This document shows positions 1 through 37,817 of a stretch of 37,817 nucleotides of DNA, one piece after another. Source of the DNA: Planktotalea sp. (GTDB taxonomy: Bacteria > Pseudomonadota > Alphaproteobacteria > Rhodobacterales > Rhodobacteraceae); NCBI RefSeq assembly GCF_018607965.1, contig NZ_JABBAM010000045.1, positions 10,509 to 48,325 of the forward strand, given 5' to 3'. Below the pieces are notes generated by a model. The model saw only the letters and a program-made list of their open reading frames with translations. It was not told the DNA's origin and did not search any database. Each line of letters opens with the position of its first letter. Positions within the stretch are counted from its first letter, which is position 1. Position numbers and translations under genes: made by a program.

Positions 1-664
1 GTTGACCGGGGGCAGAGATGATGCCTTGATTTGGATCAGCCAAGCGCGTTCCAAGAACAGCCTCAATCGCCTCACGAGGCACGCCACCTGCACGCGAAAG
101 CGTCGGAGCGCCCGTGAGACCAACGATTGTTGATTCCAAACCGACCGGACATGCTCCGCCATCCAGAACACCTGCGATCTTGCCCTCTAGTCCAGTCAAA
201 ACGTGCTGCGCCGTTGTTGGGCTGATCCGTCCTGATGGATTGGCAGAGGGGGCAGCAACGGGGCCATCGAAGGCGCGCAATAACTCTTGTGCGAGATCAC
301 CAGCGGGCACGCGAATGGCGACGCTTTCCAACCCAGCTGTAACCAATTCGCTAAGACCCGCATCTGGGCTCAAAGGTAGAACCATTGACAAAGGGCCTGG
401 CCAGAATGCATCGGCCAAGCTTTGGGCAATCGCAGACCACGCTCCATATTCACGCGCTTTGAAAGCATCCGCGACATGCACGATCAAAGGATTGAAACTG
501 GGTCGACCCTTGGCTGTATAGATCGCAGCAACTGCGCGGCCATCACGTGCATCCGCGCCCAACCCGTAGACGGTTTCCGTGGGAAACGCGATCAAGCCGC
601 CCGCGTTAAGCAGGTCAGCAGCGCGCTGGATATCTATCTGTGATGAGGTGAGCCGAAGTGTCAC
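1..664 (-). CDS. tsaC: L-threonylcarbamoyladenylate synthase (Sua5/YrdC), 3' end cut off by window edge
   Basis: The enzyme makes threonylcarbamoyl-AMP from threonine, bicarbonate and ATP for the universal t6A37 modification of ANN-decoding tRNAs. Reading on the minus strand from a GTG at 664 gives a start like VTLRLTSSQIDIQRAAD, followed by the YrdC signature FPTETVYGLGADA, KGRPSFNPL, PSANPSGRISPT and ESTIVGLTG. At the window edge the translation reaches IISAPGQ, which looks like the linker before the C-terminal Sua5 domain, so this is probably the long Sua5 form, with that domain beyond position 1. The GTG start is chosen because the conserved family N-terminus begins there; no ATG fits this frame. 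It is divergent from the acyl-CoA dehydrogenase gene, with about 165 bases between them and no clear promoter visible. The family call is firm; the Sua5 rather than short TsaC form is inferred. Confidence 0.93.
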   Translation of the reverse strand, partial: MTLRLTSSQIDIQRAADLLNAGGLIAFPTETVYGLGADARDGRAVAAIYTAKGRPSFNPLIVHVADAFKAREYGAWSAIAQSLADAFWPGPLSMVLPLSPDAGLSELVTAGLESVAIRVPAGDLAQELLRAFDGPVAAPSANPSGRISPTTAQHVLTGLEGKIAGVLDGGACPVGLESTIVGLTGAPTLSRAGGVPREAIEAVLGTRLADPNQGIISAPGQ

Positions 665-829
665 GTCCCAGCATCCTATATTTGACGTTGCGTTTCCATT
701 GCGAGGTACGCGCGCCGATTTGTACAGTGGCGCGAGCCTTCCGCAGGCATACGTGGCAATGCGCGCCGTGCCAAGCACCCACTTGCGGTGATAGCGCTTA
801 GAGTGAATCGACGAAAGAGAGACGACAAA

Positions 830-2551
830 ATGGCTTATCGTGCACCTTTACCTGACTATCAGTTCCTGTTTGACCATGTTGTCGGCCTTGGCGAAGTTGT
901 TGCGCAAGCGCGTTTCGGAGATGCGACACCTGATTTGACGTCAGCCATTCTGACCGAAGCAGGGCGTCTTAGTGAAGATGTGCTTGCCCCTGTGAACCGT
1001 GACGGCGATCTTACACCTGCGCGTCTTGAGAACGGTGTCGTGCGCACATCGCCCGGATTTGCGAAAGCTTTCAAAGCGATTGCAGAGGGTGGTTGGGTCG
1101 GCATGTCGGCCAGCGTTGAACATGGTGGCATGGGTTTGCCGATGACTGTTACGACAGCGGTGAACGAGATGATGGCATCGGCGTGCTTGTCGCTGCAACT
1201 TGCGCCGCTGATGTCGCAAGGCCAGATCGAAGCGTTAGAGCACCACGCGTCCGATGCGCTGAAAGAGCTGTATTTGCCCAAGCTGATTTCGGGCGAATGG
1301 ACAGGCACGATGAACCTGACAGAGCCGCATGCAGGTAGCGATGTTGGCGCGCTTAGCTCAAAAGCAGAACCGAATAGCGACGGGACGTTCAACGTCACTG
1401 GCCAGAAAATTTATATCAGCTGGGGCGATCATGATGTGGCGGAAAACGTCTGCCACTTGGTTCTCGCGCGTCTACCCGATGGTGCGGCTGGCACCAAAGG
1501 CATCAGCCTGTTCCTTGTCCCGAAATATCTACCCGATGAAGCTGGAAAGCCGGGCGTTGCGAACACGCTGAAAGTGGTCAGCTTAGAGCATAAGATGGGT
1601 CTGCATGGCAGCCCAACTGCTGTGATGCAATTTGATGGTGCAAAGGGCTGGCTTGTCGGCCCCGAAGCTGGCGGCATGCGCGCGATGTTTACGATGATGA
1701 ACAACGCACGTTTGGGTGTTGGTGGTCAGGGCATTGGCGCGGCTGAGGGCGCTTTGCAAAAAGCGCTAGAATACGCGAACGAGCGCAAGCAAGGACGCAG
1801 CCCGATTGAGGGCGGAACAGGCACGATCATGGATCACGCCGATGTGCGCCGGATGTTGAGCGTTATGAAAGCGGATGTGTTTGCAGCGCGCGCAATTGCG
1901 CTGATGTGTGCCGCGGCAATTGATATGGAAACGGCGACTGGGGATGCGGAATGGGGCGCACGCGCTACGTTCTTGACGCCAATCGCCAAAGTTTTCGGTA
2001 CGGAAACCGGCATGCGCGTGTCTGAAATGGGCGTGCAAGTTCATGGGGGAATGGGCTTCATCGAAGAAACGGGTGCTGCGCAGTATTACCGCGATGTGCG
2101 TGTTACGGCGATCTATGAAGGCACCAACGGTATCCAAGCGATGGATCTTGTCGCGCGTAAATTGATGGACGGTGGCGATGCGGCTTTTGCCTTGCTCGAC
2201 GAGATCGAAGGCTATTTGGAGAGCGCACGCGAAACATGCCCTGCTTTGGGGGAACCCCTTTGGGAGGCGACCGAAAGTCTGCGTGAAGCAACCGAATGGA
2301 TGCTGGCACAGGGCGAGCTGAACGCGCGTTTTGCGGGTGCTGTTCCTTATTTGATGGCCTTCGCGCGTGTCCTTGGTGGGTATGCGCATTTGAAAGCTGC
2401 GATTGCGACAAAGGGCAAAGGCCCGCGCACGAAGCTAGCGAAAATTTATATGACGCGACTTTTGCCAGAACATATGGGGCTATTGGCACAAGCCCGAGCG
2501 GGCGACGCTGATTTATACGCGCTTAGCGCAGATGAGCTGAGCGGCACATGA
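830..2551 (+). CDS. Acyl-CoA dehydrogenase, long DmdC-like type
   Basis: This is a 573-residue FAD-dependent acyl-CoA dehydrogenase introducing an alpha-beta double bond into an acyl-CoA. Visible marks are the substrate/FAD segment MNLTEPHAGSDVG, GQKIYISWGDHD, the FAD-binding QVHGGMGFIEE and the catalytic-base region YEGTNGIQAMDL. The protein is about 200 residues longer than classical short/medium-chain enzymes because of an extra C-terminal helical domain, as in the DmdC and AidB-related groups. DmdC oxidises 3-methylmercaptopropionyl-CoA in marine DMSP breakdown, but several paralogues of this shape exist in roseobacters, so the substrate cannot be read from the sequence. The ATG at 830 is preferred over an upstream in-frame ATG at 788 because a purine-rich AAAGAGAG lies just before it and MAYRAPLPDYQFL matches the family start. 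It overlaps the next gene by ATGA, suggesting they are co-translated. Confidence 0.93.
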   Translation: MAYRAPLPDYQFLFDHVVGLGEVVAQARFGDATPDLTSAILTEAGRLSEDVLAPVNRDGDLTPARLENGVVRTSPGFAKAFKAIAEGGWVGMSASVEHGGMGLPMTVTTAVNEMMASACLSLQLAPLMSQGQIEALEHHASDALKELYLPKLISGEWTGTMNLTEPHAGSDVGALSSKAEPNSDGTFNVTGQKIYISWGDHDVAENVCHLVLARLPDGAAGTKGISLFLVPKYLPDEAGKPGVANTLKVVSLEHKMGLHGSPTAVMQFDGAKGWLVGPEAGGMRAMFTMMNNARLGVGGQGIGAAEGALQKALEYANERKQGRSPIEGGTGTIMDHADVRRMLSVMKADVFAARAIALMCAAAIDMETATGDAEWGARATFLTPIAKVFGTETGMRVSEMGVQVHGGMGFIEETGAAQYYRDVRVTAIYEGTNGIQAMDLVARKLMDGGDAAFALLDEIEGYLESARETCPALGEPLWEATESLREATEWMLAQGELNARFAGAVPYLMAFARVLGGYAHLKAAIATKGKGPRTKLAKIYMTRLLPEHMGLLAQARAGDADLYALSADELSGT

Positions 2552-3609
2552 GCGAACAGGGCGGTACCATCCGCTATCCTTGGGAAGAGCCGCCAACTGG
2601 ATCAGAAGCGATAGAGGTCGCACAGGGTATCCTGTGGATGCGCCTGCCACTGCCGATGAAGCTGGACCACGTCAACGTTTATGCGTTGGATGAAGGCGAC
2701 AGCTGGACCATCGTGGATACGGGGTTCGATAGCCGCAAATCGCGCAGTATTTGGGTTGATTTGATGGCTGGGCCTTTGGGTGGCAAGCCTATCTCTCGGG
2801 TCATCGTGACGCACCATCACCCTGATCATATCGGTCTTGCGGGTTGGTTCCAGACCGAACATGGTGCAGAGCTTTGGACCACGCGCACGGCTTGGCTGAT
2901 GGGGCGTATGCTTCTAATGGATGAACAGCCGGTACCAACTAACGAAACCATGGATTTCTGGCGTAGCGCAGGTATGTCCGATGAGGTGCTGACTGAGCGT
3001 GCCAAAGAACGCCCCTTCAATTTTTCTGATGTGGTTGCACCACTTCCACTGGGGTTTAAACGCATCAAGCAAGGCGACACGATTCGCGCGGGTGGGCGCG
3101 ATTGGGACGTGCACATGGGCAATGGCCACGCGCCAGAGCACGCAACGCTATGGTCTCGCGCTGACAATTTGGTGATTGCGGGGGATCAAATCCTTGCGTC
3201 GATCAGTTCGAACATTGGGGTTTATGCAACTGAACCCGACGCTGATCCTGTTGGTGATTGGCTGGAGGCCTGTGAACGACTGAACACGCTGGCCCGCGAA
3301 GATCACCTTGTTTTAGGTGGTCATAAGCTGCCATTCACAGGATTGCCTACGCGCATGCGCCAATTGATCGACAACCACCACGGGGCTTTGAAACGGCTTG
3401 AGGCGCATCTTGAAACACCCTCCACGGCGGGTGAATGTTTTGCGCCATTGTTCAAGCGCAAGATCGGTTCTGCCGAATATGGTCTCGCGCTGGTTGAATC
3501 TATCGCCCATGTGCAGCACCTTTGGTTGGAGGGCCGTGCCAGTCGCAAAAAACGCGATGACGGCGCTTGGGTCTATAGTCGTATTGCTGAGGGAATGAAC
3601 GATGGATGA
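2548..3609 (+). CDS. Metallo-beta-lactamase-fold hydrolase
   Basis: A 353-residue MBL-fold protein with the metal-binding motif THHHPDHIGL (the HxHxDH signature), a third histidine in GHAPEH, an aspartate in VIAGDQIL and a histidine in LGGHKLPF. These are the ligands expected for a two-metal hydrolase of the glyoxalase II-like type. A C-terminal helical extension of about 100 residues is present. It starts inside the stop of the acyl-CoA dehydrogenase (ATGA overlap), so a role in the same acyl-CoA pathway, for example thioester hydrolysis, is a reasonable inference but is not shown. It could equally be a detoxifying thioesterase. The broken small gene downstream begins inside its last codons. 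Confidence 0.9.
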   Translation: MSEQGGTIRYPWEEPPTGSEAIEVAQGILWMRLPLPMKLDHVNVYALDEGDSWTIVDTGFDSRKSRSIWVDLMAGPLGGKPISRVIVTHHHPDHIGLAGWFQTEHGAELWTTRTAWLMGRMLLMDEQPVPTNETMDFWRSAGMSDEVLTERAKERPFNFSDVVAPLPLGFKRIKQGDTIRAGGRDWDVHMGNGHAPEHATLWSRADNLVIAGDQILASISSNIGVYATEPDADPVGDWLEACERLNTLAREDHLVLGGHKLPFTGLPTRMRQLIDNHHGALKRLEAHLETPSTAGECFAPLFKRKIGSAEYGLALVESIAHVQHLWLEGRASRKKRDDGAWVYSRIAEGMNDG

Positions 3610-4045
3610 TTTGATCAAAACCTCTGCAGAGGCGGTTGAGGCCGACGCGTTGCCACGTTGCTTTGAAAAGCACACGGACGGCTAAAAAAACCACGACGAG
3701 GTTAATGTGGGCGCGGGTGACAAGCCTGTCAAAGCCAAAAGCCCTGCGGAACGGGCCTACGATCGTTTGATCCTCTATATTCAAAACTTTGAAGAACAAC
3801 TCGACAATGAACACGAAGGCGCAATGGGTTTCACGGGTGGGGACGCGGGTGTTCTTTAGATCGAAGGCATGGGCTATTTTGATCCCGATATTATTACGTT
3901 CCACGGGTCTGATCCAACTGGCGGTAAAACCCAGATGATCCAGCATGTGAGCCAGCTAAATGTGATGCTGCGCGCACTGCCCAAAGAAGTCGAAACAGCC
4001 GAACCGAACCGCATTGGGTTCAAGCTCGCGCGCGACATAAGTTAA
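3602..4045 (+). pseudogene. Small conserved protein (DUF6173-like) interrupted by two in-frame stops
   Basis: A reading frame of 147 codons runs from the ATG at 3602 to the TAA at 4043 with no frameshift, but with a TAA at 3683-3685 and a TAG at 3857-3859. Between and after the stops it reads like a well-conserved alphaproteobacterial protein: SPAERAYDRLILYIQNFE, then GAMGFTGGDAGVL, stop, IEGMGYFDPDIITFHG, and near the end QHVSQLNVMLRALP and RIGFKLARD. From memory this resembles the roughly 150-residue family called DUF6173; its function is unknown. Because the frame and coding character survive on both sides of each stop, decay looks recent and by point mutation. Its start overlaps the MBL-fold gene by 8 bases. 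Alternatives are sequencing errors or stop read-through. Confidence 0.8.
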
Positions 4046-4142
4046 AGTGGTTGCATCTTTAAGGGGTGCGCCTGTTCGTCCTAGGTGACAGCGCTGCCGG
4101 AATCGGCTAATCAGCGCCCAACCTAAAGTTTGGAGAAGAAAA

Positions 4143-4277
4143 ATGGCTGAGCATAAACACGGTAGCATGGACACATCTGTGCAAGAGAAAACCTTCGAAG
4201 GCTTCATGAAGTATTGCACATGGACGGGCGTTTTTTCGATCTGTCTTTTGGTTTTCATAGCACTCGTTAACGGTTAA
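4143..4277 (+). CDS. aa3-type cytochrome c oxidase subunit IV
   Basis: A 44-residue protein beginning MAEHKHGSMD, with a short charged N-terminus (VQEKTFEGFMKY) and one membrane segment (about residues 26-43, ending IALVNG). This matches the tiny alphaproteobacterial aa3-type oxidase subunit IV family, whose single helix packs against the CoxI/CoxIII core in the cytoplasmic membrane. The start is supported by GGAGAAG about 6 bases upstream. It is encoded away from the main cox operon, which is usual for this subunit. Its last A is also the first base of an alternative ATG for the following lipoprotein gene, though that gene probably starts further down. Confidence 0.9.
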   Translation: MAEHKHGSMDTSVQEKTFEGFMKYCTWTGVFSICLLVFIALVNG

Positions 4278-4333
4278 TGAATTTTCAAACGCGCCCACTT
4301 GGGGCGCGTTGGGTCCGCTGGGGGGCGGTAAAT

Positions 4334-4948
4334 ATGCGCAAGTTTATATTGTGTCTGCTGCTGCCACTTGCCCTTATGGGGTGTTCTGCGAAATCTGAAT
4401 GGGCGTCCGACGAGATGGTGACGCGCATGGCGTACCGCGAACCTGGTCCCGCAACGCTGACCTTGATGTCGATGATCAGTAACCGTTCCGGCGGCGGCGC
4501 GCATACATCGCTAATGATCAACGCTTCGCAGCGTGTGATTTGGGACCCTGCAGGGTCATTCAAGCACTCTGAAATTCCAGAGCGCAATGATGTAATCTAT
4601 GGTGTGAATCCTGAAGTTTATAGCGTCTTCAAAGGCGCGCATGCGCGCGAAACCTACCATGTGGTTATGCAAGAAGTCGTCGTTGCGCCAGAGGTTGCAG
4701 AAAAGGCATTTGCGATTGCGCGCGGCCTTGGGCCGGTTAGCCAGACCCAATGTACAACATCCACGTCGAAGCTGTTGTCACAATTACCAGGCTTTGAGAA
4801 CATCGGCAGTCATTTGTTTCCCAAGAAGCTGATGGAAAATTTTGCGAAGATTCCAGGTGTGAAAACAGGACGCTTGTTTGAGGATGATGCCGGCGACAAA
4901 GCGACGGCGTTTGGCACGGCTCAAGCAACCAAGCTCACAACCTTCTAA
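4334..4948 (+). CDS. Lipoprotein of unknown function, possible permuted-papain (YiiX/NlpC-like) fold
   Basis: A 204-residue protein with a lipoprotein signal peptide (MRKFILCLLLPLALMGC, lipidated Cys17). I do not recognise a named family. Two features suggest a circularly permuted papain-like fold: a His in GGGAHTSLMI (His57) followed by strands ending VIWDPAGSF, and a later Cys in QTQCTTSTSKLL (Cys140). In YiiX/DUF830-type proteins the catalytic His precedes the Cys in this way. The activity would be a periplasmic amidase or peptidase, but this is inference. The ATG at 4334 is preferred over an upstream in-frame ATG at 4277, because it begins the signal peptide and follows a GGGGGCGG Shine-Dalgarno-like run. 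A strong terminator follows. Confidence 0.8.
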   Translation: MRKFILCLLLPLALMGCSAKSEWASDEMVTRMAYREPGPATLTLMSMISNRSGGGAHTSLMINASQRVIWDPAGSFKHSEIPERNDVIYGVNPEVYSVFKGAHARETYHVVMQEVVVAPEVAEKAFAIARGLGPVSQTQCTTSTSKLLSQLPGFENIGSHLFPKKLMENFAKIPGVKTGRLFEDDAGDKATAFGTAQATKLTTF

Positions 4949-4954
4949 ATCTAC

Positions 4955-4981
4955 CTCCACCCAAAAAGGGTGGAGTTTTTT
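4955..4981 (+). terminator. Rho-independent terminator after the lipoprotein gene
   Basis: A perfect 8-bp stem CTCCACCC / GGGTGGAG with an AAAAA loop is followed at once by six T. It lies 6 bases after the lipoprotein stop and closes the plus-strand run. The facing lytic transglycosylase gene ends at 4998, so the hairpin may also act weakly on the minus strand, where no good U-tract follows. Confidence 0.9.
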
Positions 4982-4997
4982 AGTTGCAACGTGACGC

Positions 4998-6173
4998 CTA
5001 AAGCTTGTTAAGTAAGGATGGCGTAGGCCATGCGTCTGCAGGTAGGCCCAGTTTTTTCTGCATATCTTGAACCGTTGATCGCGTGTTTGCCCCTAATATG
5101 CCGTCGATTTTACCGACGTTATAGCCGCGTGCAGCCAGCTTTTTCTGTAAGTTTTTCATCTGTGCATTGTTCAATCCAGCGTCAGGATTGCCCGCGCTAT
5201 AGACTTGCGCACCCTCTAGACGGTTGGCGAAATATGCAGCTGTCAGCACATATGTGAAGCTTTGGTTCCACTCGAAATACACACGAAAATTAGGGTAAGC
5301 AACGAAGGCAGGGCCCTTGCGTCCTTGAGGGAGGATGATTGAACTTGGCAGGCCGCCGACAAGATTGCCACCGCGCGCTCTCACGCCCATTTTTTGCCAA
5401 TCGCTTGTTTGTGCTGAATGGGTGAGGCCGGTTTTGGACCAATCAAAATTACTGGGCATCGTGACTTCTTGCAACCAAGGTTCGCCTTTACGCCAGCCAA
5501 GTCCGCTTAGCATTTTGCCGCCAGAGACTAGCGCGTCAGGTGCAGATGTTTTCAAAGAAACGCGACCGTCGCCGTCGCCGTCTATCCCGTTCTCCAAGAT
5601 GTCGGCGGGCAGCATTTGCACCATGCCGATCTCACCTGCCCATGCACCTGTGGTGCTAGCTGGGTCGAAGCTGCCCTTCTCAAACAGTTCAAGCGCTGCA
5701 AAAACCTGTGGGCGGAAAAGTTCAGGACGACGGCAATCATGGGACAACGTGATCAGCGCATTTGCCGTGTTGAAATTCCCTTGGATGGCACCGTAATCCG
5801 TTTCAAAGGCCCAGAATGCCAGCAAAACTCCGCGAGAGACGCCGTAGTCACGTTCAATACGTTTGAAGGTGTTCCCATATTTCTGCCCCATAGAACGGCC
5901 CTTGGTGATACGGCTTTGGCTGATCAAACGACGTGAGAAATCGATGAAGGGGAGCTGAAAAACGCCTTGTGCGCGGTCTGCCTTTAGAACGCCGTTGTCT
6001 TTGCGCACGTTTGCGAAAAAGCGATCAACGGTGGCGCGCGCATGGCCGCGCTGCACCGCTTCATTCTTTAAACCGCTGACAAAATTGTTGAATGAGCCGC
6101 CGCAGGATTGGGCGAGTGCGGGAGAAGCGCCAAGAGCTGCGATCAAAATGAAGGCGGGGAGGCGTGAAAACAT
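4998..6173 (-). CDS. Lytic murein transglycosylase (MltB family) with peptidoglycan-binding domain
   Basis: A 391-residue exported enzyme that cleaves the MurNAc-GlcNAc bond of peptidoglycan to give 1,6-anhydro ends. It has a Sec signal peptide ending in ASPALAQ, an MltB-type catalytic domain with the catalytic Glu in FWAFETDYGA, and the motifs GEIGMVQMLPADI and DGDGDGRVSL. A C-terminal peptidoglycan_binding_1 domain (about residues 330-391) includes LQKKLAARGYNVGKIDG. AAGGA lies about 10 bases before the ATG at 6173. It sits 33 bases after cobD on the same strand, so it may be transcribed with the cobalamin genes, although no functional link is known. Confidence 0.94.
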   Translation of the reverse strand: MFSRLPAFILIAALGASPALAQSCGGSFNNFVSGLKNEAVQRGHARATVDRFFANVRKDNGVLKADRAQGVFQLPFIDFSRRLISQSRITKGRSMGQKYGNTFKRIERDYGVSRGVLLAFWAFETDYGAIQGNFNTANALITLSHDCRRPELFRPQVFAALELFEKGSFDPASTTGAWAGEIGMVQMLPADILENGIDGDGDGRVSLKTSAPDALVSGGKMLSGLGWRKGEPWLQEVTMPSNFDWSKTGLTHSAQTSDWQKMGVRARGGNLVGGLPSSIILPQGRKGPAFVAYPNFRVYFEWNQSFTYVLTAAYFANRLEGAQVYSAGNPDAGLNNAQMKNLQKKLAARGYNVGKIDGILGANTRSTVQDMQKKLGLPADAWPTPSLLNKL

Positions 6174-6206
6174 GTTGCGAAAATCCTTGATTACCTTGCG
6201 CGCAGC

Positions 6207-7121
6207 TTAAAAACCGATCAGCCAGAGCGCAAACACCAAACCTGTAAATACACCCCATACGACCCAGAGCGCACGTATTGCAGCCTCAATTTGTGCCGCG
6301 CCGATTGTTTTGTGTCCGGTCTCGTTAACATAGGGAAAATCGCGCATTTCGCCCTGGTAACTGCGTGGGCCAGAAAGGGCGATACCAAGCGCACGGGCCA
6401 TTGCTGCTTCGGGCCAGCCAGCGTTGGGCGAGCGGTGTTGACGCGCCTCTTGGGTGATTTCGAACCAACGTGGCATCAGGCGATAGGCGATGGCGATCAT
6501 CAATGCAGTCATGCGGGCAGGGATTAGATTGAGTAGATCATCAAAGCGCGCAGCGGCCCAGCCAAAGGCTTCGAGCCGTTCTGTGCGATAGCCAATCATG
6601 CTGTCGGCGGTATTGGTGATTTTATAGAGCAGCAGCGCAGGTAGGCCGCCGATCAAGAACCAAAATGCAGGTGCAATAATCCCATCGGATAGGTTCTCTG
6701 CTGCGCTTTCAATGGCGCTGCGTGCAATTGCAGGATCGTCCATGTCAGCCGTGTCGCGCCCCACGATCATTGCGACTGCGTTGCGCCCATCTTGTGTGGA
6801 GGCGCGTACACCCTTTGCGACAGCTGCCACATGTTCCACAAGGGATTTTTGTGCGATTAAGATCGCAGCAAGGATGATTTCGACGAGAAAGCCGAGTCTT
6901 GCGAGTACGAGCCCAAGTGCGATGGCACATGCGGCAAGCGCGAGCATGACACATGTTCCCTTGATTTGCCTGCGCGAACCTGCGTTGAACTTTTTGTCTG
7001 CCCATCCGATAAGGTTGCCCATCAAAACGGCGGGATGTGGTGCGCGCGACCATAGCCATTTGGGTTCACCCAATGCTGCGTCAAGAAGAAGCGCGCAGAA
7101 AAGAATGGCTGTGGTGCTCAT
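6207..7121 (-). CDS. cobD: Adenosylcobinamide-phosphate synthase CobD/CbiB
   Basis: A 304-residue integral membrane protein that joins the aminopropanol(-phosphate) arm to adenosylcobyric acid in late cobalamin synthesis. Family marks are LLLDAALGEPKWLW near the start, HPAVLMGNLIGW, ENLSDGIIAPAFW, YKITNTADSMIGY and the C-terminal segment with SGPRSY and a final hydrophobic helix. The ATG at 7121 overlaps the stop of cobC (ATGA). A longer in-frame extension upstream lies inside cobC and is not used. Order DUF1636 - cobC - cobD means the arm precursor is made and attached by neighbouring products. Confidence 0.95.
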   Translation of the reverse strand: MSTTAILFCALLLDAALGEPKWLWSRAPHPAVLMGNLIGWADKKFNAGSRRQIKGTCVMLALAACAIALGLVLARLGFLVEIILAAILIAQKSLVEHVAAVAKGVRASTQDGRNAVAMIVGRDTADMDDPAIARSAIESAAENLSDGIIAPAFWFLIGGLPALLLYKITNTADSMIGYRTERLEAFGWAAARFDDLLNLIPARMTALMIAIAYRLMPRWFEITQEARQHRSPNAGWPEAAMARALGIALSGPRSYQGEMRDFPYVNETGHKTIGAAQIEAAIRALWVVWGVFTGLVFALWLIGF

Positions 7122-8080
7122 GAGGTGCTCGAAAGTGCTGCGCTCAGGCGCGACCATTGATTGGGCGCGGGAAGGCCAAGGCGTAGCCAGCGTGTTGAGT
7201 AAGGAAAGACACGTGACCAAATGTGCGCGCGGGCGAGTTTGTTCTGCCACGCCTGCGCGTCACCAACATCATAAAGTCGGAAAAGCGTCGTGCCACCAGC
7301 AACCGTAGCACCTTGTTGTGCCATCAATGCATCTAGACGGGTGGTGTCAGCACCAAGACGGACGCGGGTTTGTTGGGCCCACGCATCGTCTTGCAAAGCA
7401 TTTGCGCCGATGCGTAGGGCAGGGCCGCTGACGGCCCAAGGCCCGATGAAGTTGTTCAGTTTTGCGAGTAACACGGGATCGCCTATTGCAAAGCCGAGAC
7501 GCAGGCCAGCTAGGCCCCAGAACTTGCCGAAACTTTTCAAAACGATCACACCTTTGCGGTCAGCCAGATGAATAAGGCTGGCATCAGGGGAAATGTCGCA
7601 AAAACTTTCGTCGATGATTGTGAGGGGCGCGCTTGCCTCGTCAGATTTCCATACGCGACCGTCTGGATTGTTGGGGTGCACCAAGACGCGCGCGTCTGGA
7701 CTGGTTTCGGAAACTGTCCAGCCCTGTGCAATAAACGCGGCGGCGTGTTCGTTATACGTCGGTGCGGGAATATCGACGGTTCCGATGTTACCCAAGGCTG
7801 GAATGCGCGCGATGAGCGCGGATGCACCTGGCGCGGGCAAGATCGCAGAACCGTTTGGAACGCCCCAAAAAGTGCGCGCTGCGCTCGTCAATGTTTCAAA
7901 GGCAGAAGTATCTGGAAGCGCTGTCCAGTCGTGCGATGTGAATTCACCAATAGAATATGGCACCGGATTGATTCCTGTTGAAAGGTCAATCCAATCGTTG
8001 CGTGTGCCGCCAAATTTGGCTGCTGCACCGTCTAGGCCCCCACCGTGATCGCGGCCAGTATCGCGCGCAGGATCGTTCAT
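7118..8080 (-). CDS. cobC: L-threonine-O-3-phosphate decarboxylase CobC (PLP enzyme)
   Basis: A 320-residue fold-type I aminotransferase-like protein that decarboxylates threonine phosphate to aminopropanol phosphate, the nucleotide-loop arm of B12. The substrate segment DLSTGINPVPYS, the Asn/Pro motif HPNNPDGRVW, the PLP Asp in IIDESFCD and the Schiff-base Lys in SFGKFWGLAGLRLGF are all present. In alphaproteobacteria this gene is called cobC; the Salmonella equivalent is called cobD, a known source of confusion. The start at 8080 overlaps the stop of the upstream DUF1636 gene, and its own stop overlaps the start of cobD. Confidence 0.93.
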   Translation of the reverse strand: MNDPARDTGRDHGGGLDGAAAKFGGTRNDWIDLSTGINPVPYSIGEFTSHDWTALPDTSAFETLTSAARTFWGVPNGSAILPAPGASALIARIPALGNIGTVDIPAPTYNEHAAAFIAQGWTVSETSPDARVLVHPNNPDGRVWKSDEASAPLTIIDESFCDISPDASLIHLADRKGVIVLKSFGKFWGLAGLRLGFAIGDPVLLAKLNNFIGPWAVSGPALRIGANALQDDAWAQQTRVRLGADTTRLDALMAQQGATVAGGTTLFRLYDVGDAQAWQNKLARAHIWSRVFPYSTRWLRLGLPAPNQWSRLSAALSSTS

Positions 8081-8448
8081 TCAGCGTCTGGAAGTGGGGG
8101 GTGGCGTGTGATGAAATGTCCTTTGACAGCAACTGGCCATTCGCGAAAAGGAACGCGTCCGGTATCAGACGCCGCATGTTGTTGTGCATATTCCACGATG
8201 CCCGCGGCAGACGTATCGCTCGCGTCGAATTTTCCGAGCGTATAGGCCAGTTTTCCCTTGGCTTGAATGGCGATGTTGCAGCTGTGCGAACAGCCCATCA
8301 GACATGATACTCGACGGGTCTTGATGTCAGTTCCCTCAGCGGCTTTTTCGACAGCCGCAGCCAGAACTTCACCATCGGTGAGCGCGTCTTTTTCAGCGCT
8401 CCAATCGTCGCACTTACATGTATCGCAGACTGTAATCCATGTGGTCAT
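8077..8448 (-). CDS. DUF1636 protein, Cys-rich, metal-associated
   Basis: A 123-residue protein with an N-terminal CDTCKCDDW and a central SCLMGCSHSCNIA, giving six cysteines arranged as in thioredoxin-like [2Fe-2S] ferredoxin folds. It matches the DUF1636 family, which is often found next to cobalt-transport or cobalamin genes; its biochemical role is unknown. It is the first gene of the minus-strand operon and overlaps cobC by ATGA. Cofactor or metal delivery to cobalamin synthesis is a guess from context. The region before it contains no recognisable cobalamin riboswitch core. Confidence 0.85.
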   Translation of the reverse strand: MTTWITVCDTCKCDDWSAEKDALTDGEVLAAAVEKAAEGTDIKTRRVSCLMGCSHSCNIAIQAKGKLAYTLGKFDASDTSAAGIVEYAQQHAASDTGRVPFREWPVAVKGHFITRHPPLPDAE

Positions 8449-8508
8449 GTCGCTTTGGCCCTTGTGTTAGATCCCTCAAGGTTTGGTTCAAGCGGAAACA
8501 CGCCCACG

Positions 8509-8585
8509 CTGCAAGCAATTCTAAGCGAATTTGAGAATAATTTAAGATGCTCATGCGACTGTAAACTCAATGTAAATGCTTGCAG
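8509..8585. repeat. Spaced 9-bp inverted repeat in the divergent intergenic region
   Basis: CTGCAAGCA at 8509-8517 is matched by its exact reverse complement TGCTTGCAG at 8577-8585, with 59 bases between. It lies between the start of the minus-strand cob operon (8448) and the receiver gene (8630), where an operator for either could sit. No known regulator is implied, and chance cannot be excluded. Confidence 0.3.
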
Positions 8586-8629
8586 CACACACCAGAGGAA
8601 ACAGAACGCATAAAAAGCAGTGGTTCTAC

Positions 8630-8992
8630 ATGGAAATTTTGATCGTTGAAAGTCAGCCAGAGCTGGGAAGCTTATGGAAAGCGTGTCTGGAACGACGCGG
8701 CATGAAGGTCACGTTAGTGAATAGTCAGACGCGTGCTTTTACAGCGCTTAGTGCGCAGCCTTTTGAAATGATTATCCTCGATCTGATCTTAGCGGAAGGT
8801 CAGGCCCTGGCGATCGCAGATTACGCCAGCTATCGTCGCCCCGATGCACGCATTATCTTTGTCACAAACACCTCTTTCTTTTCAGACGGATCGATCTTTC
8901 AACTTAGCTCAAATGCATGTGACTTTGTGCAAAGTGCCACACCACCTGAGGATCTCGCCTCTATGGTGCAGCACTACGCGAATGAAAGTTAA
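8630..8992 (+). CDS. Stand-alone receiver-domain protein with degenerate active site
   Basis: A 120-residue response-regulator receiver fold without an output domain. It starts MEILIVESQPELG and keeps a candidate phospho-acceptor Asp51 in EMIILDLILAEG and Thr79 in IIFVTNTSFF. The usual acidic pair after strand 1 is reduced to Glu7-Ser8, and the invariant Lys after strand 5 is missing (ACDFVQSATPPED). Phosphorylation may therefore be altered or absent. I recall similar short proteins in other Rhodobacterales but no assigned role. An in-frame ATG at 8576 exists; 8630 is chosen because the receiver fold begins there, although the Shine-Dalgarno is weak. Its stop overlaps that of the convergent glutathione transferase gene by 4 bases. 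Confidence 0.82.
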   Translation: MEILIVESQPELGSLWKACLERRGMKVTLVNSQTRAFTALSAQPFEMIILDLILAEGQALAIADYASYRRPDARIIFVTNTSFFSDGSIFQLSSNACDFVQSATPPEDLASMVQHYANES

Positions 8993-9963
8993 CCGCGTCC
9001 GTGAGGTTCCATGAAATCTAGCACTGGGTTGGTCGGAATGATCCTGTTCGGATTTATCGTCTCGTGACTATAATGATAATGGCGCACGATATGGTTCATG
9101 TTCACCGTCTCCGCGACACCCGCAATTTGAAATAACTCACGCGTGTAGGCCCAGATATTGGGGAAATCCACAATGCGCTTGCGGTTACATTTGAAGTGCA
9201 GGTGATAAACGGGATCAAAGCGCACAAGGGTTGTGAACAACCGCCAGTCCGCTTCGGTCAGGGTATCGCCCAGCAGGTAGCGATTGCCACTTAGGATCGT
9301 TTCGATCCACTCCAAGCTATCGAACAGGGGGCCAACTGCGGCGTCGTATGCGTCTTGCGTCGTCGCAAAGCCGGATTTGTAGACACCGTTGTTCAACGTG
9401 TCATAGATGCGCGCGTTCACCTCTTCGATGCCATCGCGCAATTCCTCTGGCCAGTAATCCAAGGTGTTGCCTGTGAGCGCGTCGAAGGCAGAATTCATCA
9501 TACGAATGATCTCGGAAGATTCGTTAGACACAATCGTTTTGCGCTGTTTGTCCCATAGGATCGGCACGGTCACGCGGCCTGAAATGTCAGGATCGGCCTT
9601 CAAGTAGATATCACGTGCAAAGGGCAAACCGTACAGCGTGTCCCCCGTTGCGCCATGTGCGTCTGTCTCAAAGGTCCAGCCATCACTTAGCATGTCTGGA
9701 TGAACAACAGAGACAGAGATGTGATCGTTCAAACCCTTTAAAGCGCGGAAAATAAGTGCGCGATGCGCCCAAGGGCAGGCATGACTGACATAAAGATGAT
9801 AACGTCCGAGTTCGGCAGGAAATCCCGCCTCGCCAGAGGGTCCCGCGCTGCCATCTGCTGTGATCCAATTTCGAAAACCCGCGGTCGAGCGCACGAACGC
9901 TCCGCCAGAAGATTTTGTGTCGTACCACTGATCACGCCAAACACCATCGACAAGTAAGCCCAT
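8989..9963 (-). CDS. Xi-class glutathione transferase / glutathionyl-hydroquinone reductase
   Basis: A 324-residue soluble enzyme with the Xi-class signature: a long N-terminal region, the catalytic Cys63 in SHACPWAHRALIFRALKG, the thioredoxin-fold segment TVPILWDKQRKTIVSNESSEI, and the C-terminal helical domain with LLGDTLTEADWRLFTTLVRFDPVY. Family members (YqjG, PcpF) use glutathione to reduce glutathionyl-hydroquinones. The ATG at 9963 is chosen because AAGGATG lies 7 bases upstream; two earlier in-frame ATGs have no spaced ribosome site. It is divergent from the GNAT gene. Confidence 0.93.
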   Translation of the reverse strand: MGLLVDGVWRDQWYDTKSSGGAFVRSTAGFRNWITADGSAGPSGEAGFPAELGRYHLYVSHACPWAHRALIFRALKGLNDHISVSVVHPDMLSDGWTFETDAHGATGDTLYGLPFARDIYLKADPDISGRVTVPILWDKQRKTIVSNESSEIIRMMNSAFDALTGNTLDYWPEELRDGIEEVNARIYDTLNNGVYKSGFATTQDAYDAAVGPLFDSLEWIETILSGNRYLLGDTLTEADWRLFTTLVRFDPVYHLHFKCNRKRIVDFPNIWAYTRELFQIAGVAETVNMNHIVRHYHYSHETINPNRIIPTNPVLDFMEPHGRG

Positions 9964-10071
9964 TTTGATCATCCTTTTGTGCAATGTTCATTCATGACCT
10001 AGCGCCCTAGGATGGATGTTTATACCCCGAGGATAGCGCAGACAGCGTGCGAAACTGCACAGGAGACGCAT

Positions 10072-10590
10072 ATGGCCTTAGCACAAACAGATCGTTTAAC
10101 CTTGCGCAGTCTTGCCCAAAGCGATGTCGCAGCCTTTCGCGCCTATCGCAGTGATCCAGACGTGGCAAAGTTTCAAGGTTGGGATGCCATGGACAAAGCA
10201 GGGGCGCTGAAATTCTTGGGGCATATGTCTGAGGTCGAGTTTTTGAAGCAAGGCAAGTGGACCCAGCTTAGGATTGCCACTCGCAGCGATGACACCTTGA
10301 TCGGCGATATTGGTATGCATATCGCAAAAGATGAAAGCGAAGCGGAGCTTGGCATAACGCTAGCCACACGTGCACAGGGGTATGGGCTGGGATTTGAGGC
10401 GGTTGAAATGATCTGCGCATGGCTGTTCGCCCAAACACCTATCACACGTATCGTCGCCATCACACATGCCCAGAACAAACGTGCTTTGGCGTTGTTGGCC
10501 AGGTCGCCGTTCCAACACACGCACGACACCAATGATGTGATCGACGGCATCCCCACGCCAGAGCGTTGGTTTGAGCGACGTCGCACTTGA
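10072..10590 (+). CDS. GNAT family N-acetyltransferase (RimJ/RimL-like)
   Basis: A 172-residue acetyltransferase starting MALAQTDRLTLRSL. The acetyl-CoA pyrophosphate loop is visible as ATRAQGYGLGFEAVEMI, preceded by AELGI and followed by TRIVAITHAQNKRALALL, as in the Acetyltransf_3 group that modifies amino groups of proteins or small molecules. The substrate cannot be told. AGGAG lies 8-9 bases before the ATG at 10072, which is preferred over an in-frame ATG at 10012. It stands alone between the glutathione transferase gene and the cobalamin operon. Confidence 0.9.
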   Translation: MALAQTDRLTLRSLAQSDVAAFRAYRSDPDVAKFQGWDAMDKAGALKFLGHMSEVEFLKQGKWTQLRIATRSDDTLIGDIGMHIAKDESEAELGITLATRAQGYGLGFEAVEMICAWLFAQTPITRIVAITHAQNKRALALLARSPFQHTHDTNDVIDGIPTPERWFERRRT

Positions 10591-10746
10591 GCATTCAAGG
10601 GGCGTGAATCCGTTTGAACCTATTTGGTGGCGCGCATATACGCGGTGCTAACAACGCCCGAAGGGGCCGGATAGGTGTGGCGCAGAAGCTGACCCAAATA
10701 GGGGGCGAACGCGTCAGTGGTTTTGGGTAAGCGCCTCGCTTGCCGG

Positions 10747-10784
10747 CTCTCCTTTGCGGTCTTGCCCAAATGTAGGAGACCGCA
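10747..10784 (+). promoter_or_regulatory. Leader hairpin covering the ribosome binding site of the cobalamin operon's first gene
   Basis: TGCGGTCT at 10755-10762 pairs perfectly with AGACCGCA at 10777-10784 (14-base loop). The right arm ends 2 bases before the start codon and takes in the end of the AGGAG Shine-Dalgarno (10774-10778). In addition CTCTCCT at 10747-10753 can pair with AGGAGA, so two alternative structures would both hide the ribosome site. The arrangement suits translational control of the operon. The conserved cobalamin-riboswitch core was looked for and not found, so the ligand or factor, if any, is unknown. Confidence 0.4.
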
Positions 10785-10786
10785 GA

Positions 10787-11014
10787 ATGAAACCCATTTT
10801 GACATTTTTCGTCGTTTTGCTTTGGACCAATGCGGCCTTTGCACATCCGGGCCATTTGGCTGAGGTCGCAGGCCATGGCCATTGGTTGGGTGCGGCAGCC
10901 ATAGGCGCTGCGATTGCGCTGGGCGCTTGGGCGGCTTTGAAGGGTAAGAAAAAAGAAAAGAGCGAGGCCGAAGATGAGGCCCAACTCGACGATGAAGATT
11001 TGCAGGAGGCATGA
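10787..11014 (+). CDS. DUF6732-type small exported/membrane protein, His-rich mature end
   Basis: A 75-residue protein: signal peptide to about residue 19 (ending NAAFA), then HPGHLAEVAGHGHW, one hydrophobic helix (about residues 34-49, GAAAIGAAIALGAWAAL), a lysine cluster and an acidic tail EDEAQLDDEDLQEA. From memory it corresponds to the Rhodobacterales family DUF6732. After signal cleavage the mature protein would begin with His, a pattern also seen in copper and nickel/cobalt-handling membrane proteins. Being the first gene of the cobalamin ring operon, a few bases before the cobalt chelatase cbiX, it may bind or help import cobalt; that is inference. The start at 10787 follows AGGAG 8 bases upstream. 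Confidence 0.8.
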   Translation: MKPILTFFVVLLWTNAAFAHPGHLAEVAGHGHWLGAAAIGAAIALGAWAALKGKKKEKSEAEDEAQLDDEDLQEA

Positions 11015-11018
11015 TCCA

Positions 11019-12206
11019 ATGACCAAGATCGGTGTAATGATTTGCGGCCACGGCTCGCGTAGCCAATCCGCAGTTGATGAGTTTTCGACGTTGGCGGAAA
11101 AACTGCCGCCATTTTTGCCCAGCGATTGGGAAATGGAATACGGCTATCTTGAGTTCGCGAATCCTGTGATCCGCGACGGCTTAGACAAGCTGCGCGAAGC
11201 AGGTTGCGACAAGATTTTGGCAGTGCCGGGCATGTTGTTTGCGGCGATGCATTCCAAGAATGACATCCCGACTGTGTTGAATACATATGCGGCCAAGCAC
11301 GGCATAGAAGTGTCCTATGGACGTGAATTGGGTGTTGACCCCAAGATGGTGGCGGCTGCTGGTGGACGTATCAAAGACGCGGTCGAGCGTGCGAATGCAG
11401 AGCACGGCGACGTCGCTTTGCAAGACACCTGTCTTGTTGTGATTGGGCGCGGTGCATCTGACCCTGATGCAAACGGCAACGTCGCAAAGATCGCGCGTAT
11501 GCTGCAAGAAGGCATGGGCTTTGGCTGGCTTGAGGTTGGTTACTCTGGCGTGACGTTCCCCTTGGTAGAGCCTTGCCTGCAACACGCATCCAAGCTGGGC
11601 TATAAGCGGATCATCGTCTTTCCGTATTTCCTGTTCAGCGGCATTTTGATCGATCGTATTTATGGCTTTACCGATCAGGTGGCGGCCGAGCATCCAGACA
11701 TTACTTTCATCAAAGCGGGTTACCTCGGAGATCACCCCAAGGTGCTAGAAACGTTTGCAGAACGTGTGAGTGAACAGCTTGGCGCGGTGCCTCCGCCCAA
11801 TTGCGGGATTTGCGCATTTCGCGAACAAGTTCTCGCGCTTGAGGACGGCACGCACCACCATATCAAAGCCGAAGATCGCCAGCATCCTGCATTCAGTTCG
11901 GTCCCACCGCCCACATGCGTGATGTGCAAATATCGCACACAGGTCTTGGGTTTCGAATCCGAAGTGGGCGCGATCCAAGAAAGCCATCATCACCACGTTG
12001 AAGGCCAAGGTGCGTCAGCGCCCGGGTCCAATGTGGCAGATTGTAAGCTGTGTGATACGTTCTGCACCGGTATGTGTCGTTTGGCGATGCAGGACAAGCA
12101 TCACCACGATCACCACCACGGCCATGATCATGACCACGATCACCACCATGCAGAATACCCACATGCCAAGCACCCGCACGGCCCAGAAAGCGCACGGAAA
12201 CGCTGA
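11019..12206 (+). CDS. cbiX: Sirohydrochlorin cobaltochelatase CbiX with metal-binding C-terminal extension
   Basis: A 395-residue protein. Residues 1-250 are the duplicated CbiX chelatase fold: GVMICGHGSRSQSAVDEF, VPGMLFAAMHSKNDIP, then the second half VVIGRGASDPDANG and PYFLFSGILIDRI. It inserts cobalt into sirohydrochlorin, starting B12 ring synthesis. Residues 257-395 are an extension with two similar modules (VPPPNCGIC at 257-265 and VPPPTCVMC at 295-303, each followed by an R.QVL segment and a His cluster), a CKLCDTFCTGMC block at 342-353, and a His/Asp-rich tail. Some CbiX proteins carry a C-terminal Fe-S cluster and His-rich stretch, so a redox or cobalt-storage role is likely. A GGAGG overlapping the upstream stop serves the ATG at 11019. 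Its own stop overlaps cobH. Confidence 0.93.
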   Translation: MTKIGVMICGHGSRSQSAVDEFSTLAEKLPPFLPSDWEMEYGYLEFANPVIRDGLDKLREAGCDKILAVPGMLFAAMHSKNDIPTVLNTYAAKHGIEVSYGRELGVDPKMVAAAGGRIKDAVERANAEHGDVALQDTCLVVIGRGASDPDANGNVAKIARMLQEGMGFGWLEVGYSGVTFPLVEPCLQHASKLGYKRIIVFPYFLFSGILIDRIYGFTDQVAAEHPDITFIKAGYLGDHPKVLETFAERVSEQLGAVPPPNCGICAFREQVLALEDGTHHHIKAEDRQHPAFSSVPPPTCVMCKYRTQVLGFESEVGAIQESHHHHVEGQGASAPGSNVADCKLCDTFCTGMCRLAMQDKHHHDHHHGHDHDHDHHHAEYPHAKHPHGPESARKR

Positions 12207-12841
12207 TGAGACCCTATGAACGCGTCCCATCTGCGATCTATGCGCAAAGCTTTGCGACCGTGCGTGCGGAGGCGAACTTAGAGCGGTTTGATAGCGGGAT
12301 GCAAAGCCTTGCTGTGCGCCTTATTCATGCCTGCGGTATGGTCGAGGTCGCAGATCGCATTGCCTATTCACAGGGTGCATATCTTGCGGGGCATCGTGCG
12401 TTGCAGGCCGGTGCGCCTGTTTTATGTGATTGCGAGATGGTCGGGGCTGGTATCATTCGGCGATATTTGCCGAGTGATAATCAGGTGATTGTGACGTTGA
12501 ATGACCCCAGTGTTCCTGAGCGTGCGGCTTCTATTGGCAATACGCGATCTGCTGCGGCGGTGGAACTGTGGGAGCCCCATTTGGAGGGCGCAGTTGTTGC
12601 GATTGGCAATGCGCCGACGGCCTTGTTTCATTTGCTTGAGATGATTGACGCAGGTGCGCCAAAGCCTGCTGTGATCCTAGGATTTCCTGTGGGTTTTGTT
12701 GGAGCGGCTGAAAGCAAGGCCGAGCTTGCGGATCGTCCGCGCGGGTGTGCGTTTGTTGCTTTGCGTGGTCGACGTGGGGGATCTGCGATTGCTTCTGCAG
12801 CGGTGAATGCTTTGGCGGCTGGATTGCCGGAAGAGCAATGA
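12206..12841 (+). CDS. cobH: Precorrin-8X methylmutase CobH
   Basis: A 211-residue enzyme that moves the methyl group from C11 to C12, converting precorrin-8 to hydrogenobyrinic acid (or the cobalt form to cobyrinate). The catalytic His lies in VRLIHACGMVE, and further family marks are VLCDCEMVGAGI, ETRSAAAVELW-like NTRSAAAVELW, IGNAPTALFHLLE and GFPVGFVGAAESK. The ATG shares one base with the cbiX stop (TGATG), indicating translational coupling. It is 60 bases before cobL, with a hairpin element between. Confidence 0.95.
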   Translation: MRPYERVPSAIYAQSFATVRAEANLERFDSGMQSLAVRLIHACGMVEVADRIAYSQGAYLAGHRALQAGAPVLCDCEMVGAGIIRRYLPSDNQVIVTLNDPSVPERAASIGNTRSAAAVELWEPHLEGAVVAIGNAPTALFHLLEMIDAGAPKPAVILGFPVGFVGAAESKAELADRPRGCAFVALRGRRGGSAIASAAVNALAAGLPEEQ

Positions 12842-12844
12842 GCT

Positions 12845-12886
12845 ATTTTTCTAGAAAAATCGGGTGCCTCCGGCGGGGATATTTAG
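12845..12886 (+). terminator. Palindrome plus GC-rich hairpin between cobH and cobL
   Basis: ATTTTTCTAGAAAAAT (12845-12860) is a perfect 16-base palindrome, followed by GTGCCTCCGGCGGGGATATTT, in which CCTC and GGGG can pair around CGGC before a T-rich end. I recall the CCTCCGGCGGGGATATTT string as a very common intergenic, terminator-like element in Rhodobacterales. It may attenuate transcription into cobL. GATATTT and the following GAAAAGG recur before cobM. Confidence 0.45.
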
Positions 12887-12901
12887 AAAAGGAGAATGTG
12901 T

Positions 12902-14104
12902 ATGTCTGATCCTTGGCTTCATATTGTTGGAATTGGCGAAGACGGGATGGAGGGGCTTGTCCCTGCGACCCGCGCCGTTGTTGAGGCAGCCGAAATTATT
13001 ATTGGTGGGGATCGTCATCATCGGTTGAGTGGTTCTGTGAGCGCTACGCGCGTTGCTTGGCCCTCGCCGTTTGATGCGTTGATTGATGTTTTGGAAAGCC
13101 ATCGCGGTAAACGCGTTGTTGTTTTAGCGACGGGGGATCCTTTGTGGTTTTCCGTTGGTGCGCGCATTGGGCGAGCGATTGATCCAAGTAAAATTACCTA
13201 TCATCCGCAGTTGAGTGCGTTTCAATTAGCGGGAGCGCGCATGGGTTGGTCAATGCCTGACGTGGAAACGTTGACGGTGCATGGGCGTCCTGTGGAACAG
13301 ATGATCGCCTATATTCAGCCCGACATTCGTTTGCTGATTTTGACGACGGGTGCTGAGACACCTGCGCAGATTGCTGCGTTCTTGAGCGCACGTGGGTTTG
13401 GGCAAAGTAAGATGACGGTCTTGGCTGCAATGGGTGGTCAGGACGAGCAACGGTTTGACGGGATTGCTGCAGATTGGGATCATGTGGTGCCTGCGTTTAA
13501 CACAATGGCTGTTGAATGCATTGCGGCCCCTGATGCCGCACTTTTGCCGCGTGTTCCGGGACTATCGGATGAGTTGTTCCAAAGCGATGGAACGATGACC
13601 AAGCAAGAGGTGCGCGCTGCGACGTTGGCGAAGTTGATGCCGATGCGTGGCGCACTTTTGTGGGACATTGGGACGGGCTGTGGATCAGTTGCTGTCGAAT
13701 GGATGCGCGCTGCGCGTTATGCACGTGCGATTGGGATTGAGCCACGCGCTGACAGACGTGCGATGGCAGCCGCGAATGCGCTGGCTTTGGGCGCGCCGAA
13801 GTTGGAATTGATCGACGGTAAAGTACCCGAGGCTTTAGCTGGTTTGGACGCACCGGACGCTGTGTTTATTGGTGGTGGATTGTCTGATGCGACGTTTGAC
13901 GCAGCTTGGGGTGCTTTGCGACCTCTGGGACGTTTGGTAGCCAATGCCGTGACGTTGGAAAGTGAAGCGGTCTTGATCCGTTTGCACAAGGTACACGGTG
14001 GGCAGTTGGTGAAACTACAAGTGAACCGCGCCGAACCTGTTGGGTCCATGACGGGCTGGCGACCCTTCATGCCCGTCACACAATGGAGCTTGATCAAGCG
14101 ATGA
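12902..14104 (+). CDS. cobL: Precorrin-6Y C5,15-methyltransferase (decarboxylating) CobL, CbiE-CbiT fusion
   Basis: A 400-residue two-domain enzyme. Residues 1-205 are the CbiE-type tetrapyrrole methylase (LHIVGIGEDGMEGL, GDRHHRLSG, VLATGDPLWFSVG). Residues about 215-400 are the CbiT-type class I methyltransferase, with the SAM motif LLWDIGTGCGSVAVEW near residue 253 and DAVFIGGGLSD. Together they methylate C5 and C15 and decarboxylate the C12 acetate. The ATG at 12902 is preferred over one at 12896 because AAGGAG is then 7 bases away. The stop overlaps the start of cobI (ATGA). Confidence 0.95.
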   Translation: MSDPWLHIVGIGEDGMEGLVPATRAVVEAAEIIIGGDRHHRLSGSVSATRVAWPSPFDALIDVLESHRGKRVVVLATGDPLWFSVGARIGRAIDPSKITYHPQLSAFQLAGARMGWSMPDVETLTVHGRPVEQMIAYIQPDIRLLILTTGAETPAQIAAFLSARGFGQSKMTVLAAMGGQDEQRFDGIAADWDHVVPAFNTMAVECIAAPDAALLPRVPGLSDELFQSDGTMTKQEVRAATLAKLMPMRGALLWDIGTGCGSVAVEWMRAARYARAIGIEPRADRRAMAAANALALGAPKLELIDGKVPEALAGLDAPDAVFIGGGLSDATFDAAWGALRPLGRLVANAVTLESEAVLIRLHKVHGGQLVKLQVNRAEPVGSMTGWRPFMPVTQWSLIKR

Positions 14105-14802
14105 CTGGCAAATTGTATGGTATCGGGCTTGGTCCCGGTGATCCCGAATTAATGACGCTGCGGGCGCACCGTTTGATCGCGGGCGCTAGGGTTGTTGCTT
14201 ACCCCGCACTTGCGGGGGCGGCGAGTTTCGCGCGATCTATCGCAGCAGATGTGATTCCCAGAGATGCACGTGAGATTGTGATGGACGTGCCCATGAGCGT
14301 CGAACGCGCGCCCGCCCAAGCGGCCTATGACAAGGGTGCTGCAGAAATTGCTAACGCGCTAAACGCGGGTGATGATGTGATTTGTTTGTGCGAGGGCGAT
14401 CCGTTTTTCTATGGCTCTTTCATGTATTTGTTTGCGCGCTTGTCTGAGCGGTTTGAAGTGGAAGTCGTGCCCGGTGTGACCTCGATCACGACCTGTGCTG
14501 CAAGCGCTGGCATGCCTTTGGCGGCGCGTAACGAACGATTAACTGTGTTGCCCGGTCCTTTACCCGAAGATGAATTGCGTGCGCGTATTGAAGGTGCAGA
14601 AAGCGTCGCGATCATGAAGGTTGGTCGACATCTTGCGAAAATCAAAGGTGTGATTGATGACTTGGATCTAACGGATCGCGCCGTTTACGTGGAACGGGCG
14701 AGCTTGCCTGAGGAACTTGTACTGCCTTTGGCAGATGCGCCTGAAAAAGCCCCCTATTTTTCGATGATTTTGCTCACGAAAGGAGCCGATCCATGGCTGT
14801 GA
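14101..14802 (+). CDS. cobI: Precorrin-2 C20-methyltransferase CobI
   Basis: A 233-residue SAM-dependent tetrapyrrole methylase making precorrin-3A (or its cobalt form) from precorrin-2. Visible motifs are YGIGLGPGDPELMTLRAHRLI, the SAM-loop GDDVICLCEGDPFFYGSFMYLF and VEVVPGVTSITTCAASAGMPL. The ATG at 14101 lies in the cobL stop (ATGA), with GGAG 11 bases upstream. An in-frame ATG at 14083 would add six residues and is less likely. The end overlaps the cbiG/cobJ gene by 10 bases. Confidence 0.94.
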   Translation: MTGKLYGIGLGPGDPELMTLRAHRLIAGARVVAYPALAGAASFARSIAADVIPRDAREIVMDVPMSVERAPAQAAYDKGAAEIANALNAGDDVICLCEGDPFFYGSFMYLFARLSERFEVEVVPGVTSITTCAASAGMPLAARNERLTVLPGPLPEDELRARIEGAESVAIMKVGRHLAKIKGVIDDLDLTDRAVYVERASLPEELVLPLADAPEKAPYFSMILLTKGADPWL

Positions 14803-16619
14803 GACCGACTTTTGTGAAACCTGTTGTATTGACGCTTTCGCGCTCTGGTGAAGCAACCGCGCACCGTGTGGCAAAGGCGATTGATGCGCAGGTGCATGGA
14901 CGCGAAGGCCGTGTTGATGGGGCGGATGTGTTCTTCGCGAACGCTTTGGATCATGCACGTGAATTGTTCGCAGCGGGGATCCCTGTGATTGGCGTGTGCG
15001 CGAGCGGAATTCTTATTCGCGGTGTCGCGTCTTTGTTGGCAGATAAACGCAACGAACCGCCCGTGATATCGGTCAGTGATGATGGCGGCGTAGTTGTACC
15101 GCTGCTTGGTGGGCATCGCGGTGCGAACCGTTTGGCGCGTCAGATTTCAGAAGCACTAGGTGGCGTTGCTGCGGTGACGACGGCTGGCGATGTTGCAATG
15201 GGTGTTGCATTGGATGAACCGCCCGTTGGGTACGCGTTGGCAAATCCTGAGGACGCCAAAGGCGCGATGGCTGCGATGTTGGGTGGTGCAGGCATGCGCG
15301 TAACGGGCTCGAATATTTTCGACGTTGAAAGCACAGGTGACGGAGTTGAATTGATTATAACCGAAGCACCTGTCGCAGGGTCCGAGGCTGCGCTGATCTA
15401 TCATCCGCAGCGCTTTGTATTGGGCCTTGGATGTGCACGCAATGCGGATCCTGCTGAAATGTGGGACTTGGTGCAGAGCGTTTTGGCGGATGCTGGGATT
15501 GCTGAAGGTGCGGTTGCTGCTGTTGCCTCGATTGACTTGAAAGGTGACGAGCCTGCGATGATCGAAACGGCGAAGCGCCTTGGTGTGCCTTTGCGTTTGT
15601 TCACGGCGGCTGAGCTTGAAGCAGAAGTCGCGCGTTTGCAGAATCCGTCTGACGTGGTCTTTGCTGAGGTCGGGTGTCACGGGGTAAGTGAAGGCGCTGC
15701 TTTGGCAATTGTTGGCGCATCTGGGTCTTTGCGTATTGCGAAACAAAAGACCGCGAATGTGACTGTGGCTTTGGGTGAAGCGGTTGAGCCGTTGATCGAG
15801 TTTGCGGGCCGTTCGCGTGGACGTTTGTCGATCGTGGGCATTGGACCGGGGCAAGCAAGCTGGCGCACGCCTGAGGTGTCGCGCCTCGTTGCGGATGCTG
15901 AAGAATTGGTCGGATATGGGCTGTATATTGATCTGCTGGGGCCTTTGGCGATTGGCAAAGAGCAGTCTGACTTCCCGCTTGGGGGCGAAGAAGCGCGGTG
16001 TCGTTATGCGCTCGAGCAAGCCGCACTCGGCAAGAACGTCGCTTTGGTCTGTTCCGGTGATGCGGGCATCTATGCGATGGGTGCGTTGGTGTTTGAATTG
16101 ATGGATCGCGGCGAAAACGAAATGGGCGTCAGCGATGCTGCGCACCGTGTCGAGGTCGTGTGTTCGCCCGGTGTGTCTGCGTTGCAAGGTGCGGCTGCAC
16201 GGGCTGGTGCGCCCTTGGGACATGATTTCTGTGCTATTTCGCTAAGCGATTTACTAACGCCCCGTGATGATATTTTGCGCCGCTTGAAAGCTGCGGCTGA
16301 GGGTGATTTTGTGATTGCCTTCTATAACCCCGTTTCAAAAACCCGTCGTACTTTGCTAGCCGAAGCACGTGACATTCTGTTGAAGCATCGCCCTGCGGAT
16401 ACGCCTGTGATGTTGGCGTCGTCCCTTGGACGACCAGAAGAACACGTGCGCTATCGTCGTCTGGATGAATTACAGGTTGATGAGGTCGACATGCTGACGG
16501 TGGTTTTGATCGGGTCAAGCAATTCGAAACTCGCGCAGCTTGGCGAAGGGCCACGCATGTACACGCCGCGTGGCTACGCGCGCAAAATTGACGGCGATTT
16601 GTCTGAGCAAGCGTCGTGA
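14793..16619 (+). CDS. cobJ: CbiG-CobJ fusion: (cobalt-)precorrin-5A hydrolase and precorrin-3B C17-methyltransferase
   Basis: A 608-residue fusion. Residues about 1-335 are CbiG-like: an N-terminal part with GVCASGILIR and PLLGGHRGANRLARQI, and a C-terminal part with LGLGCARNADPAEMW and EVGCHGVSEGAAL. CbiG opens the delta-lactone and releases acetaldehyde in the cobalt-first pathway. Residues about 344-600 are the CobJ/CbiH methylase that drives ring contraction (LSIVGIGPGQASWRTPE, VALVCSGDAGIYAMG, VVCSPGVSALQGAAARAGAPL, VIAFYNPVSKTR). CbiG-CbiH/CobJ fusions are known elsewhere. GGAG lies 8 bases before the ATG at 14793. The presence of CbiG with CbiX points to cobalt insertion early. Confidence 0.93.
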   Translation: MAVRPTFVKPVVLTLSRSGEATAHRVAKAIDAQVHGREGRVDGADVFFANALDHARELFAAGIPVIGVCASGILIRGVASLLADKRNEPPVISVSDDGGVVVPLLGGHRGANRLARQISEALGGVAAVTTAGDVAMGVALDEPPVGYALANPEDAKGAMAAMLGGAGMRVTGSNIFDVESTGDGVELIITEAPVAGSEAALIYHPQRFVLGLGCARNADPAEMWDLVQSVLADAGIAEGAVAAVASIDLKGDEPAMIETAKRLGVPLRLFTAAELEAEVARLQNPSDVVFAEVGCHGVSEGAALAIVGASGSLRIAKQKTANVTVALGEAVEPLIEFAGRSRGRLSIVGIGPGQASWRTPEVSRLVADAEELVGYGLYIDLLGPLAIGKEQSDFPLGGEEARCRYALEQAALGKNVALVCSGDAGIYAMGALVFELMDRGENEMGVSDAAHRVEVVCSPGVSALQGAAARAGAPLGHDFCAISLSDLLTPRDDILRRLKAAAEGDFVIAFYNPVSKTRRTLLAEARDILLKHRPADTPVMLASSLGRPEEHVRYRRLDELQVDEVDMLTVVLIGSSNSKLAQLGEGPRMYTPRGYARKIDGDLSEQAS

Positions 16620-16644
16620 TTGGATATTTGGAAAAGGTGAAGCG

Positions 16645-17433
16645 ATGACCGTTTATTTTATTGGAGCGGGGCCGGGAGATCCTGAATTGCTGACGCTAAA
16701 AGCACAGCGTTTGATTGCGGCATGTCCTGTATGTATGTACGCAGGATCTTTGGTTCCGGAAGAGGTAGTTGCGGGTGCACCTGAGGGCGCACGCGTGATG
16801 GATACCGCCCCTATGACGCTGGATGATACGCACGGCGAAATTCTGGCAGCGCATGGACGTGGCGAAGACGTCGCCCGTGTGCATTCGGGTGATCCGTCTT
16901 TGTACGGCGCGATTGCAGAGCAGATCAGGCGCTTGCGCGCGGATAATATCGACTATCAGATTATTCCAGGTGTGCCTGCATATGCGGCTGCTGCGGCGGC
17001 CTTGGGTCAAGAATTGACAGTGCCAGAAATTGCGCAATCAATTATTTTGACACGTGTTTCGATGAAGAGCACATCGATGCCGCCCAAAGAAACTTTAGAG
17101 AATTTCGCTGCAACCGGCGCAACTTTGGCGATTCATTTGGGTGTTAGAAATTTGCGCGAGATAGTGCGTGTATTGGGGCCGCACTACGGCGACGATTGTC
17201 CTGTGGTCGTCGCGTATCGTGTGGGTTGGCCAGATCAGATGTTCATTCGTGGCACGCTTAAAGACATCCACAAAAAGGTGCGCGCTGAGAAGATTACGCG
17301 CACGGCATTGACGCTTGTTGGGCCCGTCTTGGGCAACATCCGCGATTTCAAAGACAGCGCGCTTTATGATCCCGCAATGCCGCATGTTTTGCGACCTGTG
17401 GATGGGGCAATCTTGGATGAACCGATTGACTAG
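16645..17433 (+). CDS. cobM: Precorrin-4 C11-methyltransferase CobM
   Basis: A 262-residue tetrapyrrole methylase adding the C11 methyl group. Family motifs: VYFIGAGPGDPELLTLKAQRLI, CMYAGSLVPEEV, ARVHSGDPSLYGAIAEQ and IPGVPAYAAAAAALGQELTVP, with the long C-terminal VAYRVGWPDQ segment. AAGGTGA precedes the ATG at 16645 by a few bases. It is the last gene of the plus-strand cobalamin run and is followed by a very long hairpin. Precorrin-6A reductase (CobK/CbiJ) and a C1 methylase are not in this operon. Confidence 0.95.
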   Translation: MTVYFIGAGPGDPELLTLKAQRLIAACPVCMYAGSLVPEEVVAGAPEGARVMDTAPMTLDDTHGEILAAHGRGEDVARVHSGDPSLYGAIAEQIRRLRADNIDYQIIPGVPAYAAAAAALGQELTVPEIAQSIILTRVSMKSTSMPPKETLENFAATGATLAIHLGVRNLREIVRVLGPHYGDDCPVVVAYRVGWPDQMFIRGTLKDIHKKVRAEKITRTALTLVGPVLGNIRDFKDSALYDPAMPHVLRPVDGAILDEPID

Positions 17434-17438
17434 TGTTT

Positions 17439-17480
17439 CTTGAACAAAGGGATCACTTATAAGTGACCCCTTTGTTCAAG
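17439..17480. terminator. Long, near-perfect hairpin between convergent genes
   Basis: Twenty bases from 17439 (CTTGAACAAAGGG...) pair with 17461-17480, with a single A-C mismatch and only AT as the nominal loop. It lies 5 bases after the cobM stop and 12 bases from the end of the convergent MalY-type gene. A GGTTTT follows on the plus side and only AAACA-type sequence on the minus side, so it is not a classical U-tract terminator, but its position suggests it protects or ends both transcripts. Confidence 0.7.
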
Positions 17481-17492
17481 GGTTTTCCAAAA

Positions 17493-18662
17493 TTACTGTA
17501 GATCGCTGAAGGCCGCTTGCAAACGCTCGACCGCTTCGATGATCCGCGAGCGCGGTGTCGCGAAGTTGAACCGTAGGAAGCTTTCGCCACCCGTGCCAAA
17601 CGTTGGACCATGGTTGGCCGCGATACGCGCGTCTTGTTCGACGCGACGGGTAAAGTCTTCGTGGCTCATGCCAGTATCTTCAAAATCTACCCAAGCGAGA
17701 TAGGTTGATTGCATGTTCATCGATTTTAAGCCAGGAATCGCGTTGATACCTGCATCAAAAATCTTGCGGTTTCCATCAAGGTACTGCACCAAATCATCCA
17801 CCCAAACAGCGCCTTCAGGGCTGTAGGCGGCCTCGGCCATGAACAGGCCGAAAGAGTTCGGTGACAAGCCCATCGCCATCATCCGTGCGCCAAAACGTGC
17901 ACGCAAATCGGAGTCTGCGATGATCACGTTGCCAGAATGGCCGCCCGCGATGTTGAAGGTTTTCGTGGTGGCCGTCATCATCACAAGGCGATCTTCGATG
18001 CCTGTGATGTTGGCCATTGGAATGTGTGAGTTGCCGTCGAAAACCAGATCGTGATGAATTTCGTCGGAAACCAAAATCAGCTCATGACGTTTGGCAAATG
18101 CCGCGACGGCCTGCAATTCGGCCTTGGTCCAAACGCGACCTGACGGATTGTGCGGCGAACAGAAGACGAGCATCGTTTCAGTACCCGCCATTTGTGCGTC
18201 GTATGCATCAAAATCCAGCTCGTAACGGCCATTCGTGTTGACCATTTCACATTCAACCACAGTGCGATCTGCAGCGGTGATAACCTTGGCAAAGGCGTGG
18301 TACACCGGCGTGAACAGGACAACGCCATCACCCGGTTTCGTGAAGGCATCGACACACATCGACGTCCCATTCACCAAACCATGCGTCGTGAAAATGCCTG
18401 CTGGATCAACATCCCAGCCGTGACGCGTTTTCATCCACCAGCAGATCGCATCGCGGTAGGGTTTGTCGTCGCCGTAGTAACCATAGACGCCGTGTTCGTG
18501 CATCTTGGCGACTGCATCGGACACACATTGGGGTGGGCGGAAATCCATATCCGCAACCCACATGGAAATTCCATCACTGGCGGGAACGCCGTAGATCGCC
18601 TCCATCATGTCCCATTTTACGGAATGGGTGCCAAAACGGTCGATGATCTCGTCGAAACTCAT
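17493..18662 (-). CDS. MalY/PatB family pyridoxal-phosphate C-S lyase (putative cystathionine beta-lyase)
   Basis: A 389-residue fold-type I PLP enzyme. Motifs: SMWVADMDFRPP, GVYGYYGDDKPYRDAI, FTPVYHAF, CSPHNPSGRVWTK, ILVSDEIHHDL and the Schiff-base Lys in ATTKTFNIAGGHSG. This pattern is that of the MalY/PatB group, which cleaves cystathionine or other cysteine S-conjugates to pyruvate, ammonia and a thiol. It could also act as an aminotransferase, so no symbol is given. AGGAG lies 9 bases before the ATG at 18662. It is convergent with the cobalamin operon and unrelated to it by known function. Confidence 0.9.
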   Translation of the reverse strand: MSFDEIIDRFGTHSVKWDMMEAIYGVPASDGISMWVADMDFRPPQCVSDAVAKMHEHGVYGYYGDDKPYRDAICWWMKTRHGWDVDPAGIFTTHGLVNGTSMCVDAFTKPGDGVVLFTPVYHAFAKVITAADRTVVECEMVNTNGRYELDFDAYDAQMAGTETMLVFCSPHNPSGRVWTKAELQAVAAFAKRHELILVSDEIHHDLVFDGNSHIPMANITGIEDRLVMMTATTKTFNIAGGHSGNVIIADSDLRARFGARMMAMGLSPNSFGLFMAEAAYSPEGAVWVDDLVQYLDGNRKIFDAGINAIPGLKSMNMQSTYLAWVDFEDTGMSHEDFTRRVEQDARIAANHGPTFGTGGESFLRFNFATPRSRIIEAVERLQAAFSDLQ

Positions 18663-18770
18663 GGGGAATTCTCCTGTTGGGTTACGCGCAAGCTATCGAA
18701 TTGGCGCAAATCTGCAAGGGCTTCACCGTGGTGAGTTGCAGCGCGGGCGTGGCTGGCTTAAATGCATCTT

Positions 18771-19289
18771 ATGAAACGCAAGATTTTGATCCATCCCGAC
18801 CCGCGCCTGAAGAAAGTTTGCGCTGCTTTGCCCGATATTTCGGACGAAATCCGCAAGCTGGCTGATGATATGCTCGAAACCATGTATGCGGCCCCGGGCA
18901 TTGGTCTGGCCGCGCCGCAAATTGGTGTGCTGGATCGGATGATCGTGCTCGATTGCGTCAAAGAAGATGGTGCCAAGCCAGAGCCTGTTGTCATGGTTAA
19001 TCCACGCGTGATCGGCGCGTCGGATGATCTTAGCACATATGACGAAGGCTGCCTGTCGATCCCCGACGTTTACGCGGATGTGACACGTCCGTCTGAGGTT
19101 CGTGTCGAATGGCTTGATCTGGATGGGAACCTGCAAGAACGCGATATGGATGGCCTTTGGGCGACCTGCGTGCAGCACGAAATTGACCATCTAGAGGGCA
19201 AGATGTTCATCGACTATCTCAAGCCTTTGAAACGTCAGATGATCACACGCAAGATGCAAAAGCTAAAGCGCGAGATGGCCCGCGAATGA
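18771..19289 (+). CDS. def: Peptide deformylase, canonical copy
   Basis: A 172-residue iron/zinc metalloprotease that removes the formyl group from nascent proteins. All three family motifs are intact: PGIGLAAPQIG, EGCLSIP (metal ligand Cys94) and QHEIDHLEG (His136, catalytic Glu137, His140). This is the copy most likely to provide the housekeeping activity. The ATG at 18771 begins the usual MKRKILIHPDPRLKK; no clear Shine-Dalgarno is visible and an in-frame ATG lies 9 bases upstream at 18762. It overlaps the next deformylase gene by ATGA. Confidence 0.95.
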   Translation: MKRKILIHPDPRLKKVCAALPDISDEIRKLADDMLETMYAAPGIGLAAPQIGVLDRMIVLDCVKEDGAKPEPVVMVNPRVIGASDDLSTYDEGCLSIPDVYADVTRPSEVRVEWLDLDGNLQERDMDGLWATCVQHEIDHLEGKMFIDYLKPLKRQMITRKMQKLKREMARE

Positions 19290-19789
19290 GCATTCTACCG
19301 ATTGTCATGTGGCCTGATCCCCGTCTGAAACGTGTGTGCGATGAGGTTGGTGTGATTGACGGTGCGGTTGCACAATTGGTCAGTGATATGTTCGAAACGA
19401 TGTATGCGGCCCCCGGTCGTGGTTTAGCTGCGCCGCAGGTTGGCGTAATGCAGCGCTTGTTTGTGATGGATGCGACATGGAAAGAGGGTGTTAAAAGCCC
19501 GCTCGTGTGCATCAACCCAGAGATCAAACGGCTTGGGGATGAGTTAAGCACGAATGAAGAGGCCTGCCTGTCGATCGAGGGTGTGGCGGCTGATGTGACT
19601 CGACCCAATCAAGTTGAACTTACGTATACGGATTTGAACGGCGCGCGCGCAGCGATGTTGCTTCAAGGGTTCGAGGCGATTTGCGCGCAGCATGAGGTGG
19701 ACCATTTGAGCGGACGCGTGATCTTTGATCACCTCGATGACACCGCTCGCGCAGTGTTGGAAATCGAATATAAGGCAGCAGTGGTTTGA
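19286..19789 (+). CDS. Peptide deformylase paralogue 2, divergent motifs but ligands kept
   Basis: A 167-residue deformylase homologue starting MSILPIVMWPDPRLKR. Motif 1 is GRGLAAPQVG (Ile replaced by Arg), motif 2 EACLSIEG (Cys94 kept, the usual Gly and Pro changed), motif 3 QHEVDHLSG (His136, Glu137, His140 kept). All metal ligands and the catalytic Glu are present, so it may be active, perhaps on a different substrate range. It is overlapped at both ends by the flanking def genes, in one operon with fmt. Confidence 0.9.
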   Translation: MSILPIVMWPDPRLKRVCDEVGVIDGAVAQLVSDMFETMYAAPGRGLAAPQVGVMQRLFVMDATWKEGVKSPLVCINPEIKRLGDELSTNEEACLSIEGVAADVTRPNQVELTYTDLNGARAAMLLQGFEAICAQHEVDHLSGRVIFDHLDDTARAVLEIEYKAAVV

Positions 19790-20277
19790 GCGTTCGTAAA
19801 TGCATTCCGTGGCCTGACAGGCGTTTACGCAGTGCGGCCAAACCTGTCAGCGAAATCACAGATGACGTGCGTGCTGTTTGGACCGATTTGATCGACACGA
19901 TGGAGGCCATGCCCGGCGTTGGCATGGGGGCAAACCAGATTGGTGTGATGCAGCGCCTTGCTGTCGTTGATGCCTCCAAAGAGCGCGGTAAAGTCACCCG
20001 CATGGCAAACCCTGAAATTCTACATGCCTCGGTCGAGTTGCGTGAACATGACGAGGCAAGCCCGAATTTACCGGGTGTCTCGGCGATCATCAAACGCCCA
20101 CGCGCTGTGACTGTGCAGTTCATGAATGAGCACGGTGAAATCGAACAACAAGATTTCATCGGGCTTTGGGCGACCTCTGTACAGCACCAAATCGACCATT
20201 TGAACGGCACGTTATATTTCGACCACCTCAGCCGCGTTAAACGTGAGATGCTGATCAAGAAGGCGCGCAAAGTATGA
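19786..20277 (+). CDS. Peptide deformylase paralogue 3, catalytic residues lost
   Basis: A 163-residue deformylase-fold protein, starting at a TTG (19786) that overlaps the def2 stop. It reads [14 protein letters not shown], a normal family opening. Motif 1 is [11 protein letters not shown] (Gln kept, neighbours changed), motif 2 is EASPNLPG with Ser92 where the metal-ligand Cys belongs, and motif 3 is QHQIDHLNG with Gln135 replacing the catalytic Glu. By what is known of the family it should not deformylate. The frame is intact and tightly coupled to fmt, so it is a kept gene rather than debris. A structural or regulatory role is possible; none is known to me. Confidence 0.88.
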
Positions 20278-21188
20278 GAGTGATCTTAATGGGCACGCCA
20301 GATTTTTCGGTTCCTGTGCTGGATGCTTTGATCGGTGCGGGTCATGAAATCGCAGCGGTCTATTGCCAGCCCCCACGCCCCGCGGGGCGTGGTAAGAAAG
20401 AGCGTCCAACGCCCGTCCATGCGCGCACTTTGGAATTGGGTTTGAGTGTGCGTCACCCTGTGTCTTTGAAGGGTGCGGATGAGCAGGCTGAATTTGCTGC
20501 ATTGAACGCGGATATCGCGGTGGTCGTGGCTTATGGTCTGATCCTTCCGCAGGTCATCTTGGACGCGCCCATGAAGGGCTGTTTAAACATTCACGCCTCG
20601 CTCCTGCCACGCTGGCGCGGGGCTGCACCGATCCACCGCGCGATTATGTCGGGCGATGCGCAGACGGGTATATGTATCATGCAGATGGAGGCGGGTTTGG
20701 ATACTGGGCCTGTATTGCTGCGAACTACGACAGAGATTGGGGCTGAGGAAACGACGGGCGCACTGCATGATCGTCTTAGCGCATTGGGTGCTAGAATGAT
20801 TTGCGATGCTTTGGATCGTTTGGATGATTTGACGGCTGAAATTCAGTCAGAGGACGGCGTGACCTATGCAACTAAGATCGACAAGGCCGAAGCGCAGGTC
20901 GATTGGACCATGGAAGCTGTGGAAATAGATCGCCAAATCAGAGGGCTTTCGCCGTTTCCTGGGGCGTGGACCATGCTCGGCGGTGCGCGTGTGAAGCTAC
21001 TCGCGAGCCGCCTTGTTGACGGTAAGGGTGATGCAGGCATTGCGCTTGATGATACGTTGGAAATCGCGTGTGGCACAGGTTCAGTACAGATCATTCGCGC
21101 GCAGAAGGCTGGTAAAGGCGCGCAGGATGAGCAAGAGTTTTTGCGGGGCACACCTGTTCCCAAAGGTACCCGTTTCGGGGAGGGATAA
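20274..21188 (+). CDS. fmt: Methionyl-tRNA formyltransferase
   Basis: A 304-residue enzyme formylating initiator Met-tRNA with 10-formyl-THF. It has the N-terminal [28 protein letters not shown], the catalytic Asn/His in [19 protein letters not shown] and the Asp in GLDTGPVL, then a C-terminal OB-type domain (about residues 205-304, starting near [13 protein letters not shown]). It overlaps def3 by ATGA. The def-fmt pairing is common in bacteria; here three def-type genes precede fmt. Confidence 0.96.
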
Positions 21189-21192
21189 CGCA

Positions 21193-21429
21193 ATGTTTTT
21201 AGCACTTTTCGGCACGGTCGTGATTGCAGGGATTGTTGGATATATCTCTGAGAAAAGCGAGTTCACACACAACGGTTATTTGCCTTCGATCATCATCTGC
21301 GTAGGTGGCGCGTTCTTGTTCTACTTCATTACGATCATGTTCCGTGTTGGATTTGGATCGCCGGGTGTGGATGCAATCGTTGCCTCAATCGGTGCGTTGA
21401 TTATTGTTCCGACGGACTGGCGTAAGTAG
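21193..21429 (+). CDS. Small membrane protein, GlsB/YeaQ/YmgE-like
   Basis: A 78-residue protein with three hydrophobic stretches (about residues 1-17, 30-50 and 55-73) and glycine-rich helices such as VVIAGIVGYI and CVGGAFLFYF, ending PTDWRK. Size and topology resemble the GlsB/YeaQ/YmgE family of unknown function, but the match is by general pattern only. GGGGAGGG lies 9 bases upstream of the ATG at 21193. It is 4 bases after fmt and probably co-transcribed. It converges on the TRIC gene. Confidence 0.75.
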   Translation: MFLALFGTVVIAGIVGYISEKSEFTHNGYLPSIIICVGGAFLFYFITIMFRVGFGSPGVDAIVASIGALIIVPTDWRK

Positions 21430-21434
21430 CCTGA

Positions 21435-22058
21435 TTAGTTTTTCGGGGGTTCGTGCTTGTAGATCGGTAGGCTCCACCTGAACGCGATTGAGCCGCCGCG
21501 CAAGATTAGCGTCACAGCAATTGCAGCACTTAACACGCCCATAGATTGCAGGCCCATCGCGGATGCCAAAACGCCGGATGCGGCCCCTGCAAATGCGGCG
21601 CTCACGTATAATTCGCCTTGCTTGAGCACCAAAGGCACCTCGTTGCACACGATATCGCGCATTAAACCACCCATGCAGCCCGTCACGATCCCCATAAGGA
21701 TCGAAATGACGGGTGGCTGGTTCAGCGAGAGTGCGGCGCCAATCCCTGCCGCGACCGCGACACCAAGTGCCAACGCGTCGAGCCAGATCAAAAGGCGATA
21801 GCGGCTTTCGACCAGATGCGCTGTGAAGAATACGAACAGTGCTGCGAGGGTGGTAATAGCTAGGTAGGCGGGTTGTTCGATCCAGAAGATCGGGTTTCGA
21901 TCCAAAAGCACATCGCGCACGGTGCCGCCGCCGATACCGGTCAGCGCAGCAAGGAATGCAAACCCCACCAAATCAAGCTGCGCGCGCGAGGCGACCAGTG
22001 CACCTGTGAGGGCGAAGACCAAGACGGATGTGTAATCAAGCAGGACGAGGAAACTCAT
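21435..22058 (-). CDS. TRIC family (YadS/UPF0126) trimeric cation channel protein
   Basis: A 207-residue membrane protein of about seven helices formed by an internal repeat: GIGGGTVRDVLLDRNP in the first half and GCMGGLMRDIVCNEVPLVL in the second. This repeated glycine-rich motif is the mark of the UPF0126/TRIC family, whose bacterial members form trimeric potassium-type channels. The ATG at 22058 is preferred over one at 22076 because AAGGA lies 8 bases upstream and the first membrane helix starts there. The start overlaps the Nudix stop (ATGA). Confidence 0.93.
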   Translation of the reverse strand: MSFLVLLDYTSVLVFALTGALVASRAQLDLVGFAFLAALTGIGGGTVRDVLLDRNPIFWIEQPAYLAITTLAALFVFFTAHLVESRYRLLIWLDALALGVAVAAGIGAALSLNQPPVISILMGIVTGCMGGLMRDIVCNEVPLVLKQGELYVSAAFAGAASGVLASAMGLQSMGVLSAAIAVTLILRGGSIAFRWSLPIYKHEPPKN

Positions 22059-22456
22059 AATGTGTCCTTGATCCACGAAATGGCGTTGGAATAGGGGGTG
22101 GGTAGATCATGATCTGAGTTCGAGAGGTCAAGCCAAGTGAACTTGAACAAATGCCCGCCGCCATCTTTGCAAAAGTGCTGCCATGCCTCGCGAACGGGAA
22201 TGGATACGCGGCAGAGGGAAAAGTGCCAGACAGCGTCCGTTTGGATCGCATCACTTGGACCTAAGTAAATCGCGGACCGTGTTTCTACACCGGATCTTTC
22301 GAATAATTCACGTGCGGCCCCTGCTTCAAAGCGTTCGCCGTCTTGGAAGCTGCCTTTGATCAACTGCAAACCCGCTTTGGGGTGTTCAAAGATTGGAATG
22401 CGCAGTGGCGCGCCGTCGGGATGGAGCGCGACAGGGCAGACCACATGGCGGGTCAT
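22055..22456 (-). CDS. Nudix-fold protein with altered Nudix box
   Basis: A 133-residue Nudix-like protein. The Nudix box reads G-x5-E-x7-REL-F-E-R-S-G from Gly35 to Gly56, but Arg54 stands where the second Glu of the REUxEE core is expected. That residue is normally a magnesium ligand, so activity on nucleoside diphosphates may be weak or lost. The substrate cannot be predicted. The gene overlaps rnhA upstream and the TRIC gene downstream by ATGA each, in a compact minus-strand operon. Confidence 0.85.
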
Positions 22457-22905
22457 TTCTTGAACGGGGCCATGCCTGCGCGCGCGAGTTCATCCGCGCG
22501 CTCGTTCTCTGGATGACCTGCGTGGCCTTTGACCCATTCCCACTTCACTTGATGGCGGGCTTGAGCGACATCAATGCGTTGCCATAACTCGACGTTCTTA
22601 ACTGGCTTTTTGGCAGAGGTTTTCCAGCCGTTTTTCTTCCATCCGTGGATCCAGCCGGTCACGCCATTCTTCACGTATGTGCTGTCTGTCACGATGGTTA
22701 ACTCGGCGGGACGCTCTAACGCCTCAAGCGCGGAAATCGCCGCCATAAGTTCCATTTGATTATTCGTCGTCAGCTCTGTACCGCCACTAAGTTCGCGCTG
22801 TTTGACAACCTCTGTACCGTCCATCGCGCGCATCAAGACGCCCCAACCGCCCGGTCCAGGATTTCCGCTGCACGCGCCGTCTGTGTAGGCAATGAGTTTA
22901 GGCAT
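22453..22905 (-). CDS. rnhA: Ribonuclease HI
   Basis: A 150-residue endonuclease that cuts the RNA strand of RNA:DNA hybrids. The four acidic active-site residues are visible: Asp9 in [12 protein letters not shown], Glu in NNQMELMAA, Asp in VTDSTYV and Asp in ERADELA; the basic handle [20 protein letters not shown] is also present. Length and order match the E. coli type. It overlaps the methyltransferase stop by 8 bases. Confidence 0.96.
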
Positions 22906-23500
22906 CTTCGTTTTTCCTGCTTTGCAACACGACCCATTCGGCCATCACACCGTCCAATCCAAGGTCACTGCCATGGTTGCGGTGGATCACCGTGTGCCCG
23001 TTTTCAATCAGCATCGCTTCAAGCTCTTCCTCGGTGAAATAGCAATAGTGCCGCCCGATCCTGTCACGCTTTTCGCCTGACCCGGTCTTCATACCTATGT
23101 GAAAGATGCCGCCTGCTTTCAAAGCGCGGGTGATTTGGGTGAGGTGAGCAGGAACTGCATCGCGCTGTGCGTGCAGCAGGCTAAAGTTGGCGAAGATGCC
23201 GTCGTAGTGTTCGATCCGATGCAAATCATCAAACGTTTCTTGGCGCGCGATGACGCCCTGAACCTGATTTGCAATTTTGACCATCTCGCTGGAGGCATCT
23301 GTTGCCTCAACCGCGAAACCGTGTTGTGCCATCCGATCCGCCGTGTGGCCCGGGCCGCAGCCAAGATCTAGGATTAACCCTCTTTTTGGGAGCGCATTCA
23401 TGAAGCACGTCAGATCAGGGTCGTTTACAACACCATCTGTTAGCTCAGCATATTCTTGTGCCTTCACATCATAGACTCTTAGCGTGTTTTCATCGCTCAT
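22898..23500 (-). CDS. Class I SAM-dependent methyltransferase
   Basis: A 200-residue protein with the SAM-binding motif [17 protein letters not shown], acidic end of strand 2 in [11 protein letters not shown], and motif IV region [11 protein letters not shown]. The substrate is unknown; the closest feel is to UbiE/Methyltransf_11-type small-molecule methylases. The ATG at 23500 ([14 protein letters not shown]) overlaps the DUF3429 stop by ATGA; a longer frame upstream lies within that gene and is discarded. Confidence 0.9.
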
Positions 23501-23946
23501 CCCAAAACAACTCCTATGACGAGGCATGTGACGACGATGCCTGTTAAAATCATGCGCAACGGCATCCACCATGGCGGGGTCAGGCCCCACTTGGAGAACA
23601 TGTAATCAAGGGCGAGCAGACCAAGGAAACCTGCGATCAGGTAAATGCCTGCGCTTGTTGGTCCCCCGCCCGTCATGAAGAAAGCCCAGAGTGCGGGAAG
23701 AACGGAGAGCGCGTAACCTGTCGCGGCTTGTGCGCCCTCGGCTTTGGTCGCAAATCCCCAGAGGACACCTGACATGAATGACAGGATGACCGCGCCGTAG
23801 AACAATTGGATATAGGGGCCAACAAAGCGTGGCCCGATTGTTTGTGCGGCTGACAAAGCCAGGTCGGGCATGCCCGTGGTTATCGCGCCCCAGATAAAGG
23901 GGAGTGTGCCTGCTAAACCAAGAACAAGGGGTGCGCGTGGGATCAT
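23497..23946 (-). CDS. DUF3429 family membrane protein
   Basis: A 149-residue protein with four to five hydrophobic helices. It carries segments typical of the DUF3429 family: [32 protein letters not shown] and [18 protein letters not shown]. Its function is unknown. It overlaps ispH upstream and the methyltransferase downstream by ATGA, so it belongs to the same operon. Confidence 0.88.
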
Positions 23947-24893
23947 GACGCTTGGCGCAACACGCGTGGGACCTTGAATTCGACGTTCTCTTTCGCGGTC
24001 TCGACAACCTCAACTGTGACGTCGTAACGGGCTTTGAAGGCGTCGATGACTTCGGTGATCAACACGTCGGGCGCAGATGCCCCCGCCGTTATCCCAATGT
24101 TTTCGATACCCTCCAGCGCGCGCCAATCTATGTCTGTTGCGCGTTGCACCAGTTGCGCGTAGTCGCAGCCAGCTTTTGCACCCACTTCGACCAAACGACG
24201 AGAGTTGGATGAGTTCGGCGCGCCTACCACCAGCATGGTGTTGGTTTTTGTGGCCATCGCTTTGACTGACTCTTGGCGGTTGGTTGTCGCGTAGCAGATG
24301 TCTTCTTTATGTGGGCCTTGGATTGCGGGAAAGCGTTCTTGGAGGGCGGCGACCACATCGGCGGTATCGTCTACAGACAGTGTGGTTTGTGTCACGAAGG
24401 CTAGCTTTTCTGGATCGCGCACATCAAGGCCAGCCACATCAACGGCTTCTTCTACAAGCAATACTTCGCCCTCGGGCAATTGCCCCATAGTGCCGACCGT
24501 TTCGGGGTGACCTTCATGACCGATCATCACCAATTGCAAGCCGTTCGCGTGGTGGCGTTCTGCTTCGATGTGAACCTTGCTAACCAAGGGGCAGGTTGCA
24601 TCCACATAGACCATCTCGCGCTTGGCTGCAGAGGCGGGTACGGATTTGGGAACGCCGTGTGCGGAGAATATAACGGGGCGATCATCGGGGCATTCGTCAA
24701 GCTCTTCGACAAACACTGCACCTTTGTCGCGCAAGGCATCAACAACGAATTTGTTGTGTACAATCTCGTGGCGTACAAAAACGGGTGCACCCCATTTTTC
24801 CAACGCTAATTCAACGATCTTAATCGCACGGTCGACGCCTGCGCAAAAGCCGCGCGGGGCGGCAAGATAAAGGGTAAGGGGGGGATTGGACAT
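23943..24893 (-). CDS. ispH: 4-hydroxy-3-methylbut-2-enyl diphosphate reductase IspH
   Basis: A 316-residue [4Fe-4S] enzyme giving IPP and DMAPP in the last step of the MEP isoprenoid pathway. The three cluster cysteines are in [11 protein letters not shown] (Cys17), [11 protein letters not shown] and [11 protein letters not shown]; other family motifs are [24 protein letters not shown] and [14 protein letters not shown]. The ATG at 24893 has GGAG 6-7 bases upstream; an in-frame ATG at 24929 has no such site. It leads the minus-strand operon ending with the TRIC gene. Confidence 0.96.
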
Positions 24894-24981
24894 TTTTGGC
24901 TCCGTCGGGTTCGAGCGTATCTGATTCAAACCTAGCGTGACGTGTGCTTGGGGTCCAGAGGAACGGTGATCGAATGGACGT

Positions 24982-25012
24982 GAAAAGACCGGACGCTTGG
25001 CCCGGTCTTTTC
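24982..25012 (-). terminator. Rho-independent terminator after the NYN-domain gene
   Basis: An 11-bp perfect stem GAAAAGACCGG / CCGGTCTTTTC with a 9-base loop begins 4 bases after the NYN-gene stop on the minus strand. The minus-strand right arm ends in TCTTTTC, giving a U-rich tail. It separates this gene from ispH. Confidence 0.82.
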
Positions 25013-25016
25013 AATT

Positions 25017-25589
25017 TTAGGGCGCTGCAACTGCCGCAGGTTCGCGCTCAGGCATTGGTTCACGCGTAGGGCGACCAAGAACGTCTTTGAGTTCGTCCAA
25101 TTCAATGAAATTATCGGCTTGGCGGCGAAGCTCGTCAGAAATCATAGGTGGCTGGCTGCGAATGGTAGACACCACAGAAACACGAACGCCTTGACGTTGT
25201 AGGCTTTCAACAAGGGGACGGAAATCACCATCACCTGAAAAAAGTACAATGTGATCAACACGTGGTGCAAGTTCCATGGCATCGACAGTAAGCTCTATGT
25301 CCATGTTACCTTTCACCTTACGGCGACCTTGGCTGTCGGTGTATTCTTTGGCCTGCTTGGTCACCATCGTGAAGCCGTTGTAGTTTAACCAATCCACCAA
25401 AGGTCTAATAGGTGAATATTCGTCGTTCTCTAGAAGTGCGGTATAATAAAACGCGCGCAACATCTTTCCACGGCGCATAAATTCCTGCCGTAAAAGTTTA
25501 TAGTCGATGTCAAACCCAAGCGACTTAGCAGCCGCGTACAAATTCGATCCATCGATGAACAGCGCAAGCCGTTCGTCTTTGTAAAACAT
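25017..25589 (-). CDS. NYN-domain (LabA/DUF88) putative ribonuclease
   Basis: A 190-residue protein with the NYN/PIN-like fold: LALFIDGSNLYAAA (Asp13), KGNMDIELTVDAMELA and IVLFSGDGDFRPLVE supply the conserved acidic metal-binding residues, and VSVVSTIRSQPPMISDELRRQADNF closes the domain. The last 20 residues are a proline/glutamate-rich tail. The family is thought to act as metal-dependent RNases, but targets are unknown. AAAGGA is 7 bases before the ATG at 25589; longer frames upstream are not supported. It is divergent from folK and has its own terminator, so it is probably a single-gene unit. Confidence 0.9.
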   Translation of the reverse strand: MFYKDERLALFIDGSNLYAAAKSLGFDIDYKLLRQEFMRRGKMLRAFYYTALLENDEYSPIRPLVDWLNYNGFTMVTKQAKEYTDSQGRRKVKGNMDIELTVDAMELAPRVDHIVLFSGDGDFRPLVESLQRQGVRVSVVSTIRSQPPMISDELRRQADNFIELDELKDVLGRPTREPMPEREPAAVAAP

Positions 25590-25723
25590 CAAATGTCCTT
25601 TCAAATGGATCCGTCGCACCGTGAGTGTGTGAGTGGTAAAAATATTGCGACTTTTCCGATTCCCACGATAAGAGAGAAACGACATCTTAATCAAGTGTCG
25701 AGAACATGAAATGAAGGTGTTGG

Positions 25724-26293
25724 ATGGGAAATGCGGGGACTTTGAAATTTGTTGCGCTGGGTGCCAATCTTTCGACTACCGATGACACGTTGGAAAAAAC
25801 GCTCTCGCAGGCGATTGAGCGCGTGGCCCGATCAGGTTTTGCGATTCGCGCGGTAAGTCGATTCTTTCAAACACCGTGTTTCCCGCTGGATGCGGGGCCT
25901 GACTATGTGAACGCGGTGATTGCGATCCGAAGTTCGCATTCAGCGAAGGACACTTTAATTCAATTGCACAACATCGAAGCGGTGTTTGGACGTGAACGCC
26001 TTCAAAGGTGGGGGCAACGCACGCTTGATCTAGATCTCATTGGAATGGACGACATCGTTCTGCCCAATCTAACAATATTCAACAAATGGTACGGTTTGAA
26101 CCCTGAAATGCAGGCAAAAGCAGCGCCAACTGAACTGGTTTTGCCGCATCCTCGTATTCAGGATCGGGCTTTCGTCCTGGTTCCATTAGCAGATGTAGCG
26201 CCTGATTGGGTGCATCCTGTGATAAATAAGTCGGTGCGCCAGATGCTGTTGGAACTGCCCATGTCCGAGATTACTCAGGTTACCCCTATTTGA
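25724..26293 (+). CDS. folK: 2-amino-4-hydroxy-6-hydroxymethyldihydropteridine pyrophosphokinase
   Basis: A 189-residue HPPK that transfers pyrophosphate from ATP to the pterin in folate synthesis. Motifs: FVALGANLSTT, SRFFQTPCFPLDAGPDYVNAV, IEAVFGRERLQRWGQRTLDLDLIG and LPHPRIQDRAFVLVPLADV. The RTLDLDL acidic pair binds magnesium-ATP. The insert between strand and the LPHPR segment (NLTIFNKWYGLNPEMQ) is longer than in E. coli, as in other alphaproteobacteria. AAGGTG precedes the ATG at 25724. Here it stands apart from folP and folB. Confidence 0.93.
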   Translation: MGNAGTLKFVALGANLSTTDDTLEKTLSQAIERVARSGFAIRAVSRFFQTPCFPLDAGPDYVNAVIAIRSSHSAKDTLIQLHNIEAVFGRERLQRWGQRTLDLDLIGMDDIVLPNLTIFNKWYGLNPEMQAKAAPTELVLPHPRIQDRAFVLVPLADVAPDWVHPVINKSVRQMLLELPMSEITQVTPI

Positions 26294-26318
26294 GTTGCGC
26301 CGTGCTTTGAATATCTGC

Positions 26319-26347
26319 TTGTCAAGCATAGGTTAGGGGACTAAAAG
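26319..26347 (+). promoter_or_regulatory. Candidate sigma-70 promoter for rpoZ-rsh
   Basis: TTGTCA (26319-26324), a 17-base spacer and TAAAAG (26342-26347) lie 38 bases before the rpoZ start. An alternative pairing is TTGAAT (26307) with TAGGTT (26329) at 16 bases. Either would drive rpoZ and the genes behind it. Confidence 0.4.
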
Positions 26348-26385
26348 GCAGTCTTCCACGCCACCGCACCAAATCGGAGAACTCC

Positions 26386-26739
26386 ATGGCTCGCGTTACA
26401 GTAGAAGATTGCGTCGACAAGGTTCCAAACCGTTTTGATTTGGTTATGCTCGCAGCACACCGCGCGCGCGAAATCGCTGCCGGTGGCGCAATCACAGTTG
26501 ATCGCGATAACGACAAGAACCCCGTTGTGTCCCTGCGCGAAATCGCAGACGAGACACAATTGGCCGATGATCTACGTGAGCGCCTGATCGAGTCCAACCA
26601 GACCCAGATTGAAGTCGACGAGCCTGAAGAAGATGCAATGGCACTTCTTATGGGCGCAGAAGCTGACAAGCCTGCGGACGATGATATGTCCGAAGAAAAG
26701 TTGCTTCGTGCATTGATGGAAGCGCAAGGGCAGGGCTAA
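26386..26739 (+). CDS. rpoZ: RNA polymerase omega subunit
   Basis: A 117-residue small subunit that helps assemble the polymerase and forms part of the ppGpp site in many proteobacteria. It opens [33 protein letters not shown], the family hallmark, here with the usual [12 protein letters not shown] segment and an acidic tail. CGGAG lies 9 bases upstream. Adjacent rsh (next gene, 32 bases on) makes ppGpp; the rpoZ-spoT/rsh pairing is widespread. Confidence 0.96.
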
Positions 26740-26771
26740 CCCCCTCGCCTTGACGGCACGTTGGGCCCGAA

Positions 26772-28949
26772 ATGGATGATGTCACAAACGATCTGATGTC
26801 CCCCGATGCGCTGCTTGCAACAGTTGGCAGATACAACCCGAAGACCAATGAGACGCTGATTCGCGCTGCATTCGCTTATGGCGAGCGTATGCATGATGGT
26901 CAGTTTCGCCATTCGGGCGAGCCGTATTTTACGCATCCTATTGCCGTTGCTGGTATCTTGGCTGAACAATTGCTGGATGATGCGACCCTGATCACGGCCC
27001 TTTTGCACGACACAATTGAAGATACCAAATCGACCTACACTGAAGTTGCTGAGCTTTTCGGGGACGACATCGCAAAGTTAGTAGACGGTGTTACAAAGCT
27101 GACCAATCTTCAGCTTAGCTCCAGTGAAACCAAACAAGCCGAGAACTTTCGCAAGTTGTTTATGGCAATGGCTAAAGATATGCGTGTCATTCTGGTCAAA
27201 TTGGCAGATCGATTGCATAACATGCGTACGATCAAGGCCATGCGCCCTGATAAGCAGATCCAGAAGGCGCGCGAGACGATGGATATCTACGCACCGCTTG
27301 CAGGCCGTATGGGTATGCAATGGATGCGTGAAGAACTTGAGGATCTTGCGTTTCGCGTTTTGAACCCCGACGGGCGCGCATCTATCATTCGACGTTTCAT
27401 TCGTCTGCAAAAAGAAACCGGCGATGTAATCGAGAAAATCACGGGTGACATGCGGGCTGAACTGGCTGAGCATAATATCCAAGCGCAGATCATTGGACGC
27501 GCAAAAAAGCCCTATTCGATCTGGCGTAAGATGGAAGAGAAAGAGCAAGGCTTTTCGCGGCTTTCCGACATCTTTGGTTTTCGTGTGATCACCAATTCGG
27601 AAGAAGATTGTTATCGCGCGCTGGGCGTTATCCACCGACGTTGGTTCGCGGTTCCAGATCGCTTTAAGGACTACATCAGTCAGCCAAAAACGAACGGATA
27701 CCGCTCGATCCATACAACCGTGTCAGGGCGCGATGGCAAACGTGTGGAAGTCCAAATTCGCACGCAACAAATGCATGATGTGGCCGAAGCGGGTGTTGCT
27801 GCGCATTGGTCTTATCGCGACGGTATGCGATCGAAAAATCCATTTGCTGTTGATCCGGTGAAGTGGGTCGCTAGCCTGAACGAGCAATTTGGCGCAGAAG
27901 ATGATCACGTAGATTTTCTTGAGGCTGTTCGCCTTGAGATGTATTCGGATCAAGTGTTCTGCTTCACCCCAAAAGGTGAGGTTGTGAAACTGCCGCGCGG
28001 TGCAACGCCGCTGGACTTTGCGTATGCGATCCACACGCGGATTGGCAGTGCCTGTGTTGGCGCAAAAGTTGACGGTCTACGCGTGCCACTTTGGACGCGT
28101 TTGAAGAATGGTCAATCTGTCGAAATCGTAACCGCAGAAGCGCAACAACCACAATTCACGTGGCTTGATATTGCGGCAACAGGAAAAGCCAAAAGCGCAA
28201 TTCGGCGTGCTTTGCGCGAACAGGATCGGGAAAAATTCATCAAGCTGGGCGCAGAACTTGCACGATCTGCTTTTGAAAATGTGGGGCGAAAAGCGACCGA
28301 CAAAGCCCTTGAAACTGCAGCAAAGACATTGCGTTTGGATGGTGGCAATTCGGTTTTAGCAAATCTTGGCTCGAGCGTTTTGACCGCGTCCGAAGTCGTG
28401 CGTGCTGTTTATCCTGAGCTTGTTAAAAATTCTGATACAAGCATTGATGTGGGCCGCGCTGTTGTGGGAATGGGGCAGGGCCAAGCCCATGAACGGGCTT
28501 TGTGTTGCGAGCCGCTACCGGGTGAGCGTATTGTAGGGATCACGCAGCGGGGGCGTGGCGTGATTGTTCATGCAATTGACTGCCAAGCACTCAGCAAGTT
28601 TGAAGACTCACCGCAGCGTTGGATTGATTTGCGGTGGCAAACCGGTATCCATCCGCCCATCCACTCAGCACGGCTTTACGTCACGATAGGCAACGATGCG
28701 GGTGTTTTAGGTCGCATCTGCACATTGATTGGTGAGCAAGGAGCGAATATCTCTGACTTATCCTTCACCGATCGTAAGCCCGATTTTTATCGGCTACTTT
28801 TAAGTGTGGAGCTACGTGATGCAGAGCACTTACATTCGATTATTTCTGTTTTGACAGCCGAAGATGATGTGGCCGAGGTTGCGCGATATCAAAACCCGAA
28901 GGATGCTGATGAAAGCGTCTCTGAAATAGGACCTGAACTTGGTATTTAA
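26772..28949 (+). CDS. rsh: Bifunctional (p)ppGpp synthetase/hydrolase (RelA/SpoT, Rsh)
   Basis: A 725-residue stringent-response enzyme. The HD hydrolase domain has His55 (PYFTHPIAVA), His79-Asp80 (LLHDTIEDT) and LADRLHNMRTI; the synthetase domain follows (DIFGFRVIT, NGYRSIHTTV near residue 310). TGS begins near residue 399 (TPKGEVVKLPRGATPLDFAYAIH), and a C-terminal ACT domain lies near residue 633 (GNDAGVLGRICTLIGEQGANISDL). Both catalytic centres look intact, so it is the single bifunctional type typical of alphaproteobacteria. The start is uncertain: ATG at 26772 and ATG at 26796 both lack a clear Shine-Dalgarno. Confidence 0.95.
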   Translation: MDDVTNDLMSPDALLATVGRYNPKTNETLIRAAFAYGERMHDGQFRHSGEPYFTHPIAVAGILAEQLLDDATLITALLHDTIEDTKSTYTEVAELFGDDIAKLVDGVTKLTNLQLSSSETKQAENFRKLFMAMAKDMRVILVKLADRLHNMRTIKAMRPDKQIQKARETMDIYAPLAGRMGMQWMREELEDLAFRVLNPDGRASIIRRFIRLQKETGDVIEKITGDMRAELAEHNIQAQIIGRAKKPYSIWRKMEEKEQGFSRLSDIFGFRVITNSEEDCYRALGVIHRRWFAVPDRFKDYISQPKTNGYRSIHTTVSGRDGKRVEVQIRTQQMHDVAEAGVAAHWSYRDGMRSKNPFAVDPVKWVASLNEQFGAEDDHVDFLEAVRLEMYSDQVFCFTPKGEVVKLPRGATPLDFAYAIHTRIGSACVGAKVDGLRVPLWTRLKNGQSVEIVTAEAQQPQFTWLDIAATGKAKSAIRRALREQDREKFIKLGAELARSAFENVGRKATDKALETAAKTLRLDGGNSVLANLGSSVLTASEVVRAVYPELVKNSDTSIDVGRAVVGMGQGQAHERALCCEPLPGERIVGITQRGRGVIVHAIDCQALSKFEDSPQRWIDLRWQTGIHPPIHSARLYVTIGNDAGVLGRICTLIGEQGANISDLSFTDRKPDFYRLLLSVELRDAEHLHSIISVLTAEDDVAEVARYQNPKDADESVSEIGPELGI

Positions 28950-29604
28950 GCGCCGGGATAAACGAAGTTGGCTACGTGCAACGTGGGAAGCCATCTACCC
29001 CAAGGGTGGATGGACACGCGCGTTTCACTACGTCAAACATCGTGTGCGCCGTCTGCCAGATTCCCCTGAACGCATCGCGCGGGGTATTTTCGTCGGCGTT
29101 TTCACCTCGTTCACGCCGTTCTTCGGATTGCATTTTGTTGTGGCGTTGCTGCTAGGGCGCTTGATGAATGGTAATCTATTTGCCTCCGTCCTTGCGACCT
29201 TCTTTGGCAATCCTTTGACATTTGTTCCAATTGGCTATGCGTCTTTAAAGACGGGTTATTTTCTAATGGGCATTAATGAAGACACGACGCACATACGTCA
29301 TGGTTTTGGCGAAATGTTTGTTGGCGCAAGCCGTGATCTATGGGTCAACCTTAAGGCACTATTTACAGGCCAAGACGCAGACTGGCGCGGGCTCATCGAG
29401 TTTTATGACGACGTCTTCTATCCCTATATGATCGGTGCGCTGATCCCAGGTGTGATCACGGGTCTCGTTTGTTATTACCTGTCTGTGCCTGTCATCCGAG
29501 CCTATCAAAAGCGCCGTAACAAAGGCGTGTTGAAAGCGCGTTTGGCACGTTTGAAACAGAAGGCGGTCGAAAAAACGGCCAAGAAAGAGCCCAAACAGGG
29601 CTAG
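28939..29604 (+). CDS. DUF2062 membrane protein
   Basis: A 221-residue protein of the DUF2062 family, marked by SPERIARGIFVGVFTSFTPFFGLH, ATFFGNPLTFVPIGYA and two membrane helices, followed by a basic, lysine-rich C-terminus (about residues 190-221). The role is unknown. The only sensible start is the TTG at 28939, overlapping the rsh stop by 11 bases, with TAGGA 7 bases upstream; the coupling suggests co-expression with rsh. Confidence 0.88.
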   Translation: MVFKRRDKRSWLRATWEAIYPKGGWTRAFHYVKHRVRRLPDSPERIARGIFVGVFTSFTPFFGLHFVVALLLGRLMNGNLFASVLATFFGNPLTFVPIGYASLKTGYFLMGINEDTTHIRHGFGEMFVGASRDLWVNLKALFTGQDADWRGLIEFYDDVFYPYMIGALIPGVITGLVCYYLSVPVIRAYQKRRNKGVLKARLARLKQKAVEKTAKKEPKQG

Positions 29605-29668
29605 TTAGGGCTGGCCTTCATGGCACAGGGGGCTAATCTGTTAGTACATCATTCTCGGAGCAATACGG

Positions 29669-30418
29669 ATGTCTGAAAAGCTTCCATTACGCTTAGGCGT
29701 AAACATCGACCACGTGGCGACCTTGCGAAATGCACGCGGTGGCGCATTGCCCGATCCCGTCCGTGCAGCTTTGGTGGCACAAGAGGCAGGTGCAGATGGC
29801 ATCACAGCGCATTTGCGCGAAGATCGACGTCACATTCGCGACGCTGACATTGATGCGCTGATGGATGCGTTGAAAATCCCGCTGAATTTTGAGATGGCTG
29901 CGACGGATGAAATGCAGGCGATTGCGCTGCGTCACAAACCGCACGCGGTGTGCTTGGTTCCCGAAAAGCGCGAAGAGCGCACGACGGAGGGCGGTTTGAA
30001 CGTTGCCCAAGACGAAAACAAGCTGGCCCATTTCATCGCGCCGCTGCGCGAAGCGGGGTCGCGGGTGTCGATCTTTATCGCTGCTGACAAAGGTCAGATC
30101 GAGTCCGCCCATCGCATTGGTGCACAAGTGATTGAACTCCACACAGGCGCGTATTGCGATGCGCATGCCGAGGGTGATTTTGCAACACGCGATGCCGAAT
30201 TGGCCGCGATGACGGAAATGGCAGCTTACGCGCATGATCTGGGTCTTGAGGTTCACGCGGGCCACGGACTGACATATGATGATGTTATTCCCGTTGCGTC
30301 ACTCCCGCAGGTGCAAGAGGTCAACATCGGTCATTTCATCATCGGTGAAGCGGTATTTCGTGGCCTTGGCCCTGCGATCCAAGAGATGCGCCGCATCTTG
30401 GACGGGGTGCGCGCGTGA
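29669..30418 (+). CDS. pdxJ: Pyridoxine 5'-phosphate synthase PdxJ
   Basis: A 249-residue TIM-barrel enzyme condensing 1-deoxyxylulose 5-phosphate with 3-amino-2-oxopropyl phosphate to PNP. Motifs: [72 protein letters not shown] and [16 protein letters not shown]. The family's catalytic Glu and His residues lie in these. GGAG is 12 bases upstream of the ATG. Its stop overlaps the GTG start of the LysE gene. Confidence 0.96.
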
Positions 30419-31044
30419 CAGGCTTTGAGCTAGGCGCGCTTTTGCTTGCGTGGGGGCTTGGTGGCGGATCACCGGGCCCTGCCACACTAACGATCAGTGC
30501 AACCGCAATGGCGCGTGGTCGTGTGGCGGGTGTTGTTTCAGGGTTTGGTATTCTGTCGGGCTCTGCGTTTTGGGGGCTGGCATCAACGCTGGGTATGGGC
30601 GCGATCATGATGACCAACGTGTGGATATTTACCACGATGAAATACGTCGGTGCGTTGTATCTTGGCTACCTTGCCTTCAAATCGTTTCGATCCGCGATGC
30701 AGTCAGGCACGACGACGGAGCAGAACGCGCTAAAAGGGGGCTTGGGTAAAGTGTATGCCAAGAGCCTTGCTATTCACCTGACGAACCCGAAAGCAGTGCT
30801 TGGCTGGGGTGCGATCTTTGCGATTGCCTTGCCTGCAAGCGCGCCGCCTTCGGCTGTGTTTGTCTTGTACGGGCAATTACTCTGCGTATCCGCCCTCGTT
30901 TTCATTGGATACGGTTTCTTGTTCTCCAGCCCTTGGATCGTCGAACGCTATCGCCGCGCGCGCCGTGGCTTTGAGATCGGATTTGGGATCCTGTTCGGTG
31001 CCGCGAGCTTTAAAATTCTGACAGCACCCGCGCTAAACCAATGA
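30415..31044 (+). CDS. LysE/RhtB family amino-acid exporter
   Basis: A 209-residue membrane transporter with about six helices. The N-terminal [21 protein letters not shown] is the LysE-type signature, followed by helices at [14 protein letters not shown] and a cytoplasmic loop FKSFRSAMQ, then [19 protein letters not shown]. Substrates in this family are amino acids or related metabolites and cannot be predicted here. The GTG at 30415 overlaps the pdxJ stop, and its end overlaps acpS by ATGA, which inserts it into the pdxJ-acpS pair. Confidence 0.9.
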
Positions 31045-31454
31045 TCTTAGGCATTGGAACAGATCTCGCGAATATTGAGCGCATCGCAGGCACGCTTGAA
31101 CGCTTTGGTGATCGTTTCAAAAATCGCGTGTTCACCGAGGTTGAACAAGCCAAATCTGAGCGCCGAAAAGATGTTGCTGGTACTTATGCTAAACGCTGGG
31201 CAGCGAAAGAAGCCTGTTCAAAGGCGCTAGGAACGGGTCTTGCCATGGGCATTGCTTGGAAGGATATGTCCGTGAGCAATCTGCGCAGTGGCCAACCTGT
31301 GATGCACGTAACGGGATGGGCGCAAAAGCGGCTGCAATCCATGACGCCAGCAGGCCATGTTGCGACCATTCATGTGACGTTGACCGATGATCACCCTTGG
31401 GCACAGGCCTTTGTCGTGATCGAAGCGCAGCCAATTTCAAACGCACCTGCTTAA
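31041..31454 (+). CDS. acpS: Holo-[acyl-carrier-protein] synthase
   Basis: A 137-residue phosphopantetheinyl transferase that activates ACP using CoA. Motifs: [14 protein letters not shown] (magnesium Asp), [26 protein letters not shown] (catalytic Glu/Lys) and [22 protein letters not shown] overlap with the LysE gene provides the start. pdxJ and acpS are commonly adjacent in proteobacteria. Confidence 0.96.
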
Positions 31455-31475
31455 CCTCTACGTTTATCCGCGCGG

Positions 31476-31504
31476 TTGACATAAGGCAAAACCGCCCTCA
31501 TGTA
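31476..31504 (+). promoter_or_regulatory. Candidate promoter before lepB
   Basis: A consensus -35 TTGACA lies at 31476-31481 in the 78-base gap before lepB. The -10 is poor (CATGTA at 17 bases or TGTAGC at 19 bases), and GCGGTT/AACCGC around the -35 could also form a small hairpin (31472-31495). It may allow lepB-rnc-era to be expressed apart from acpS. Confidence 0.3.
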
Positions 31505-31532
31505 GCGGCTAACCACCACTGGAGAAATGCAC

Positions 31533-32369
31533 ATGGCCGAGGAAACTAAAACCGGCAATCCAATCATTGAGACGATCAAAACCATCGTCTACGCATTGTT
31601 GATTGCAGGCGTGTTTCGCACGTTGTTTTTTCAGCCGTTCTGGATTCCGTCAGGCTCCATGAAAGACACGCTGTTGATCGGTGATTTTCTCTTTGTGAAC
31701 AAAATGGCGTATGGGTATTCTTATTCGTCCTGCCCATCTGTTGTGATCCCACGTTTTGGCGTCAATTTGGACGCTAGCAAGTTTTGTGGATTTGTGGATG
31801 GTAACAACACGCGCCTGTTTGGTGGCGAGCCAGAGCGGGGTGATGTTGTTGTCTTCCGTCATCCAGTGTCAGGCCGTGACTTTGTAAAACGCTTGATCGG
31901 TATGCCTGGTGACAAAGTACAGGTTAAGAATGGCGTTGTGTTCTTGAATGGCGAAGCGGCGCCACAAGAAACCAATGGTGTTTTCGAAGAATTCGCCGCA
32001 GCCCAAGGGCCCCATCGTTTGCGCCCCCGTTGTGCCAATGGTCCTGTGGGCGAGGGCGGCACCTGCAACAAAGAGCGCTTTACAGAGACGTTGCCAAATG
32101 GTGTGAAGCATGATGTGCTGAATATCGGCAATCAATCATCCGATAACACTCCGGTCTATTCCGTTCCTGAGGGGCACTATTTCTTCATGGGCGACAACCG
32201 CGATAATTCTTCTGACAGCCGCGTTCCAAATGCGGCGGGTGGTGTAGGGTTCGTTCCCTACGAGAACCTGATTGGTCGCGCTGATCGTGTGATGTTCTCG
32301 TCTGGGGGCCGTTCGATGTTGTTCTTCTGGACGTGGCGCTCTGATCGCTTCTTCAAGGCGGTCAATTGA
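31533..32369 (+). CDS. lepB: Signal peptidase I
   Basis: A 278-residue membrane protease that removes signal peptides. One N-terminal membrane helix (about residues 15-33) precedes the catalytic Ser42 in [15 protein letters not shown]. The general-base Lys119 is in [14 protein letters not shown], and the C-terminal box is [14 protein letters not shown]. An insert with two Cys (residues about 167-182) separates the boxes. The ATG at 31533 is chosen over 31527 because GGAG is then 8 bases away. Confidence 0.96.
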
Positions 32370-32373
32370 GTCG

Positions 32374-33060
32374 ATGAAACTTTCGGCTGATCTTGTCGCG
32401 CTGCAAAAGCGCATTGGCTACCGCTTTGAACAGGGCGAATTGCTGACAGAAGCCGTGACACATTCTTCGATGTCCTCCGCGTCGCGTTCCGACAACCAAC
32501 GCCTTGAATTTCTGGGGGACCGTGTCCTTGGATTGGTCATGGCAGAGGCGCTTTTGGGTGCAGATGTAAAAGCATCCGAGGGTCAGCTTGCGCCGCGCTA
32601 CAACGCGCTTGTGCGTAAAGAAGCCTGCGCCGACGTGGCCCGCGAGATTGAGCTGGGCGATGTCCTGCGCTTGGGACGTTCCGAAATGAAAAGTGGCGGA
32701 CGTCGCAAGCTAGCGTTGCTGGGCGATGCCATGGAAGCGCTGATTGCTGCGGTTTATATCGACGGTGGATTTGATGCGGCCCAAGCGCTGGTTCTGCGCC
32801 TATGGGGCGAACGCATCAACGCAGTCGAAGAAGACGCGCGCGACCCAAAAACGAGCCTACAAGAATGGGCGCAATCGCGTGGCCTGACACCCCCGCGCTA
32901 CGTTGAAATTGCACGTTCCGGCCCAGATCATGCACCCCTATTTACGATCGAGGCCCGCCTCGACAATGGCGAGACAGAGACCGCGCAAGCCGGTTCCAAG
33001 CGTCTTGCAGAACAAGCAGTGGCCCAAGTGCTGCTGACAAGGATTACAGCAGATGACTGA
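32374..33060 (+). CDS. rnc: Ribonuclease III
   Basis: A 228-residue double-stranded RNA endonuclease for rRNA and mRNA processing. It has the catalytic signature [37 protein letters not shown] and a C-terminal dsRNA-binding domain (about residues 155-228, [13 protein letters not shown] onward, ending [15 protein letters not shown]). The start is 4 bases after lepB, with no strong Shine-Dalgarno. The end overlaps era by 8 bases; rnc-era coupling is widely conserved. Confidence 0.96.
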
Positions 33061-34012
33061 TACGCCAGAAAACCCGACAGAAACGTCAGACACAATGAGC
33101 AACACGCAAAAGCGTGCAGGCTTTGTCGCGCTGATCGGTGAGCCCAACGCAGGTAAATCGACGCTGACCAACCGTATGGTCGGTGCCAAGGTTTCGATTG
33201 TGACGCACAAGGTTCAAACGACACGCGCGCGTATTCGCGGTGTTGCGATTGAAGGTGACGCGCAGCTGGTGTTCGTCGACACGCCCGGCCTGTTCACACC
33301 GCGCCGTCGTTTGGACCGCGCGATGGTTGCTGCTGCTTGGGGCGGTGCTACGGATGCGGATGTTGTTGTTCTGATGATCGAAGCCAATCGCGGTGTGTCC
33401 GAAGGCGTTAAGACTATTCTCGAGGGCCTCGAAGGCATCGGCAAAGGTCGAAAGATTGCGCTTGCGATTAACAAGATTGATCGTGTGCAGGCCGAAGTCC
33501 TTTTGGCGCTATCCGAGCAAATGAACGAAGCCTATCCGTTCGTGGCGACCTTTATGATTTCTGCCGAGCGTGGCCACGGTGTGGATGCATTAAAAGAATG
33601 GCTCGCGGGCGAAGTACCAGCGGGTCCATGGCTTTACCCAGAAGACCAGATCGCGGACCTGCCATTGCGCATGATCGCGGCGGAAATGACCCGTGAGAAA
33701 CTGACCCTGCGCTTGCACCAAGAATTGCCTTACCAACTGACCGTCGAGACGGAAAACTGGGAAGAGCGCAAAGATGGATCCTGCAAGATTGACCAACTGG
33801 TCTACGTCATGCGCGATGGTCACAAGGGCATCGTTTTGGGCAACAAAGGCGAGACGATCAAAGCGGTTGGCAAAGCGTCGCGCGAAGAGCTCGAAGAATT
33901 CTTGGGTCGCCGTGTGCATCTGTTCTTGCAGGTTAAAGTGCGCGCGAACTGGCTAGAAGATAGCGAGCGCTACGAGAACATGGGCCTAAACTTTAAAGAC
34001 GGGAACGCATGA
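33053..34012 (+). CDS. era: GTPase Era
   Basis: A 319-residue ribosome-assembly GTPase that binds the 3' end of 16S rRNA. G1 [10 protein letters not shown]2 [12 protein letters not shown]3 VDTPGLF, G4 INKIDR and a C-terminal KH domain ([16 protein letters not shown], near residues 258-275) are all visible. It has an extra N-terminal stretch of about 20 residues. AAGGA before the ATG at 33053 supports this start over one at 33095. It overlaps the DUF1491 gene by ATGA. Confidence 0.97.
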
Positions 34013-34338
34013 TTCGGCTTAGCGCACGCTTTTGGGTCGATGCCTACCTTGCGCGTTTGCGGGTCAATGATATTGCTGCGTTTGTTGTTGCGCACGGCGA
34101 CGATACGGCAGGCGCGGTTCTGGTGAAATCCGCGACGCTGGATGGCAAGGCCAAGCTATATCAGCGTAGCTATGACTTGCTGGAGGACACCCGCAAATGG
34201 GACGTCCTTAGCGAGGGCGAGGAGCGCGATGTCGATGCTTCCATCGCCAAACAACGCCAATTTGATAGCGACGTTTGGGTGATCGAGGTTGAGGATCGGG
34301 CAGGGCGCACATTGCTGGATCAACAGGGGTTGGAATAG
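34009..34338 (+). CDS. DUF1491 family protein
   Basis: A 109-residue soluble protein of the DUF1491 family, with LSARFWVDAYLARL, VKSATLDGKAKLYQRSYD and DPDVWVIEVED-like SDVWVIEVED segments. It is usually found beside recO or era in alphaproteobacteria; its function is unknown. It overlaps era and abuts recO directly (next base), so it is in the same operon. Confidence 0.88.
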   Translation: MIRLSARFWVDAYLARLRVNDIAAFVVAHGDDTAGAVLVKSATLDGKAKLYQRSYDLLEDTRKWDVLSEGEERDVDASIAKQRQFDSDVWVIEVEDRAGRTLLDQQGLE

Positions 34339-35073
34339 ATGGAATGGCGCGACGAGGGAATTCTGCTCTCTGTGCGCCGCCACGGTGAAACCAGCGCGAT
34401 CGTTGATGTTTTCACCGTAGAGCATGGGCGCCATTTTGGCATCGTGCGCGGTGGTGTGTCGCGCAAGATTGCACCCATTCTGCAACCTGGTGCGCAGCTA
34501 GACGTCAGCTGGCGCGCGCGGCTTGAGGACCATTTGGGAACATACACTGTTGAACCCCTGCGCAGTCGCGCGGCGGCGGCTTTGGCGGATCGCATGTCAC
34601 TGGCAGGGTTGAACGCTGTGACAGCGCTTCTGAGCTTTGCATTGCCTGAACGTGAGCCAGATGCCAAGCTTTATAAACAATGCGAACAACTGCTTGATTT
34701 GATGGGTCAGCACGAGGTTTGGCCGTTGGCCTATCTCCGCTTCGAAATCGCGCTGCTGGAAGCCTGCGGGATGGGTCTGGATCTGTCCGCTTGTGCAGTG
34801 ACGGGGACGAACCGAGACCTGCGTTATATCTCTCCGCGCACGGGCCGTGCGGTCAGTGAACACGGCGCAGGGGAATGGGCGGATAAATTGCTGCCTTTGC
34901 CACCGATCCTAAAAGGGGATGGCACGGGCGCGGATGCAGAGATTGCGCAAGCCTTTCAAACCACGGGCTATTTCCTAAGTGAAAAGCTCGCGCGTAATTT
35001 GGGTAATCGCGCTTTGCCAGAGGCACGAGGGCGCTACGTCGATCTTTTCAATCGCCAGATCACTCAGCCTTGA
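34339..35073 (+). CDS. recO: DNA repair protein RecO
   Basis: A 244-residue protein that helps RecR load RecA on SSB-coated DNA. It starts with the OB-fold [26 protein letters not shown], followed by [10 protein letters not shown] and the helical domain ([31 protein letters not shown]). In place of a four-Cys zinc site there is [21 protein letters not shown], as in related alphaproteobacterial RecO proteins. It ends the plus-strand run and overlaps the convergent META lipoprotein by 14 bases. Confidence 0.95.
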
Positions 35074-35449
35074 AGGTCATTGTACGGCCCGCATCATTGG
35101 CTAAAAGCAGCGTGGTTTTGGAAACTTCCGACAAGCTCATATCGCCAAGGGCTTCGAAGAAAGCAGCTTCGCTTTTCAGATCAGCGCAGGCCATCTTGGT
35201 CGATCCGATAGCGCTAGTTTTAAACCAAGGATAAGGCTGGGTCTGTTTCGTGAAAAAACGATTGCACGGGGCCTGACCTGATACTGCGCCGTCCTGACCA
35301 AATTCCATCGTTGCGCGTGCGGTGAAGGCCTCACCATCAATTCCCACCAAGGTCCAAACTTTACCCGCCGCGCCGTATTTCGCGACAGTTTCATCACCGA
35401 TGCAGGCTGTAGCAAACATAAGCGAGAAAAGTGCAAGAATGCGTATCAT
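35060..35449 (-). CDS. META-domain lipoprotein
   Basis: A 129-residue protein with a lipoprotein-type signal peptide ([16 protein letters not shown], Cys16) and a META/HslJ-like domain: [35 protein letters not shown], and [19 protein letters not shown]. Family members sit in the periplasm and are linked to heat-shock or motility phenotypes, without a known biochemical activity. It follows rpe with an ATGA overlap and converges on recO. Confidence 0.88.
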
Positions 35450-36123
35450 TTAACGCTGGACCGTATCGCACGGATGTTTTCGCCATAGGGCGCTGGGTTG
35501 CTGACAGTACCACCCTTGAACACGGCGGATCCTGCGACAAGCACATCTGCACCTGCCTCAACACAGCCCTTGGCTGTTTCGCGCGTCACACCGCCATCAA
35601 TTTCGATGTGGATCGGGCGATCGCCAATCATCGCGCGCAGTTCTGCGATTTTGGAATGCAGTGGAATGAATTTCTGACCACCGAAACCGGGGTTCACGGT
35701 CATCACACACACTAGATCGCATACGTCCAAAAGGTCTTTGACAGCGCTTGCTGGCGTACCTGGGTTCAAGGCAACGCCTGCCTTTGCACCTGCGCCGCGA
35801 ATGGCTTGCAAGGTGCGGTGAATATGAGGGCCTGCTTCAACATGGGCCGTGATGAAATCCGCACCCGCCTGCGCAAAACCGTCGATGTTGGCGTCCACGG
35901 GCGAGATCATCAAATGCACGTCCATCACGGTTTTGATGTGGGGACGGATCGCAGCGCATGTGGTCGCGCCAAAGCTCAGGTTTGGCACGAAGTGACCATC
36001 CATGACATCAACGTGAATCCAATCGGCACCTTGGGCCTCAACTGCTTCGATTTCAGCGCCAAAGTTGGCGAAATCAGCGGACAGAATGGACGGGGCGATT
36101 TTGACGGAACGTTCAAAGGGCAT
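35446..36123 (-). CDS. rpe: Ribulose-phosphate 3-epimerase
   Basis: A 225-residue TIM-barrel enzyme interconverting ribulose 5-phosphate and xylulose 5-phosphate, in the pentose phosphate route and the Calvin cycle where present. Motifs: IAPSILSADFANFG, IHVDVMDGHFVPNLSFG, DVHLMISP, VMTVNPGFGGQKF and IEIDGGVTRETA. Acid/base Asp residues and metal His sites are all in place. Start at 36123; overlaps the META gene by ATGA. Confidence 0.96.
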   Translation of the reverse strand: MPFERSVKIAPSILSADFANFGAEIEAVEAQGADWIHVDVMDGHFVPNLSFGATTCAAIRPHIKTVMDVHLMISPVDANIDGFAQAGADFITAHVEAGPHIHRTLQAIRGAGAKAGVALNPGTPASAVKDLLDVCDLVCVMTVNPGFGGQKFIPLHSKIAELRAMIGDRPIHIEIDGGVTRETAKGCVEAGADVLVAGSAVFKGGTVSNPAPYGENIRAIRSSVK

Positions 36124-36257
36124 GGGGTGGCTTTCTGGCTGGATTCTGCATTGCTCGCTTCATACCGCGCGGCGTTGCCCTGCGATAGGGGGTTTTCCAA
36201 ACGCAGAGAAGGTGGTTAAATCGGCGCATTCCTTTTCAAAGACCAAAGAGATTTCCA

Positions 36258-36984
36258 ATGCGCATTTTGTTGATTTTATGCCTGCTCATGTTTCCTTTCA
36301 CGCTTGTCGCCCAAACGGAAAACCAGCCCGCGGGCACGATTGAGGTCGAAGATAGCGCAACGCAAGACGCGGAGATGGCCGTACGTATTCGCGATATTCT
36401 TGCTGAGCTTTGACGGCAACCACATCCGTATCCCTAACGCGACGGTCTTCAAAAGTCGTATCGTGAACTTTTCGCGCAACGACGAACGGTGTTTCATGTT
36501 TTCGCTAGGGCTTGCACCAGACACGGACTTTGTCGACGCCCAACGCATTGCTCTGGAAAAGTTACAAGAGTTGCCCTTCGCATTGAAAATCCCCGCGCCT
36601 GCGGTCTGGATTGACGAAATCGGGGACAGTACGGTTTCAATCACATGCACGGGGTGGATCGAACAGCACAAATCATCCTTGGCTGCTGCGCGAGGTGAAT
36701 CGATTCGATTGGTAAAGCTCGCCCTTGAAAAAGCATGCGTACAGATGCCAGAACCAACCTATCGCATTCTCTCGCCTACCTTAGCGAGCCCCGCAGTACC
36801 AGCAGCACAGCAACGTTCTGATCACAGCGACGGCCTTGCACGCGAGGCGGATATTTTTGAGGAAAGCCAAGTGACTATGGACGTGCAGGCCGTTACGGAT
36901 GCAGCGCTCAAGCAGATTGTCGACGCGGAACGCAAAGTCACAGAAGCCGATGATCTTTTGCGCCGAGAAGCCCCCGAAGAATAA
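36258..36984 (+). pseudogene. Mechanosensitive-channel (MscS type, BON-domain N-terminus) gene with internal deletion
   Basis: Two parts of one gene are joined in different frames. From the ATG at 36258 a 51-codon frame reads a signal peptide (MRILLILCLLMFPFTLVAQ), then PAGTIEVEDSATQDAEMAVRIRDIL, which is like the start of a periplasmic BON domain, and stops at TGA 36411-36413. From about 36408 the next frame continues SFDGNHIRIPNATVFKSRIVNFSR, which is the pore-proximal beta domain of MscS channels, through GDSTVSI and RGESIRLVKLALE to an acidic helix ending at 36984. The whole membrane region, about 200 residues in relatives, is missing. The product would not be a channel. The 3' frame is still open, suggesting a recent deletion. 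Confidence 0.85.
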
Positions 36985-37008
36985 CGCAAATATTTTTCAA
37001 ATATAGGC

Positions 37009-37037
37009 TTGATTGCCGCGTATCACCCGCGTAAATA
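37009..37037 (+). promoter_or_regulatory. Promoter of the tRNA-Gln gene
   Basis: TTGATT (37009-37014), a 17-base spacer and TAAATA (37032-37037) end 12 bases before the tRNA. Spacing and composition fit a sigma-70 promoter with the transcript starting a few bases before the mature 5' end. Confidence 0.6.
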
Positions 37038-37049
37038 ACGCCTCACTGA

Positions 37050-37124
37050 TGGGGTGTAGCCAAGCGGTAAGGCAATGCTTTTTGGTAGCATGTACCGTAG
37101 GTTCGAATCCTACCACCCCAGCCA
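37050..37124 (+). tRNA. tRNA-Gln (anticodon TTG)
   Basis: A complete cloverleaf: acceptor TGGGGTG/CACCCCA, D-arm with AGCGGTAAGGCA, anticodon stem ATGCT/AGCAT around the loop TTTTGGT (anticodon TTG, reading CAA), T-arm GTAGG-TTCGAAT-CCTAC, discriminator G and an encoded CCA. The weak first pair (T-A) is typical of bacterial tRNA-Gln. It is the intact member of a duplicated pair. Confidence 0.95.
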
Positions 37125-37285
37125 GTACCTTCCTCTGATATAACCGATACGAGTGTGACGCGAGATAGTGCCGACTTATCCGTGGGTTACGCCGCTGGGT
37201 TTGTAATGCAGACTAGAACGTGGCTCTGAATGGGGCGCAGATATGCCATCAGTCTGAGACAGGCTTTTCGGCGATACGAGGTTGA
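37091..37285 (+). repeat. Direct repeat, copy 1 (tRNA-Gln 3' part plus downstream DNA)
   Basis: 195 bases from the tRNA variable/T-arm region onward that recur 377 bases later without any gap in alignment. By eye about 172 of 195 positions match (near 88 percent), with mismatches concentrated toward the right end before a final conserved GATACGAGGTTGA. The part beyond the tRNA (37125-37285) has no recognisable gene. Confidence 0.85.
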
Positions 37286-37436
37286 GCCAAAACGATGCCG
37301 AGCGACTCCCGACGGACTTGACTTCTCGCAATTGACACGTCGGAAAATCACGTTCTGATCTCGAATATTAAAGCAAGTTTAGAAGCTGAATTATTGTTCA
37401 AAATCAACGGTCTGGCCTAATTTTACGCTCAATTTG

Positions 37437-37501
37437 TGGCGTGTTTTCAATGGGTTAGAAACAAGAGTGTACCGTGGTTTCGAATCCTACCCGCCCAGCC
37501 A
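37437..37501 (+). pseudogene. Decayed tRNA-Gln copy
   Basis: The left half (37438-37461) matches the 5' half of the intact tRNA-Gln at about 16 of 24 positions, then 10 bases covering the anticodon stem-loop are missing, and the right half (37468-37501) matches the T-arm and CCA end with four changes. The T-stem and acceptor pairs are spoiled (GTGGT against CCTAC, TGGCGTG against CGCCCA-type end). It cannot fold as a working tRNA. Confidence 0.7.
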
Positions 37502-37662
37502 GTACCTTCCTCTGACATAGCCGATACGAGTGTGGCGCGAGATAGTGGCGACTTATCCGTGGGTTACGCCGTTGGGTTTGTAATGCAGACTGGAACGTGG
37601 CTCAGAACTAGGCGCAAATAGTCCATCAGTCTGAGGTGGCCATTTCCGCGATACGAGGTTGA
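37468..37662 (+). repeat. Direct repeat, copy 2
   Basis: Second copy of the 195-base repeat, starting within the decayed tRNA-Gln. Same length as copy 1 with only base changes. The two copies are spaced 377 bases start to start, as in a tandem duplication of one unit containing the tRNA gene and about 300 bases behind it. Confidence 0.85.
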
Positions 37663-37709
37663 AGTGGGAGTTTAAAGAGTCGCGATCAATGCGCGTTGTT
37701 CTGTCCAGT

Positions 37710-37817
37710 TTACTGGGATGGTGCATCTGCAAAGATCAGCTTGGTTTCCACACCGCGTTTACGGATTTGGAAAGGGGCTCTGAAGGTAAGTGGATCTTGG
37801 ATCTGTTCGTCACTGTC
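37710..37817 (-). pseudogene. C-terminal part of a serine recombinase, probably truncated
   Basis: On the minus strand the frame entering from the window edge reads LTFRAPFQIRKRGVETKLIF and then ADAPSQ before a TAA at 37710-37712. This resembles, from memory, the C-terminal region of large serine recombinases, where FQLRRRGVETKL is followed by a Asp-x-Thr-Leu-type helix. After the stop, shifting one frame gives PSKLDRT, as if a frameshift had cut the protein early. The 5' part lies beyond 37817, so whether the gene is whole cannot be seen. Confidence 0.55.

Follow-up and report, generated by a model that had tools for sequence, protein, structure and literature searches.

The window, by which we mean the whole 37,817-nucleotide stretch of Planktotalea sp. 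DNA analysed here, contains a cbiX gene whose product, P0001, joins a chelatase domain of two lobes to a tail rich in Cys and His (Table 1). The gene is preceded by an AGGAGG stretch resembling a ribosome site, and is flanked upstream by a gene for a small DUF6732 protein and downstream by a run of B12 ring genes, two of which received their CobL and CobI names from gene order and length.

Table 1. Features of the cbiX gene, its product P0001 and neighbouring genes (positions in the window).
Feature	Positions	Strand	Residues of P0001	Remarks
DUF1636 protein, Cys-bearing	8077-8448	-		beside CobD- and CbiB-like genes
DUF6732 protein, small, His-bearing	10787-11014	+		directly upstream of cbiX; PF20506, 5.3e-29
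cbiX, long form (CbiX-L) by homology and context	11019-12206	+	395 aa	P0001; Pfam CbiX (PF01903), 2.2e-50, in two stretches
Class II chelatase domain, two lobes	11031-11777	+	5-253	by alignment to SirB 6jv6
Copy 1, VPPPNCGICAFREQVL	11787-11834	+	257-272	extra shortened CxxC-R-Q-L copy
HHH behind copy 1	11853-11861	+	279-281	not general among relatives
Copy 2, VPPPTCVMCKYRTQVL	11901-11948	+	295-310	ordinary CbiX-L CxxC element (MXCXXC elsewhere)
QESHHHHVEG	11976-12005	+	320-329	conserved His element of the ordinary module; HHHH at 323-326
Four-Cys element, CKLCDTFCTGMC	12042-12077	+	342-353	CxxCx3Cx3C; among proteins read, mainly Rhodobacteraceae
His/Asp tail	12084-12203	+	356-395	15 His
C-terminal motif, YPHAKHPHGPES	12156-12191	+	380-391	pattern H..H[PRA].GP
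B12 ring genes: CbiC/CobH, CobL-like methylase, CobI-like methylase, CbiG-CobJ fusion, CobM	12206-17433	+		3' of cbiX
Fusion of both CbiG domains (N- and C-terminal) with a tetrapyrrole methylase	14793-16619			608 residues; methylase CobJ-like by context

The surroundings of cbiX were compared in 69 named loci with both flanks whose CbiX, like P0001, carries two CxxC modules in its tail (two-module loci). The first four downstream genes have same-strand matches in 69, 69, 68 and 68 of these loci, and the DUF6732 protein is matched in 64. This neighbour is not universal, since among the short loci it was matched in 18 of the 47 with a one-module protein carrying the four-Cys element and in 0 of the 11 without that element. 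The DUF6732 protein has HPGH and HGHW near its start as well as hydrophobic stretches, and a role in handling cobalt may be guessed for it. A DUF1636 match lies nearby on the strand opposite to cbiX in 47 of the 69 loci. An Rfam search of window positions 1-37817 found one tRNA and no other RNA family at the gathering score; no cobalamin riboswitch reached that score despite the many B12 genes present.

The gene content of the family was surveyed in 248 genomes drawn from Rhodobacteraceae, 78 of which have a CbiX match. CbiD, which is also present in the genome of the window, was found in 76 genomes of the draw, namely 75 of the 78 with CbiX and 1 of the 170 others. A CobN-profile match of more than 900 bits in one piece is distributed in the same way (76 of 78 versus 1 of 170), and where cbiX and a long cobN share a contig, 42 of the 49 pairs lie within 25 kb. 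The CobN cut-off was passed by 169 genomes of the draw, including another 92 beyond those with such single-piece matches; those of the latter that are listed match in two pieces, none of them above about 626 bits, and most of the frames are about 1100 residues long. The co-occurrence of CbiX with CbiD and a long CobN therefore places it in a distinct cobalt-early gene set of Rhodobacteraceae. A CobN-type chelatase subunit is encoded in the genome of the window too (G000:C87:1791-5480), and CbiX may thus not be its sole cobalt chelatase.

The identification of P0001 as a CbiX, proposed in the initial annotation, is borne out by its Pfam match and its predicted fold. The nearest solved sequences are those of Bacillus SirB, and the AlphaFold model of residues 1-355 gave SirB 5zt9 as the best Foldseek match (E 3.6e-13, 30% identity over 253 columns); with the Pfam match in two stretches, this fold indicates two fused CbiX lobes. 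His11 and His78 do not vary among the 49 two-module sequences aligned. Both belong to the N-terminal lobe, at the same place as the published catalytic pair of CbiX-L, which a review gives as His14/His79 for the Bacillus megaterium enzyme (PMC7689651). A single match to P0001 was found in its own draft genome (about 91% completeness). By homology and gene context, P0001 is assigned as a long-form CbiX (CbiX-L), the predicted cobaltochelatase of the cobalt-early B12 route, and its context, with B12 ring genes adjacent and CbiD in the genome, suggests cobalt insertion into sirohydrochlorin as its activity.

A counterpoint is that the nearest solved structures are SirB ferrochelatases, and P0001 might accordingly be a siroheme ferrochelatase of the type of SirB or of the CbiX of P. 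pantotrophus. Bacillus subtilis SirB shares the chelatase fold with P0001 at about 30% identity over 253 columns; however, it is a siroheme ferrochelatase and the match is limited to the chelatase part. According to the review the His pair of the P. pantotrophus CbiX is C-terminal (PMC7689651), while that of P0001 sits in the N-terminal lobe, and a same-strand CobH match lies downstream of cbiX in 69 of the 69 named loci with both flanks. On these two grounds we reject a siroheme chelatase identity, which appears very improbable.

Every element described for the tail in the initial annotation was found: two copies of VPPPxCxxC...RxQVL with their first Cys residues 38 residues apart (Cys262 and Cys300), the four-Cys element and the His/Asp tail. 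The model of this region is of low confidence (pLDDT below 50 at residues 299-342 and 344-355) and therefore the geometry of possible tail sites is not readable from it. A sequence search of solved structures with the tail alone (residues 253-355) gave a best match of only E 0.33.

Long-form CbiX proteins are described as carrying a C-terminal MXCXXC motif and a His-rich region, and an extension of this kind, which the initial annotation took to be known from other CbiX proteins, is indeed present both in the literature consulted and in single-module relatives. The Cys-pair element of P0001 is homologous to MNCxxCKYR and [ML]ECDxC of relatives, and its His-rich C-terminal region has 15 His within the last 40 residues. 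P0001 lacks the Met with which MXCXXC literally begins, both copies having Pro there. In the family draw, the 46 one-module proteins have P (30), M (12), E (3) or D (1) at this place, and 5 of 13 distant relatives have Leu; on this comparison we do not treat the literal Met as a defining feature of CbiX-L.

Copy 1 was compared with copy 2 and with the module of relatives. The local alignment of the two copies scores 82, a value reached by 0 of 20000 shuffles of the copy-1 stretch (maximum 48), and at the DNA level 37 of 57 bases over 19 codons are identical. When a module profile was derived from 36 distinct single modules, all of them from outside Rhodobacteraceae, every one of the 111 copy-1 stretches scored between 12.6 and 26.6 bits (17.9 for that of the window), whereas the maximum on 2220 shuffled stretches is 9.1 bits. 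These profile and shuffle scores show copy 1 to be homologous to the single module, and thus a true copy of a known element.

The extent of the doubling was examined in 199 CbiX proteins read from fetched loci, using the pattern CxxCx[YFH]R as module finder. Two modules together with the four-Cys element are present in 111 of these proteins, one module with the four-Cys element in 48, one module without it in 38, and neither in 2. HHHH follows copy 2 in all 111 two-module proteins. Between the copies, HHH is found in 19 and a single His in 48 of the 111, and the spacing of the first Cys residues ranges from 38 to 49. The His cluster that the initial annotation placed behind each copy thus exists in P0001, but behind copy 1 it is shown by the proteins read not to be conserved. 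Duplication of the whole module including its His cluster was rejected as a general description on the same count of HHH. Conservation across 95 distinct copy-1 stretches is 100% for P, N and L, 98% for Q and 97% for G, far above that of the following stretch, while Cys and Arg are at 100% by construction of the pattern. Neither the Lys of CKYR nor the GFE.EVG..QESHHHH part of copy 2 is kept in copy 1. What is doubled in general is the CxxC-R-Q-L half, giving a full module with a half module upstream of it rather than the whole module twice.

A degenerate copy 1 hidden in most one-module proteins was also considered and rejected, since the position of the first module Cys is about equal in the two classes; within the family it is mostly residue 262, with one one-module protein at 270. 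The four-Cys element occurs in 159 of the 199 proteins, and outside the family in 3 of the 40 loci from the class search (L032, L189, L198). The pattern H..H[PRA].GP is found within the last 60 residues of 110 of the 111 two-module proteins, 43 of the 48 one-module proteins with the four-Cys element, 28 of the 38 without it and 1 of the 2 with neither.

In the family draw, from which one locus was read per genome, two modules occur in 30 of the 78 CbiX genomes (L001-L030), one in 46 (two of these proteins, L174 and L179, being cut by contig ends) and none in 2 (L186, L187). The figure of 30 out of 78 was taken as the prevalence; a further locus set, the best 80 of 254 relatives, consists entirely of two-module proteins as an effect of its selection. 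Two modules were found in 0 of the 59 loci read outside the family, which come from 40 class-search and 19 phylum-search genomes and represent part of the matches of those searches (two phylum loci repeat genomes already read). The 21 phylum-search loci, among them the cut L214, were scored by eye, and two of the 59 outside-family loci, L216 and L217, are without CxxC altogether. The named two-module loci include the marine genera Planktotalea, Yoonia, Octadecabacter, Roseovarius, Litoreibacter, Maritimibacter and Thalassovita. The doubling is common but patchy in Rhodobacteraceae. The tandem repeat had been noted in the initial annotation as unusual among CbiX proteins, and this holds for the loci outside the family and for the literature searched, where no description of a doubled CbiX motif was found and a mention elsewhere is possible, but it does not hold within the family. 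The patchy presence of copy 1 suggests that the enzyme can do without it.

Proteins with one and with two modules are intermingled in Rhodobacteraceae. A quick tree calculated from 193 rows of the chelatase domain requires at least 18 changes of the doubled state, although 93 of its 190 inner branches were drawn open (support below 80) and the well-supported branches force only one. Holding 52 doubled proteins as one clade costs 90 log-likelihood units in a test on 103 of the 193 rows, which included 27 of the 80 rows L060-L139 and only three one-module proteins without the four-Cys element; a single clade of doubled forms is rejected at p-AU 0.031 for these chelatase-domain sequences. The first-branching members of the family have a single MNCxxC module and the single form is therefore likely to be ancestral. 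Repeated changes of copy number, or an exchange of tails between genomes, are probable, and the transfer of eleven B12 genes reported in a study of marine Roseobacter genomes fits such a history (PMC2904699).

The interspersed forms and the rejected single clade, together with the variable spacing and the scarcity of HHH behind copy 1, are what would be expected if copy 1 were functionally neutral and had arisen by drift, as repeats expanded and collapsed in a flexible tail. However, the near-invariant P, N, L, Q and G of the distinct copy-1 stretches argue against neutrality, and we regard it as a real possibility, although somewhat short of an even one.

Among the characterised systems, CbiX-L of Bacillus (Priestia) megaterium (Leech et al. 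2003) resembles P0001, as reviews describe it, in being a class II chelatase of two lobes with catalytic His residues in the N-terminal lobe, a C-terminal MXCXXC motif and a His-rich stretch. Compared by description, P0001 differs from it in having Pro for Met, an extra CxxC copy and the four-Cys element. The Trichodesmium CbiX Tery_4741 also has the MXCXXC motif and a C-terminal His-rich region, and in the text available a doubled motif is not mentioned (PMC5816740). Single-module CbiX proteins of other Alphaproteobacteria (L032-L059, L188-L199) mostly share HHHHVEG and a His tail with P0001, many ending in HPYPHADHPxGP, and mostly read MNCxxCKYRxQVLGFExEVG..QESHHHHVEGIG; unlike P0001, copy 1 is absent from 40 of these 40 and the four-Cys element from 37. 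In 13 more distant loci the element reads MECDGC or MECDCC (8) or LECDGC (5), then K or R, mostly with a short His run.

The MXCXXC motif and His region of CbiX-L are said to house a 4Fe-4S centre (PMC7689651), a report which carries over to P0001 through homology of the Cys pairs only, the Met of MXCXXC being Pro in both copies. The same review proposes metal storage and delivery as the role of the extension, while cobalt sensing has been proposed elsewhere (PMC8390425), so that the suggestion of cobalt storage by the P0001 tail had precedents in print. The initial annotation had further suggested that chelation is controlled by redox state, in which case such clusters would act as a switch for cobalt insertion. 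The reported presence of Fe-S in the CbiX-L extension would permit this, but B. megaterium CbiX-L is reported to insert cobalt normally after deletion of the extension (PMC7689651). The redox control of catalysis is disfavoured by this dispensability, and we consider it improbable.

We consider it fairly probable, taking the evidence as a whole, that P0001 is a CbiX-L cobaltochelatase in which a known extension has been enlarged into a metal-collecting or buffering Fe-S tail with copy 1 as an optional part. P0001 would insert Co2+ into sirohydrochlorin by means of His11 and His78 of the N-terminal lobe, within the cobalt-early B12 pathway. The base of its tail would correspond to the known CbiX-L extension, a single CxxC element with QESHHHHVEG and a His run behind it. 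Rhodobacteraceae would have enlarged it by the four-Cys element ahead of the His run and, in some lineages, by the extra CxxC-R-Q-L copy upstream. We infer that the tail most likely serves to gather or buffer metal close to the active site, and that Fe-S is most likely bound by its Cys pairs.

It may also be hypothesized that the two CxxC pairs provide four thiolates for a 4Fe-4S cluster within one chain, instead of one shared by two chains, with the four-Cys element as a second site. The number of Cys in recognised elements (8 in two-module proteins, 6 in one-module proteins with the four-Cys element and 2 in those without it) and the retention of the Cys-bearing half in copy 1 are in line with such an arrangement. 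Nevertheless, the tail model is of low confidence, one-module members of the family with the four-Cys element already possess six such Cys, and the sharing by two chains in single-module CbiX-L is a proposal of ours. We therefore regard an intrachain cluster as rather unlikely.

The extra shortened Cys-pair copy amounts to a modest elaboration of something already known, because tails of this kind have been described already and copy 1 comes and goes among related marine bacteria. A 2021 review calls it unclear why several chelatases carry Fe-S centres that are dispensable for catalysis (PMC7689651). Rhodobacteraceae offer close natural variants of otherwise similar enzymes that differ in having one or two CxxC copies and in the presence or absence of the four-Cys element, and a comparison of these variants could reveal the role of the Cys pairs. 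If the intrachain cluster were true, lineages that switch copy number would be natural experiments on the catalysis-dispensable clusters of chelatases.

The four CbiX proteins without a CxxC module (L186, L187, L216 and L217) have its place occupied by a stretch like MSSFKRRLAAGEVEVHHHHAE. CCCF or CNCF is seen near the C-terminus in L186, L216 and L217, L187 being cut by a contig end.
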